Notes under the pieces: model-generated
Databases searched by the model: none
The model's input: only the letters and a program-made list of their open reading frames with translations
Told to the model about the DNA's origin: nothing
Translations under genes and position numbers: made by a program
NCBI GenBank assembly: GCA_001314715.1
Contig: LJSV01000016.1
Location: 1 to 54,532, forward strand
DNA: 54,532 nt
Source of the DNA: Rhodobacteraceae bacterium HLUCCA12
Lineage (GTDB): Bacteria > Pseudomonadota > Alphaproteobacteria > Rhodobacterales > Rhodobacteraceae
Reading direction: 5' to 3'
Shown here: piece by piece, positions 1 through 54,532 of the stretch
Position numbering within the stretch: the stretch's first letter is position 1
Layout: every line of letters starts with the position of its first letter

Positions 1-29
1 ATCGCACCGTCCTTCTTCTCGTCAGCCAT
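1..29 (-). CDS. 5' end of an unidentified gene (partial)
   Basis: An ATG at 29 on the minus strand is preceded by a good Shine-Dalgarno stretch (GGAAGGAG) a few bases upstream and opens a frame reading MADEKKDGA before the window ends. Only nine codons are visible, with a charged, lysine-rich N-terminus and no signal peptide, so the product cannot be identified. It is transcribed away from the VPEID-CTERM gene, so 30-127 is a shared divergent upstream region. Confidence 0.5.
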
Positions 30-127
30 CCTTTCGCTCCTTCCGTCACTGTAGAAGGAGCCGTCAAATCTGAAAGTGCGAAAGATTCTTTACGTTATCG
101 ACCCTGTTCGCCTCTGGCTGTGCGCTG

Positions 128-310
128 GTGCTTACCCTCTCGCCGGTTCTGGCCCAATCCCAGCGCGGGATCGAGGCTTCGGGCGGGCGCGCAGGCGGCG
201 GGCGTCCCGTTTCGGTGCCGGAAATCGACGCCTCGGCCGGGCTTTTGGCACTGGCCGCCGTGGTCGCCGCGACCCTGTTCGTCTGGGAACGGCGCCGCCG
301 CGCAGGCTGA
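128..310 (+). CDS. VPEID-CTERM sorting domain protein (exosortase E substrate), 5' end uncertain
   Basis: This is a small secreted protein that ends in the VPEID-CTERM signal: the motif VPEID, a hydrophobic helix (about 17 residues) and a terminal cluster RRRRA. Such tails are recognised and cut by exosortase E, whose gene faces this one at 333-1946. The only conventional start in the frame is GTG at 128, giving 60 aa, but it leaves a truncated, uncharged signal peptide. The same frame is open back to 74 and encodes a much better secretion signal (KCERFFTLSTLF then ALVLTLSPVLA, probable cleavage after VLA) with no ATG/GTG/TTG start. An AAGGAG at 55-60 is placed for CTG at 70 or GTG at 76, both in the neighbouring frame and reading MKVRKI. 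I infer a one-base frameshift near 80-90, or a sequencing error. The sorting tail is certain; the start is not. Confidence 0.7.
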   Translation: MLTLSPVLAQSQRGIEASGGRAGGGRPVSVPEIDASAGLLALAAVVAATLFVWERRRRAG

Positions 311-332
311 GCGGTCCGTTCCGTCGCCACGG

Positions 333-1946
333 TCAAAGCCTTGACAGATCACCGCCGGTCATCGCCCACACGGCAATTGCCGAATTCGCGATGACATGCG
401 CCAATATCGCATCGCCCAGCCGGTCGCGGCGCAGCATGACCAGCGCAAAGACAACACCGGCCACGAAGGCATCAAGCAGGCGCCCGTGCAGCAGGGCAAA
501 AGCCCCGCTTGATGCGACGATGGCGAACATCCGTCCTGCCCAGCCCCCGAAATCAAGGCGGGCCAGCAGGTAGCCGCGAAAGAACAGCTCTTCCACGATC
601 GGAACCAGCAGCATCGTTCCCAAAAGGCGGGCCACCAGCCAGAAAACCAGGCCGCTTGCGCCAAGCGAGGACAGGCCCTGCACCAGGGCCGCCTCGGCCT
701 CGCCGGGCGGAGGTTGGCGCCAGATCCAGGCCAAGCCGACCAAGAGCCCCGCGGCCAGCGCGATTGGGTCCAGCCCCAGCCGGATATTGGAAAGCTGCCT
801 GCGAAAGAACATCAGCGCAGCCAGGATCGCCACCGCCTTGAGCGGATAGCCCATGTCGGGAACAGCCCACAGCGCCGATGTCACGACACCGACCACCATG
901 AACGCGACAAAGGGCAGGATCCGTGCGGCAAGCCAGTCGTCGCGAAGCCTCGTGCCGGTTCCGCCCGGCTTTCGCCGCGAGACCCAGGGCAGCCACTGAA
1001 CAAAGATCAGCAGCAAGAGCGCCAGCGCGGTAAAAAAGAACCACCCCGCGAAACTGTGAAACCCGTTCACCGCCAGTTCCGGCGAGATCCGCGCGCCGAT
1101 CAGCACCAGAAGCGCGATGCGCAACACGTTCAATACCCAGCTCAAGACCAGGCCCAGCGGCAGCACGATCAGCCAGTACTGCGGAAACCGAAGATCGCGG
1201 CGGAACAAGACGCCATAGATCACCACGAAAACAGACATCAGCGCGATGCCCTCGACACCCGAGCATTGGCGCGCGATATGCACGAAAAAGCCCTCGGCCC
1301 CCAGGATATAGGTTTCGGGAAATGACTGGGCGTCGGGGGCAAAGGCCATCAAGGTCATGGAGACGGCGGCAAAGGTCAGCGCGGTCAACGCCTGCCAGTC
1401 CCACACGGGCCAAAGCAGCTCGGCCACGTCCGGAACCAGCGCCGCCACGGCCAGAACGATCAGGGGCACATACCGCTCGCCGCGCAGCCAGTTGCCCAGC
1501 GCAGGAAGCCGCGCGAACAGTGCCATCCCGCTGATCCCGGCCAGCAGCAGCCCGGCGGTCCAGGTAACCAGCGCAAGATGGAACACATCGGTCAGATTGC
1601 GCGCGCCGCCGATGATGGCGGGAAGCAAGACAAGCCCGACCCCGGCCAGATGCGCCGCCCAGATCCAGCGCGTTCGACCTTTCGGCGCGGCGATGGCCAG
1701 GAGCCGCGCCCACGCGTCCGGCCGGGCCCAGAAGAACAAACCGAAAGCCGGAATGGCCACGATCGCGCGCGCCACCATGTTGCGCAGAAACCGGCAGGTG
1801 CCCTGCGCCCCGGTTTCATGGCAATCGACCGTCGCGGCGAACTGATAGACAAGCGCAATGGCCACGATCTCCAGCAACAGGATCGCGGTGATCAGCACGA
1901 TGCGGTTGCGATTGCTTCGCACGCAGGCAGTCCATTCGTTTCGCAA
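333..1946 (-). CDS. xrtE: exosortase E/CPBP protease fusion, VPEID-CTERM system
   Basis: This is a polytopic inner-membrane protein of 537 aa joining two enzymes. The N-terminal two thirds is an exosortase, a cysteine transpeptidase-like sorting enzyme. Its catalytic triad is visible as Cys228 in ARQCSGVEG, Arg276 in NVLRIALL and His297 in GFHSFAGW. The C-terminal part (about 345-537) is a CPBP (CAAX-protease-like) membrane protease with EELFFRG (Glu452, Glu453, Arg457), a His487 in FALLHG and His517 in AILAHVIANS. This architecture defines the exosortase E/protease family that handles VPEID-CTERM proteins, and its substrate gene lies tail-to-tail at 128-310. The frame starts with TTG at 1946; GTG at 1922 is an alternative, and neither has a clear ribosome-binding site. 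It probably cleaves and anchors the sorted protein at the cell envelope. Confidence 0.9.
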   Translation of the reverse strand: MRNEWTACVRSNRNRIVLITAILLLEIVAIALVYQFAATVDCHETGAQGTCRFLRNMVARAIVAIPAFGLFFWARPDAWARLLAIAAPKGRTRWIWAAHLAGVGLVLLPAIIGGARNLTDVFHLALVTWTAGLLLAGISGMALFARLPALGNWLRGERYVPLIVLAVAALVPDVAELLWPVWDWQALTALTFAAVSMTLMAFAPDAQSFPETYILGAEGFFVHIARQCSGVEGIALMSVFVVIYGVLFRRDLRFPQYWLIVLPLGLVLSWVLNVLRIALLVLIGARISPELAVNGFHSFAGWFFFTALALLLLIFVQWLPWVSRRKPGGTGTRLRDDWLAARILPFVAFMVVGVVTSALWAVPDMGYPLKAVAILAALMFFRRQLSNIRLGLDPIALAAGLLVGLAWIWRQPPPGEAEAALVQGLSSLGASGLVFWLVARLLGTMLLVPIVEELFFRGYLLARLDFGGWAGRMFAIVASSGAFALLHGRLLDAFVAGVVFALVMLRRDRLGDAILAHVIANSAIAVWAMTGGDLSRL

Positions 1947-2012
1947 GATCGTAGCCGCGCCACGCCGTTGCAGGCAACCCGCAATGTCGCCCGCCCCTGC
2001 CCGGCGCCCGGA

Positions 2013-4714
<2,702 letters not shown>

Positions 4715-4718
<4 letters not shown>

Positions 4719-5752
4719 GCGGATACCTCGCGCGGGGTGAAGGGCGCGACAGCCTCGGCAATGGCGCGGATATGTTCGGGCGTGGTGCCGCAGCATCCGC
4801 CGGTCAGGTTGACCAGGCCCTCGCGCGCGAAATCGGCGATCTGGGCGGCGGTCTGTTCGGGGGTCTCGTCATACTGGCCAAAAGCATTGGGCAGCCCGGC
4901 ATTGGGATAGGCGCAAGTGAACGTGTCGGCGACGGCGGACAGTTCGGCCAGGTGCGGGCGCATCGCCGCCGCCCCCAGCGCACAATTCAACCCGATGCTG
5001 AAGGGCCGTGCATGCGCCACTGAATGCCAAAAGGCGGTCGGCGTCTGCCCCGACAGGGTGCGCCCCGAGGCATCGGTGATCGTGCCCGAGATCATTACCG
5101 GCAGGCGCTGGCCCCGCTCGGCAAACGCCTCGAACGCGGCGAAGATCGCGGCCTTGGCGTTGAGCGTGTCAAAGATCGTCTCGATCAGGATCAGATCGGC
5201 GCCGCCTTCGATCAGGGCGCGGATCTGTTCACCGTATGCGCGTCGCAGATCATCGAACGTCACCGCGCGGTATCCGGGATTGTTCACATCCGGGCTGATC
5301 GACGCGGTCCGGTTCGTCGGGCCGACGGCACCGGCAACAAAACGTGGCCTGCCGTCGATGTCCGTCGCCCGATCGAGGGCGCGCCGGGCCACGCGCACGG
5401 CCTCGCGGTTGAGATCGGCCACGGCGGTCTCCAGCCCGTAATCGGCCTGCGCGATCGTGGTCGACGAAAAGGTGTTGGTCTCGACGATATCGGCCCCGGC
5501 CATGGCAAAGTCGAAATGAATATCCTCGATCGCCTTGGGCTGGGTCAGCGTCAGCAGGTCGTTGTTGCCCTTTTGCGGGTGCTCGCTGTGATGCGCGCAG
5601 CCGCATCCGCCCTTGCCGGAATAGTCGTCCTCGCTCAGGCCCAGTGACTGGATCATCGTGCCCATCGCCCCGTCAAGGATCAGAATACGCTCGCGTACCA
5701 GCGCCGCGATCTCGGCCTGTCGCGGATGTTGGGGGATGGTGAAGTGATGCAT
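4715..5752 (-). CDS. metH: methionine synthase, homocysteine S-methyltransferase module (split MetH)
   Basis: This 345-aa cytoplasmic protein is the homocysteine-binding (S-methyltransferase) domain of MetH. It has the barrel start [12 protein letters not shown] and the three zinc-binding cysteines Cys257 (GLNCALGA) and Cys320/Cys321 ([10 protein letters not shown]) that activate homocysteine. A Cys/His-rich insertion around residues 48-59 ([11 protein letters not shown]) replaces the usual loop before KGNNDLL; its role is unknown. It is the first gene of a two-gene unit, overlapping 2013-4718 by ATGA, and both products are needed for a complete enzyme. An AAGGA lies nine bases before the ATG at 5752. 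The 142-bp region upstream holds inverted repeats (5807-5842) suitable for a methionine regulator. Confidence 0.95.
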
Positions 5753-5806
5753 ATGCCGGAGTCCTTGCCAAAGCTGGTGCAGGGGTATCCGAGTAGCGCC
5801 CGGAAG

Positions 5807-5842
5807 TGAAATTCATAATTTCAAAGAAGAAAGTGAATTTCA
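5807..5842 (-). promoter_or_regulatory. inverted repeats upstream of split metH, candidate regulator sites
   Basis: A perfect inverted repeat with 7-bp arms and 3-bp spacer, TGAAATT-CAT-AATTTCA, occupies 5807-5823. A second, shorter palindrome TGAATTTCA lies at 5834-5842. They sit 55-90 bp before the metH start, and the TGAA...TTCA half-sites resemble binding sites of methionine regulators such as MetR. I see no SAM or SAH riboswitch signature in this leader. Binding by any particular regulator is inference. Confidence 0.45.
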
Positions 5843-5894
5843 TTCATATCCAGATGATCCGGGTCATTCCGATGCTGCGAATACGCGCGCGGCT

Positions 5895-6443
5895 TCAGGG
5901 CAGGCGCGCCATCAGCCAATCGGTCAGGTGATGAATCCGGTCCTCATCGACAACCGAAGTATTCAGCAGCTCGGCGCTGCGGATTGCCTGGATCGACAGG
6001 AACGCCACCGTGGCAAAGTCCGGGTCAGAGGCATTGGCCCTGATCCGGTTCAGGAAATTGCGCTCATGCCGCTGCACCGGTTCCAGCATCTGCGGATCCT
6101 GGGCAAAGACGGCCAGCAACCCCGAAGGCGGCGGCGTGTGAACCTGACGCTCACTCAGAAAATGCTGGATATAGGCGCGGATAACGGCATTGGGTCGGCC
6201 TGTGCGTTCGTGGTCCTGCAACGTGCTGTCGAACCGCGCCAGATAGTCATCGACCAACGCCTCCAGCAACCGGGATTTGCTGGGAAAATGATACAGCAAC
6301 CCGCCCTTTGACACCCCTGCGGCCGCCGCGACGGCATCAAGCGACATTGCCGCCGGCCCCTCGCTGCGGGCAATGCGTTCGGCGGCATCCAGAAGCTTGC
6401 GGCGGGTTGTCCCCTTGTTCTTGGGCGTCGTTCCGGCAGACAT
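5895..6443 (-). CDS. TetR/AcrR-family repressor of the adjacent RND pump
   Basis: A 182-aa TetR-family DNA-binding regulator. The N-terminal helix-turn-helix reads AVAAAAGVSKGGLLYHFPSK (about residues 40-59), a typical TetR recognition segment; the rest is the ligand-binding helical domain. The start at ATG 6443 is chosen because GAGG precedes it and because it leaves the operator palindrome 6461-6476 outside the gene. It is divergent from the RND adaptor gene at 6521, and the palindrome lies between them, so it most likely represses both itself and the pump. The inducer is unknown. Confidence 0.88.
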   Translation of the reverse strand: MSAGTTPKNKGTTRRKLLDAAERIARSEGPAAMSLDAVAAAAGVSKGGLLYHFPSKSRLLEALVDDYLARFDSTLQDHERTGRPNAVIRAYIQHFLSERQVHTPPPSGLLAVFAQDPQMLEPVQRHERNFLNRIRANASDPDFATVAFLSIQAIRSAELLNTSVVDEDRIHHLTDWLMARLP

Positions 6444-6453
6444 GGCAACCTCA

Positions 6454-6482
6454 TTGACTTTACCGTCCAGACGGTATAGCTG
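6454..6482 (+). promoter_or_regulatory. RND pump promoter with TetR-type operator
   Basis: A perfect inverted repeat TACCGTC-CA-GACGGTA at 6461-6476 has the form of AcrR-like TetR operators. It is flanked by TTGACT (6454-6459, -35-like) and TATAGC/TAGCTG (6475-6482, -10-like), so a bound repressor would sit in the promoter spacer. It is the only strong palindrome between the divergent repressor and pump genes. Confidence 0.65.
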
Positions 6483-6520
6483 GCTAGCCGGAAAAGCAAG
6501 TGCATGCAAAGGGCCCCGCG

Positions 6521-7615
6521 ATGATCAAGCGTCTGGTGATAGTCATCGTTCTTCTGGTCCTGGTGGTCGGCGGGCTGATCGGGTTCAACCTGTTTCGCGA
6601 TCGCATGATCGCCGATTTCTTTGCCGACATGCCGGTGCAGCCCCTGCCGGTCGAGGTGATCGAGGCGCGCGAACGCGAGTGGCAGCCCACGCTGGCGGCC
6701 ATCGGCACGGTTCATGCCGCACAGGGCGTGGACCTGACAGTCGAAGCGGCGGGCATCGTCCGCGAGATCGCCTTCGAGCCGAATACCGACGTCACCGAAG
6801 GACAAACCCTGCTGCGCCTGGACAGCGAGGTTCAGGGCGCAGACCTGACCGCCGCACGCGCCCAGATGGAGCTGGAGCGCGCCAACCTCGCCCGCCAACG
6901 CCAGTTGCAAAGCCGGGGCGTCGCGTCCGACGTGACGCTGGACCAGACCCGCGCCGGTTATGCCGCCGCCGAGGCGCAGCTTGCCCGCGCCGAGGCCGTG
7001 ATCGCCCAGCGCGCCCTGCGCGCGCCGTTTTCGGGCACCATCGGCCTGGCGCGGGTCGATCTGGGCGAATATGTTTCGCCGGGGACCATTGTCACTACGC
7101 TGCAAGACCTTGAAACGATGCGCGTGGACTTCAGCCTGCCCGAACGGACGCTGCCGTATCTGACCATCGGTCAACGCCTGCATGTCCGCATCGAGGGCGA
7201 CACCCGGCGCTTTGACGGCGCGATCACCGGGATCGACCCGCGCGTCGATCCCGGTTCGCGCATGGTTGCCCTGCGCGGCACAGTGGACAACCCCGACTTT
7301 GCCCTGACGCCGGGCCAGTTCGCCCGCGTCGAGATCGACCTGCCCCTGGAAACCGGCGTGATTGCGCTGCCGCAAACCGCCGTGACCAGCAGTCTTTACG
7401 GCGATTTCGTCTATGTCGTCGAAGATCGCGATGACGGGCAGATCGCACGTCAGATATTCGTCACGCCTGGCCGACGCTCAGAGGGGCTGATCGAAATCGC
7501 CGAGGGGCTGGCGCCCGGTGATCGGGTCGTCGCATCGGGTCAGAACCGGCTGTCGAACCGCGCCCCGGTCACGATCGCGGAAACGCAGGCCCCCGCGACG
7601 GAGCCCGCGCAATGA
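6521..7615 (+). CDS. RND efflux periplasmic adaptor (membrane fusion protein)
   Basis: A 364-aa HlyD/AcrA-type adaptor that links an inner-membrane RND pump to an outer-membrane channel. One N-terminal membrane anchor (LVIVIVLLVLVVGGLIG) is followed by the barrel-sandwich/lipoyl halves around a helical hairpin (AARAQMELERANLARQRQL) and the second half ALRAPFSGTIGLARVDLGEY, then beta-barrel and membrane-proximal domains. ATG 6521 is preferred to an upstream in-frame GTG at 6500. It overlaps the pump gene by ATGA at 7612-7615. No outer-membrane factor gene is present nearby, so a TolC-like protein encoded elsewhere would be used. Control is probably by the divergent TetR. Confidence 0.92.
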   Translation: MIKRLVIVIVLLVLVVGGLIGFNLFRDRMIADFFADMPVQPLPVEVIEAREREWQPTLAAIGTVHAAQGVDLTVEAAGIVREIAFEPNTDVTEGQTLLRLDSEVQGADLTAARAQMELERANLARQRQLQSRGVASDVTLDQTRAGYAAAEAQLARAEAVIAQRALRAPFSGTIGLARVDLGEYVSPGTIVTTLQDLETMRVDFSLPERTLPYLTIGQRLHVRIEGDTRRFDGAITGIDPRVDPGSRMVALRGTVDNPDFALTPGQFARVEIDLPLETGVIALPQTAVTSSLYGDFVYVVEDRDDGQIARQIFVTPGRRSEGLIEIAEGLAPGDRVVASGQNRLSNRAPVTIAETQAPATEPAQ

Positions 7616-10600
7616 ACCTTGCGGCACCCTTTATCAAACGCCCCGTCGCCTCGACCGTGCTGGGGCTGATGATCATCCTTCTGGGGTTGATGGGTGCGTT
7701 CAGCCTCCAAACCCGGCAATATCCGCAGGTTGACGAGACGGTGATTACCGTGACCACCGTCTACCCCGGCGCATCGGCCGAGTTGATCCAGGGGTTCGTC
7801 ACCGCGCCCATCTCGGCCGCCGTCGCCACGACCGAGGGGGTGGATTACGTCACCAGCCAGTCGCGGCCTTCGGCCTCGGTGGTGACGGTGCAGATGCAAC
7901 TGGGCGAAGACCCCGACGCGGCCCTGACCGAGGTCATCTCGAAGGTTCAGCAGGTGCGCGACCAGTTGCCCGAGGACGCGAGGGACCCGTCCATCGTCAA
8001 GGGCACGGGCATGACCTTTGCCACGATGTATCTGGCAGTGCAGAACCCCGACATGACCGCCGAACAGGTCACCGAATACATCGAACGGGTGATCGTTCCG
8101 CGGATGTCCACCATCGAAGGGGTTGCCGAAAGCCAGGTCATGGGCGCGGCCAATTATTCGATGCGCGTCTGGCTTGACCCGATCCGCCTTGCCGGCCAGG
8201 GGCTGACCGCGTCCGAGGTGATGGAGGCGATCAACAACGCCAACTTCCTGGCCGCGCCCGGCAGCACGCAAAACGAGCTTGTCACCTATTCCATCACCAT
8301 GGAATCGACACTGCGCACGCCGGAAGCCTTCGGTCAGTTGCCGATCTCGGGCAGTGGCAACGATGTCGTGCGGCTGGGCGATGTCGCGCAGGTGGAACTC
8401 GCCGCCGAAAGCGAGGACATGGTGGTGTCGTTCAATGGCGAACCCGGCACATTCCTTGGGATATTCCCCACCCCATCCGCCAATCCGCTGGACATGTCGG
8501 CAGCCGTAATGGCCGAGCTGCCGGCGATCCAGGAAAGCCTGCCGGACGGCATGACGCTGACGCTGATGTTCGATGCGACCGAACAGATCGAGGCCTCGAT
8601 CGACGAGGTGTTGCGCACCATCATCGAAGCCACGCTCATCGTCGGCGTGATCATCCTGCTGTTCCTGGGGTCGTTCCGGTCGGTGTCGATTCCGCTGGTG
8701 GCAATTCCGCTGTCGCTGGTGGGCGTGTTGTTCGTGCTGTTCCTGATGGGCTATTCCATCAACCTGCTGACCCTTCTGGCCATGGTTCTGGCAATCGGAC
8801 TTGTGGTCGACGACGCCATCATCGTGGTCGAAAACGTCCAGCGCCATATCGACGAGGGCAAATCGCCGATGCAGGCGGCCTTCACCTCGATGCGCGAGTT
8901 GTCCACGGCGATCATCGCCATGATGCTGACGCTGATCGCGGTGTTCCTGCCGCTGTTCTTCACCGGCGGGCTGACAGGGGCGCTGTTTCGCGAGTTCGCG
9001 GTCACGCTGGCGGGGGCGGTGTTCATATCCGGCGTCGTGGCCCTGACCATCTCGCCGATGATGGCGGCGCGGGTTCTCAGGAAAGGGGGCGGCAACCGGT
9101 TTCAGACTGCGCTCGATCGCGGCTTCGGCCGGTTCGAGGGCTGGTATGAGCGCCGGGTGACCAACACGATCCGGTTTGCCCCCGTCACGATCGTGATGCT
9201 GGTGGTTCTGGTGGCACTCACCGGGTTCCTGTTTCTCAAGACGACATCCGAACTCGCCCCCGAAGAGGATGCCGGAGCGCTGTTTTCCTTCGTCAATGCG
9301 CCGTCATATGCGACGACCGAATACACCAGTCATTACGTCGATCAGATGGCCGACCTCACGTCCGACCTGCCCGAGCTGGATACCGGTTTCTCGATCGTCG
9401 GGTTCGGCGGGCAGACCAATTCGGGCATCATGCTCTGGACCTTCGACGACTGGGCCGAGCGCGAGCGCAGCCAGGCCGAAATCCAGGCCGATCTTCAGGA
9501 ACGGCTTGCCCCGCTGGCCGGGGTGCAGGCGTTCGTGTTCTCGCCACCCTCGCTTCCGGGCGCGGGCGGGGGTCTGCCGATCAGCATGGTGATCCAGTCC
9601 ACCGGGGATCCGACGCAGGTGTTCGAAGTGGCCGACCAGATCCGCCGCGAGGCCGAGGAGTCGGGCCGGTTCATCGTCGTGCAGAACTCGCTGGCCTATG
9701 ACACGACGCAGGTTCGCGTGTCGATCGACCGCGACCGGGCGGCGGCGCTGAACCTGCCGGCCGCGCAGGTCGGCAGCACCCTGAGCCTGTTTGTCGGTGA
9801 CGGCGCGGTGTCGCGGTTCGACCGCGATTCGAACAGCTATGACGTAATCGTCCAGGTGCCGCGTGAATATCGCGACAATCCCGAAAGGCTGGGCGAATTC
9901 CATGTCCGCTCGTTGACGGGCGAGATGGTGCCACTGTCGGCGGTAATCGACGTGGAGACGCGCGTGGCCCCGCAAGCGATCGAGCAGTTCAACCAGTTGA
10001 ACTCGGCCACGATCACGGCACTGCCGATGATCGGCACATCCACCGGTGACGGGCTGGCCACACTGGAGGAAATCGCGCGCCCGCTTCTGCCCGATGGATT
10101 CTTCATCGACTATGGCGGCCAGTCGCGGCTGGAAAAATCCGAGGGCAACACCATTGCCGTGGCCTTCGTGCTGGCGCTCGTCGTGATCTATCTGGTTCTG
10201 GCCGCGCAATTCGAAAGCCTGCGCGACCCGCTCATCATCCTGATGTCGGTGCCGCTGTCGATCTTTGGCGTGATGGTGCCGTTGAACCTCGGGCTTGGAA
10301 CGCTCAACATCTACACTCAGGTGGGACTGATCACGCTGATCGGGCTGATCACCAAGCATGGTATCCTGCTGGTGGAATTCGCCAACCAGTTGCGCCGCGA
10401 ACAGGGGCTGGACCGGGCCGCTGGCATGATCGCCGCCGCGCGACTGCGGCTCAGGCCGATCCTGATGACCACGGCGGCGACGGCACTTGGCGTCGTGCCG
10501 CTGATGATCGCCGACGGGGCGGGCGCCGCGGCGCGGTTCGCGATGGGTCTGGTGATCTTTTCGGGGATCACGGTGGGCACGGTCTTCACGCTGATCGTGG

Positions 10601-10677
10601 TGCCTGCCGTCTATGTCCTGATCTCGCGCAAGGATCTGTCGCCCGCGCCGGAAGAACCTGACGCGATCAAGGCCTGA
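7612..10677 (+). CDS. RND (HAE1-type) efflux pump permease
   Basis: A full-length 1021-aa inner-membrane RND transporter that exports hydrophobic or amphiphilic compounds using proton flow. It begins with the family pattern FIKRPVASTVLGLMIILLG, has a large periplasmic loop after TM1, and carries the proton-relay aspartates in LAIGLVVDDAIIVVENVQRH (near residue 400). The second half repeats the layout (periplasmic loop then the TM helices from AVAFVLALVVIYLVLAAQFE). It is translationally coupled to the adaptor by a 4-bp overlap. Substrate cannot be read from the sequence; pumps of this MexF/MexK-like look often handle antibiotics, solvents or bile-like compounds. Confidence 0.93.
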   Translation: MNLAAPFIKRPVASTVLGLMIILLGLMGAFSLQTRQYPQVDETVITVTTVYPGASAELIQGFVTAPISAAVATTEGVDYVTSQSRPSASVVTVQMQLGEDPDAALTEVISKVQQVRDQLPEDARDPSIVKGTGMTFATMYLAVQNPDMTAEQVTEYIERVIVPRMSTIEGVAESQVMGAANYSMRVWLDPIRLAGQGLTASEVMEAINNANFLAAPGSTQNELVTYSITMESTLRTPEAFGQLPISGSGNDVVRLGDVAQVELAAESEDMVVSFNGEPGTFLGIFPTPSANPLDMSAAVMAELPAIQESLPDGMTLTLMFDATEQIEASIDEVLRTIIEATLIVGVIILLFLGSFRSVSIPLVAIPLSLVGVLFVLFLMGYSINLLTLLAMVLAIGLVVDDAIIVVENVQRHIDEGKSPMQAAFTSMRELSTAIIAMMLTLIAVFLPLFFTGGLTGALFREFAVTLAGAVFISGVVALTISPMMAARVLRKGGGNRFQTALDRGFGRFEGWYERRVTNTIRFAPVTIVMLVVLVALTGFLFLKTTSELAPEEDAGALFSFVNAPSYATTEYTSHYVDQMADLTSDLPELDTGFSIVGFGGQTNSGIMLWTFDDWAERERSQAEIQADLQERLAPLAGVQAFVFSPPSLPGAGGGLPISMVIQSTGDPTQVFEVADQIRREAEESGRFIVVQNSLAYDTTQVRVSIDRDRAAALNLPAAQVGSTLSLFVGDGAVSRFDRDSNSYDVIVQVPREYRDNPERLGEFHVRSLTGEMVPLSAVIDVETRVAPQAIEQFNQLNSATITALPMIGTSTGDGLATLEEIARPLLPDGFFIDYGGQSRLEKSEGNTIAVAFVLALVVIYLVLAAQFESLRDPLIILMSVPLSIFGVMVPLNLGLGTLNIYTQVGLITLIGLITKHGILLVEFANQLRREQGLDRAAGMIAAARLRLRPILMTTAATALGVVPLMIADGAGAAARFAMGLVIFSGITVGTVFTLIVVPAVYVLISRKDLSPAPEEPDAIKA

Positions 10678-10814
10678 CCGGCGGCAACCTCATCGCCCTT
10701 CGCAGTCTGTGAACCCTTGGAAACGACCAAAGGCCCATTGCCCCCAGGCGTCGTGCGGCGTAATTGCGAGGCGGGGGTTACCCCCGGCCCCGGAAACAGA
10801 CCAAGGAACGCACC

Positions 10815-11522
10815 ATGAGCACCCAAAACCAGGCTGCCGGTTTGGTGATCCCCGCGCCCGAGATCGTTACCTTGCCGGTTCAAGGCGACAGCGCGCGTTT
10901 CCCCGTGCGCCGGGTCTATTGCGTCGGTCGCAACTATGCGGCCCATGCCGTGGAAATGGGCCACGACCCCGACAAGGAACCGCCGTTCTTCTTTCTCAAG
11001 CAAAGCTCGAACCTTCTGCCGGACGGGCAGGACTTTCCCTACCCGTCGATGACCAGCGATGTGCATCATGAGGTCGAACTGGTTGTCGCGCTGAAGGCTG
11101 GCGGCCGCGATGTGCCGGCTGCACAGGCGCTGGATCTGGTTTACGGATACGGCGTCGGGCTTGATATGACGCGCCGCGACCTGCAAGCCGCGCTGAAAAA
11201 GGCCGGGCGCCCATGGGAGGCGGGCAAGGCATTTGACCATTCCGCGCCCTGTTCAGCGCTGGTTCCCGCACGCCGGGCCGGACATCCGGCAAGCGGCACG
11301 ATCCGGCTCAGCGTAAACGGTGACATCCGCCAGGACGGCGATCTGAACCAGATGATCTGGAAAACGGCCGAGATCATCGCCGAACTGTCGCGCCTGTTCG
11401 AACTGGCCCCTGGCGACCTGATCATGACCGGCACCCCCGCCGGCGTGGGGCCCGTGGTGCGTGGCGACCTGATGCACGCCGAAATTGACGGCGTGGGCAC
11501 CTTGACGACCAAGGTTATCTGA
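10815..11522 (+). CDS. fumarylacetoacetate hydrolase-family protein, probable fumarylpyruvate-type hydrolase
   Basis: A 235-aa FAH-superfamily enzyme. The core begins VYCVGRNYAAHAVEMG and contains the metal ligands Glu86 and Glu88 (HHEVELVV) and Asp117 (GVGLDMTRRD), with the C-terminal GDLIMTGTPAGVGPV signature. These enzymes cleave C-C bonds of acylpyruvates or related beta-diketo acids; the PPFFFLKQ pattern and short length are closest to fumarylpyruvate hydrolases of gentisate degradation, but no other gentisate gene is nearby. Start ATG 10815 has AAGGAA upstream. It is a solo gene between the RND pump and the TauE exporter; the 137-bp upstream gap holds only a short GC hairpin (about 10770-10785). 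Confidence 0.85.
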   Translation: MSTQNQAAGLVIPAPEIVTLPVQGDSARFPVRRVYCVGRNYAAHAVEMGHDPDKEPPFFFLKQSSNLLPDGQDFPYPSMTSDVHHEVELVVALKAGGRDVPAAQALDLVYGYGVGLDMTRRDLQAALKKAGRPWEAGKAFDHSAPCSALVPARRAGHPASGTIRLSVNGDIRQDGDLNQMIWKTAEIIAELSRLFELAPGDLIMTGTPAGVGPVVRGDLMHAEIDGVGTLTTKVI

Positions 11523-11591
11523 GGCTCGCGCGGGGGGGGCCGGTCGCGCCCGACGCCCCGACTGCGCACAACCAAAGGCGATGGCGAGGGC

Positions 11592-12413
11592 ATGGAAATC
11601 ACATCTGACCTGATCGTTCTGGCCGGTGTGCTGCTGGTCGCGGGCGGCCTGACAGGCATTCTGGCCGGGCTTTTCGGGGTTGGGGGCGGCGCGCTGATGG
11701 TGCCGGTCCTGTTCGAAACCTTCGGCTTTCTGGGCGTGGCCGAGGCCGCGCGGATGCCCCTTGCGGTGGGAACCTCGCTTGCGGTGATCATCCCGACCTC
11801 GCTGCGCTCGTATCGGGCGCATCACGCCCGCGGCGCGGTCGATAGCGCGTTGCTGCGCCGTTGGGCCGTGCCGATTGTTGTCGGTGTGCTGATGGGCGCG
11901 GTGATCGCGCGCTATGCCTCGCCGATCGTGATGCAACTGGTCTTCGTGGTGGTGGCGGGTGTGAACGCGCTCAAGCTGATCAGCGGCACCAGGCGCTGGG
12001 ACATCGCCGGTGATCTGCCACAGGGCTGGCTGTCGCGCTTCTATGGCTGGCTGATCGGGCTTCTGTCGTCGCTGATGGGGATCGGCGGCGGTCAGATCGC
12101 GAATATCATCATGACGCTGCACGGGCGCAGCATCCACCAGGCGGTCGCCACCTCGGCCGGGATCGGTGTGCTGATCTCCATTCCCGGCGCCATCGGCTAT
12201 GTCTTTGCCGGGTGGGGGCGCGGCGACTTGCCGCCCGATGCCATCGGCTTTGTCTCGCTGCTGGGGCTGGCGCTGTTCGTGCCAACGACGGTGCTGACCG
12301 CCAGCCTTGGCGTGCGCCTTGCCCACAGCCTGTCGCGGCGCAGTCTTGAAATCGCCTTCGGGATCTTCCTGGCGCTCGTGAGCCTGCGCTTTATCGTGGC
12401 GATTGCGACCTGA
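11592..12413 (+). CDS. TauE/SafE-family anion exporter
   Basis: A 273-aa integral membrane protein with about eight hydrophobic segments. It has the duplicated glycine-rich motif typical of the TauE/SafE family: AGLFGVGGGALMVPVL near residue 25 and LMGIGGGQIANIIM near residue 165. Members export sulfite, sulfoacetate or related organosulfonates from the cytoplasm, but many have unknown substrates. It follows the FAH gene by 69 bp on the same strand and may share its transcript. No sulfonate gene is close enough to specify a substrate. Confidence 0.85.
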   Translation: MEITSDLIVLAGVLLVAGGLTGILAGLFGVGGGALMVPVLFETFGFLGVAEAARMPLAVGTSLAVIIPTSLRSYRAHHARGAVDSALLRRWAVPIVVGVLMGAVIARYASPIVMQLVFVVVAGVNALKLISGTRRWDIAGDLPQGWLSRFYGWLIGLLSSLMGIGGGQIANIIMTLHGRSIHQAVATSAGIGVLISIPGAIGYVFAGWGRGDLPPDAIGFVSLLGLALFVPTTVLTASLGVRLAHSLSRRSLEIAFGIFLALVSLRFIVAIAT

Positions 12414-12481
12414 TCCGGCCTTGATCCTGCGCGGGATTGGGGTATGTTCATTATCCGTTCACTTTCGGCGGACATGTCGTC

Positions 12482-13642
12482 ATGCCAGAGCCCCTGCCAG
12501 ATCCTGATCGCGCCGATACCGGTTTGATGCCGCCCGCGGGTGCGATCCGCAAGATCCTGCATATCGACATGGACGCCTTCTATGCCTCGGTCGAACAGCG
12601 CGACAACCCGGATCTGCGGGGCAAGCCCGTGGCCGTTGGCAGCCCGGCCGCGCGCGGTGTCGTGGCCGCCGCCAGCTATGAGGCGCGCGCCTTTGGCGTC
12701 CGTTCGGCCATGCCATCGGTGACGGCGTTGCGGCGCTGCCCCGATCTGATCTTCGTGCCGCCACGGTTCGATGTCTATCGCGCGGTTTCCGCCCAGATCC
12801 GTGCGATCTTTGCCGAACACACCCCGCTGATCGAGCCGCTGTCACTGGACGAAGCCTATCTCGACGTGACCGAGAACCGCCACGGCATCCCGTTTGGCGC
12901 GCGGATCGCATTCATGATCCGCGACCGGATTCACACCGAAACCGGGCTGACGGCCTCGGCCGGCATCTCTTACAACAAGTTCCTGGCCAAGATGGCCAGC
13001 GATCTCAACAAACCCGATGGCCAGGCCGTCATAACGCCCGCGCAAGGACCATCTTTCGTGGCGGCGCTGCCCGTGCGCCGCTTTCACGGCATCGGCCCGG
13101 CCACCGCCACCCGGATGGAACGTCTGGGCCTCCACACCGGCGCCGATCTGCGCGGCTGCGCGCTGCCGTTCCTGCAATCGCATTTCGGCAAGGCGGGGCG
13201 CTGGTACTACCGGATCGCCCGCGCCATCGACGACCGGCCGGTGCAACCCGATCGCGACCGCAAGTCGATCGGCACCGAGGACACCTTTGGCACCGACCTG
13301 CGCGACCATGACCGCGCCGCGACCGAGGTGCGCGCCCTGGCGGCAAAGGTCTGGCGGCACTGCCTGGGCACGGGCCTGCGCGGGCGCACCGTGACGTTGA
13401 AAGTCAAATACGCCGATTTCCGCCAGATCACCCGTAGCCGGACGTTGATCGCCCCGGCATCCGCCCGCACGATCGAGGAAACGGCGCTGGCGCTTCTGCG
13501 CCCGCTCTTTCCAACCGATCGCGGCATCCGGCTGCTGGGTGTCACGCTTTCGACGCTGGCGCAGGCCGATCCGCAGACTGAAAGCCAGCCGCTGGATCTG
13601 TGGCAGGCAGCCGCGACACGCGGCGCCGGCCATGGTGATTGA
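12482..13642 (+). CDS. dinB: DNA polymerase IV (Y-family, translesion)
   Basis: A 386-aa Y-family polymerase that copies past damaged template bases. Palm-domain metal ligands are visible: Asp29 in HIDMDAFYASVEQ and Asp122/Glu123 in SLDEAYLDV; SYEARAFGVRSAMP (fingers), the thumb HhH segment VRRFHGIGPATATRMERLGL and the little-finger domain follow. ATG 12482 is chosen over an upstream in-frame opening at 12437 because the extra residues look non-coding and there is no ribosome-binding site there. The C-terminus lacks an obvious clamp-binding motif. I see no LexA-like box upstream. Confidence 0.95.
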   Translation: MPEPLPDPDRADTGLMPPAGAIRKILHIDMDAFYASVEQRDNPDLRGKPVAVGSPAARGVVAAASYEARAFGVRSAMPSVTALRRCPDLIFVPPRFDVYRAVSAQIRAIFAEHTPLIEPLSLDEAYLDVTENRHGIPFGARIAFMIRDRIHTETGLTASAGISYNKFLAKMASDLNKPDGQAVITPAQGPSFVAALPVRRFHGIGPATATRMERLGLHTGADLRGCALPFLQSHFGKAGRWYYRIARAIDDRPVQPDRDRKSIGTEDTFGTDLRDHDRAATEVRALAAKVWRHCLGTGLRGRTVTLKVKYADFRQITRSRTLIAPASARTIEETALALLRPLFPTDRGIRLLGVTLSTLAQADPQTESQPLDLWQAAATRGAGHGD

Positions 13643-13645
13643 CCT

Positions 13646-14650
13646 TCAGTTGCCGATCCGCGCCAGCCAGTCGCGCGCAAGCCGCGCGGTGCCGGCGGCG
13701 AAATGCGGTGCCATCGCCTGTGGTTCGGGGGCCTCCATATGGCTGCCGATCCAGGCCAGAAGCGCCATGCGCCGCAACATGACGAATGTGTCGATCTCGG
13801 CCAGATCGGTCTCGGCCAATGGGTGCACCTGCCGATAGCCGCGCAGCCACGCCGCCTTGAGCGCGGGCACGGCCGGGTCGGTTTCGATGAAACTGATTGC
13901 GGCAGCGAAATCATACAGAAACCAGCCAAAACCGCAGTCGTCGAAGTCGATCAGCCGGGTTTTGTCGCCATCCACCAGCAAATTGGCCAGCCGCATGTCG
14001 GCATGGATCAGGCCGAACCGGCCCGCCCCTTTTCCGTACGCCGCCAGCCGCTCACGGATGGCATGCTCGGCCTCGTTCAGAACCGGGCGCAGGCGCGCAT
14101 CCACGCGCGGCGCCGCGCGCCAGTCGCCCCAGTGGGCATGCGGGCCGAAGACGGCTGTATCGTCCCACGACAGGCGCACGAACCCGTCGGGCCGCGTCCA
14201 TGTCCGGGCGTGGCCATGCATCCGCGCCGCCAATGTTCCCAGACTTTCGAACAAGGCGGTGCGGGGGTGCGATGGATCGGGCGCGCGCCCGTCGATGAAT
14301 TCGAACAGGACCATGTGCCGCGGGTCCGCCAGCCCGGCGCCATGTCCAAGCTGAATCATCTGCCTGTCCCGCCCGGCGATGGGGCGCGGCGTCGGCACGA
14401 TTGCGTCGCGCTCTAGCGCGTCCATCCAATCCAGTTCCGAGGCGATGGCACGGCGGCTGTGATAGCCATGGCGATGCACCCGCAAAACGGCGCGAAACCC
14501 GCAGGGTGCCTGCACCAGATAGGTCGCATTCTCGGACAGGTTGATCAGCCGGATGCGGGCGCCATCGGGCACGGGCCACAAGGTCAGCGCGGCCTGCGCC
14601 ATCCGGCCCAGCGCGGCCAGTTCGCGGCTTTCGGTCACGTCCTCTGCCAT
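13646..14650 (-). CDS. aminoglycoside phosphotransferase-fold kinase (APH/ChoK-like)
   Basis: A 334-aa protein of the APH/choline-kinase fold. The catalytic loop GLIHADMRLANLLVD supplies the Asp base and Asn metal ligand, and TRLIDFDDCGFGWFLYDFA supplies the second metal-binding Asp. The layout resembles homoserine kinase II/SrkA-like small-molecule or protein kinases; the substrate is unknown and antibiotic resistance should not be assumed. ATG 14650 has a good AAGGGCGG upstream; an in-frame GTG at 14710 would overlap the upstream gene by 41 bases. It lies 19 bp after the EamA exporter stop, so the two are probably co-transcribed. Confidence 0.82.
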   Translation of the reverse strand: MAEDVTESRELAALGRMAQAALTLWPVPDGARIRLINLSENATYLVQAPCGFRAVLRVHRHGYHSRRAIASELDWMDALERDAIVPTPRPIAGRDRQMIQLGHGAGLADPRHMVLFEFIDGRAPDPSHPRTALFESLGTLAARMHGHARTWTRPDGFVRLSWDDTAVFGPHAHWGDWRAAPRVDARLRPVLNEAEHAIRERLAAYGKGAGRFGLIHADMRLANLLVDGDKTRLIDFDDCGFGWFLYDFAAAISFIETDPAVPALKAAWLRGYRQVHPLAETDLAEIDTFVMLRRMALLAWIGSHMEAPEPQAMAPHFAAGTARLARDWLARIGN

Positions 14651-14669
14651 GCCGCCCTTCTCTGCGTCG

Positions 14670-15590
14670 TCACTGAATCGCAGGTCCACCACGCGCAAGT
14701 CGTCGCTCACGGGCGATGATGTAGAGCCCCGCAGCCATGATCACCACGATCCCGGCCGCTGCCAGCCCGTTCGGCAACTCGCTGAAGACCAGCCACCCGA
14801 TCACGGTGGCAATGGGGATTTCCAGATATTGCATCGGGGCCAGCGTCGCCGAGGGCGCGAAGCGCAGGCTCCAGGTCATCAGCAGATGCCCCAATGTCCC
14901 CAACCCGCCAAGCGCCAGCAAAAGCCACAGAACATGCCCCTGCGGCTGGATGATGTCCAGCGCCGGGTGCAGCCCGTGACCCAGCATCAACACGGGCGCC
15001 AGCAGCACCAGCGCCTGAAGACCGCTCAGCGCCTGCATCGCCACGGCATCGATTGCCTTGGCCACAAGGCGCGTCACCAGCATGAACAGGGCAAAGGTCA
15101 CGGCCACGACGATCGGCAGCAAGGCCGGCAACCCCACGGTCGCGAAATTGGGCTGGATCACCAGAAGCGTTCCCCCGAACCCGACCGCGCAGGCGGCCAG
15201 ACGGTGCGCACCCACCGTTTCGGACAACAACCAATGCCCCAGCACCAGCAGGATGAACGGCATCACGAAGGCAATGGCCAGCGTATCCGCCAGCGGCATG
15301 TAGCGCAGCGCCGTGAACATCGCACCGATCCCCACGACATGCAGCACGCTGCGCAAGGCCAGCAGCCAGAAAACCCGCCGGCCGGGCCACAGCCGCTGCC
15401 CTGCCCACCAGACCAGCGGCAACAGGATCGCCACTTGCAGGGCAAACCGGACGGCCAGCAACTGCCCAAGCGGCACGATATCGCCCAGCATCTTGGCGGT
15501 GGCGTCGCTGAGCGGGGCCAGGACACAAAAGCCCAGCATCAGCAGAATGCCCAGGAACGGGCGGTCGGGGGCTTCGGAAATGGTGGTCAC
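14670..15590 (-). CDS. EamA/DMT-family transporter
   Basis: A 306-aa inner-membrane protein with ten predicted hydrophobic segments arranged as two EamA repeats (roughly residues 15-140 and 155-290); the second ends with LEIPIATVIGWLVFSELP, a hallmark of the family. Members export metabolites such as amino acids or S-adenosylmethionine, some import. The start is GTG 15590. It is upstream of, and likely co-transcribed with, the APH-fold kinase, and divergent from the EF-hand gene; 15591-15809 between them shows no further gene or clear operator. Confidence 0.86.
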   Translation of the reverse strand: MTTISEAPDRPFLGILLMLGFCVLAPLSDATAKMLGDIVPLGQLLAVRFALQVAILLPLVWWAGQRLWPGRRVFWLLALRSVLHVVGIGAMFTALRYMPLADTLAIAFVMPFILLVLGHWLLSETVGAHRLAACAVGFGGTLLVIQPNFATVGLPALLPIVVAVTFALFMLVTRLVAKAIDAVAMQALSGLQALVLLAPVLMLGHGLHPALDIIQPQGHVLWLLLALGGLGTLGHLLMTWSLRFAPSATLAPMQYLEIPIATVIGWLVFSELPNGLAAAGIVVIMAAGLYIIARERRLARGGPAIQ

Positions 15591-15809
15591 GCGCGGGCTC
15601 CCTCAGGCGGCAGGACGCAGTCAATGCCAGCCCGGCGCCGAATGCAATCCCACTTCGCGAGCGCCGCGCGCCTCCTCTCGGCGGCACTCTGCCACGCGGC
15701 TTTCCGCGCAGCGTACGGTGCCACTTGCGACAGGCTGGAACGAGACCGCGCGCGGGGTGTTCCCGTCTTGCAGTCCGATCGGGGCTGTCGCAACCACAGG
15801 AGAAAACCG

Positions 15810-16040
15810 ATGAAACCGATTGCCGTAGCCATCTGTGCCCTGGCGTTGATGAGTGTTCCGGCGCTGGCTCAGGACAGCGACGACCATGAGTTTCCGATGA
15901 CGATGGAAGCCTTCTTCGAGGCCCATCCTGATATCGAGCCCGAAGCCTTCGCCCAGATCGACGCCGATGCCGATGGCGAAGTCTCGGAGGACGAATACAA
16001 CCAGGCACGCGAGAACGGGCTGATCGAGGACCAGGACTGA
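15810..16040 (+). CDS. small secreted EF-hand protein
   Basis: A 76-aa protein with a cleavable signal peptide (MKPIAVAICALALMSVPALA, cut before QDSDD) and one EF-hand calcium loop, DADADGEVSEDE, with D, D, D and the closing E at positions 1, 3, 5 and 12. The mature chain is very acidic, as expected for a periplasmic or exported calcium-binding protein. AGGAGAAAACCG precedes ATG 15810. It is monocistronic, followed by the hairpin at 16057-16080. Partner and role are unknown; the residues around the loop suggest a single hand that may dimerise. Confidence 0.82.
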   Translation: MKPIAVAICALALMSVPALAQDSDDHEFPMTMEAFFEAHPDIEPEAFAQIDADADGEVSEDEYNQARENGLIEDQD

Positions 16041-16056
16041 TCGCCCCGGCGCAATA

Positions 16057-16080
16057 CCCCCGGCCGTCGTTGGCCGGGGG
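16057..16080 (+). terminator. GC-rich hairpin, transcription stop candidate
   Basis: CCCCCGGCC pairs perfectly with GGCCGGGGG around a 6-base loop (GTCGTT), 16 bp after the EF-hand stop codon. No T-run follows, so it is either an intrinsic terminator of the GC-rich type or a 3' stabilising hairpin. It also lies downstream of the converging DUF1636 gene. Confidence 0.65.
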
Positions 16081-16126
16081 CACAACCGGCGCAAGGCGCC
16101 CAAGTGCGCGGCGCGCACCAAGCATT

Positions 16127-16477
16127 CTATGCCGCACGGGCCAGCACGAAAGCCAGGGGCAGCGCACCGGAGCCGGGCCGCAGCGCGACCGCCTTGCCTG
16201 CCAGGTGCGCCCGCGCGAATCGCGCCAGTGCCTGCGGGTCGGCATCAGGCGAAACCCCGCAATAGAGCGCGACACCGCTTTGCGACAGTTCGAACAGCGC
16301 CGGACAGGTGCGCGCGCACCCATCAAGCCGCGTGCTGCCCGTCATCTCGAATTCGGGCGCGGCGCCGCGCGCGCAACGATCCGCCAGCGCCAACTGGCGA
16401 ACCATGCGTTCAGCGGCAGGGCAGGCACGGCCAATCCGCGGACAGATGGTGGAAATCAATCGGGTATCGTCGGTCAT
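16127..16477 (-). CDS. DUF1636 cysteine-rich metal-binding protein under cobalamin riboswitch control
   Basis: A 116-aa cytoplasmic protein recognised as DUF1636 (predicted metal-binding, thioredoxin-fold ferredoxin-like). Six cysteines lie at 12, 19, 35, 54, 58 and 73, including CPRIGRAC and DGCARTCPALF, suitable for a metal or Fe-S site. ATG 16477 has GGAGGG just upstream. Its leader contains a full cobalamin riboswitch (16587-16763), so expression should fall when B12 is plentiful; that ties it to cobalamin or cobalt supply. Its biochemical role is not established to my knowledge. It is the only gene directly behind the riboswitch. Confidence 0.82.
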   Translation of the reverse strand: MTDDTRLISTICPRIGRACPAAERMVRQLALADRCARGAAPEFEMTGSTRLDGCARTCPALFELSQSGVALYCGVSPDADPQALARFARAHLAGKAVALRPGSGALPLAFVLARAA

Positions 16478-16586
16478 GGCGCCCTCCGCGCGCAAGGGGC
16501 GGGTCGCCAGGGCGGTCTGTTCCAGGTGGCATATGGCCAGTCATCGCAGCTCCTCCGGGGCACCCCGCCCGGTTTCGGGTTAATCG

Positions 16587-16763
16587 GCGATGGCAGGTCT
16601 CCTGGCTTGCGGGTCATCGCTTTTCCGGACCTTCCCGGACCCGCAGGCCCAGTGGCATTCCCGAAATCGCTGGCCGCTTACAGTTGCGGGGGCAGCCGCG
16701 GCCTTGCCCTGAGGCGCACCGCGTTCCCTTTTCAGCCGGCCCGTTGGGGCCGAACACCATCGC
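16587..16763 (-). promoter_or_regulatory. cobalamin riboswitch
   Basis: Read on the minus strand, the leader of the DUF1636 gene holds the conserved AdoCbl-riboswitch parts in order: GAAAAGGGAACGCGGTGCG, then GGCTGCCCCCGCAACTGTAA, AATGCCACTGGG, GGGAAGG, and the closing AAGCCAGGAGACCTGCC. GCGATGG (16757-16763) and CCATCGC (16587-16593) form the closing P1 stem. The 325-bp gap between the P1 peptidase and DUF1636 genes is otherwise empty. The riboswitch probably acts by hiding the DUF1636 ribosome-binding site or by termination. Confidence 0.93.
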
Positions 16764-16802
16764 TGCCTGTGTGCCAGCACGTCGCCGAGCTGTCCACCCG
16801 TT

Positions 16803-17786
16803 TCAGAGATCGCACCAGCATGGTTGAAGATCGCCCGGCGCCGGGCGTGCCGCATACACCCCACGCGCAACCGCGCGTGCCAGGCAAATCGCCGCGGCAT
16901 GGCCCAGCGCAAAGGTCTCGGCCAGAGGGTCCGACAGGGGCCGCGCCCCGGTGGCGGCGGCAAAGACCAGATCGCCGTCAAGCGGCGTATGCGACGGGCT
17001 GAGCGCCCGTGCCAGCCCGTCATGGGCCGCGGTGGCCATCCGCGTGGCCTGCGCCTGCGTCAAGGCGGCGTCGGTGGCGATGATGGCAATGGTCGTGGCC
17101 TCGCCCAGCCGCTTGCCGCAAAACGGCTCTTGCATGGGGTCAAACCGCGCGGGCAGCCCCAATCCGCCGAATTCGTCGTTCATTTCCCAGGGCGCGGCCC
17201 AGAAATGGCGGGTGTCGCCGACCAGTGGCGAGCCGACGGCGTTGACGGCCACCAGCGCACCCACCGTGGTGCCATTGTCCAGCACGACCGAGGCCGATCC
17301 AAGCCCGCCCTTGACCCGATAGGTTGCCGCGCCCGTTCCGGCACCGGCGCTGCCAAGCGCGAAGTTACCGGCCGCATTGGCCAGTGCGTCGCGGCCAAGG
17401 GCCTTGTAAGGGTTGACAGGCCAATCCTTGTCGCCACCGTTGATGAGGTCGAACAGGATCGCCCCCGGAACGATCGGCACACGCTGGCCGCCCACGTCGA
17501 ACCCGCGCCCCTGCGCGCGCAGGGCATCCGCCACACCCGAAGGGGCATCCAGCCCAAACGCCGACCCGCCCGACAGCACCAGCGCGTCCACCTCCTGCAC
17601 CAGCTTGTCAGGGGCCAGCAGATCGGTCTCCCGCGTGCCGGGGGCGCCGCCCATCACATTGACCGCCGCCACGATGGGCTTGTCACCCAAAAGGACGGTG
17701 CAGCCGCTCTTGATGCGGTGATCCTCGGCATTGCCGACACGCAGGCCGGCCACATCGGTGATCAGGTTTCTGGCGCCCGGTTTCAT
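16803..17786 (-). CDS. P1-family aminopeptidase (DmpA/NylC-like, Ntn-hydrolase fold)
   Basis: A 327-aa member of the P1/S58 family, which includes beta-aminopeptidases (DmpA, BapA) and the 6-aminohexanoate-oligomer hydrolase NylC. Precursors cut themselves to expose a Ser or Thr nucleophile. Here the expected site is at GEATTIAIIATDA (Thr231/Thr232). The N-terminal TDVAGLRVGNAED, SGGSAFGLDAPSGV and GGLGSASVVLDNGTTVGALVAVN segments fit the family. No signal peptide is seen. It is the last gene of the minus-strand operon with a peptide ABC importer, aldehyde dehydrogenase and SDR, which suggests it hydrolyses an imported amide- or peptide-like compound. Substrate is inference. Confidence 0.85.
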   Translation of the reverse strand: MKPGARNLITDVAGLRVGNAEDHRIKSGCTVLLGDKPIVAAVNVMGGAPGTRETDLLAPDKLVQEVDALVLSGGSAFGLDAPSGVADALRAQGRGFDVGGQRVPIVPGAILFDLINGGDKDWPVNPYKALGRDALANAAGNFALGSAGAGTGAATYRVKGGLGSASVVLDNGTTVGALVAVNAVGSPLVGDTRHFWAAPWEMNDEFGGLGLPARFDPMQEPFCGKRLGEATTIAIIATDAALTQAQATRMATAAHDGLARALSPSHTPLDGDLVFAAATGARPLSDPLAETFALGHAAAICLARAVARGVYAARPAPGDLQPCWCDL

Positions 17787-17795
17787 CGCCTGCCC

Positions 17796-18536
17796 TCAGA
17801 TACAGCGCCCGCCGTCAACTTCCATGGCGACGCCGGTGACCATCGACGCCTCGTCCGAGCACAGGAACAGCGCGGCATTGCCCATGTCCTCAGGCGTCGA
17901 GAACCGGCCCAGCGGGATCGTGGACAGGAACTTCGCGCGCACTTCGGGCGTGTCCTCGCCCATGAAGCTTTTCAAAAGCGGCGTTTCGCCCGCCACCGGG
18001 TTGAGCGCATTGACCCGGATGCCCGCAGGCGCCAGCTCGACCGCCATCGCGCGGGTGGCGGTGATCATCCAGCCCTTGGAGGCATTATACCAGTTCAGAC
18101 GCGGGCGAGGCGACACCCCGGCGGTCGATGCGATGTTCAGGATCGCGCCCGCGCCATTGGCCTTCATGTGGCCGACCAGATGACGGGCGGTCAGATAGAC
18201 CGACTTGGCGTTGACCGCCAGAACGCGGTCGAATTCGTCCTCGCTGACCTCTTCCATCGGTTGCGGCAGGTGGGTGATGCCCGCGTTGTTGACAAGGATG
18301 TCCACCTTGCCAAAGGCTTCGATCGCGGCCGTCGCCATTGCCGCAACACTGTCGTTGCGAGCCACGTCCACCTGACACGCCACGCCACTCACTTCGGCAG
18401 CGATCTCTTCGGCGGCGGCCATGTTGATATCGGCCACCATGACCTTGGCGCCTTCTTGCGCAAAGCGCCGCGCGATCCCGGCACCGAAGCCCGAGCCGCC
18501 GCCGGTGACGATTGCGCTTTTCCCTTCAAGTCTCAT
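17796..18536 (-). CDS. short-chain dehydrogenase/reductase
   Basis: A 246-aa classical SDR. It has the cofactor motif TGGGSGFG (11-18), the NNAG motif (83-86), and the catalytic residues Ser137, Tyr150 and Lys154 (YNASK). Asp36 after the second strand (VADIN) points to NAD(H) preference. It oxidises an alcohol or reduces a ketone; related enzymes are labelled glucose 1-dehydrogenase-like but the substrate is not readable here. It lies between the aldehyde dehydrogenase (18-bp gap) and the P1 peptidase (9-bp gap) in one operon, so an alcohol-aldehyde-acid sequence is plausible. Confidence 0.88.
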   Translation of the reverse strand: MRLEGKSAIVTGGGSGFGAGIARRFAQEGAKVMVADINMAAAEEIAAEVSGVACQVDVARNDSVAAMATAAIEAFGKVDILVNNAGITHLPQPMEEVSEDEFDRVLAVNAKSVYLTARHLVGHMKANGAGAILNIASTAGVSPRPRLNWYNASKGWMITATRAMAVELAPAGIRVNALNPVAGETPLLKSFMGEDTPEVRAKFLSTIPLGRFSTPEDMGNAALFLCSDEASMVTGVAMEVDGGRCI

Positions 18537-18554
18537 GTCGTTGTCTCCAGTGTA

Positions 18555-20003
18555 TCAGCCGTGATGCGCGGCGACGGTTTTCAGCACCGAGAAGCCGTAA
18601 AGCGCCTCGAACCCCTTTTCGCGGCCATGCCCGGATTTGCCGACACCGCCAAAGGGCAGCTCGACCCCGCCACCTGCCCCGTAATTGTTCAAGAACACCT
18701 GGCCTGTGCGCAGCGCCCGTGCCATGCGCATCTGTCGGCCGCCGTCGCGCGACCAGACCGACGCGACCAGCCCGAAATCGGTGCCATTGGCGATGCGCAC
18801 CGCTTCGGCCTCGTCGTCGAAGGGAATGACCACCTGCACCGGGCCAAAGATTTCCTCTTGCGCGAGGGCATGGTTGTGCCCGACCCCGCCGAACAGCGTC
18901 GGCGCCACATAATGCCCGCCCGCCGGGGCCTGATCGACGATACGGCCCTGCGCGGCCAGGTCCAGATCACCGCCGCGCCCGATATAGCCCTGCACGATTT
19001 CCTTTTGCCGCGCCGAGATCAGCGGGCCGACATCCAGATCGGCATCGGCAGGCCCGACCTGAAGCGCCCGGTAGCATTCGGCCATGCGGGAAACCACCTC
19101 GTCATGGCGGCTGCGCTCGACCAGGATGCGGGATGAGGCCGAACACGTCTGCCCGGCGTTCTGGATACCTGCATTCACCAGAAACGGCAGCGCCGCATCG
19201 AGATCGGCATCGCCAAAGACCAGTTGCGGTGATTTGCCGCCCAGCTCCAGCGTGACGGGCACCACATTGCGCGCCGCCGCGGCCTGAATGAGCGCGCCGA
19301 CATGGACCGAGCCGGTGAACGAGATATGGTTGATGCCGGGATGCGACGACAGCGCCGCGCCCGCCTCTTCGCCCAGGCCCGGCACCACGTTGAGCGCCCC
19401 GGCCGGCAAACCGGCCTCATGCGCCAGATGCGCGAAGGCCAGCGCGGTCAGGCAGGCTTCCTCGGCGGGTTTGAGAACGCAGGCATTGCCCATCGTCAGC
19501 GCCGCCCCCACCGAACGACCGATGATCTGCATGGGATAATTCCAGGGAACGATGTGCCCGGTCACGCCATGGGGCTCGCGCAGCGTATAGACGGTATAGC
19601 CGTTCAGATAGGGAATGGTCTCGCCCATCACCTTGTCCGCTGCGCCGCCGTAGAATTCCAGATACCGCGCCAGCGCCAGCGCATCGGCCTTGGCCTGCCG
19701 CAGCGGTTTGCCCACATCCAGCGCCTCAAGCGCGGCCAGATCATCGGCGCGCTCGGCGACCAGGCGCCCCAGCTTGCTCAGAAACCGTCCGCGCTCGGCC
19801 GCAGTCAGGGTGCCCCACGCGCCATGCAGCGCCGCCTCGGCCGCGGCCACCGCCGCGTCGATCTCGGCCTTTCCGCCGCGCGCGATCTCGCCGATCCCCT
19901 CGCCGGTTGACGGATTCTCAAGCGCCAACGTTGCGGTGGCGGGCTGCCACTGGCCGCCGATATAGACCTGCGATGGATCGAACCAGAGTCTGTCGCTGCT
20001 CAT
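18555..20003 (-). CDS. NAD(P)-dependent aldehyde dehydrogenase
   Basis: A 482-aa ALDH-superfamily enzyme that oxidises an aldehyde to its acid. Family motifs are clear: PWNYPMQIIGR, FTGSV, the general-base Glu253 in LELGGKSPQ and the nucleophile Cys287 in NAGQTCSASSR, with EEIFGPVQ near the end. Start ATG 20003 overlaps the ABC ATPase stop by ATGA, so it is translationally coupled to the importer. The context suggests it works on an aldehyde derived from an imported amine or peptide; betaine-aldehyde or gamma-aminobutyraldehyde-type dehydrogenases look similar. Confidence 0.92.
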   Translation of the reverse strand: MSSDRLWFDPSQVYIGGQWQPATATLALENPSTGEGIGEIARGGKAEIDAAVAAAEAALHGAWGTLTAAERGRFLSKLGRLVAERADDLAALEALDVGKPLRQAKADALALARYLEFYGGAADKVMGETIPYLNGYTVYTLREPHGVTGHIVPWNYPMQIIGRSVGAALTMGNACVLKPAEEACLTALAFAHLAHEAGLPAGALNVVPGLGEEAGAALSSHPGINHISFTGSVHVGALIQAAAARNVVPVTLELGGKSPQLVFGDADLDAALPFLVNAGIQNAGQTCSASSRILVERSRHDEVVSRMAECYRALQVGPADADLDVGPLISARQKEIVQGYIGRGGDLDLAAQGRIVDQAPAGGHYVAPTLFGGVGHNHALAQEEIFGPVQVVIPFDDEAEAVRIANGTDFGLVASVWSRDGGRQMRMARALRTGQVFLNNYGAGGGVELPFGGVGKSGHGREKGFEALYGFSVLKTVAAHHG

Positions 20004-21595
20004 GCGTGCTCCTGCATCTGCCATTGTGCCGGGATCGTCGGCGTCGCCGCGATCAACTGGCGGGTATAGGGATGTTGCGGATTGGCGAAAACCGCCTCGG
20101 TCTCGCCGGTTTCGACAATCTCACCGGCCTTCATCACCATCACCCGGTCGGTGATGGCGCGCACGACATGCAGGTCGTGGCTGATGAACAGATAGCCCAG
20201 ACCGTGGGTTTCCTGTAGCCGCGCCAGCAGGTCCAGGATCTGCGCACGCACCCGGACATCCAGTGCCGAAACGGCCTCGTCCAGAACGATCAGATCGGGG
20301 CGGTTGATCAGGGCGCGGGCGATGGCGATACGCTGACGCTGGCCGCCGGAAAATTCGTGAATGTACTTGTCGGCATCGTCCGGGCGCAGCCCCACCTCGA
20401 CCAGCGCGTCGTTGACGCGGTCGCGGGCATCGGCCGGGGGGTGCGGCATCAGATGAAACGGCTCGGCCACCAGGCGCGACACCTTCCAGCGCGGGTTGAA
20501 GCTGCCATAGGGATCTTGAAACACCACCTGCAATCCGGCGCGCAGCGCGTTGGCCATACCGGGCTTCACGGGTTCTCGGTCAAACAGGCGGATGCTGCCG
20601 CCCTGCAAGTCCTCCAGCCCCAGGATGGCACGCGTCAGGGTGGACTTGCCGCAACCCGACTCGCCCACCAGCCCCAGCGATTCGCCCTTTCGCAAGGTAA
20701 AGCTGACACCGCGAACCGCCTCAAGTTTCGGCGCGGTGCCGAACAGCGAGCGCCGCGGCAGCGCATAGCTGCGCCGCGCATCCTCGACCGTCAGCAGGAT
20801 TTCGTCGGTGACGGTCGGTTCACGCGCAGGCCGATGGGCAGACGCCGCGAACAGCCTTTGGGTATAGTCATGCGCGCGGGTGCGAAACAGCTCTTCGGTC
20901 GGCCCCTGTTCGACGATGCGGCCCTCTTGCATGACGGCGACATGATCGGCCAGACCCGACACGACGGCCAGATCATGGGTGATCATCAGAAGCGACATGC
21001 CCTCTTCCTCGACCAGCCCGCGCAACAGGTCCAGAATTTGCGCCTGCGTGGTGACATCCAGCGCCGTCGTCGGTTCGTCCGCGATCAGCAGGCGCGGGCG
21101 CAGCGCGACGGCCATGGCGATACAGACGCGCTGGCGCTGACCGCCTGACAATTCATGCGGATACCGGTCCAGCGGAAAGCGCGCACCGTCCAGCCCCACG
21201 CGATCCAGCTTCTCGCGGGCAATCGCCAGGGCCTCGGCCCGTTTGGCAACACCGTGCACCACCAGCGTTTCGGCGACTTGGTCGCCGATGGTCTGCACCG
21301 GGTTGAGCGCGGTCATCGGTTCCTGAAAGATCATCCCGATCTGGTTGCCGCGTATGGCGCACATCGCGGCCTCGTCCAGCGCAAACAGGTCTCTCCCATC
21401 GATCACCGCGCGGCCGCTGCGTCTTGCGCCGTCGGGCAACAGCTTCATCAGGGCCAGCGAGGTCATCGACTTGCCCGAGCCCGACTCGCCAACCAGGCCA
21501 AAGACCTTGCCTTGGGCGATGTCGAACGAGACGTCGCGCAGGATCGGGGTGCCGTAGATATCGAGCGACAGGTTTTCGACGCTGATCAGGCTCAT
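20000..21595 (-). CDS. peptide/opine-type ABC importer, fused ATP-binding protein (DppD-DppF)
   Basis: A 531-aa cytoplasmic protein with two complete ABC ATPase domains, equivalent to DppD plus DppF. Domain 1 has GESGSGKS (Walker A, about 37-44), LSGGQRQRV and [12 protein letters not shown]. Domain 2 has GESGCGKST (about 313-321), FSGGQRQRI and [12 protein letters not shown]; the Walker B Glu is kept in both. Each domain ends with the oligopeptide-type C-terminal extension ([21 protein letters not shown]). It overlaps both the permease gene upstream (21592-21595) and the aldehyde dehydrogenase gene downstream (20000-20003). Confidence 0.94.
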
Positions 21596-22413
21596 CGTGC
21601 GCGCCTCAGTTTCGGATCCAGAATATCGCGCAGACCATCGCCCATCAGGTTCAGCCCCAGCACCGTCAACACGATGGCCAGGCCCGGAATGATCGCCAGA
21701 TGGGGCGCCATCGCGATCATGGTCTGCGCCTCGGCCAGCATCCGGCCCCAGCTGGGCGTGGGCGGCTGCGCGCCAAGGCCGACATAGGACAGCGCGGCCT
21801 CGGCCAGAATGCCAAGGCTGAACTGGATGGTGCCCTGAACGATCAGCAGGTTGGCGATGTTGGGCAGGATATGCTCGATCGAGATGCGCCCGGCCCCCTT
21901 GCCCGCGACCCGCGCCGCGCGAATGTAGTCCAGCGTCCAGAGACTGAGCGCGCCGCCACGCGTGACACGGGCAAAGACCGGCGTGTTGAAGATGCCGATC
22001 GCAATGATCGCGTTTACCGCCGAAGGCCCGAAAACGGCCGTGATCAGAATGGCGATGACCAGCGCGGGAAAGGCAAAGACCAGATCGTTGCCGCGCATGA
22101 TCACTTCGTCGATCAGCCCGCCGCGATTGGCCGCGGCCAGCAGGCCCAGCGGCACGCCCAGCACCATGCCCATACCCACCGCAATCACCGCAACGGCGAT
22201 CGAGGTGCGCGCGCCGACCATGATCATCGACAGGATATCGCGTCCGAAATGGTCAGTGCCGAACCAATGATCGGCGCCCGGCGGCTGCAACCGCGTGGCA
22301 ATGTTCATCCCCTCGACCGCATGGGGCGTCCAGGCAAGCGAGACCAGTGCCGCCACCGCAAAGACCGCCGTCAGCAGCGCCCCGGCGACAAGCGTCATGG
22401 GAAGCCGTTTCAT
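21592..22413 (-). CDS. peptide-type ABC importer permease (DppC-like)
   Basis: A 273-aa inner-membrane permease of the DppC/OppC type. It starts with one helix, has the typical HWFGTDHFGRDILSMIMVGARTS-like loop (GTDHFGRDILS), and the EAA coupling loop VRAARVAGKGAGRISIEHILPN in variant form (YIRAARVAGKGAGRISIEH). Five more helices follow. It is overlapped on both sides by ATGA junctions with the DppB-like and ATPase genes, so the subunits are made in step. Substrate class is di-/oligopeptides or similar short polar chains by family; the specific ligand is unknown. Confidence 0.92.
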   Translation of the reverse strand: MKRLPMTLVAGALLTAVFAVAALVSLAWTPHAVEGMNIATRLQPPGADHWFGTDHFGRDILSMIMVGARTSIAVAVIAVGMGMVLGVPLGLLAAANRGGLIDEVIMRGNDLVFAFPALVIAILITAVFGPSAVNAIIAIGIFNTPVFARVTRGGALSLWTLDYIRAARVAGKGAGRISIEHILPNIANLLIVQGTIQFSLGILAEAALSYVGLGAQPPTPSWGRMLAEAQTMIAMAPHLAIIPGLAIVLTVLGLNLMGDGLRDILDPKLRRAR

Positions 22414-23357
22414 GCGCGCCTCCGCAACCGGGGGTCAGCGGCGGCATAGGTCAGGTCGACCAGAAACGTCACCAGGATCACGGCAAACACCAGAATCATC
22501 ACCACCGATTCAACCACGATCAGGTCGCGCTGGGTGATGGCCTGAAAGATCAGCCGCCCGAGACCGGGCAGAAAGAACACGTTTTCGATGATGATACCGC
22601 CCGCCAGAAGGAACGAGAATTGCAAACCGATGATGGTCAGAACCGGGATCAGCGCGTTGCGCAGCGCATGGCGCACCACCGTCTGGCGGCTGGTCAGCCC
22701 CTTGGCACGCGCGGTGCGGATGTAATCCTGGCCCAGGGTCTCGATCACGGCCGAGCGCATCACCCGCGCCAGGATCGACGCCTGTGGCAGCGCCAGCGCC
22801 ACGGCGGGCAGGGTCAGGGCCTGGATGTTGATCCAGAACCCCGCGTCCCAGCCCGGAAAGCCGCCGGCCGAGAACCATTGCAAGGTGATCGAGAAGAACA
22901 GCACCAGCAGCATCGCAAACCAGAAATTCGGCAATGCGATGCCCAACTGCGTACCGCCCATGATACCGGCGTCCAGCGCCGAACCCCGGCGCGCCGCGGC
23001 AATCAACCCGACGGGAAACGCGATCAGTGTCGACAGAACCAGCGCATAGACCGTCAACGGCAGCGACACGCCCAGGCGCGCCATGATCAGTTCACTGACC
23101 GGCACGCGATAGGTGTATGACGTTCCGAAATCGCCCGTCACCATGCCACCGACCCACGCAAGGTATCGGACGAACAACCCCTGATCCAGCCCCAGGTCAC
23201 GACGCAGGGCGGCAACGGTTTCGGGCTGGGCGTTCATGCCCAGCATATAGGCAGCCGGATCGCCCGGAATCACCTCGATGACGAAAAAGATCACCATGCT
23301 GGCCACGATCAGGCTGATCGTGAGCGAGGTCAGGCGTTGAAGGGCAAATCGAAGCAT
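22410..23357 (-). CDS. peptide-type ABC importer permease (DppB-like)
   Basis: A 315-aa inner-membrane permease of the DppB/OppB type. The start MLRFALQRLTSLTISLIVAS is typical of the family, and the EAA loop is YIRTARAKGLTSRQTVVRHA followed by LRNALIPVLTIIG. The first helix plus the long periplasmic segment with VIPGDPAAYMLG match DppB. ATG 23357 is chosen because it begins exactly at this family-typical N-terminus. It is separated from the binding-protein gene by 88 bp holding a strong hairpin (23398-23426), and overlaps the DppC gene by ATGA. Confidence 0.92.
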   Translation of the reverse strand: MLRFALQRLTSLTISLIVASMVIFFVIEVIPGDPAAYMLGMNAQPETVAALRRDLGLDQGLFVRYLAWVGGMVTGDFGTSYTYRVPVSELIMARLGVSLPLTVYALVLSTLIAFPVGLIAAARRGSALDAGIMGGTQLGIALPNFWFAMLLVLFFSITLQWFSAGGFPGWDAGFWINIQALTLPAVALALPQASILARVMRSAVIETLGQDYIRTARAKGLTSRQTVVRHALRNALIPVLTIIGLQFSFLLAGGIIIENVFFLPGLGRLIFQAITQRDLIVVESVVMILVFAVILVTFLVDLTYAAADPRLRRRA

Positions 23358-23397
23358 GGAAGCCTGGTCTTGATTGGCAGCGCATCTTGCCAAAGCA

Positions 23398-23426
23398 CTC
23401 CGGGCGCGACATGGCCGCGCCCGGAG
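23398..23426. other. perfect intercistronic hairpin after the binding-protein gene
   Basis: CTCCGGGCGCG pairs over 11 bp with CGCGCCCGGAG around a 7-base loop, between the stop of the substrate-binding protein and the start of the permease. Such hairpins commonly protect the upstream mRNA segment so that the binding protein is made in excess over the membrane subunits. Comparable hairpins occur at 33300, 40853 and 50180 in the same position. Confidence 0.75.
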
Positions 23427-23445
23427 GATGGCCGTTTACGGCGGT

Positions 23446-24918
23446 TTATTCGGTCCAGCGCACCCCTGTCAGGTCATTTGCCGGAACCGGCGCATTCTCC
23501 CATAGGCCCTCGATATCGGCATTGGCGACGCCGGTCTTGGCCAACTGGAACAGGAACGCGACGACAGAATCATCGGCGATATGGCGCTGCGCCTCGTGCA
23601 ACAACTCGGTGCGCGCCTCGGGGTCCGAGGTCATGTCAAGTTCTTCCATGATTTCCTGCATCTCGGCGCTGTCATACTGGAAGTAATAGTCTGGACGCGC
23701 GTAGATGCCGATATCCATGGGTTCGGTATGGCTGACGATGGTCAGATCGAAATCCGCACCCGAAAAGACCTGCTCCAGCCATTGTGCCCATTCCATGTTG
23801 GTGATCTCGGTCTCGATGCCGACATCGCGCAACTGCGCGGCGATGATCTCGCCGCCACGGCGGGCATAGGTGGGGGGCGGCAGCATCAGGCGCAGGGTCA
23901 GATCCTCGTGCCCGGCCTCGGCCAGCAACTCACGCGCTGCTTCGGGGTCGTAGGCGGAATTGTCGGTCAGATCCAGATAGTCGGGGTTGTGCGGCGCAAA
24001 ATGCGTGCCGATCGGCGTGCCATAGCCGAACATGGCGCCGTCGATGATGTCCTGGCGATTGATCGCATGGCTGATCGCCTGCCGCACGCGGATATCCGAC
24101 AGGGCCTCGTTCTCGTGATTCATCGACAGGATGGTCTCACCCTCGGTCGACCCCACGATCACCTCGAAGCGCGGATCGGCCTCGAACTGCTCCAACGTCT
24201 CGGGCGCAGGGAAGTTGGGGAAGGCATCGACATCGCCGGCCATCATCGCGGCAAAGGCCGCCGACGGATCCGAGATGAAGCGGAAGGTCGCACGCTCCAG
24301 CGCCGGGGCCTCGCCCCAGTAATCTGGGTTGCGCTCAAGCTCGACGCGATCGCCCTGCACCCAGCGCACGAAACGGAACGCGCCTGTGCCCACCGGGTTG
24401 GTGGCATTGTCCTCGACGCTTTCGGGCGACATGATGACCGCATCACCCCAGGCCATGTTGAACAGGAACGCGCCCTGCGGCTGGCTGAGCGTCACCTCGA
24501 CCGTATGCTCGTCAACCGCTCGAACCGAATCGATGGCCGCGAACAGCTGCTTCTGGGCGTTGGTGCTGTCTTCGTCGCGCGCACGATCCAGCGTGAACAC
24601 CACATCGTCGGCGGTGAAGGCCGTGCCGTCGTGGAACTCGACGCCGTCGCGCAGATGGAAGGTATAGACCGTGCCATCCTCGGAAATGTCCCAGCTTTCG
24701 GCAAGGCCGGGGTTGACCGAACCGTCCGGGCCGAAACGGGTCAGACCCTCGTAGATATTGGAATAGGTGACTTCGCGGATCGCGGCAGCGGCCCCGCTGG
24801 TGGGGTCAAGGTTGGGCGGTTCAAGGACCATGCCCACCGAAATGTCCGTGCGCTGGGCCAGCGCCGGCGTGGCGACCATCGCCAACACCGCAAGCCCGAT
24901 TTTGAGACGGCCAAGCAT
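23446..24918 (-). CDS. peptide-type ABC importer substrate-binding protein (DppA/family 5)
   Basis: A 490-aa periplasmic binding protein with a signal peptide (MLGRLKIGLAVLAMVATPALA). Family 5 extracellular solute-binding features include LAESWDISEDGTVYTFHLRDGVEFHDG and ADDVVFTLDRA near the N-terminus and VRQAISHAINRQDIIDG-like middle segment (RVRQAISHAINR). ATG 24918 has an ideal GAGGAGG upstream. It is the first gene of the cluster A operon, divergent from the amidase. The ligand is not readable; family 5 proteins bind peptides, opines, nickel or other chains. Confidence 0.93.
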   Translation of the reverse strand: MLGRLKIGLAVLAMVATPALAQRTDISVGMVLEPPNLDPTSGAAAAIREVTYSNIYEGLTRFGPDGSVNPGLAESWDISEDGTVYTFHLRDGVEFHDGTAFTADDVVFTLDRARDEDSTNAQKQLFAAIDSVRAVDEHTVEVTLSQPQGAFLFNMAWGDAVIMSPESVEDNATNPVGTGAFRFVRWVQGDRVELERNPDYWGEAPALERATFRFISDPSAAFAAMMAGDVDAFPNFPAPETLEQFEADPRFEVIVGSTEGETILSMNHENEALSDIRVRQAISHAINRQDIIDGAMFGYGTPIGTHFAPHNPDYLDLTDNSAYDPEAARELLAEAGHEDLTLRLMLPPPTYARRGGEIIAAQLRDVGIETEITNMEWAQWLEQVFSGADFDLTIVSHTEPMDIGIYARPDYYFQYDSAEMQEIMEELDMTSDPEARTELLHEAQRHIADDSVVAFLFQLAKTGVANADIEGLWENAPVPANDLTGVRWTE

Positions 24919-25156
24919 AGCACCCTCCTCTGCTGTTGGTTTCCCTTGGTCGCAGACCTTATGCAACCCTTTCAAGCGAGGAAAGAGGGAATGCAATTGT
25001 TTGTGCTCGGTCGAACAAAATCTGGCCAGGCATCACCTTGAATCCGAACGGAAATACCCTTGCGACCCCGCGCATGATGGGCAAAGGTTGCGCCGACACC
25101 TTTCGTTGCAGCGCCCGCGCGCCCGCGACGGCGAGACAAACCGACAGGAGACCCCG

Positions 25157-26587
25157 ATGCCCGACACCCCCCTTTGGCAGCTTGGCGCGGCGGACTTGGC
25201 CGCACACACCCGAGCCGGCGATATCAGCGCCGAAGCGGCGGTCGAAGCGTCGGTGGCGCGGATGCGGGCGGTGAACCCGCAGCTCAATGCCGTGGTGGTC
25301 GATACCGGCGACGATGCGCTGGAACGCGCCCGCGCCCTTGACCGCGCCCGCGCGACTGGCGCCGAACCGGGGCCGCTGCACGGCGTGCCGGTCACGATCA
25401 AGATCAACGTCGATCAGGCCGGGCAGGCCACGTCGAACGGTGTCGTCGCGCTCAAGGACGTGATCGCGCCGGATGACGCCCCGGTCGTCCGGAACCTTCA
25501 GGATGCCGGCGCGGTCGTGATCGGGCGGACCAACACGCCCGAATTTTCATTTCGCGCCGATACCGACAATCCGCTGCACGGACGCACCCACAACCCCTGG
25601 GGCCGTCACATCAGTTCCGGCGGATCGTCGGGCGGCGCGGGGGCCGGGGTCATGGCCGGGATCGGCGCGCTGGGGCATGGCAACGACATCGGCGGGTCGC
25701 TGCGCTTTCCGGCATCGGCCAATGGCGCCGTCACCGTCAAGCCCGGTCTGGGCCGGGTGCCGGCCTGGAACCCCAGCCAGAAGGCCGAGCGCGGGCTTCT
25801 GGCGCAACTGATGTCGGTGCAGGGGCTGATCGTGCGCAATGCCCGCGATCTGCACGCGGCCATGCCCAGCCTGATCGCCGCCGACTGGCGCGACCCGTTC
25901 CATGTGCCGCTGCCCTGGCGCGGCGAAACCCCACAGCGGCCGATCCGCGTGGGCTTCACGCGCGAAACCTATGGTTTCGACCTGCACCCAGAGGTCGGCG
26001 CGGCATTGGACGCGGCGTGCGATGCACTGAGCGATGCAGGCTATATCGTCGAAGAAATCACCCCGCCCTGCATGCCCGAGGCCGCGATGACCGGCTATCG
26101 CGCCCTTCAGACCGAGGTCGCGCGTCTGATGAAACCCGACATCGACACCCACGGCAGCCCCACGATCCGGGCGATATTCGACGAGTATTTTCGTCAGTTC
26201 GAACCCTTCGACGAGACCGCCTATCTTCAGGCCATTGCCCGGCGCAGCCATTTCGCGCGCGAGTGGGCGCGCTTGCAGGAAACCTATCCGCTGGTTCTGA
26301 CACCGTTCCTGCCGCAACCGTTCTTCCGCCCCGACCGCGACACCGAGGGGGCCGAGGGCGTGCGCGAGGTGCTGGGCGCGGCGCTGTGGTCGTATTCGAT
26401 GAACTTCCTTGGGCTTCCGGCCGGCAACCTTCCGGCCCGGCTGGCAGAGCTGCCGCAAGGGCCGGTGCCGATCGGCGTGCAGATCGTGGGCCGCCGCTGG
26501 CGCGAGGATCTGGTGGTCGATGCGATGTGCGCAATCGAAGATCGGCTGGGCGCGCTGGCGCCAGCGCTCTGGCAACGGATGGGCTGA
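25157..26587 (+). CDS. amidase-signature family hydrolase
   Basis: A 476-aa cytoplasmic amidase-signature enzyme, which hydrolyses a linear or cyclic amide. The Ser-cisSer-Lys triad is visible as Lys82 (VTIKINVDQ), Ser157 (SSGGSSGGAGAG) and Ser181 (GNDIGGSLRFPA), with the usual 24-residue spacing of the two serines. ATG 25157 follows an ACAGGAG at 25145-25150; a longer in-frame opening upstream has no family features. It is divergent from the binding-protein gene of cluster A, sharing the 238-bp region 24919-25156, in which I see no strong operator. NylA-type cyclic-dimer hydrolases belong to the same family. Exact substrate is unknown. Confidence 0.92.
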   Translation: MPDTPLWQLGAADLAAHTRAGDISAEAAVEASVARMRAVNPQLNAVVVDTGDDALERARALDRARATGAEPGPLHGVPVTIKINVDQAGQATSNGVVALKDVIAPDDAPVVRNLQDAGAVVIGRTNTPEFSFRADTDNPLHGRTHNPWGRHISSGGSSGGAGAGVMAGIGALGHGNDIGGSLRFPASANGAVTVKPGLGRVPAWNPSQKAERGLLAQLMSVQGLIVRNARDLHAAMPSLIAADWRDPFHVPLPWRGETPQRPIRVGFTRETYGFDLHPEVGAALDAACDALSDAGYIVEEITPPCMPEAAMTGYRALQTEVARLMKPDIDTHGSPTIRAIFDEYFRQFEPFDETAYLQAIARRSHFAREWARLQETYPLVLTPFLPQPFFRPDRDTEGAEGVREVLGAALWSYSMNFLGLPAGNLPARLAELPQGPVPIGVQIVGRRWREDLVVDAMCAIEDRLGALAPALWQRMG

Positions 26588-26604
26588 TCTGGCCGCGCCC
26601 GGCG

Positions 26605-27747
26605 TCAGCCGGTTTCGGCACCGGGCGCGAACTCGGCACGAATGGACTGGCTGTGCGCGCCCAGGGCCGGCACCGGCCCCAGCGCAGGCCCCTGGGCATC
26701 GACGATCGGCGCCGGCGCGATGATCGACAGATCGCGCCCCGGCACGGCCACCGGAACACGCCTGAGCGCGGGATGGCTGGCAAGGCCCGGCAGATCGTTC
26801 ACCCGGCCCCAGGCCGTGCCCGCGCGTTCCAGCGCCGCGGCGATCGCGTCGAAATCCTGTCGCGCGAATGCCTCGGCCACCGTTGCATCGACCGTTTCGC
26901 GGTTGGCCACGCGCTCTGCCGATCCGGAAAAGCCGGGCGCGGTCGCCAGCGCGGGATCGCCCAGCACCTCGGCGCAGAACCGCGCCCATTCGCGTTCGTT
27001 CTGGATCGAGATCACCACCGCCACACCATCGGCGGTCTCGAACGCGCCATAGGGTGCAAGCGAGGGATGCGCCAGACCGGCGCGGCGCGGGGTGTTGCCC
27101 GTGCCCTCCCAGTACAGCAGCGGCACGTTCATCCAGTCGGCCACACTGTCGAACAGGCTGACGGCGATATGGCTGCCCTGCCCGGTGTTGCCGCGACGGA
27201 TCAATGCCTCAAGCACGGCGGCATGGGCATTCATGCCACAGGCGATATCGCAGACCGACACCCCCACGCGCCCCGGCCCCTCGGGCCGGCCGGTCAGTGC
27301 GGCCAGGCCCGATTCCGCCTGCACCAGCAGATCATAGGCCTTCATCGTCGCATAGGCGTTGTCGGCACCATAGCCCGATATATCAACCGTGATCAGCCGC
27401 GGGTTGATGGCGCGCAGCGCATCCGCCCCAAGCCCCGCACGCGCAGCCGCGCCGGGCGCCAGGTTCTGCACGAACACATCGGCGCGCGCCAGTATTCGGC
27501 GCAGCAGCGCCAGATCCGCGGGTGCCTTGATGTCGGCGACAAGGCTTTCCTTGCCGCGGTTGAGCCAGGCGAAATAGGACGACACATCGCCCGCCGCGCG
27601 GTCGTAGTTGCGGGCGAAATCGCCCTCTGGCCGTTCGACCTTGATCACCCGTGCGCCGGCATCGGCCAGCCGCGATGTGCAATAGGGCGCGGCGACGGCC
27701 TGTTCCAGTGCCACCACCAGAAGCCCTTCCAGCGCGCCGTCAGCCAT
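26605..27747 (-). CDS. class III (CaiB/BaiF) CoA-transferase
   Basis: A 380-aa family III CoA-transferase, which moves CoA between carboxylic acids. N-terminal LVVALEQAVAAPYCTSRLADAGA with VIKVERPEGD is standard, and the catalytic aspartate is Asp167 in GVSVCDIACG. AGGAGAACGAC precedes ATG 27747; an in-frame opening further upstream overlaps the preceding gene and looks non-coding. It is the last gene of the cluster B operon, 56 bp after the kynureninase-cyclase fusion, and converges on the amidase (18-bp gap). It probably activates the acid released by the operon's pathway. Confidence 0.9.
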   Translation of the reverse strand: MADGALEGLLVVALEQAVAAPYCTSRLADAGARVIKVERPEGDFARNYDRAAGDVSSYFAWLNRGKESLVADIKAPADLALLRRILARADVFVQNLAPGAAARAGLGADALRAINPRLITVDISGYGADNAYATMKAYDLLVQAESGLAALTGRPEGPGRVGVSVCDIACGMNAHAAVLEALIRRGNTGQGSHIAVSLFDSVADWMNVPLLYWEGTGNTPRRAGLAHPSLAPYGAFETADGVAVVISIQNEREWARFCAEVLGDPALATAPGFSGSAERVANRETVDATVAEAFARQDFDAIAAALERAGTAWGRVNDLPGLASHPALRRVPVAVPGRDLSIIAPAPIVDAQGPALGPVPALGAHSQSIRAEFAPGAETG

Positions 27748-27803
27748 GTCGTTCTCCTGCCAGATTCGGGCGCAGACTAGCGCCGTTTCCCGGTCGCGGG
27801 AAC

Positions 27804-29783
27804 CTAGACCGATACCAATGCCAGTGCCCGGATCGACGAGCCCGTTCCACCCGCAATCTTGAGCGGCGCGGCAATCAGGATCGCGCCCTTGGGCGGCAGC
27901 TGATCCAGGTTGGCAAGACTGGCCAGCCCAAAGCAATTGTCCCGATGCAAGGCCGTGTGCGCCGGAAACGGCGGGTTCAGCGATGCGGCCATCCCGGCAT
28001 CGGTGCCCACGCATTGCGTGCCCCATCCCACGATTCCGCGCCCCAGCAGGTAATCAATGCAATCGGGGCTCGGGCCGGGGCTGTGCGCGCCCTCGCCGTC
28101 AGGATCCTCGTTGAGAAACAGCGCCTCGTCATGGGCGCGCTGGTCCCAATCGGTGCGCATGACCACCCATTCGCCGGGATTGATCAGGCCATGCTCGGCC
28201 TCCCATGCCTTGACGTGCTCGGCCGTCAGCAGAAAATCGGGATTTTCGGCTGCCTCGCGTGTGCAATCGATCACGTTGACCGGGGCAACCACGCGGCGCA
28301 GGTCCAGCCGGTCGGTCGTGCCGTCGGGATGATCGCGCCCGGACAACCAGTGCCGCGGTGCATCGAAATGAGTGCCCGAATGTTCGCCCAGCTTGAGCCA
28401 GTTCCAGGCAAAGAACGGCCCATTGGAATCATATTCCGAGATCTTGTGAATCTCGATCTTGGGCGTGTTCCGGGCAAAGTCGGGCGGAAGGCGCAGGATC
28501 GGGGTATCCGGCCCGAGGGGGGCCGAACAATCAACCACCTGTACGGACCCTGACAAGAGTTGCGCGCCCAGGCTTTCCAGCAACGCTGACGAATCGCTAC
28601 TGCCCCCGACGGCGCGATCGTCGCGCCCGACAAACCGCCGCCGGCGACGGGCCAGAACCGCTTCGGCGGTATCGAACAAACCTTCGATCGCCTCGGCGCG
28701 GGTGACGACGCCGGGCGACAGACGGACAAGCGGGCCACGAAAATCGACCGAGAACCCCTCGACCCCCAGCGCCCCGACCAGCGCCGCGGCCTCGGCCGGG
28801 TCGGGCAGGCGCAAGATCGCTGTGCCGCCGCGCGCATCAGGATCACGCGGTGAATGCAGGGGCAGATCCAGCGCATCGGCACGCGCGACGATGCGCGACA
28901 GCAGCTGCCTGTTCCAGGCCTGCATCTCGCGATGGTCCTGCGTGGCGTGCCATTTCAGTGCCGGAACCGACGCCACCGCCGCCAGGGCCGAGGGCGTTCC
29001 ACCGTCAAAGCGGCGAATGTCCGGCGCATATTCGAACGCATCGAGATCCCACGAGAACGGGTTGTTTTGCGAAAACCATCCGCGCCCTTCGGGTTGAAGC
29101 GTGCCGATCAAGGGCTTGTCGATATAGAGGATCCCTGCCCCGGACGTACCGCACATCCATTTCAGGCTGGTGGACAGCACGAAATCGACCTTGGGGTTTT
29201 GCGCGTCGAACGGTATCAGCCCGGCCGCCTGCGTGATGTCCACGCCGATCAGGCTGCCCATCTCGCGCCCATGCGCCACCAAGGGCGCCAGATCCACCCG
29301 CGCCGAAGCCGTCGAGCTGACATAGGTCAGCAACGCCAGCGCCACGTCGCGGTCCCAGTGGGCGATGAAATCCTCGGTCTCGACCCATGGCTTGCCCGCA
29401 CTCAACGGCACGGTGTGCAGCGTGAAACCGATCTTGGGCGCCAGCCCGGCCAGCAGAAAATGCAGCGACGGAAAGCAATCGGCGGCCACCAGAACGCGCT
29501 TGCCGCGCAGCATCGATTCCGGCAACGATCGGATCAGGCGGTGCATCCCGTCGGTCACGCTTTCGCAGGTCGTTACCGTGCCTTTTGGCGCATTGATCAC
29601 GCGCCGCCACAGATCGATGAACTCCTGCCGGCGGCCCAGCACGTAGCCCCATTGCCCGTCATCGGGGGCAGACCAGGCGGCGGCATATTCGGCCATCGCC
29701 GCGGCCAACCCCTCTTCCTTGCCGGGATACATCCCGATGGAGTGATAGAGGAAATAGCCACCGTGGTTGGTATTGCTCAGCAT
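27804..29783 (-). CDS. kynureninase-like PLP enzyme fused to a cyclase/kynurenine formamidase-like domain
   Basis: A 659-aa two-domain enzyme. Residues 1 to about 385 are a fold-type I PLP enzyme close to kynureninase: GVDITQAAGLIPFD carries the PLP aspartate, Lys208 in STSLKWMCGTSGAGILYI is the expected Schiff-base lysine, and GRGWFSQNNPF with FDGGTPSALAAVASV matches kynureninase-specific parts. After an Arg-rich linker (380-410), residues 411-659 form a cyclase-family (PF04199) domain with the metal motif HSGTHFDAPRHW (His468 onward), as in bacterial kynurenine formamidase KynB. The two activities are consecutive in tryptophan degradation, so a bifunctional N-formylkynurenine-type enzyme is the simplest reading; a related substrate is possible because no tryptophan dioxygenase is nearby. 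The frame is continuous. ATG 29783 follows AAGGA; the gene lies 14 bp after the TRAP permease gene. Confidence 0.85.
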   Translation of the reverse strand: MLSNTNHGGYFLYHSIGMYPGKEEGLAAAMAEYAAAWSAPDDGQWGYVLGRRQEFIDLWRRVINAPKGTVTTCESVTDGMHRLIRSLPESMLRGKRVLVAADCFPSLHFLLAGLAPKIGFTLHTVPLSAGKPWVETEDFIAHWDRDVALALLTYVSSTASARVDLAPLVAHGREMGSLIGVDITQAAGLIPFDAQNPKVDFVLSTSLKWMCGTSGAGILYIDKPLIGTLQPEGRGWFSQNNPFSWDLDAFEYAPDIRRFDGGTPSALAAVASVPALKWHATQDHREMQAWNRQLLSRIVARADALDLPLHSPRDPDARGGTAILRLPDPAEAAALVGALGVEGFSVDFRGPLVRLSPGVVTRAEAIEGLFDTAEAVLARRRRRFVGRDDRAVGGSSDSSALLESLGAQLLSGSVQVVDCSAPLGPDTPILRLPPDFARNTPKIEIHKISEYDSNGPFFAWNWLKLGEHSGTHFDAPRHWLSGRDHPDGTTDRLDLRRVVAPVNVIDCTREAAENPDFLLTAEHVKAWEAEHGLINPGEWVVMRTDWDQRAHDEALFLNEDPDGEGAHSPGPSPDCIDYLLGRGIVGWGTQCVGTDAGMAASLNPPFPAHTALHRDNCFGLASLANLDQLPPKGAILIAAPLKIAGGTGSSIRALALVSV

Positions 29784-29797
29784 TGCAGATCCTTGGC

Positions 29798-31090
29798 TCA
29801 GAAACCCAGCGCGGCGGGCAGCCACAGGCTGAAGCCCGGCACCGCCGCGATCAGGAACAGCCCCGCCAGGTTCACCAGCAGGAAGGGAAGGGTGGCGCGG
29901 ATCAGCGGCACAAGCCCGCAGCCCGCGATCCGTTCAGCCGCGAAGAGGCACACGCCCAAGGGCGGTGTCAGCAGGCCGATGTTGAGGTTCAAAATGGCGA
30001 TCACGCCGAAATGCAGCGGGTCGATCCCCGCCTGCACCGCCGCCGCCGACAAAAGCGGGCCGAACAGGATGATGACCGTCGTGGGGTCGATGAACATGCC
30101 AAGCACCAGCAGCACGGCATTGAACACCAGCAACGTGCCCAGATAGCCCAGCTCCCAACCACCGACATAGCCGCCGACCATGCGCGGGACGTTTTCCATT
30201 CCCATCACCCAGGAAAACGCCGCACCGCAGCCGACAATGATCAGGAGCTGGCCCGAAAACAGGGCCGAACGCTGGAATACGCCGCTCAGATCACGCAAGC
30301 TCACCGAACGATAAACCACGATCGACACGACCAGCGCATAGGCCGCCGCCACGCCGCCGGCTTCGGTCGGGGTCATCATGCCCCCCAGAAGGCCGGCCAG
30401 AATGATCACCGGGATCATCAGCGGCACCAGCGCCGCCCCCGTCGCGCGAACGACCACGGGCGCCGAGCGGTCCATCTCGATACGCGGATAATGGTGGATA
30501 CGCGCCTGCACCGCGACCAGCCCCATCTGCACCGCGCCGATCACGAGCCCCGGTATCAATGTCGCCGCCATCAGCGCGCCGATCGACAGCCCGGTCATCG
30601 ACCCATAGATCACCGCCACCAGCGACGGCGGCACCATCGGCCCGATGATCGACGACGAGGCGGTGACGGCCGCCGCATAGGCGGACGTGTAGCCCTGTTG
30701 CACCATCGCCGGAATGAACACACGCCCAAGCGCGGCAATGTCGCCAAGCGCCACCCCGGTGATCCCCGAAAACAGGATCGAGGCACCGATATTGACCTGC
30801 GCCAACCCGCCGCGCATCCATCCGAACAGGACATTGGCGAAATGGATCAGCCGATCGGTGATGCGCCCTGCGTTGATCAGCTCGCCCGCCAGGATAAACA
30901 GCGGAATCGACATCAGCACGAACGAGTCCATTCCCTGATAGACCCGCTCGGCCGCAATGGGCAGAAAACGCCAGTTGTCGCCATAGACGATCCAGACCAG
31001 CATCGACGCGATCATCGACCAGGCGACCGGCAGTCCGATCAGCAGCAGCCCCAGAAAGGCCCCCAGCAGCACCACAAGCGTTTCGGTCAT
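29798..31090 (-). CDS. TRAP transporter large permease (DctM), cluster B
   Basis: A 430-aa inner-membrane protein with about twelve helices, the ion-coupled transport subunit of a TRAP importer. It shows the DctM pattern LVLLGAFLGLLLIGLPVAWS at the N-terminus, PLFILAGELINAGRITDRLI and MVPPSLVAVIYG. It overlaps the small-permease gene by ATGA (31087-31090). The upstream binding protein and small permease complete the system; the downstream kynureninase-cyclase gene suggests the imported compound is its substrate. Confidence 0.94.
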   Translation of the reverse strand: MTETLVVLLGAFLGLLLIGLPVAWSMIASMLVWIVYGDNWRFLPIAAERVYQGMDSFVLMSIPLFILAGELINAGRITDRLIHFANVLFGWMRGGLAQVNIGASILFSGITGVALGDIAALGRVFIPAMVQQGYTSAYAAAVTASSSIIGPMVPPSLVAVIYGSMTGLSIGALMAATLIPGLVIGAVQMGLVAVQARIHHYPRIEMDRSAPVVVRATGAALVPLMIPVIILAGLLGGMMTPTEAGGVAAAYALVVSIVVYRSVSLRDLSGVFQRSALFSGQLLIIVGCGAAFSWVMGMENVPRMVGGYVGGWELGYLGTLLVFNAVLLVLGMFIDPTTVIILFGPLLSAAAVQAGIDPLHFGVIAILNLNIGLLTPPLGVCLFAAERIAGCGLVPLIRATLPFLLVNLAGLFLIAAVPGFSLWLPAALGF

Positions 31091-31569
31091 GTCAGGCGGT
31101 CCCGCAGGAAAAGCCGGGCCAGCGCGAACAGGCTGGCAAGCGCAAAGGCGATGGGAACGGCGGCATAGGGCCAGGCCAGACTGATCCGCAGCCCCTCACT
31201 GCGTTGGGCGGCGGCGAATTCGACCATGTCCAGACCCTGCCAGAACAGCACCAGAAACACGCCCAGCGCCACCGTATCCAGTACGAACTCAAGCATTCGG
31301 CCGAGCGGACGCACGAGAACGTACAGCATCACCGGAAGCAGGTCGATCCGGATGTGACTGCCCTCGCGCACCGCAACCGCCGTCGCCAGAAGCGCCATCC
31401 AGATCATGGCATATCGTGCCACTTCCTCGTTAAAGACGGGCACGCCGCCGCCGGTATAGCGCAGGATCACCTGCGCCACGACCAGCGCGAACATGCCGAC
31501 AAGGCACAGGGCCGCGGCAATGCGCAGCCCCGCCTCGATCGCGCGGATCAGTCCGACCAGCGCAGCCAC
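31087..31569 (-). CDS. TRAP transporter small permease (DctQ), cluster B
   Basis: A 160-aa, four-helix inner-membrane protein. The family pattern appears as VAQVILRYTGGGVPVFNEEVARYAMIW in parts (VILRY, NEEVARY) and the conserved GSHIRIDLLP loop. The start is GTG 31569, one base after the binding-protein stop. It pairs with DctM 29798-31090 and shares an ATGA overlap with it. It has no function outside the transporter. Confidence 0.92.
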   Translation of the reverse strand: MAALVGLIRAIEAGLRIAAALCLVGMFALVVAQVILRYTGGGVPVFNEEVARYAMIWMALLATAVAVREGSHIRIDLLPVMLYVLVRPLGRMLEFVLDTVALGVFLVLFWQGLDMVEFAAAQRSEGLRISLAWPYAAVPIAFALASLFALARLFLRDRLT

Positions 31570-31570
31570 G

Positions 31571-32572
31571 TCAGCGTGCGGCCTCGACCGCGTCGATGGC
31601 GTCGTCGATCAGGTCGGGCGTGTCGACATTCTCGCGCAGCCAGTCGATCGCCACGGGTTGCATCACCTCGCGGAAGGCGTCGCGCTGTTCGTCGGACAGC
31701 TCGACCACGCTCACCCCTTCCTCGCGTGCGAAGTCGATGGCTGACGCCTCGACCGCGCGCGAGGTTTCGCGGTTGAACTCGATCGCGGCGTCGGCGGCGT
31801 CCAGGATGACTTGCTGATCCTCTTCGCTCAACCCTTCGAAAAACGCATCAGAGATCCCCAGCGGCCCGAACGCATAGGTATGGCCCGACAGGATCAGATG
31901 GCTTTGAACCTCATAGAGGTTGATCATGTTGAAGACCGAGATCGAATTGTCCTGCCCGTCAACGACCCCGGTGCGCAGCGCCGTGTAAAGCTCGCCGAAC
32001 GCGACCGGGCTGGCGGATGCGCCCATTTCTTCGACCGGAATGGTAGCCAGCGGACCCAGCACGCGCAGTTTCAGGCCCTCCATGTCCTCGGGCGTCTCGA
32101 TCGCGCTGTTGGCGCTGAAATGCTTGAACCCGCCCGATTCCCACCAGCCCAGGACGCGGATGCCGGTATTCTCGCGGATGTCCTCGGCCAGCGACTGGCC
32201 GAACGGGCCGTCCAGAACGGCCCATGCCGTCTCTTCGTCAGGAAAGAGATAGGGCATGTTCAGAATCTGGATGTCGGGATGGATCGACGCGTAGTTGCCG
32301 TCGGCCGCATCGGTCATTTCAAGGATGCCGCGGCGCATCTGGCCCAGGCGGTCGTTCGGATTGCCCAAGGCCCCGCCATAGACCAGATCGACCGTCATGT
32401 CCGAGTTTGCTTCGACATGCTCGGCGAACGTCCGATACATGCCGTTGACGAAATCAAAGCCCTCGACATTCTCGGGCAGCGACAGGCCGACGGTGATCTC
32501 TTGTGCCTGGGCGGGCAAGGCAAGGCCGAAAGCCAGCGCCAGCGCGGTGAGGGATTTGGGGAAACGGGTCAT
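31571..32572 (-). CDS. TRAP transporter periplasmic binding protein (DctP), cluster B
   Basis: A 333-aa secreted protein: signal peptide to about residue 23 (ALALAFGLALPAQA), then a DctP-type fold with MPYLFPDEETAWAVLDG, the carboxylate-binding Arg in LKLRVLGP and GVVDGQDNSISVF. These proteins usually bind organic acids through that arginine. AGGAGG precedes ATG 32572. Unlike the other binding-protein genes here, it is followed immediately by the small permease without a hairpin. Confidence 0.93.
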   Translation of the reverse strand: MTRFPKSLTALALAFGLALPAQAQEITVGLSLPENVEGFDFVNGMYRTFAEHVEANSDMTVDLVYGGALGNPNDRLGQMRRGILEMTDAADGNYASIHPDIQILNMPYLFPDEETAWAVLDGPFGQSLAEDIRENTGIRVLGWWESGGFKHFSANSAIETPEDMEGLKLRVLGPLATIPVEEMGASASPVAFGELYTALRTGVVDGQDNSISVFNMINLYEVQSHLILSGHTYAFGPLGISDAFFEGLSEEDQQVILDAADAAIEFNRETSRAVEASAIDFAREEGVSVVELSDEQRDAFREVMQPVAIDWLRENVDTPDLIDDAIDAVEAAR

Positions 32573-32593
32573 GTGTGCCTCCTTGTTGAGGGG

Positions 32594-33268
32594 TCAGCGG
32601 GTATAGGCGCGCTGGCTGCGCACCTCCAGCCAGTTGGTTAGCCGCACAAGCGGCCAGAGAATGGCGATATAGATCAGCGCCGCACCGATCAGCGGTGTGG
32701 GATTGGCAAAGAGTGCCTGCGCGTCCGTCGCCTGCTTGAGCAGATCCGACGAGGCAACGACCGACGCCAGCGCGGTATCCTTCATCACCAGCACGCAGTT
32801 CGATGCCTGCGGCGGAATGACGATGCGCACCGCCTGCGGCAGGATCACCTTGCGCATGGACAGCCAGAAGCCCATGCCCAGCGCATCGGCGGCCTCGAAC
32901 TGACCCTTGGGAATCGCCTGTATGCCGGCGCGCACCACTTCAGCGGTAAAGGCAGCCAGAACCATCACCAGCGCGGATGCCGCCGCCGTGAAGGACGACA
33001 TCGTGATCCCGCCGAACGGTAGCGCATAATAGATCAGAATCAGAAGAACCAGAACCGGAATCGCGCGGATCAGGTCGATATAGAGGATTGCCAGCAGGCG
33101 CAGGGGCTTGGGGCCATAGAGTCTGATGATACAGATCAGGACCCCCAGCACGGTGCCCAGCACGATCGCGGTGGCGCCCAGCGCCAGCGTGTACCACAGC
33201 CCTTGCAAAAGCATGGGAAACGCCCGCGAGAGGACGCTCATGTTGAAAAAGATGTCGATCGGGTTCAT
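32594..33268 (-). CDS. polar amino-acid ABC permease (HisM/ArtQ type)
   Basis: A 224-aa inner-membrane permease with about five helices. The family start LLQGLWYTLALGATAIVLG, the RAIPVLVLLILIYY segment and the EAA loop FEAADALGMGFWLSMRKVILPQA identify it as a polar amino-acid uptake permease. It is preceded by its binding protein (33330-34136), with a GC hairpin between. No ATP-binding subunit is encoded in this operon, so the importer must borrow an ATPase from elsewhere or be non-functional alone. It is 21 bp upstream of the TRAP genes. Confidence 0.9.
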   Translation of the reverse strand: MNPIDIFFNMSVLSRAFPMLLQGLWYTLALGATAIVLGTVLGVLICIIRLYGPKPLRLLAILYIDLIRAIPVLVLLILIYYALPFGGITMSSFTAAASALVMVLAAFTAEVVRAGIQAIPKGQFEAADALGMGFWLSMRKVILPQAVRIVIPPQASNCVLVMKDTALASVVASSDLLKQATDAQALFANPTPLIGAALIYIAILWPLVRLTNWLEVRSQRAYTR

Positions 33269-33299
33269 CGGGGCTCCGATGCCTGGTGCGGGGTGGAAC

Positions 33300-33317
33300 G
33301 GGGGGTGCAGGCCCCCC
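33300..33317. other. intercistronic GC hairpin after the amino-acid binding protein gene
   Basis: GGGGGG and CCCCCC form a 6-bp perfect stem around a 6-base loop, in the 61-bp gap between the amino-acid binding protein stop (33330) and the permease start (33268). It may stabilise the upstream message or reduce read-through. It is weaker than those at 23398, 40853 and 50180. Confidence 0.5.
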
Positions 33318-33329
33318 GCGCGCCCTGTG

Positions 33330-34136
33330 TCAGTAGTTGCCCGGTGTCGGGATGGGCATCGGCGTCACGGTCAGGCCATCGTCCGACGGCGGCGCGCCCA
33401 GCCACCGCTCATAGAGTTCGGCCATGGTGCCATCGCGCTTCATTTCGCTGATGATCTCGTTCACCTCTTCCAGGATCGGCGAGTCCTTGGGGAGCATCAT
33501 GGCAAACCGTTCGCCGGTGACGATTTCGTGGCTGACCTCCAGCCCGTCCATCTGCGTGAAGGCATAGCGCAGCCCGACCACGTCGTTGACCACCGCATCG
33601 ACACGGCCCGCCATCAGGTCGGTCAACATGTTGGAGGTGGTGTCATAGGTGTTGTTCGATTCGAACCCGATCTCGTCGGCGCGTTCGTTCATCCAGCGTT
33701 CGGGGAACGAGGTTGCGATCGTTCCGATCTCGCGGCCGCGCAGGTCTTCGAGGCTGCGGATGTCGCTGCCCTCGCGCACGCCGATGCCCATGGCCCCCTC
33801 GACATAGGGTTGGGTGAAGCTTTGCGATTCCAGCCGCTCGTCGGTAATGGTCAGCGACGAAATCACCATGTCCACCCGGCCCGAGGCGGTGGCCACGAAC
33901 AGGGCCCGGAAATCATAGCCTTCGATCTCGGCGGTGGTGCCCATCCGATCGGCGATCTCGTTGACGATATCCACTTCGAAGCCGACGAACTCGCCGTCTT
34001 CGTTACGGTTCTGCCAAGGCGGGTTCGCCGGATATGCGCCCACGCGCAAGGTGTCCTGCGCCAGTGCCGGAAGCGCGGAAAGGCCCAGAGCAAGGGCGGC
34101 TGCGGCCCCGACGAGGGTTCTGCGAGTCAGTGTCAT
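33330..34136 (-). CDS. polar amino-acid ABC substrate-binding protein
   Basis: A 268-aa periplasmic binding protein of family 3 (amino acids). A twin-arginine-containing signal region (LTRRTLVGAAAALALGLSALPALA) precedes the mature start QDTLRVGAYPANPPW. Family motifs include GEFVGFEVDIVNEIADRMG, VDMVISSLTITDERLESQSFTQPY and FVATASG. ATG 34136 follows GGGAGAAAGAG. The aspartate/arginine pocket residues of amino-acid binders seem conserved, so an amino acid or amino-acid-like ligand (kynurenine-like would fit the operon) is inferred. Confidence 0.9.
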   Translation of the reverse strand: MTLTRRTLVGAAAALALGLSALPALAQDTLRVGAYPANPPWQNRNEDGEFVGFEVDIVNEIADRMGTTAEIEGYDFRALFVATASGRVDMVISSLTITDERLESQSFTQPYVEGAMGIGVREGSDIRSLEDLRGREIGTIATSFPERWMNERADEIGFESNNTYDTTSNMLTDLMAGRVDAVVNDVVGLRYAFTQMDGLEVSHEIVTGERFAMMLPKDSPILEEVNEIISEMKRDGTMAELYERWLGAPPSDDGLTVTPMPIPTPGNY

Positions 34137-34158
34137 GGTCTCTTTCTCCCTGAGATGG

Positions 34159-34935
34159 TCAAGCAAGTTGCGCCGCTTTCGCGGCGAGGTCGGTAATCAG
34201 CATGTGTCCCGGCGCATGGGTGATTGCCAGGTCCGGGGCGGCATGGGCGATCGCGCGTTCAAGCGAGACGCCACAGGCCCAGAAGACCGGAACTTCGCCC
34301 GGCGCGATGTCGCATAACCCGATCCCGTCGATCGGGCGCGACAGATCCACGCCGATACGCGCCGGATCGCCAACATGCACCGGTGCCCCATGCGCCATCG
34401 GATGCGCCTGCGTGATCGCGCGGGCCATGTTGACCTGATCTTCGCGCACGGCCCGCATCGAGACCACCAGATTGCCGCCGAACGGCCCCGCCGACGTCAT
34501 CGGAATGCTGGTGTCAAAGGCCGAACAGGTCGCGCCGGGCGCATGGCAGCGCAGCGCCACCCCCGCCGCCACCAGATCGGCCTCGAAGGTCAGCGAACAG
34601 CCGATGGCAAAAGGCACGAAATCGTCACGCCACAGCGCGGTGACGTCGGTCGGGGTATCAACGGTCATGCCGTTGCGAAACACACGATAGCGCGGAAGAT
34701 CGCTGCGCAGGTCGATGTCTTCGCCCAGTTTCGGCAGTGACGGATCGCCCGGATTCCCGCGCGCCAGCAGCGGAAAAGGGGCCGGATTGGCGCGCAAGAA
34801 AGCCTCGAACGCATCGGCAAGGCTGGCAGGGATAATCGCCAGATTGGCCTGCACAAGCCCCGGCGCCATCGAACCCGTGGGCCCGTTCAGACGCCCCGCG
34901 CGCGCCTCCAGTCGCATGGACCGCCCCGCGCTCAT
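34159..34935 (-). CDS. DUF1445 putative hydro-lyase (D-glutamate cyclase-like)
   Basis: A 258-aa cytoplasmic protein of the DUF1445/PF07286 family. Recognisable parts are GLVQANLAIIP, the LPRYRVFRNGM strand, FVPFAIGCSLTFE and a C-terminal HAPGHMLITDL. Family members are labelled putative hydro-lyase; mammalian D-glutamate cyclase is a distant relative. The reaction here is not established. It overlaps the SRPBCC-like gene upstream by ATGA and lies 22 bp before the amino-acid binding protein gene, so it belongs to the cluster B operon. Confidence 0.85.
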   Translation of the reverse strand: MSAGRSMRLEARAGRLNGPTGSMAPGLVQANLAIIPASLADAFEAFLRANPAPFPLLARGNPGDPSLPKLGEDIDLRSDLPRYRVFRNGMTVDTPTDVTALWRDDFVPFAIGCSLTFEADLVAAGVALRCHAPGATCSAFDTSIPMTSAGPFGGNLVVSMRAVREDQVNMARAITQAHPMAHGAPVHVGDPARIGVDLSRPIDGIGLCDIAPGEVPVFWACGVSLERAIAHAAPDLAITHAPGHMLITDLAAKAAQLA

Positions 34936-35393
34936 GCCCGCCCCCTCGCCGCCGCCCAGGCGGATTCGAGTTGCGACTTGATCAGCAGAATTTCGGCCTC
35001 GTGCGACACGCAGGTGCGCGCCCAGGTGTCCTCGGCCGCATCATTCGCGCGCAGGGCATGCATGGTGACAAGGCAGGCGCCGGAGTCGAACCCCAGCCCG
35101 GCACCGTCCGTGATGCGAATGAAGATGCGCGGCTTGCGGCTTTGCGCAGTGCCGACATGGAAATCGATCAAGCCCTGATCCGGATGCGGGCGGATTTCGA
35201 CATGCGCGCTGGACCCGTCGAACAGTGATTGCCCGCGAAAGACGCCGTCCGCGACCGCCTGCAACCCCATCGACCCCAGCGCCCAGCCGCCGACGAAGCC
35301 GGCATTTGCCAGCTTTTCGAAGGCAAAATTTGCCGGCACGGCCACGCGGGCGGCAGCCTGATGGGCGACAAGCGATGAAGGGGTCTGTGTCAT
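34932..35393 (-). CDS. SRPBCC/START-like protein, first gene of cluster B operon
   Basis: A 153-aa protein without signal peptide or membrane helix. The order of strands (VAVPANFAFEKLANAGFVGGW; SSAHVEIRPHPDQGLIDFHVG; RIFIRITDGAG) suggests an SRPBCC/START-like ligand-binding fold, but I do not recognise a specific family, so the function is open. ATG 35393 overlaps the stop of a six-codon leader ORF by ATGA. It overlaps the DUF1445 gene by ATGA as well. It is divergent from the GntR-FCD regulator across the operator palindrome at 35434-35445. Confidence 0.7.
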   Translation of the reverse strand: MTQTPSSLVAHQAAARVAVPANFAFEKLANAGFVGGWALGSMGLQAVADGVFRGQSLFDGSSAHVEIRPHPDQGLIDFHVGTAQSRKPRIFIRITDGAGLGFDSGACLVTMHALRANDAAEDTWARTCVSHEAEILLIKSQLESAWAAARGRA

Positions 35394-35410
35394 GACGGGT
35401 CGAATCGCAT
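35390..35410 (-). CDS. six-codon leader ORF overlapping the operon start
   Basis: ATG 35410 is positioned six bases after a strong GGAGGG (35417-35422) and reads MRFDPS before a TGA that overlaps the ATG of the next gene (ATGA, 35390-35393). The next gene's own ATG is 23 bases from that ribosome-binding site and has none of its own. The leader therefore probably supplies ribosomes to the first operon gene by translational coupling. Alternatively it marks a start-region frameshift. Confidence 0.4.
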   Translation of the reverse strand: MRFDPS

Positions 35411-35433
35411 ATTGTTCCCTCCAAGGGTGACAA

Positions 35434-35445
35434 ATCGTATACGAT
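35434..35445. promoter_or_regulatory. GntR-FCD operator palindrome (operon side)
   Basis: ATCGTATACGAT is a perfect 12-bp palindrome centred on GTATAC (35437-35442), 41 bp upstream of the operon's first gene. GTATAC-centred palindromes are the usual targets of FCD-type GntR regulators, and that regulator is divergently encoded here. A second GTATAC copy lies at 35533-35538. Confidence 0.65.
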
Positions 35446-35530
35446 AATCAAGCGATTTTTTTCAGGCTTAAAGCATTTCCGGCACGAATGCGCCGGAATT
35501 CGGCTTCCGTCCATTGTTCTTGATCAAAAT

Positions 35531-35541
35531 TCGTATACTGA
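35531..35541 (+). promoter_or_regulatory. second GTATAC site overlapping the GntR gene promoter
   Basis: TCGTATACTGA repeats the core of the palindrome at 35434-35445. It includes TATACT (35534-35539), a good -10 hexamer, 38 bp before the GTG start of the regulator gene. Binding here would block the regulator's own promoter, implying autorepression. No convincing -35 box was found. Confidence 0.5.
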
Positions 35542-35576
35542 TACCTTGGAGATATTGCAGCACAGAGCCGGAACCC

Positions 35577-36239
35577 GTGGCCCGTCAGAACCATCGCACA
35601 CGCATCTATCAGGCGTTTCGCAGCCGCATCCAGCGTGGCGAAATCGGCCCCGACGATCGCTTGGTCGATACCGTCATCGCAGCCGAACTTGGGGTGTCGC
35701 GGATGCCGGTGCGCGAAGCGCTGATGCAATTGGCCAGCGAAGGCTATCTGGAAGGCACGACGCGCGGTTTCACGCTGCCCAGCCTGGGCCACGCCCGGAT
35801 TATGCAGATCTTTACCCTTCGCCGCCTGCTGGAACCGCACGCCGCGGCGCTGGCTGCGCAATCGCGCAGCGACGTGCAAATGGACGCCATGTCCGAGGCC
35901 GTCGCGGACGCGGTTCAGACCCTGGAAACCGGCGACATCACCCAGTTCTACCGTGCGTCCGAGATCTTTCGAAATACATGGCTGGGCGCGGTGTCGAACA
36001 TTGAATTGCGCCAAACCATCCTGCGGTATCTGGCGCAGGTGCAATCGGTGCGGTTCGCCACGATGCAGGACCCGGTTGCTCATCGCGTGATCGTTGCCGG
36101 GCAGCAGGAGCTGCTGGATCGCTTTGCCCACGGGGACGCGGTCGGCGCCGGTGAGCGGATGCTGCGTTTCGTGCTGGAGGCCGAACAAAGCTACCTGCGT
36201 CTGAGCCGCGCCGATCAGTCGGCCCTTACAGCCGGCTGA
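35577..36239 (+). CDS. GntR-family regulator, FCD subfamily
   Basis: A 220-aa transcription factor. The N-terminal winged helix reads RTRIYQAFRSRIQRGEIGPD and LGVSRMPVREALMQLASEGY; the C-terminal all-helical FCD domain (about 85-215) binds a metabolite, usually an organic acid, and often a metal. GTG 35577 is chosen because it opens right before the winged helix; a weak AGCCGGAA lies upstream. It is divergent from the nine-gene cluster B operon, and GTATAC sites flank the shared region, so it is the likely repressor of that operon. Confidence 0.88.
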   Translation: MARQNHRTRIYQAFRSRIQRGEIGPDDRLVDTVIAAELGVSRMPVREALMQLASEGYLEGTTRGFTLPSLGHARIMQIFTLRRLLEPHAAALAAQSRSDVQMDAMSEAVADAVQTLETGDITQFYRASEIFRNTWLGAVSNIELRQTILRYLAQVQSVRFATMQDPVAHRVIVAGQQELLDRFAHGDAVGAGERMLRFVLEAEQSYLRLSRADQSALTAG

Positions 36240-36266
36240 ACCCCGGTCCAGTGCCGACCGCGCAAC

Positions 36267-36305
36267 TTGACACACATGCACACTAAAATTATCTGGCCAT
36301 TTAGT
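36267..36305 (+). promoter_or_regulatory. MarR-MFS operon promoter with inverted repeat
   Basis: TTGACA (36267-36272) is a perfect -35, with a weaker -10 (TTATCT/TATCTG, 36289-36295) at 16-17 bp. An inverted repeat ACTAAA-N12-TTTAGT (36282-36305) covers the -10 and probable start point, as expected for a MarR autoregulatory operator. The region is AT-rich against its surroundings. Confidence 0.5.
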
Positions 36306-36323
36306 ATGCCAATAATACAAAAC

Positions 36324-36794
36324 ATGATGCCCAACAATCCCGACCCTGCAACTGAATCCCCCGCTTTTCTGATGCACGACCTTGCCCGCTTGCTGCGCAG
36401 CGAATTCGAGCGCCGGATCGCGGGTTCGGAACTTGGCGTCACACCCATCGAGGGGCGCATCCTGATTACGCTGGCGATGGCCGGACCTTTGCGCCAGCAC
36501 CAGCTTGCCGAACGCCTTGGCGTGGCGCGCATGACACTGACCGGCGTCCTTGCCCGGCTTGAACGCGCCGGGCTGGTGACACGCCACCACGACCCCGAGG
36601 ACGGGCGCGCGCGCATCGTCGCGCTGACGGCACCGGCACAAACGCTGGTTCCCACGATCCGCGCGATCGGCCAGGAGGTGCGCACCGTCGCACGCGGCGA
36701 CATGGATGAGGCGGCGTGGGACTCCTTTCTTGCCCATGCGCGACAGGCCCGGCAGAATCTGCTGGCTGCGACGCGCCGACGGAGCCCCGCATGA
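36324..36794 (+). CDS. MarR-family regulator
   Basis: A 156-aa MarR-type regulator with the winged helix GPLRQHQLAERLGVARMTLTG and the wing RHHDPEDGRARIVALTA. Two adjacent ATGs (36324 and 36327) can start it; neither has a ribosome-binding site, and the mRNA leader is short. It overlaps the MFS exporter gene by ATGA (36791-36794), so it most likely controls that exporter and itself through the inverted repeat at 36282-36305. Ligand unknown. Confidence 0.87.
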   Translation: MMPNNPDPATESPAFLMHDLARLLRSEFERRIAGSELGVTPIEGRILITLAMAGPLRQHQLAERLGVARMTLTGVLARLERAGLVTRHHDPEDGRARIVALTAPAQTLVPTIRAIGQEVRTVARGDMDEAAWDSFLAHARQARQNLLAATRRRSPA

Positions 36795-38041
36795 CCGCCC
36801 CGCCATTGATGAGCGAGCGCCGCGTGGGCGCGCTGGGCGGGCTTCTGGTTGCCACGGGCCCGGTAGCGATGGCGCTCTATACCCCGTCGATGCCCAGCAT
36901 AGCTGCCGAACTGGGCACGACCGAAAGCATGGTGCAATTGACGCTGGCGGTCTTTTTCGGCGGCTTTGCCATCGCGCAACTGGTGGCCGGGCCGCTGTCG
37001 GATGCCTTGGGTCGCAGGCCCGTGGTTCTGGGCTTCATGCTGCTGTTCCTTGCAGGCAGCCTGACCGCGATGCTTGCCACCAGTATCGAGGTGCTGATCC
37101 TGGGCCGGCTGCTTCAGGGGGTTGGTGCCGCGGTCGGGATCACCACCGCCCGCGCCCTGGTGCGCGATCTGTTTCAGGGTCAGCAATCGTCGCGGATTCT
37201 GAACATGATCGGCATCATCCTGGCTGTAGCTCCCGCCATCTCGCCGGCCATCGGCAGCGTCGTTCTGGTGGCAGGAGGGTGGCGCTGGGTGTTCGTTCTC
37301 ATGGTCCTTTATGGCGCGGCGCTGATGCTGACCGTGGTGCTGGCGATGCGCGAGACCGTGGCACGCGACCTTGACCGGCTTGCGCCAAGGATGCTGCTGC
37401 GCAATTACCGGACGCTCTTGGGAAGCGGGCATTTCATGCTGGCCACCGGCGTCGTCACCGGGGCGATCGGAACCTTTTACGCCCTCGCCGCGATCCTGCC
37501 ATTCATCCTGATGGAACGCGTTGGTCTGACACCGATGGAGTTCGGGATCGGTATGATGTTGCAATCGGGCAGCTTTCTGACCGGGGCGGTGGTGATGCGC
37601 CTGCTGATGGCGCGCATGAACGCCTATCGGCTGGCCGCCGCCGGTGTCGGCTTGATCTTGCTGGGCAGCATCGGTGCCTTGCGCCTGATCTGGGTCGAGC
37701 CCGATTTTCTGAGCGTCATGCTGCCGGTCGCGATCTATGCTCCCGGAATCGCCTTTGTGATGCCGGCCATGACCACATCGGCCATGGCACCGTTTCCGGC
37801 GATTGCGGGCAGCGCCTCGGCGCTGATGGGGTTTTTGCAGATGGCATCCGGCCTTGTCGCGGGCATGGCTGCCGCGATTTTGGGCGACGCGGTATTGGCG
37901 ATGGGCCTGTTCGTGCCGATGCTGGGCGCGTTATCGGCGCTTTGCTACATCGCACATCGCAGACTGCCGGCACTGCATGAGAGCAAGCCTGCGCCTGACA
38001 TATCCGATAAGTCCGTTGCGACGCCCGTGATCGGGCCATGA
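36791..38041 (+). CDS. MFS drug exporter, Bcr/CflA-type
   Basis: A 416-aa, twelve-helix major facilitator. Motif A appears as GPLSDALGRRPVVL after helix 2, and motif C-like GIILAVAPAISPAIG in helix 5 marks a drug:proton antiporter of the Bcr/CflA group. It is co-translated with the MarR regulator and followed by the terminator at 38055-38089. Typical substrates of the group are antibiotics such as bicyclomycin, or sulfonamides and chloramphenicol; the actual substrate is not readable. Confidence 0.9.
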   Translation: MTAPPLMSERRVGALGGLLVATGPVAMALYTPSMPSIAAELGTTESMVQLTLAVFFGGFAIAQLVAGPLSDALGRRPVVLGFMLLFLAGSLTAMLATSIEVLILGRLLQGVGAAVGITTARALVRDLFQGQQSSRILNMIGIILAVAPAISPAIGSVVLVAGGWRWVFVLMVLYGAALMLTVVLAMRETVARDLDRLAPRMLLRNYRTLLGSGHFMLATGVVTGAIGTFYALAAILPFILMERVGLTPMEFGIGMMLQSGSFLTGAVVMRLLMARMNAYRLAAAGVGLILLGSIGALRLIWVEPDFLSVMLPVAIYAPGIAFVMPAMTTSAMAPFPAIAGSASALMGFLQMASGLVAGMAAAILGDAVLAMGLFVPMLGALSALCYIAHRRLPALHESKPAPDISDKSVATPVIGP

Positions 38042-38054
38042 CCCTTGTGCACAG

Positions 38055-38089
38055 CGGCAGGCGGCCCTTTTTTCGGCCCCTGCCGTTTT
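38055..38089 (+). terminator. intrinsic terminator after MFS gene
   Basis: CGGCAGG (38055-38061) pairs with CCTGCCG (38079-38085), with an inner GGCC/GGCC stem and a T-rich loop, followed by TTTT (38086-38089). It lies between the converging ends of the MFS gene and the cluster C operon; the hairpin may also act on the minus strand, though no T-run follows there. Confidence 0.8.
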
Positions 38090-38111
38090 GCATCCGAACG
38101 CCGGCGGGCCC

Positions 38112-38960
38112 TCAGCGGCTGTAAGCCAGCAGCATCAGGCGCGTCGCCTCGGTCGCCGGCATCCCGTCATGCACGCCCGCGCGCGCTGCCGCGTCGTTGT
38201 GGGCCGAAACGATCCCGTCGCGATAGGTGCTCATGCCGTCGCCGATCCGGGCGCTGTCGGTGGACACGGCCGCCCCCGGCACGCCGGTCTCATCCAGAAC
38301 GGCCAGACCGGAAATCCCCGACCGGTCCTTGCAGAGACCGGCATCATTGCAGACGACCCCGGCCAGATCGAACCGCGATGAATAGGCCGCTGAGGTTCGC
38401 CCGAAATGCGACCCCGCGCAAACGACGCGGGCACGATGTTCGGTGGTGATGAAGGTCACGGAACCCATGGCCATCACCTTGCCCTCGGGGCCGTCATAGG
38501 CGACCTCGCAAGGCTTGAAGACCTCTGGCAAAACACGCCAGCGTTCCAGCATGCGCCGCGCGGCATCCCTGATCGGCATACCCGCCACGATGCCAAGCAG
38601 GGCCGCGCTGTCATTACAGCGATCGACGACACCGTTTTCATACATGTCCTGTCCATCGGCGATCCGGCACGACATCGTTTCGGCCGTGGCACCCGGAATG
38701 CCAAGGCCCTCAAGCGCGAAAAGTCCGTTCTCTCCGGCGCGGTCCAGGCCCGGCCCGGCGGCATGACAGATGACGCCCTTGGGATCGACGCGCAACGGCC
38801 AGCGGATCGACAACATGCCGCAAAAGGATGCCCCGACCAGAACATCCCCGCTGTTGTTGCGATGATCCGCAAACGTGATCGAGTCCATCACGATGATGCG
38901 CCCATATTCGTTTTGGGTCACGATGTCCTGTGGCGCGGGCACCGGCTTGATTTCATCCAT
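38112..38960 (-). CDS. duplicated-unit protein of unknown function, copy A
   Basis: A 282-aa soluble protein with no signal peptide that I do not recognise. It is made of two homologous units, residues 20-138 and 160-277. Shared landmarks in order are: GRIIVMDS versus GKVMAMGS; GVICHAAGPGLDRAG versus GVVCNDAGLCKDRSG; GIPGATAETMSCRI versus GVPGAAVSTDSARI; DGQDMYENG versus DGMSTYRDG; and the close DAARRML versus EATRLML. A paralogue with the same plan lies at 45799-46665 in the same operon. Conserved Asp, Asn, Arg and Gly residues suggest an enzyme or ligand-binding protein. GGAGGAG precedes ATG 38960. It is the last gene of cluster C, 18 bp after a TRAP permease. Confidence 0.75.
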   Translation of the reverse strand: MDEIKPVPAPQDIVTQNEYGRIIVMDSITFADHRNNSGDVLVGASFCGMLSIRWPLRVDPKGVICHAAGPGLDRAGENGLFALEGLGIPGATAETMSCRIADGQDMYENGVVDRCNDSAALLGIVAGMPIRDAARRMLERWRVLPEVFKPCEVAYDGPEGKVMAMGSVTFITTEHRARVVCAGSHFGRTSAAYSSRFDLAGVVCNDAGLCKDRSGISGLAVLDETGVPGAAVSTDSARIGDGMSTYRDGIVSAHNDAAARAGVHDGMPATEATRLMLLAYSR

Positions 38961-38978
38961 TCTTTCTCCTCCAGCGGG

Positions 38979-40307
38979 TCAGTTCATTTGCGCCGGCAAC
39001 CAGGTGACAATGCCGGGAAAGGCGAAAAGCACACCAAATATGATCAGGTCGATTGCCACGAAGATCGTGAGGCTGCGAAACACCTGCTCCAGGCCGCCGC
39101 GCCCGACGAGGTTTGCGACGATGAAGGCGTTGACCCCCACCGGCGGCGTGATCAGGCCGATCTCGATCATCTTCACGGTCAGGATCGCATACCACAGCCC
39201 GTCGAAACCCAGTTCCGTCACCACGACCGGATAGAACAGCGGCACCGTGATCAACTGGATCGACACGCCATCCAGGATCATTCCCAGCGGGATGAGCGAG
39301 GCAAGCATCAGCAGCACCAGAAGCCCCGGTGGCAGATTGAAGCCAAGCACCCAGTCCGCGAAATCGCCGGGCACTCCGGCCGAAACCAGGAAATATGAAA
39401 AGATGCTGGCGCCGACCAGAATCGCAAAGACCATCGACGACAGCGAAGCCGTGCTTGACAGCGCCTCCTTGATCGCCGGAAGGAAGGCCAGTTTCCGTGC
39501 CGCGACGCTCAGCAGCAGCATCAGCAACGAGGCCATCGCGCCAATCGCCGCCGCCTCGGTTGCGGTTATGACGCCCGAATAGATGCCCCCGATCACGATG
39601 ACGAAAAGCACCGCGAGCTTGACGATGCCGCCATAGGTCCTGGCGCGTTCGGCGGGTTGCGCGGCCTCAGCGGCGCGGGCCACGGCAATGTCGAAGCCAA
39701 AGCCAAGGCGTGCCAGAACCAGCACGCCGATTGCCATGATCACCGCCGACACAAGGCCGGGGACGATGCCCGCCAGAAGCAGCGCCCCGATCGACTCGTT
39801 CGAGATGATCCCGAACAGGACCAGCGCAATCGACGGCGGGATCATGACCCCCAGCGTCCCGGCCGAGGCCACAAGTGCCCCGGCGAACCCGCCTGAGAAC
39901 CCGTAACGTCGCATCTCGTCGATGGTCAGCCGGCCCACCGTCGCCGCCGTTGCCACGCTTGAGCCGCACACGGCCGCAAAGCCGGCACAGGTAACGATGG
40001 TGGCCACCGCCACGCCGCCGCGCACAAAGTGCAAGGCGCGATTGGTCAGGCGAAACAGATCCTCGGCCACGTTCGCCTGCATGGCAAACATGCCCATCAG
40101 GATGAACATCGGCACGACCGTCAGGGTAAAGGACGACGTGGCCTGGAACGGCAGGCTGGCCAGCGTCGCGCCGGCCACATTGGTACTGCGCAGCAGCACA
40201 AGCCCCAGAACTCCGCTGCCGGCCAGACAGAAAGCGACCGGCACCTCCATCGCCAGAAGGACGACAAGCGCAAGCAGAACCATGAGTAGGATCAGTTCGG
40301 TGCCCAT
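38979..40307 (-). CDS. TRAP transporter large permease (DctM), cluster C system 1
   Basis: A 442-aa inner-membrane transport subunit with about twelve helices. DctM features are LLALVVLLAMEVPVAFCLAGSGV, PMFILMGMFAMQANVAEDLF and MIPPSIALVLFG. It is 7 bp after its small permease. Together with 40315-40833 and 40888-41958 it forms one complete TRAP importer, and a second complete importer is encoded at 48384-51224 in the same operon. Confidence 0.94.
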   Translation of the reverse strand: MGTELILLMVLLALVVLLAMEVPVAFCLAGSGVLGLVLLRSTNVAGATLASLPFQATSSFTLTVVPMFILMGMFAMQANVAEDLFRLTNRALHFVRGGVAVATIVTCAGFAAVCGSSVATAATVGRLTIDEMRRYGFSGGFAGALVASAGTLGVMIPPSIALVLFGIISNESIGALLLAGIVPGLVSAVIMAIGVLVLARLGFGFDIAVARAAEAAQPAERARTYGGIVKLAVLFVIVIGGIYSGVITATEAAAIGAMASLLMLLLSVAARKLAFLPAIKEALSSTASLSSMVFAILVGASIFSYFLVSAGVPGDFADWVLGFNLPPGLLVLLMLASLIPLGMILDGVSIQLITVPLFYPVVVTELGFDGLWYAILTVKMIEIGLITPPVGVNAFIVANLVGRGGLEQVFRSLTIFVAIDLIIFGVLFAFPGIVTWLPAQMN

Positions 40308-40314
40308 TGCTGCC

Positions 40315-40833
40315 TCAGAAATACCCTTCGTTCGGTTCCGCGCTGTCGTCGCGACCCGCGATCAGGTCGCGGATGCGGTCGGCCATGTCGGACAGGATCG
40401 ACAGGGCAAAGGCCGCAAGCCCGATCGGGATCGCGGCGCGCGCAGGCCAGACCGGCACCTGAAGCAGACCGAACCGTATTTCGCCCCGGACATACGCGTG
40501 CCAGGCGCCTTGGCCGGTGGCCCAGATCATCCACCCAACCAGCGCCAGCAAGATCGCGCGCCCCAGCAGACGAACACTGGCGCGCGGGCGCACGGGCAGC
40601 GCACGGGTGCAAATGGTCACCGCCACATGCTCGTGCCGGTGATAGGCGAAGGCCATGCCCAGAAAGACCAGGGCGACCACGAGTTGTTCGCTGATCTCCT
40701 GCGCACCCGGAACCGACCGGCCGGTAAGCGCGCGCGTGGCGACATCCGCGACCGTCATGCCCATCATCGCCACGATGCACAGCGCCGCGACGATGGCAAA
40801 CAGGGTGGCGATGGATCGGATCAGGCGTTTCAT
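40315..40833 (-). CDS. TRAP transporter small permease (DctQ), cluster C system 1
   Basis: A 172-aa four-helix membrane protein: GMTVADVATRALTGRSVPGAQEISEQ and the loop HRHEHVAVTICTRALP mark DctQ. ATG 40833 is taken as start because GGTGA precedes it and the first helix follows at once. It is separated from the binding-protein gene by a perfect 10-bp hairpin (40853-40879). Confidence 0.9.
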   Translation of the reverse strand: MKRLIRSIATLFAIVAALCIVAMMGMTVADVATRALTGRSVPGAQEISEQLVVALVFLGMAFAYHRHEHVAVTICTRALPVRPRASVRLLGRAILLALVGWMIWATGQGAWHAYVRGEIRFGLLQVPVWPARAAIPIGLAAFALSILSDMADRIRDLIAGRDDSAEPNEGYF

Positions 40834-40852
40834 GGCGTCACCATTGCGGGCC

Positions 40853-40879
40853 GGGGCCGGCAGGCTGTTTGCCGGCCCC
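40853..40879. other. perfect intercistronic hairpin after DctP gene, system 1
   Basis: GGGGCCGGCA pairs over all 10 bp with TGCCGGCCCC around a 7-base loop, in the 54-bp gap between the DctP stop and the DctQ start. Its place suggests differential stability or expression in favour of the binding protein. Confidence 0.75.
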
Positions 40880-40887
40880 ATCCTTCA

Positions 40888-41958
40888 TCAGCCGCGCTCG
40901 GCGCAGCGGTTCACGCCCGAGACGTAATCGACCTCTTCCTCGTACATGGCCAGTGTCTCGGTGTATTCCTCAAGGAAACTTGCCGCATCCACGCCACGGG
41001 CCTCGGCGGTTTCAACCCAGTCCTGCACGATGCTGTCGCCGACAGCCTCGCGAATCCGGGCAATGTCGTCATCGGGCAGAACGCTGACGGTTCCGCCGGC
41101 ATCAAGGATGGTCTGGCAGACTTCGTCCTCGGTTTCGGCAAGGTAGCGGGACACCGTATCCTGATACTCGGCGCTGACCTCGGTCAGGATCGACTGGATA
41201 TCCTCGGGCATGCTTTCCCAAAGGTCCAGGTTGATCGGCGTCGCCGCAAAGACGTAGTTCCCGGTGCCCGTCGACAGGGTATGCGGCGCGACCTCCTGCA
41301 ACTTGAGCGCGGTCACGACCTCGAAGGCGAAACCGGAATAGCCGTCAAGCGTATTGCGCAGCAAAGCCTCGTAAATCTCGGGCGCCGCAATGGCGACGGG
41401 GTTGGCGCCCACCGCCTCAAGCACCTGGTTCACATAGCCCAGCCCGCGAATGCGCATCCCCTCCAGATCGTCGAGCCCCTCAACGGGCTCACGCGTGCCC
41501 AGGATGTTCTCGGACAGCGGGTTGAAGAACAGCACATGCACATCGTTCGCGCGCCATTCCTGCCGAAAGGCCTCGTTGTTTTGGTAAAGGTCCATGAACG
41601 TGCGCATCTGCGCCTCGGCGTTCGAGGTCATGAACGGCACGCCGACGACGCTGGACAGCGGCAATTCGGCCGGGTGATAGGCGTTTGCCACATAGCCCAG
41701 ACTGGCACGCCCATCGCCGACGCCGCGCAGGATGTCGGTCGCGCCCAGCAGCGACCCGCTATAGAAGAATTCCACGCTGACGCGGCCCTCGGTGCGCTGT
41801 TCGACTTCGTCGGCCCACCATTCCTGGGCCCGGCTCTGTGCCGCCGCTTCGCCGATATAGCTGGCGAACTGCAATTCGAATTCCTGAGCCAAGGCCGGCG
41901 TGGCGGTGATCGAGCCCAAAGCCAGACCGGCGGTGGCGAGTGTGTAGAACGTCCTCAT
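40888..41958 (-). CDS. TRAP transporter periplasmic binding protein (DctP), cluster C system 1
   Basis: A 356-aa secreted protein: signal peptide ending TATPALA before QEFELQFASYIG. DctP fold features are GVGDGRASLGYVANAYHPAE, VPFMTSNAEAQMRTF, the ligand-contacting Arg in GMRIRGLGYVN, and LLRNTLDGYSG in place of the common GVVDG. GGGAGG lies upstream of ATG 41958. The ligand is probably a carboxylate that feeds the CoA enzymes of the operon. The C-terminus has an unusual acidic tail ending in VNRCAERG with a lone cysteine. Confidence 0.9.
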   Translation of the reverse strand: MRTFYTLATAGLALGSITATPALAQEFELQFASYIGEAAAQSRAQEWWADEVEQRTEGRVSVEFFYSGSLLGATDILRGVGDGRASLGYVANAYHPAELPLSSVVGVPFMTSNAEAQMRTFMDLYQNNEAFRQEWRANDVHVLFFNPLSENILGTREPVEGLDDLEGMRIRGLGYVNQVLEAVGANPVAIAAPEIYEALLRNTLDGYSGFAFEVVTALKLQEVAPHTLSTGTGNYVFAATPINLDLWESMPEDIQSILTEVSAEYQDTVSRYLAETEDEVCQTILDAGGTVSVLPDDDIARIREAVGDSIVQDWVETAEARGVDAASFLEEYTETLAMYEEEVDYVSGVNRCAERG

Positions 41959-41984
41959 TTTGGTTCCTCCCAGTTTGCGCGTCC

Positions 41985-42770
41985 CTACCCGTTATCGGGC
42001 TCGGGATCGCTGTAATCGGTGTTGTCCAGCACCAGATCCCAGATTGCCGGGGCCGCGGGCTGTTTCATTTCCTCAAGGACATGGCCGATCAGGCCGACCG
42101 TTCGCGCCACCAGCCCGATACCGCGCACCGCGCGCCAATCGAGCCCGATATCCGAAGCGATGCATCCGATCGCCGCGACGGCGTTGAAGGTCAGATGCTT
42201 GCCGCGCCGCGCGATGGCCGCGCGCTGGATCGCCAGCATCAGCCGGGTGTGGCTGTCGTCCAGGCCGTGCTCGGCCTGCATCTGCAAAAGCTTTTCGGAC
42301 CGCGGATCGATGCGGTGATGCGGGTGGCCAAGGCCCGGTATCCGTTTGCCCCGGCTCGCGTAATCGGCAACGATCGCCGCTGCGCGTTCATCATCGCTGC
42401 CGGGAAACGCCTTGGCCTCGACCTGCAACAGATGCGCGACATTGCTGGTCGGCCCGACAAACACATCGCCCGCCCCCAAAAGCCCGGCGGCGACCGCCCC
42501 TTGAAAACTTTCGGGTGCGCCCATGATCGTCAGGCGGCTGGCGATCACCGACGGCATCATGCCGTGCTCGGCAATCGCCACGATCATCGCGTTCAGCAGC
42601 GCGTTTTCGGCGGGGCTGGGCAAACGGCCCGTGACCTCAAGAAAGAACAGGGCCGCCGTGTCGATCCGGCCCATCAGTTCGGTGGTCAGATCGTGCCCGC
42701 GCACGGTGATCGTGTCGGCGGTCATCGTTGCCATGCTGCTCTTGATTCGGGTCTCTTGTGGATCGGTCAT
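41985..42770 (-). CDS. citryl-CoA lyase-like (citrate synthase fold) protein
   Basis: A 261-aa protein matching the small citrate-synthase fold found in citryl-CoA lyase and the C-terminus of ATP-citrate lyase. The family active-site histidine is in GLGHPHHRIDPR, and the later catalytic region is GLDWRAVRGIGLVARTVGLIGHVLEE. Its length is well below that of citrate synthase, as usual for citryl-CoA lyases. It most likely splits a 3-hydroxy-3-carboxyacyl-CoA into acetyl-CoA (or another acyl-CoA) and a 2-oxoacid. It overlaps the CoA-transferase gene by ATGA (42767-42770), which would supply the thioester. Confidence 0.87.
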   Translation of the reverse strand: MTDPQETRIKSSMATMTADTITVRGHDLTTELMGRIDTAALFFLEVTGRLPSPAENALLNAMIVAIAEHGMMPSVIASRLTIMGAPESFQGAVAAGLLGAGDVFVGPTSNVAHLLQVEAKAFPGSDDERAAAIVADYASRGKRIPGLGHPHHRIDPRSEKLLQMQAEHGLDDSHTRLMLAIQRAAIARRGKHLTFNAVAAIGCIASDIGLDWRAVRGIGLVARTVGLIGHVLEEMKQPAAPAIWDLVLDNTDYSDPEPDNG

Positions 42771-44575
42771 GGCGTCGGCTCCGCGTCCGGTCTGGCGTAT
42801 TCGAGAAAGTCGTTGCGGATGTCGAAAAGGCGCAGCCGCAGCAGGTCATCAGGGTCCGGGGCCGTCGCCACGCGCAGGGTATCGCTGATCTCGAGTTCCC
42901 AGCCGCAGCGCGACCGGATATGCGCGATCGTGGCGTCGCGATCCTCGCCCGCGCGTTCGAAATATTCGGTCAGGACCAGGCGGCCATCTTGCTTTTCATA
43001 GACCCCAAGGTCCGTGACCAGGGTCGAGACCGTTGCGCCGGGGCTGGTGATATACGGCAGTTCCGCCACAAGCCGGTGGCGTGACTGTTGCGACACAGCG
43101 ATCACGTCGGCGGCGGCCGAGGTGATGTCATTCGCCCCGCCAGACCCCAGAAGATAGCGGCCATCGCTGGTGCGCGTGGAATTGATATTTCCGGCCGGGT
43201 CGATCTGGCCCGAACCGATGATCGCGATGCAGTTGTTGTGACGCCCCCCGACCTGAAGGCCCAGGATCGCCTCGACCCCGGCCATCGACTTTGCGCTCGA
43301 CAGATTGCGATTGGAAAAGATGAAGGGTTCGCCGGGCTTCGGCATATAGCCATAAAGACCGATCTCGGCGACGAGTTCGGCATCTATGCCCTCTTCGTGC
43401 TGCAAGCGATGCACGGCCAGCCAGGCCGCGAGGTTGGCATAGCCGACACCCGCCTCAACGATCCGGCGCCCATCTTCGCGCACCTTGCGCGCGACCATGC
43501 GCGCGGCGGCAATCACCATCATCTCGCGCGCATCGTGGCCCTTGGTCGCGGCAAGGCGGTCCAGATCAGCCTGGGTGATACCATCCGCCCAGGCGTCACC
43601 CCAGGCGCGACCGCGCAACAGGTCAAGCCGGTCGGCGCCCAGCTTTTCCAGATAGGCGCCGTGGTCGGGAACATCCAGAATCCAGTCGCGCGTCCATTGC
43701 CGGAACAACGCGTCGTCGCGGATCGCGGCGCGGATGTCGTGAAACGCGCGCGCGTCCTCGACATAGGCCGGGATGTCGATATCGGTCGGGTTGTAGATCG
43801 CATAGGGATGGCAGCCCATCGGCGCGACCGACAGGCTCAACACCCGGTCGGCGGGGATCTTGACCAACGCAGGATGCCGCCGCAACTGGCTGGCCGGAAC
43901 GATGCGCTCGACCGTGGCGATTACGCCCTTGCGCGCGGCATAGGCCGCGATGTCGGCCTCGCCGAAGGGGGGCGACATCAGGATATTGCCAGCCTCGTCG
44001 GCCGCAAGGCCGTGAACGATGGTGATGTCGGGCACCAGCGCCGAAACCGCGCCGATTTCTTCGCCCGAACCGAAGGGATCAGGAATACGGCGATAGCTTT
44101 CGTTACGGGCCATCGAACTGTCGCGCAGCGAGCGCGTCAGTGCAAAGGGAAAGCCATGCGCACCGGCGGACAGGCGCTGGCTCAGCACCAGAAGCGAGTT
44201 GCTTTCGATCTCGACCGCGCCACTGTCGATTGCCGCCTGAAGCAGTGGGTTGGGTGCCGGTGTCGGATAGTTCTCGCCGACAAAGGACACGATCAGCCTT
44301 GAAACGATTTCTTCGGTCACCAGCGCGGTCTGATTGGCCACCAGACCCGAGGAAATGACGGTGAAGCCCGGTCGGGTGCCGGCAAAGACCCGCACAAGCG
44401 CGTTGCTTGCCGCCATCGGCCGCCCCTCGGAATAGCCGAAATGCAGCGTCATGCCGGGTTCGACATGGGCACGGATCGCGTCATCCAGCGCCATGACCTT
44501 CCCGCTTGGTCGTTCGGCGGGCAGGTCGAAGGCGCTGAGCAGCCACGCGCGGTCAAGTCGTGTCGTCGATGTCAT
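42767..44575 (-). CDS. fused alpha-beta class I CoA-transferase
   Basis: A 602-aa single-chain CoA-transferase containing both subunit types. Residues about 15-300 resemble the alpha subunit (AIRAHVEPGMTLHFGYSEGRP; PADRVLSLSVAPMGCHPYAIY), and about 345-600 the beta subunit (AGVGYANLAAWLAVHRL; ELVAEIGLYGYMPKPGEP; GSGGANDITSAAADVIAV). The Glu in AEIGLYG is the expected covalent CoA carrier. Most relatives (glutaconate, 3-oxoadipate, acetate CoA-transferases) are encoded as two genes, so the fusion is notable. It overlaps both neighbours by ATGA, and would convert an imported carboxylate to its CoA ester for the lyase-like enzyme. Confidence 0.87.
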   Translation of the reverse strand: MTSTTRLDRAWLLSAFDLPAERPSGKVMALDDAIRAHVEPGMTLHFGYSEGRPMAASNALVRVFAGTRPGFTVISSGLVANQTALVTEEIVSRLIVSFVGENYPTPAPNPLLQAAIDSGAVEIESNSLLVLSQRLSAGAHGFPFALTRSLRDSSMARNESYRRIPDPFGSGEEIGAVSALVPDITIVHGLAADEAGNILMSPPFGEADIAAYAARKGVIATVERIVPASQLRRHPALVKIPADRVLSLSVAPMGCHPYAIYNPTDIDIPAYVEDARAFHDIRAAIRDDALFRQWTRDWILDVPDHGAYLEKLGADRLDLLRGRAWGDAWADGITQADLDRLAATKGHDAREMMVIAAARMVARKVREDGRRIVEAGVGYANLAAWLAVHRLQHEEGIDAELVAEIGLYGYMPKPGEPFIFSNRNLSSAKSMAGVEAILGLQVGGRHNNCIAIIGSGQIDPAGNINSTRTSDGRYLLGSGGANDITSAAADVIAVSQQSRHRLVAELPYITSPGATVSTLVTDLGVYEKQDGRLVLTEYFERAGEDRDATIAHIRSRCGWELEISDTLRVATAPDPDDLLRLRLFDIRNDFLEYARPDAEPTP

Positions 44576-45441
44576 GAAACAACCTCATCGACGCGGATGC
44601 CAAAGACCTTCTCGGCCGCTCCATACATCAGCATTTCGCGCGCATCGGGCTTCAGGTCGATCCGGGCTACCTGTTGCAGGCTGTCCTGGTGGCGCACGAC
44701 CGGAAAGTCCGTGCCCCAAAGAACCTTGCCCTTGCCGCGGCTGTTGAGAAAACGCACCAGCGAGGCATCCCAGTATTTCGGGGCATGCGCGCCGCAACCG
44801 ATATAGAGATTGGGGTGTTTCCACGCCATCGCGATCAGTTCCTCGACCCATGGCCAGCCGGTGTGCGAGGCGACGATGCGCAGGTCTTCGAAATAGAGCG
44901 CGACATCATCCAGATGGATCGGCCGGGTCATCTCGGACGGCATCTTTTCGGCGGAATGGCCCGACTGGACGACGACCGGAATGCCAAGCTCGGTGCATTT
45001 GGCATAGACCGGGTAAAGCTCGCGGTCGTTCAGAGGAATGCCCCAGCCATTGGCATGGATATGGGCACCCTCGAACCCCCAGTCGCGCACCGCGATCTCC
45101 AGCTCCCTGACCGCCTGCATCCCCTTGGATATGTCGATGCCGAAAAGCCCGCCGACGCGCCCGCCGCATTCGGCCATCAACTCGCGCACCGAGGCGGCCT
45201 CGACATCCAGGATCGGGGCTCGGCGTTTCCAGCTTTGCATCTTGAAACTGGGCACGAAGGTCTTGACGATGCCCAGCTCGTCCATGAGTTCGACGAACGC
45301 CTTGGTCGTATATCCCTTGATCCTGTCGTCCATGCGCCACCAGTCGACGACCGGGGCCAACTCCTCGTTTTCGAGATACATCCGGCGCAGCCCCTCGGGC
45401 GTGAAGATATTGGTCCAGTAGTCAATCGCCTTGAACGTCAT
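44572..45441 (-). CDS. amidohydrolase-2 family protein without the N-terminal HxH motif
   Basis: A 289-aa amidohydrolase_2 (PF04909) protein, a family of hydrolases and metal-dependent decarboxylases of aromatic and other cyclic acids. The later metal or catalytic positions are seen: His in GAHIHANGWG, His in VVVQSGHSAEK, His in IVASHTGWPW and Asp in VLWGTDFPVV. The usual DxHxH near the N-terminus is replaced by AIDYWTNIF, so metal binding may be altered. ATG 45441 is used; an in-frame GTG at 45453 is an alternative. It overlaps the CoA-transferase gene by ATGA. A decarboxylase or lactone/amide-hydrolysing role is possible. Confidence 0.85.
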   Translation of the reverse strand: MTFKAIDYWTNIFTPEGLRRMYLENEELAPVVDWWRMDDRIKGYTTKAFVELMDELGIVKTFVPSFKMQSWKRRAPILDVEAASVRELMAECGGRVGGLFGIDISKGMQAVRELEIAVRDWGFEGAHIHANGWGIPLNDRELYPVYAKCTELGIPVVVQSGHSAEKMPSEMTRPIHLDDVALYFEDLRIVASHTGWPWVEELIAMAWKHPNLYIGCGAHAPKYWDASLVRFLNSRGKGKVLWGTDFPVVRHQDSLQQVARIDLKPDAREMLMYGAAEKVFGIRVDEVVS

Positions 45442-45458
45442 CGGAAAATCCACTTGCC

Positions 45459-45806
45459 TTATTTCGAAGCCGCCTCGTCATCCGGCTGTTCGACCGTGAG
45501 CTGATCGCCCAGCGCCTCGATCCCTTCGATGAAGGCGGTGAACCCGCCGGTAAGCGACGCCAGCGACAGGGCCTCGATCACCTCCTTGTCGGTTGCGCCC
45601 TGATACATCGCCTCGGAGCCATGGGTGCGAACCGACGCGCCGTAGCGAATGACCGCCGAGCAGGCCATCAGGATCAGTTCCTTGTATTTGCGTGGTATTT
45701 CACCTTCGGTGGCGACGCTGTGCACCACGTACTGGGTGATGATGTCGGCCGCCTTGGGGTCGATCTCGGCGATCACCTTGCGCCATTCGTACTTGCGCTC
45801 ATACAT
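45459..45806 (-). CDS. carboxymuconolactone decarboxylase (CMD)-family protein lacking CxxC
   Basis: A 115-aa helical protein of the CMD/AhpD family. The core is KYKELILMACSAVIRYGASVRTHGS in parts (YKELILMACSAVIRYG, RTHGSEAMYQGATDKEV). AhpD-type redox members have CxxC before the conserved His; here the segment reads YGASVRTH with no cysteine, so thiol redox activity is unlikely and a decarboxylase-like or accessory role is more probable. It overlaps the duplicated-unit gene by eight bases and precedes the amidohydrolase. The pair CMD plus amidohydrolase-2 recurs in aromatic-acid style pathways. Confidence 0.86.
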   Translation of the reverse strand: MYERKYEWRKVIAEIDPKAADIITQYVVHSVATEGEIPRKYKELILMACSAVIRYGASVRTHGSEAMYQGATDKEVIEALSLASLTGGFTAFIEGIEALGDQLTVEQPDDEAASK

Positions 45807-46665
45807 GTTCGGGTTCTCCTATTGCTGAGTGCCGGGCATTTTCGAGCATTCGGCGGGCGGCGCTGCGTGCGCTGTCCCCTTCCTTGATGCCGAGGGCGGC
45901 GGCCGTGCGGTTCAGCGCGCTGATGCGACCATCGAAATAGGTTGCGCGCGCATCGCCCATCCGTGCGGTTTGGACACTGACGGCGCAGGCCGGCATCGCG
46001 CTGGCGTCCAGCAGGCCAAGTCCTTCGATGCCGCTGTCATCGCGGGCGCGACCGGCGTCGTTGGTGATGACACCGGCCAGCGGATAGCTCATTTCACGGA
46101 CATAGTCCGCCATGGCCCGCGCCGCGTGCGAGCCCATGCACAGAACGCCCCCGGCGATGCGGTCATCGGCATATTTGACCGTATCCAGCGCAAAGACCGC
46201 CCCCAGCGCGTCGCGATGGACGCAGATTTGCCTGTGGGCGTTCGGGCGCGGCACCGGGTTGTGGTCAAGCAGGATTCGAGCAGCATCACGCACGGGCATG
46301 CCGGGGCTGATCCCCATGAGCGCGGCCGAGCCGTTGACGGCCGAAAGGATACCGTCCTCATACATGTTGCGTCCGTCCGAGATCCGCGCGGACATGCCCT
46401 CCACGGCGGCACCGGGGATCATGTAGGCATCCAGCAGCTTCAGCCCGCTGACCCCGCCGCGGTCACGGCCGATCCCGGCGTCATGCACGATCACCCCGCG
46501 CGGGCGCACCCAGGCCAGAAGCTGCGTCGCGCAGGCCGCGCCATGCGATCCGCAGATCAGAACATCGCTGACGTCGTTGCGTTCATCCACATAACCAACC
46601 GAATCCATGGCCAGGATGCGCCCGCGTGGTGAGGCATACACTTCGTGTTGCGGCCATGCGGTCAT
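45799..46665 (-). CDS. duplicated-unit protein of unknown function, copy B
   Basis: A 288-aa soluble protein, paralogous to 38112-38960 and likewise not recognised. Unit 1 spans about 15-133 and unit 2 about 155-274. Aligned landmarks are: GRILAMDSVGYVDERN versus GAVFALDTVKYADDRI; VLICGSHGA versus VLCMGSHAA; GVIVHDAGIGRDRGG versus GVITNDAGRARDDSG; GAAVEGMSARISDG versus ACAVSVQTARMGDA; and DAARILL versus SAARRML. GAGGAGG precedes ATG 46665. Its start overlaps the acyl-CoA ligase stop by ATGA, and its end overlaps the CMD-family gene by eight bases, so it sits in the centre of the pathway genes and is probably a pathway enzyme. No signal peptide. Confidence 0.75.
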   Translation of the reverse strand: MTAWPQHEVYASPRGRILAMDSVGYVDERNDVSDVLICGSHGAACATQLLAWVRPRGVIVHDAGIGRDRGGVSGLKLLDAYMIPGAAVEGMSARISDGRNMYEDGILSAVNGSAALMGISPGMPVRDAARILLDHNPVPRPNAHRQICVHRDALGAVFALDTVKYADDRIAGGVLCMGSHAARAMADYVREMSYPLAGVITNDAGRARDDSGIEGLGLLDASAMPACAVSVQTARMGDARATYFDGRISALNRTAAALGIKEGDSARSAARRMLENARHSAIGEPEHV

Positions 46666-48371
46666 GACGCGTCCTCCTCTTTCGTGATCAGTCCGGCGCC
46701 GGGGTCCGCATCGATTCTCTCGCGGGTCATGCGGATCAGATCCTTTTTCCTGAGCTTGCCGACCGGCGTTCGCGGCAGATCCTGCGCCGCGCAGAAAAAT
46801 ACCCGGCGCGGCACTTTCTGCGATGTCATCCGCGTGCGGACGTGGTCGGCAATGGCTTCGGCACCGGGCCCGCCAACCGGGTCGGCGACGATCCAGGCCG
46901 CCGGCAGATTGCCCATGCGGCGGTCTTCGACCGGCACGATATGGGCCTCGCACACACCCGGCATTTCTTCCAGATGCCGTTCGATCTCGGCGGGATAGAT
47001 GTTGAAACCGCCGACCGTAAACATGTCATCAACGCGACCGGTAATGTGCAAATACCCCTCATCGTCCAGAAACCCGACATCACCCGTATGAAAGAAGCCT
47101 TTTCGGTCGATCGCCTCGCGCGTCTTTTCGGGCATGTTCCAATAGCCCTTTCCAACGCAGGAGCCGGGCTGCGTATCACCCAGCAGGATTTCACCCTGCG
47201 CGCCCGGCTCGACATCGGTGCCGGTTTCAGGGTCGATGATGCGCAAGACCACGCTTTCCAGCGGTTTGCCCACGGTTGTCAGGCGCTTCTCGCGCGGATC
47301 GTCGGCGGTGGACACCGTCGAAAGGCCGCCGCATTCGCTGAGCCCCCAGGCCTGCATGATGCGATGCGCGCCCAGAACATCCAGAATGCCGCGCATGGTT
47401 GCATCGGTCAGCGGGGCACCGGCGACATGGCCGCCCCTCACGCTTGAAAGGTCGCGTGTGGCGATGTCGGGGTGATCCAGCATCATCTGAAACATCGACG
47501 GCGTGCCGGGAATGTAGGTGACGCCCTCGGACTCGATCAGTTGCAAAGAATGCCCGGCGTCGAACTGTTCCGTTATCACCACCCGCGCGCCGTTGCGCAT
47601 ACCCAGTGGCGCGCCATAAAGGCCGCCGAAATTCGTGAATAGCGGCACGTGGCACAAGATGACGTCATCGGGCCCCAGACCCGCCAGCTTTGACCATTGA
47701 TGCGTGGTGACAAGGTTGGTGACATGCATCGACATGCCACCCTTGGGAAAGCCCGTGGTCCCGGATGTGTACATGATGTTCATGACATCGAACGGCAGGA
47801 TCTGGCTTTGTCGCGCGATCAGCTCTTGCGGTGCGACCGTGGCGCCCCGCGCGATCACCGTATCCAGATCATGGCGGCTTTGCAGATCGACACCCTTGCC
47901 GACGCGAACGACATGGCGCAGGGACGGGATAGATTTGCTTGCAAATGACTCGGCCTTAGCGCTGTCCAGTTCGGGGATCGCCGCCCTGGCGATGGCCAGG
48001 GCATCGACCTTGCCAAGGAACTGGTCTTGCATGATCAGAACCGAAACCCCGGCCTGTGTCAGGGCATAGCTCATCTCGCTTTCGCGGTAATAGCTGTAAA
48101 GCGGAAGCAGGATGGCGCCGATCTTGTAGATCGCGAATTGGCAGATCACCCAATCGATGGAATTGGTCATGAAGATCGCGGCCACGTCGCCCTTTTGCAC
48201 CCCCAGCGCCAGCAGGCCGCGCGCCACGCGATCGACCTGTTCGCGAAACGCGCCATAGGTGATTGTCTGGCTGTCCATGGACAGGAACACGCGGTGCTCA
48301 TGGGTTTCGGCCTGCCGGTCCAGCAGCTCGGGCCATGTTGTCAGCGAGTCTTCGTACCAGTCTTGCAGCAT
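46662..48371 (-). CDS. AMP-forming acyl-CoA ligase
   Basis: A 569-aa member of the ANL superfamily that activates a carboxylic acid through an acyl-adenylate to its CoA ester. Motifs: P-loop YTSGTTGFPKGG (201-212), AWGLSECGG, the HTGDVGFLDDEGYLHITGR region and the adenylation lysine Lys539 in RTPVGKLRKKDL. Medium- or aryl-acid ligases have the same general layout, so the substrate cannot be told. It is 13 bp after the TRAP large permease and overlaps copy B of the duplicated-unit protein by ATGA. It works in a pathway that also has a CoA-transferase, implying two separate CoA activation steps or two substrates. Confidence 0.92.
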   Translation of the reverse strand: MLQDWYEDSLTTWPELLDRQAETHEHRVFLSMDSQTITYGAFREQVDRVARGLLALGVQKGDVAAIFMTNSIDWVICQFAIYKIGAILLPLYSYYRESEMSYALTQAGVSVLIMQDQFLGKVDALAIARAAIPELDSAKAESFASKSIPSLRHVVRVGKGVDLQSRHDLDTVIARGATVAPQELIARQSQILPFDVMNIMYTSGTTGFPKGGMSMHVTNLVTTHQWSKLAGLGPDDVILCHVPLFTNFGGLYGAPLGMRNGARVVITEQFDAGHSLQLIESEGVTYIPGTPSMFQMMLDHPDIATRDLSSVRGGHVAGAPLTDATMRGILDVLGAHRIMQAWGLSECGGLSTVSTADDPREKRLTTVGKPLESVVLRIIDPETGTDVEPGAQGEILLGDTQPGSCVGKGYWNMPEKTREAIDRKGFFHTGDVGFLDDEGYLHITGRVDDMFTVGGFNIYPAEIERHLEEMPGVCEAHIVPVEDRRMGNLPAAWIVADPVGGPGAEAIADHVRTRMTSQKVPRRVFFCAAQDLPRTPVGKLRKKDLIRMTRERIDADPGAGLITKEEDAS

Positions 48372-48383
48372 CGTTGCCTCGTT

Positions 48384-49670
48384 TCAGTCGCGCATCGTAG
48401 ACGGCAGCCATGTCGACAGCGCGGGGAACAGGTAGATCAGCAGCAACGCCACCATCGAGACCAGCACGAAGGGCAGAATGCTGCGCAGGATATCCTGAAT
48501 GCGGGTGTCCAGGACGCGCGCGGCGACGAACAGGTTCACCCCGACCGGGGGCGTGAACTGACCGATCGCCACCGCGATCGCAACAAAGACGCCGAACCAT
48601 GTCAGGTCGATATCCTGTATGCGCACAGCCGGGATCAGCACCGGAACGACCACCAGATAGATCGAGGCCCCGTCGATGAAGAGGCCGGCCAACAACAGCA
48701 CCACCGCCGCCAGTAGAAAGACCTGCCACTGGCTGTGGACCGCGACGGCAAAGTCGGTGATCCAGCCGACGACCTGCCCGTCGATCGTCAGAACCCACGA
48801 GAATAGCGAGGCGCTGGCAACGATGAAAAAGACGACGGCGGTGTCAATCATCGTCCGCCGCGCGATCTGGCCCAGATGGCGCAGACCGATCTCGCGGTAG
48901 ACGAAAAGCCCGACGATCAGCCCATAAAAGACGGCAACGCCTGCGGCCTCGGTCGGGGTGAAAACCCCGAAATAGATGCCGCCGACGATCACAAGCGGCG
49001 CACCCAGCCCCAGGATCGATCGGGCAAAGGCTGTGGACACGCCGCGCAGCGTCACGCTTCCTTCGCCCTGGTCGATACCCTGGTGCACGGCAATCGCCCA
49101 TGCACAGATCGCAATCAGGCAGCCCATCAGGATGCCGGGGATCAGCCCGGCTATGAACATCTCGCCGATCGAGACCCCAGGCACGGCGACAGCATAGAGG
49201 ATGAAGGCGATACTGGGCGGCATCACCAGCCCCAGCGCCCCGCCCGCGGAAATCAGCGCACCTGCCGAACCGCCGGAATAGCCCCGATCGCGCAGGATGG
49301 GCCCGACCGTCGCGCCCAGCGCGGCGGTGTCCGCCGGGCCGGAACCCGACAGCCCGCCCAAAAGCACGGCAACCCCGCTGGTCACGACCCCGGTGCGCCC
49401 GCGGACCCGCCCGACAAGGGAATCCACAAGTCCGAACAGCCGCCGCATGATGCCGCTGCGGTCAAAGACATTGCCGGCCAGGATGAAGAACGGGATCGCC
49501 AGAAGCTCGATCTTTTGCAACGACGAGAACAGAACCGGGCCGACGAAGCTCAGACTGCCTTCCAGGAGAAGCCCGCCCGCGACGGCGGCCGCCCCCAACG
49601 CGATCGCGACCGGAACATTGATGGCAAGAAAGATTGCCAGAAGGAGGAAAAGGGCGATTGTCGCGCTCAT
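48384..49670 (-). CDS. TRAP transporter large permease (DctM), cluster C system 2
   Basis: A 428-aa inner-membrane protein, about twelve helices: LLLAIFLAINVPVAIALGA, PFFILAGNVFDRSGIMRRLF, MPPSIAFILYAVAVPG, and the C-terminal GQFTPPVGVNLFVAARV. It overlaps the small permease gene by ATGA, and ATG 49670 is the start for that reason. It completes the second TRAP importer of the operon. Confidence 0.94.
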   Translation of the reverse strand: MSATIALFLLLAIFLAINVPVAIALGAAAVAGGLLLEGSLSFVGPVLFSSLQKIELLAIPFFILAGNVFDRSGIMRRLFGLVDSLVGRVRGRTGVVTSGVAVLLGGLSGSGPADTAALGATVGPILRDRGYSGGSAGALISAGGALGLVMPPSIAFILYAVAVPGVSIGEMFIAGLIPGILMGCLIAICAWAIAVHQGIDQGEGSVTLRGVSTAFARSILGLGAPLVIVGGIYFGVFTPTEAAGVAVFYGLIVGLFVYREIGLRHLGQIARRTMIDTAVVFFIVASASLFSWVLTIDGQVVGWITDFAVAVHSQWQVFLLAAVVLLLAGLFIDGASIYLVVVPVLIPAVRIQDIDLTWFGVFVAIAVAIGQFTPPVGVNLFVAARVLDTRIQDILRSILPFVLVSMVALLLIYLFPALSTWLPSTMRD

Positions 49671-50140
49671 ATCTTTCCGACCCCTGTCGGGCCCGGCACC
49701 GTGTCGACCTGCGTCAGGCTGCGCCATAGGGCGAGCGCCGCGCCAATGGGCATGAAGATCGCAACCGTCCAGAGCGGCAGATCCAGCAAGCCCGCGGTGG
49801 CGCCACTGGACATCTGACGCAGCACCAGAAGGATGCCCGAAAAGATCACGACACCATAAAAGGCCGCTATGACGGCCATGCGCAGATGGCGCGTGATGCG
49901 CTGCAACTGCCGCGGCAGGACCATGACAAGACTGTCCACACCCAGATGCGCCTTTTCACGCTCGGCCGTGGCGATGGCGACCCAATAGACGGCGATGCCG
50001 CCAAGGATCATCACCTCGAAAAGCTCGCCCAGCGCATGCCGGAACAGGTAGCGGGAGGTGATGCTGATCCCGTTCAGGACGACAAGCATGGCCAGCGCCA
50101 GTTCAAGAAAGCGGTATTCGATCGCGGCCAGTCTGCGCAT
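49667..50140 (-). CDS. TRAP transporter small permease (DctQ), cluster C system 2
   Basis: A 157-aa four-helix membrane protein with ISITSRYLFRHALGELFEV and the EREKAHLGVDSLVMVLP loop of DctQ. GGAGGTTCC precedes ATG 50140. A 76-bp gap with a perfect 11-bp hairpin separates it from the binding-protein gene. Confidence 0.92.
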   Translation of the reverse strand: MRRLAAIEYRFLELALAMLVVLNGISITSRYLFRHALGELFEVMILGGIAVYWVAIATAEREKAHLGVDSLVMVLPRQLQRITRHLRMAVIAAFYGVVIFSGILLVLRQMSSGATAGLLDLPLWTVAIFMPIGAALALWRSLTQVDTVPGPTGVGKI

Positions 50141-50179
50141 CGGAACCTCCGGGCATCATGTCGAGAAGGCAGGATGGTC

Positions 50180-50206
50180 GGGCGGTCGCGTTCCCCGCGA
50201 CCGCCC
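50180..50206. other. perfect intercistronic hairpin after DctP gene, system 2
   Basis: GGGCGGTCGCG pairs over all 11 bp with CGCGACCGCCC around a 5-base loop, between the DctP stop (50217) and DctQ start (50140). Same position and form as the hairpins at 23398 and 40853. Confidence 0.75.
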
Positions 50207-50216
50207 GTGCGCGCGC

Positions 50217-51224
50217 TTACTCGGAAACCGAATCCATCAGGTCCTCACCGATGATGGAGCGCCATTCGTCGTAGATCGGCTCCATCCGTTCGCGAAACAC
50301 GGCAATCTGTTCGGGCGACAGGGTCACGACCTCAAGCTCGCCCTCCAGCTCTGCCAGCATCTCCTCGTTGGCATTGGCCTGTTCCTCGCGGTGCCAGGCG
50401 GCCGCTTCGCGTGCGGCGTCGGCAAAGATCTCTTGCTCGGTCTCGCTTAGCTCGGACCAGAGATCGGCGTTGGTCAGAATCCCGATGGCATCGGCCGAGT
50501 AGTTCCAGATCGTCATGTAATCCTGGACTTCGTGGAAGTTGCTCACGTAAATCAGGCTGATCGGATTCTCCTGCCCATCAACCACGCCCTGCTGCAACGC
50601 GCCGTAAAGCTCGCCGAAACTGGTGGGCACGGGGCTGACCCCCATCTCGTTGAACACGGCCTGATACAGTTCCAGGCCCGGCACGCGCAGCGTCAGCCCG
50701 TCAAGATCGTCCGGCGATGTGATCGGGCGAACGCTGTTGGTCAGCTGCCGGAACCCGCTGGTCGAATACCCGCCAAGCGGGTGCACGCCGCGCTCTTCGA
50801 GGGCCGACCACACCTGTTGTCCGGGGCCGTCGATCAGGTCGAACAACTCACCCTCGGACGGGGCGACCCAGGGCAGTGAAAAGAGCGCGAACCGCGGGTC
50901 GATGATCGAGAGGATGATGCTGGAATGGAATGTGAAATCCACGGTGCCGTTCTGCAAGAGCTCGAACTCGGTCACCTGATTGCCATTGGACAGGACGCCA
51001 TCAGCAAAGACCCGGATCTCGATCCGGCCATCCGTGGCCTCGGCGACATTGTCGGCAAAACGTTGCGCGCCCTGCGTCCAGGGCGATTCCGCCCCGACCG
51101 ACATGGCAAAGCGCAGGCTGCGCTCGCTGATGTCGTCGTCTTGCGCCAGTGCCGGCAGCGCCGAGATCAGACCGATCGCTGCCGCACCCAGTGTGGCGCG
51201 CAGCGTAGTGATGCAGAATGTCAT
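50217..51224 (-). CDS. TRAP transporter periplasmic binding protein (DctP), cluster C system 2
   Basis: A 335-aa secreted protein: signal peptide ending ISALPALA before QDDDISERS. DctP marks are FSLPWVAPSEGELFDLIDG, the carboxylate-binding Arg in LTLRVPGLELY and GVVDGQENPISLIY. ATG 51224 follows GGGAGGAG; in-frame sequence upstream is not coding. It is 29 bp after the TetR gene and the first structural gene of cluster C. Its ligand is unknown but differs from system 1's, judging by divergence of the pocket-region sequences. Confidence 0.93.
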   Translation of the reverse strand: MTFCITTLRATLGAAAIGLISALPALAQDDDISERSLRFAMSVGAESPWTQGAQRFADNVAEATDGRIEIRVFADGVLSNGNQVTEFELLQNGTVDFTFHSSIILSIIDPRFALFSLPWVAPSEGELFDLIDGPGQQVWSALEERGVHPLGGYSTSGFRQLTNSVRPITSPDDLDGLTLRVPGLELYQAVFNEMGVSPVPTSFGELYGALQQGVVDGQENPISLIYVSNFHEVQDYMTIWNYSADAIGILTNADLWSELSETEQEIFADAAREAAAWHREEQANANEEMLAELEGELEVVTLSPEQIAVFRERMEPIYDEWRSIIGEDLMDSVSE

Positions 51225-51253
51225 GATATCTCCTCCCAGATAATACCCGATCG

Positions 51254-51889
51254 TCAGCCCGTTTTCGGAGAGACGCCGATTCCGTTCAGGACAAAGGCAA
51301 AGATCTGATCTTCGATCTCGTCCCAACGGGCATGAGTGGACAGATCCCACCACCGCAAAGCCACGATAGCCGGAACGAACGTCATCAGATTGGCCGCGAC
51401 ACGGCGGTTGCTGACAGCCAACGGGCCGACCGCCGCTTCGTATTCGGCAATCAGACGTTGAAAGGCGCCATTCAGTCGCGACACCGACTTCAGGATCTGG
51501 CGCCGATCATCTTTGGCCAGCGCGTGGGTCTCGTTATACAGCAGCACAAGCTCGTCCTTGTGCTGCAGCATGATGGCCAGGATCGCGCGCAGCCCCCCGA
51601 TCAGGCGCGCGTGCGGATCGGCGTGCTGTTCCAGAACCTTGGCCAGCCCCTCTTCGTAAAGCCCGACCAGGTGCTCGCAGACCAGATAGAGAATGTCGCC
51701 CTTGGTGCGGACATAGTTGTAGAGATTGCTTTGGGTCACATTGGCCTCACGCGCGATCATTCGCGTCGTGGCTTCGTGAAACCCATTTGCCCTGAACACG
51801 CGAATTGCGGCCTGCACGATGTCGTCGCGGCGCTGCGACACGAGGTCATGGTTGCGCACCTGGCTGTCGATCGACCGCTTCAAACCCAT
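51254..51889 (-). CDS. TetR-family regulator heading the cluster C operon
   Basis: A 211-aa TetR-family regulator. The recognition region is TRMIAREANVTQSNLYNYVR with KGDILYLVCEHLVGLY following; the C-terminal part resembles FadR/AcrR-like acyl-CoA-responsive regulators, which would suit a CoA pathway, though this is inference. GGGGAGGG lies directly against ATG 51889; a TTG at 51883 would be better spaced. It precedes thirteen genes on the same strand, and three palindromic operators with a sigma-70 promoter lie immediately upstream (51906-51974). It is most likely an autorepressor of the whole operon. Confidence 0.9.
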   Translation of the reverse strand: MGLKRSIDSQVRNHDLVSQRRDDIVQAAIRVFRANGFHEATTRMIAREANVTQSNLYNYVRTKGDILYLVCEHLVGLYEEGLAKVLEQHADPHARLIGGLRAILAIMLQHKDELVLLYNETHALAKDDRRQILKSVSRLNGAFQRLIAEYEAAVGPLAVSNRRVAANLMTFVPAIVALRWWDLSTHARWDEIEDQIFAFVLNGIGVSPKTG

Positions 51890-51905
51890 CCCTCCCCGAT
51901 AGATT

Positions 51906-51974
51906 CTGATCGCATGATCAGTTCATTGATAATCTGATCGCGCGATCAGTGTCAATCTCTGATCGCACGATCAG
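51906..51974 (-). promoter_or_regulatory. promoter with three tandem TetR operators
   Basis: Three copies of a 16-bp palindrome occur: CTGATCGCATGATCAG (51906-51921), CTGATCGCGCGATCAG (51934-51949, perfect) and CTGATCGCACGATCAG (51959-51974). On the minus strand, TTGACA (51955-51950) and TTATCA (51932-51927) form a -35/-10 pair with a 17-bp spacer that operator 2 fills almost exactly. Operator 1 covers the likely start point and operator 3 lies just upstream of the -35. The arrangement implies tight, possibly cooperative repression of the TetR gene and operon. Confidence 0.85.
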
Positions 51975-52172
51975 GAAGCCGCCCAGGCGGAAGCCACCTC
52001 AATGAAACGCCCGACCTGCACAACGTTAGTTGACCACGGGACAAGCTTGATCGCCCAGCCGATCTTCGCCCCGTGACCAGTCGCAAATAGGCGAGAGCAC
52101 ACTGGATGTTCGCGAAACGATATGCTTTGTTCTCACGAGCAACATCCGCACAGCGCAATATCCGGATTCCTC

Positions 52173-53114
52173 ATGAACGATCAGCAGCCCGAACCCCATG
52201 TCGCCGACGCGGCCCAGACCATCTTCCTTGTTGGCGAGGATGATTCGGCGCTTGCCGCGATCGTGTCGTTCCTTGGCACCGCATCGCCCGGACTCAGCCT
52301 GCAGCGAAAGACGGATCTGGGGACCGCGCTGGCGCAGGATTTGCCGGGAACGGTTGTCGTGCCCATCACGATGCCGCTTCAACACGTGGCGACGATGCTG
52401 AGCGACGGCATCGACGTTGAACAGGCGCTTGCGCGGTGGCGCGACCATGCCGATCACGTTCTCGGCGCGTGCCGCAAACACCGCCGCCGCGTCGTCTTGA
52501 TGGATGCCGAGGTCATTCGATCCGAGCCGGCCGCGTTGGCCGGTGCGCTGGGCGCACGTCTCGGTGTGCAGTTTGGCGCACGCCCGGATGCCGGCACCAC
52601 CAGGTCCTCGAACCGGACCGAGATCCTCATCGCCATCGCCGCGACGGCCTTGGCACTGGACACAAAGGCGCAGGCGCTTGCCGACGAACTCGAAGCGATG
52701 ATGGTCGGCCCGGTCAGCACCCGCGCGCCGAAGATGGACACGGCACGCATTGCGGCCGAAAAACTGGGCAACCTGTCGCAAGAGCGTGACCTTCTGCGCG
52801 AAACGCTGCGCCAGATGGTCGAGAATACCGAGAGCCTGATCTCCGAGAACAAGGCGCTGTCGGATCGTCCCCTGCTGAAGGCCCAAAGCGATGCGTTGCA
52901 GCGTCAGCTTGAAGAGGCGCGGGACTCCCAGCGCCTTCGCGAGGCCGTTCTGGGGGCCGAAATCCTGCGCCTGTCCGCGCTGCTGCATGAAGAGCGTGGC
53001 AGATTGAGCGCCGAGCTGCATGGGGCTCTGGACGAGATCGCGCGATTGCTGAGCTCGACCTCATGGAAGGTCACGCGCCCGATCCGGGCCGTCAGGCGCA
53101 GTCTGAGCCGCTGA
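52173..53114 (+). CDS. coiled-coil protein with glycosyltransferase-type C-terminal tail, unknown function
   Basis: A 313-aa protein that I do not recognise as a named family. Residues 10-130 form an alpha/beta region (TIFLVGEDDSALAAIVSFLG; GTVVVPITMPL; RRVVLMDAEVI), which could be a nucleotide-sugar or sulfotransferase-like domain without visible motifs. About 205-290 is predicted coiled coil (repeated LRETLRQMVENTESL, LEEARDSQRLREAV). The end, LSSTSWKVTRPIRAVRRSL, matches the short SWKxTxPxR tails seen on bacterial glycosyltransferases of surface polysaccharide clusters. ATG 52173 has a weak ribosome-binding site; the gene diverges from cluster C across 51975-52172, which shows only one short GC palindrome. 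Confidence 0.6.
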   Translation: MNDQQPEPHVADAAQTIFLVGEDDSALAAIVSFLGTASPGLSLQRKTDLGTALAQDLPGTVVVPITMPLQHVATMLSDGIDVEQALARWRDHADHVLGACRKHRRRVVLMDAEVIRSEPAALAGALGARLGVQFGARPDAGTTRSSNRTEILIAIAATALALDTKAQALADELEAMMVGPVSTRAPKMDTARIAAEKLGNLSQERDLLRETLRQMVENTESLISENKALSDRPLLKAQSDALQRQLEEARDSQRLREAVLGAEILRLSALLHEERGRLSAELHGALDEIARLLSSTSWKVTRPIRAVRRSLSR

Positions 53115-53237
53115 CCGCGCGCCGCGGCGACACGCCATGCGTTGCGCCGCAACCCATCCCACCGCGCGACGACGTCACGCGGAATTTCCACATTCGCCAC
53201 ACGATCCCGCGCTTTCCATTCCCGCGCGAGGCTCACC

Positions 53238-54401
53238 ATGTCGGATCAGTCCCCCAGGCTTTCCCTTCCCTATATCCAGGCGGCGCAGGCACAAAAGCAT
53301 GTCACCGTTAACGAGGCGATCCAGCTACTGGATCTGCTGGTGCAGCTTGTCGTCGAGGAATTCGACGCAACCCTGCCGCCGTCGCTGCCACAGGACGGTC
53401 AGGTCTGGGCGATCGGCGAAACCCCAGGGGGCGTGTGGGCCGAGAATGCCGGAATGCTGGCCGCGTGGGTTCAGGGCGGCTGGCTGTTCTGGCCGCCGGT
53501 CGAGGGATGTCGCGCCTGGGGCCGCACTCAGGCCGAATGGCGCATCTGGCATGACGGAGGCTGGCAACGGCCAATCACCGAAACCGCGAACCTGCCGGGT
53601 ATCGGGATCAATGCCGGGCACGACACCACGAACCGGCTGGCCGTCTCCGCGCCCGCCACGCTGCTCAGCCATGACGGCTCGGGGCATCAGGTAAAGATCA
53701 ACAAGGCCACCAGCGCCGACACCGCCAGCGTGCTGTTCCAGACCGGCTGGTCAGGCCGGGCCGAGATGGGCACATCCGGTGGGGATGGCTTCGCGATCAA
53801 GGTCGCGCAAGACGGCGACACATGGCACACGGGGCTGGCACTCGATCCGGCCTCGGGCCAGGCGCAGCTTCCCATGGGGGCCGAGATTGCCGGCGCGATC
53901 ACGGCGGGGGCCGGTGCGGGCAATCTGCCGGGCCTGCGCAGCGATGCCAGCGACACCGGGGTCGTCACAACCAGCCATGACCGGCTGGTGCTGGCCTCGG
54001 CCGACAGCCGCGCCAGTGGCCAGCGCGCCGTCGTGATCAGCAGCGACGGTGCCGTCGCCTCGGGCGCATCGGCCATGGCGCTGGCCTCGGACGACAGCAC
54101 GTTGACCGGCACGCGCGCCTTTGCCGCCTCGTCGCTGAGCGGGGCGATCGGCGGCTATGACGGCGCGCTGATTTCGACCTTGGAAAGCGGTGCGGACGGG
54201 TTTCGCACCGCGGTCATGGCCGCCTATGCCAGCGAGGTCGATGCCGGCGATGCGATGGTGGTCTGCTCGCGCCGGGTGCGCAACACCGTCACCCGCTCGC
54301 TGGCGATCGGCGATGCAGCCAGCGGCGCGGCATCTCGACGGCAAATCGCACGATCCACATGTTCTCGGCGACAGGCGACATCCAGATCGCGGGCAGCCTG
54401 A
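53238..54401 (+). CDS. DUF2793 surface/phage-like protein, frameshifted before its C-terminal self-cleavage domain
   Basis: The N-terminal domain is DUF2793: PRLSLPYIQAAQAQKHVTVN, LLDLLVQLVV, DGQVWAIGETPGGVW and WAWVQGGWLFW-like (AAWVQGGWLFWPP). It is followed by a low-complexity Ala/Ser/Gly-rich region, about 200-340, with repeated alternation typical of beta-rich tail or adhesin shafts. At about codon 364 (54330) the frame turns non-coding-looking and stops at 54401, while frame +2 continues with a Peptidase_G2-like domain (separate entry). A one-base deletion, sequencing error or programmed slip would explain it. ATG 53238 is chosen because it begins right before the domain. No upstream ribosome-binding site is strong. 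Confidence 0.75.
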   Translation: MSDQSPRLSLPYIQAAQAQKHVTVNEAIQLLDLLVQLVVEEFDATLPPSLPQDGQVWAIGETPGGVWAENAGMLAAWVQGGWLFWPPVEGCRAWGRTQAEWRIWHDGGWQRPITETANLPGIGINAGHDTTNRLAVSAPATLLSHDGSGHQVKINKATSADTASVLFQTGWSGRAEMGTSGGDGFAIKVAQDGDTWHTGLALDPASGQAQLPMGAEIAGAITAGAGAGNLPGLRSDASDTGVVTTSHDRLVLASADSRASGQRAVVISSDGAVASGASAMALASDDSTLTGTRAFAASSLSGAIGGYDGALISTLESGADGFRTAVMAAYASEVDAGDAMVVCSRRVRNTVTRSLAIGDAASGAASRRQIARSTCSRRQATSRSRAA

Positions 54402-54532
54402 CAAGCAGCCACAACTTCAACGACTTCGCCGAAATGTTCGCCAATGCCACCGGCGCCGAGATCCCGCCCGGCACCATCGTGACCGAAGCGGGCGGGGCTG
54501 TGCGCCCGGCCGAGCCGGGTGACGAGATTGCC
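54332..54532 (+). pseudogene. out-of-frame continuation of the DUF2793 gene, Peptidase_G2-like domain (partial at window end)
   Basis: From 54332 the frame one base off reads ISTANRTIHMFSATGDIQIAG, then GSLTSSHNFNDFAEMF, PPGTIVTEAGGAVRPAEPGDE, and stays open to the window end. This fits the intramolecular chaperone/autocleavage domain (Peptidase_G2, PF11962) that ends phage tail-spike and related trimeric proteins, with DFAEMF and the turn PPGTIVTEAGG as hallmarks. The domain is intact as far as visible. Recovery of the frame needs one added base around 54325-54331. Confidence 0.6.

Follow-up and report, generated by a model that had tools for sequence, protein, structure and literature searches.

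The window, the whole 54,532-nucleotide stretch of contig LJSV01000016.1 from Rhodobacteraceae bacterium HLUCCA12 that was analysed, carries on its minus strand two related genes, copies A and B, among genes for TRAP transporter proteins, an acyl-CoA ligase and further catabolic enzymes. The features are as follows.

38112..38960, minus strand: copy A, two-unit family protein, 282 aa (open frame; last gene of the directon)
38130..38489, minus strand: copy A unit 2, about residues 158-277 (profile match; boundaries approximate)
38547..38906, minus strand: copy A unit 1, about residues 19-138 (profile match; boundaries approximate)
38979..40307, minus strand: TRAP large permease (DctM-like), clustering with annotated TRAP large permeases
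40888..41958, minus strand: TRAP solute-binding protein (DctP); PF03480, 139.9 bits; nearest solved structures 4n6d, 4pgn and 4nap
41985..42770, minus strand: citryl-CoA-lyase-like protein, 261 aa; NF004868, 289.6 bits (cut-off 193)
42767..44575, minus strand: CoA-transferase-like protein, 602 aa; PF01144, 76.5 bits
44572..45453, minus strand: Amidohydrolase_2 protein, 293 aa; PF04909, 135.6 bits
45459..45806, minus strand: CMD-family protein, 115 aa; PF02627, 37.8 bits (cut-off 23)
45799..46665, minus strand: copy B, two-unit family protein, 288 aa, ATG at 46665 (open frame, AlphaFold model)
45844..46212, minus strand: copy B unit 2, about residues 152-274, with H180 and D203 (profile match, hhalign; boundaries approximate)
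46267..46623, minus strand: copy B unit 1, about residues 15-133 (profile match, hhalign; boundaries approximate)
46662..48371, minus strand: acyl-CoA ligase (AMP-binding), 569 aa; PF00501, 278 bits
48384..49727, minus strand: second TRAP large permease (DctM-like), clustering with annotated TRAP large permeases
50217..51353, minus strand: second TRAP solute-binding protein, frame probably over-long at its start; best solved match 4p8b, E 6.4e-48, with 7bbr a close second

The start of copy B overlaps the stop of the CoA ligase gene by 4 bases and its stop overlaps the start of the CMD gene by 8 bases, which bears out the coupling to pathway genes claimed in the initial annotation. The pairing of a family gene with a CMD gene recurs in loci L066 and L071. 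Relatives of the amidohydrolase, the CoA-transferase and the citryl-CoA lyase (E<=1e-15) were present in no fetched locus but one of the window's own genome.

Internal duplication and conserved motifs

Copies A and B are identical at 120 of 274 positions (44%, 191 bits, BLASTP), and unit 1 of A matches unit 2 of B across units (31%, 63 bits, BLASTP); BLASTP of each protein against itself gave no off-diagonal match. The initial annotation had described two related proteins, each a tandem of two units of about 118 residues, and a failure of the two halves to align had been named beforehand as one of the outcomes that would refute it. Unit-1 and unit-2 profiles built from 101 members filtered at 80% identity align in hhalign over 118 columns with a probability of 100 and an E-value of 5.8e-47. 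A third family copy is located elsewhere in the same genome, outside the window.

Whether duplication preceded the divergence of the paralogues had been left to a phylogeny of the units. In a tree of 95 units one clade (0.902) holds unit 1 of five proteins, namely A, B, the third paralogue and the Rhodococcus and Aminobacter plasmid relatives, and a second clade (0.908) holds unit 2 of these five; because the two kinds of unit lie in separate clades, the duplication is older than the split of the paralogues. The tree places the window copies on a side branch of the family, and the node bearing on a duplication common to this branch and the main family has a support of 0.265.

The motifs listed in the initial annotation are correct in outline and looser than claimed, copy A unit 1 reading H-A-A-G for N-D-A-G. 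A further motif, G-S-H-G-G, was absent from that list; like the NDAG and SARIGD loops, it is conserved and follows a predicted strand. The unit-2 His and Asp are present in 129 of 129 two-unit rows and the unit-1 His is kept in 94%; not all of these rows are distinct, some genes having been fetched twice, since the survey and named locus sets overlap (L061 and L102, for example, denote one gene). In copy A the GSH of unit 1 is replaced by ASF, that of unit 2 being intact. Some family proteins were trimmed 20-35 residues ahead of the matched part rather than at the start codon.

A widespread family and its closest known matches

Copies A and B belong to a widespread family that has neither name nor function in Pfam or NCBIfam. 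No family in these two databases describes either protein; the weak matches found cover a portion of DUF1805 and a short motif from polymerases. The AlphaFold model of copy B (pLDDT 92.4) has no Foldseek match at E<=0.001 in the PDB, nor was one found at this threshold in a viral structure library. The proposal of an undescribed, internally duplicated family therefore stands, as the Pfam, NCBIfam, PDB profile and Foldseek searches gave no confident match to a characterised one. Among 59 members the only Pfam families matched at E<=0.01 were DUF1805, IMS, UPF0227 and 2CSK_N.

The family consists of tandem two-unit alpha/beta proteins and is perhaps distantly related to DUF1805/YunC. DUF1805 (PF08827) is matched by 48 of the 59 members at E<=0.01, and in the eight of ten proteins tested that match it the second half of the unit is covered. 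The scores of B (26.3 bits) and A (21.7 bits) are under the gathering score of 29.5, which one of ten other members reached (L176, 30.2 bits). The Foldseek listing includes 1qw2 (TA1206; probability 0.80, 58 columns, E-value 0.48), presumably of the same superfamily as DUF1805/YunC. The DUF1805 model has 64 positions, whereas the family unit is about twice that length and occurs in tandem. DUF1805 is itself without known function; a literature search found nothing about one, which does not establish absence from print.

A short strand-helix-G-x-x-x-G-M-P-helix motif is shared with Y-family DNA polymerases (IMS, PF00817), which 42 of the 59 members match at E<=0.01, and polymerase eta is in the Foldseek listing over 33-52 columns. 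Membership in that family was rejected, though A (26.3 bits) and L102 (24.5 bits) exceed the gathering cut-off of 23.2 (B, 21.3 bits, is below it): the motif alone matches, over about 30 of 148 model positions (31-58 in A), and the remaining polymerase is absent. Two candidates from the first PDB profile search were also rejected, RecA concatemers because the score sums repeats each with an i-Evalue >100, and DepH because the match spans 35 residues. Apparent fusion proteins in L058 and L074 have no Pfam domain at E<=1e-4 and were taken as over-long frames.

The family was found in at least 47 of 385 sampled genomes of the class, with at most six candidates scored per genome, so that the counts are lower bounds. 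Relatives occur in Alpha-, Beta- and Gammaproteobacteria, Poribacteria, one planctomycete and one spirochaete MAG, and also on Rhodococcus and haloarchaeal plasmids. The family is thus no peculiarity of the window operon. B-like copies at E<=1e-40 were found among 264 genomes of the order in the window's own genome only. About one eighth of the sampled class genomes carry the family, which spans bacteria and archaea, yet it has no Pfam or NCBIfam name and no close solved relative.

Gene neighbourhoods in other genomes

An acetolactate-synthase-type thiamine-diphosphate (ThDP) enzyme was found in 35 of the 385 genomes, and the family in 33 of these 35; the surveys are taken as covering the same genomes, since number and handles agree. 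The genes lie within 10 kb of each other in 26 of the 33 and are not closely linked in seven, and the family gene is often the next gene to the ThDP enzyme. Profile searches place the enzyme at 67 of the 80 named loci, themselves the top 80 of 229 for a main-branch query, and at 27 of the 41 survey loci, which were hand-picked, mostly best matches and not a random sample. Because they are so constantly together, the ThDP enzyme and the family probably serve one pathway. The enzyme is no fixed partner, since it is missing from 14 of 47 family genomes, the window's own included, and from all 10 plasmid loci. The ThDP module was rejected as the window's own pathway, the genome having no match to the enzyme at E<=1e-140; a single E1-alpha (42% identity) is on another contig.

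Neighbourhood genes were predicted from the GC pattern, and some antisense predictions among them are false; the ThDP and E1 locus counts come from profile searches instead. Some neighbour labels (IclR, SDR, DctQ) were assigned by reading the sequences rather than by family searches.

The DctP of the ThDP module matches 4p8b at 55% identity, and the ligand of 4p8b is presumably (S)-2-acetolactate. In an excerpt of a review, 2-acetolactate is given as a ligand of TRAP systems (PMC5812351). Four of 16 genomes carrying a 4p8b-like DctP lack the family. The nearest named relatives of the haloarchaeal neighbours are OiaX (515.6 bits) and OiaK (441.4 bits), both below the equivalog cut-off of 700. 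Enzymes for C-C cleavage differ between loci: an HMG-CoA lyase in Aminobacter, a ChsH2-type OB-fold protein and a thiolase-like protein in Rhodococcus, and the citryl-CoA lyase in the window. No keto acid was demonstrable in the CoA-ester neighbourhoods. Literature searches on 4P8B and H16_A1328 and on apionate with RuBisCO-like found nothing, and one on BbmA/CsmA nothing relevant, which does not establish absence from print.

Proposed function

Conservation and gene neighbourhood together suggest that the family proteins are probably enzymes for degrading branched hydroxy acids. The substrate class is placed with moderate confidence among branched alpha-hydroxy carbonyl acids, because a 4p8b-like TRAP binding protein, OiaX/OiaK-like enzymes and C-C lyases are nearby in several lineages. 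A and B may tentatively be read as pathway-specific isomerase- or epimerase-type enzymes of catabolic operons for acetolactate-like substrates (probability about 0.3), the reaction itself being a guess. The GSHGG, NDAG and SARIGD loops would form an acid-base site that unit 2 retains throughout the family and that has degenerated in some unit-1 copies, that of A among them. The substrate of this putative site would be an acetolactate-like compound, either a branched alpha-hydroxy carbonyl acid or the corresponding CoA ester. The reaction could conceivably be an isomerisation or epimerisation (a ketol-type shift) without an organic cofactor, and the isomer produced would suit whichever enzyme cleaves the C-C bond in a given operon. 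In the window that cleavage would fall to the CoA-transferase and citryl-CoA-lyase pair, with the TRAP transporters and the acyl-CoA ligase supplying it. The DctP at 40888 resembles binding proteins other than 4p8b, which counts against the acetolactate reading.

If the substrate assignment holds, acetolactate decarboxylase and ketol-acid reductoisomerase share the substrate class of the family; neither is in the Pfam matches of the 59 members or among the Foldseek matches listed. Alternatively, the family could be functionally analogous to acetolactate decarboxylase and either decarboxylate 2-alkyl-2-hydroxy-3-oxo acids or hydrolyse a C-C bond in them; acetolactate would then become acetoin, to be cleaved by an E1-alpha/beta pair. 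E1-alpha and E1-beta are each found in 24 of the 41 survey loci, and the cleavage of acetoin by E1-type enzymes of acetoin systems, described in an excerpt of one source (PMC12247030), favours this alternative. It is nonetheless unlikely, in view of the missing acetolactate decarboxylase match among the Pfam results for the 59 members, the OiaX-like decarboxylase already present in haloarchaeal loci, and the CoA-ester enzymes that replace the E1 pair in the window, Rhodococcus and Aminobacter loci.

The recurrent SDR, VOC, FAH-type, dienelactone hydrolase, amidohydrolase and CMD genes nearby suggest a lactonase, hydratase or tautomerase for a ring-opening or enol step common to these pathways. 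These neighbours vary between loci and neither motifs nor fold point to such an activity, which leaves this assignment doubtful. A non-enzymatic role, as accessory or regulatory subunit or as pathway-substrate sensor, originally of the ThDP enzyme, would explain the 33 shared genomes among 35 and the often adjoining genes, but is improbable given the 14 of 47 family genomes lacking that enzyme, the invariant His and Asp, which suggest chemistry, and the lack of any known small-subunit domain among the Pfam matches of the 59 members.

Taken further, the isomerase or epimerase reading would make the family a new enzyme fold, shared by bacteria and archaea, that isomerises (in a ketol-type reaction) or epimerises branched alpha-hydroxy-beta-oxo acids and has no kinship with ketol-acid reductoisomerase. 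The family would then also supply the step still missing from a widespread pathway in which acetolactate-type compounds are taken up and degraded by way of TRAP, the ThDP enzyme and E1-alpha/beta; this extended reading is a long shot. Should the substrate assignment be true, both the function of the family and the breakdown route for acetolactate-like acids could be tested with a few purified proteins.

Paralogues and their duplicated units

The family is represented in the window by two genes, A and B, which lie in one directon.

~51353 down to 38112, minus strand: directon holding A and B
38112-38960, minus strand: A, 282 aa
45799-46665, minus strand: B, 288 aa (ATG start codon at 46665)

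The initial annotation had described A and B as paralogues, each with an internal duplication, and this was borne out. A and B are 44% identical across 274 columns, and the two halves align: the unit 1 and unit 2 profiles (101 members, 80% identity filter) match over 118 columns in hhalign (probability 100, E 5.8e-47). A third paralogue, 38% identical to B, is encoded on a different contig of the same genome (G000:C17:11275-12126). The suggested phylogeny, computed from 95 units, places unit 1 of A, B, the third paralogue and the Rhodococcus and Aminobacter proteins in one group (0.902) and unit 2 of the same proteins in another (0.908); the duplication therefore predates the divergence of the paralogues. 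Support is 0.265 where the window-branch duplication relates to that of the main family. A planctomycete MAG contig also bears a pair of family genes, separated by about 3 kb (L175, 9983-10792 and 13618-14430), like the two copies within 7 kb in the window.

The predicted order of elements in a unit is a strand pair, strand-GSHGG-helix, strand-NDAG-helices, strand-SARIGD-helix, a strand and two helices. In unit 2 the His of GSH and the Asp of DAG are constant across 129 two-unit rows, repeated genes included. The unit-1 His is kept in 94% of these rows; it is replaced by Phe in A and by Tyr in the third paralogue and the Rhodococcus and Aminobacter copies, while B retains His in both units. 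We infer that the conserved loops form an acid-base site, always retained in unit 2.

Sequence and structure searches

In Pfam, both B (26.3 bits) and A (21.7 bits) score below the DUF1805 cut-off of 29.5. A passes the gathering score of the polymerase family IMS (26.3 bits, cut-off 23.2) over only about 30 residues, and this is likely a false annotation; the family protein of locus L102 likewise passes for IMS. At E<=0.01, DUF1805 is matched by 48 of 59 members and IMS by 42. Of ten proteins compared in detail, eight gave a DUF1805 range, which corresponds to the second half of a unit; one of the ten passes the cut-off. NCBIfam gave no match for B and two weak polymerase matches for A (E 0.0096 and 0.057).

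A PDB sequence search with B alone gave no match, and with the 59-row profile the only matches were short ones to polymerase, flippase and glucanase entries (best E 0.014). The AlphaFold model of B, built with 59 sequences, has a mean pLDDT of 92.4 and a pTM of 0.66, so the units themselves are modelled more confidently than their arrangement relative to each other. Foldseek comparison of this model with 350,542 PDB chains returned no match at E<=0.001; its sensible leads were a polymerase eta motif and 1qw2, the latter at E 0.48 (probability 0.80 over 58 columns). The proposal of an undescribed family thus holds within the Pfam, NCBIfam and PDB searches, with weak DUF1805 and ~30-residue IMS matches only. 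We treat the A/B family as a separate one; that it is undescribed in the libraries searched is strongly supported, the structures compared being PDB chains. It is perhaps distantly related to DUF1805/YunC.

Distribution and gene neighbourhoods

The family is real and extends far beyond what the initial annotation could see. A named scan yielded 229 relatives; the best 80 of the 229 span Alpha-, Beta- and Gammaproteobacteria, Poribacteria, and planctomycete, spirochaete and SAR324 MAGs. Among plasmids, B has 13 matching records in the collection searched, from Rhodococcus, Aminobacter, Rhizobium, Methylovirgula, Ponticoccus and haloarchaea. Family members were detected in 4 of 18 genomes of the window's genus, 11 of 149 of its family, at least 47 of 385 of its class (E<=1e-5) and at least 6 of 398 of its phylum. 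The sole matches are one-unit in five of the 385 class genomes (G364, G456, G459, G533, G536), and one unit only was also seen in G765 and G873, other Pseudomonadota. Three alphaproteobacterial one-unit members of 131-137 aa fall towards the unit-1 side in the tree.

L072:9748-10143, one-unit member
L073:9786-10181, one-unit member
L075:9216-9629, one-unit member (G533)

At L075 part of the other unit is weakly matched in a second frame, and the gene may be a split one.

In the main branch of the family, to the side of which the window copies lie, a recurring set comprises genes for an IclR-like protein, E1-alpha, E1-beta, TRAP components, an acetolactate-synthase-type ThDP enzyme and the family protein. 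Of the 80 named loci, profile searches found the ThDP enzyme in 67 and the full trio of ThDP-dependent genes in 57; for the 41 survey loci these numbers were 27 and 23, and for ten plasmid loci both were zero; the named loci came from a main-branch query and the survey loci were hand-picked, neither set being random. Among the 385 class genomes, 35 carry the ThDP enzyme (E<=1e-140), 33 of them together with the family (Fisher p 3e-34, uncorrected for kinship), the genes lying within 10 kb of each other in 26 and not so in 7. At the same threshold the enzyme is absent from 14 of the 47 family genomes, the window's own included. Its nearest solved relative is BbmA, ahead of acetolactate synthases, and its best NCBIfam matches score under their cut-offs. 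L102:1-10795 and similar loci encode the IclR-like regulator, E1-alpha, E1-beta, the TRAP transporter and the ThDP enzyme; E2/E3 genes were not found within this stretch. Such an operon resembles a pathway for importing and degrading an acid of the acetolactate kind.

The DctP model of this module (mean pLDDT 71.6) matches 4p8b (H16_A1328) at 55% identity, the ligand of which we take to be (S)-2-acetolactate. A 4p8b-like DctP was found in 16 of the 385 class genomes, 12 of which also carry the family. 2-Acetolactate is listed among newly found ligands in a review of TRAP transporters (PMC5812351).

At all four haloarchaeal plasmid loci retrieved, of five listed, the family gene adjoins genes for a four-carbon acid sugar kinase and a RuBisCO-like protein. 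At the one locus where these two were compared with protein families (L099:8205-18636) they are closest to OiaX and OiaK, under the NCBIfam equivalog cut-offs, and a PF16896 dehydrogenase is encoded 7 kb further along; the operon is possibly an apionate-type pathway. 3-Oxo-isoapionate is a 2-hydroxy-2-(hydroxymethyl)-3-oxo acid, an analogue of acetolactate. The Rhodococcus copy is followed by genes for a ChsH2-type OB-fold protein, a CoA ligase and a thiolase-like protein, and genes of such kinds lie 5-8 kb from the third paralogue on the opposite strand. CoA-transferase and HMG-CoA lyase genes are close to the Aminobacter copy. Cleavage next to a tertiary carbinol appears to be the common thread of these neighbourhoods, though not at every locus: the Ponticoccus locus has no neighbour of the C-C-cleavage kind. 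With moderate confidence, the family acts on branched hydroxy-carbonyl acids, the window operon's own substrate apart; the reaction proposed for it is a guess.

The window operon

The directon encodes a TRAP set, a CoA ligase, B, a CMD protein, an amidohydrolase, a CoA-transferase, a citryl-CoA-lyase-like enzyme, a second TRAP set and A. A B-like protein adjoins a CMD gene also in the alphaproteobacterial loci L066 (61% identity) and L071 (69%); the other pathway genes were not found in L071 or in L066, which is 5.8 kb long. No B-like match at E<=1e-40 was obtained in other genomes of the order (264 searched), and the operon therefore looks like a rare accessory. The nearest solved structures to the DctP at 40888 are 4n6d, 4pgn and 4nap, the last two presumably binders of indole-type acids; for the DctP at 50217 the nearest is 4p8b, with 7bbr close behind. 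Just outside the directon, 34159-34935 encodes a D-glutamate cyclase/putative hydro-lyase family protein (PF07286, 155 bits), near a GntR-type regulator gene at 35514-36239.
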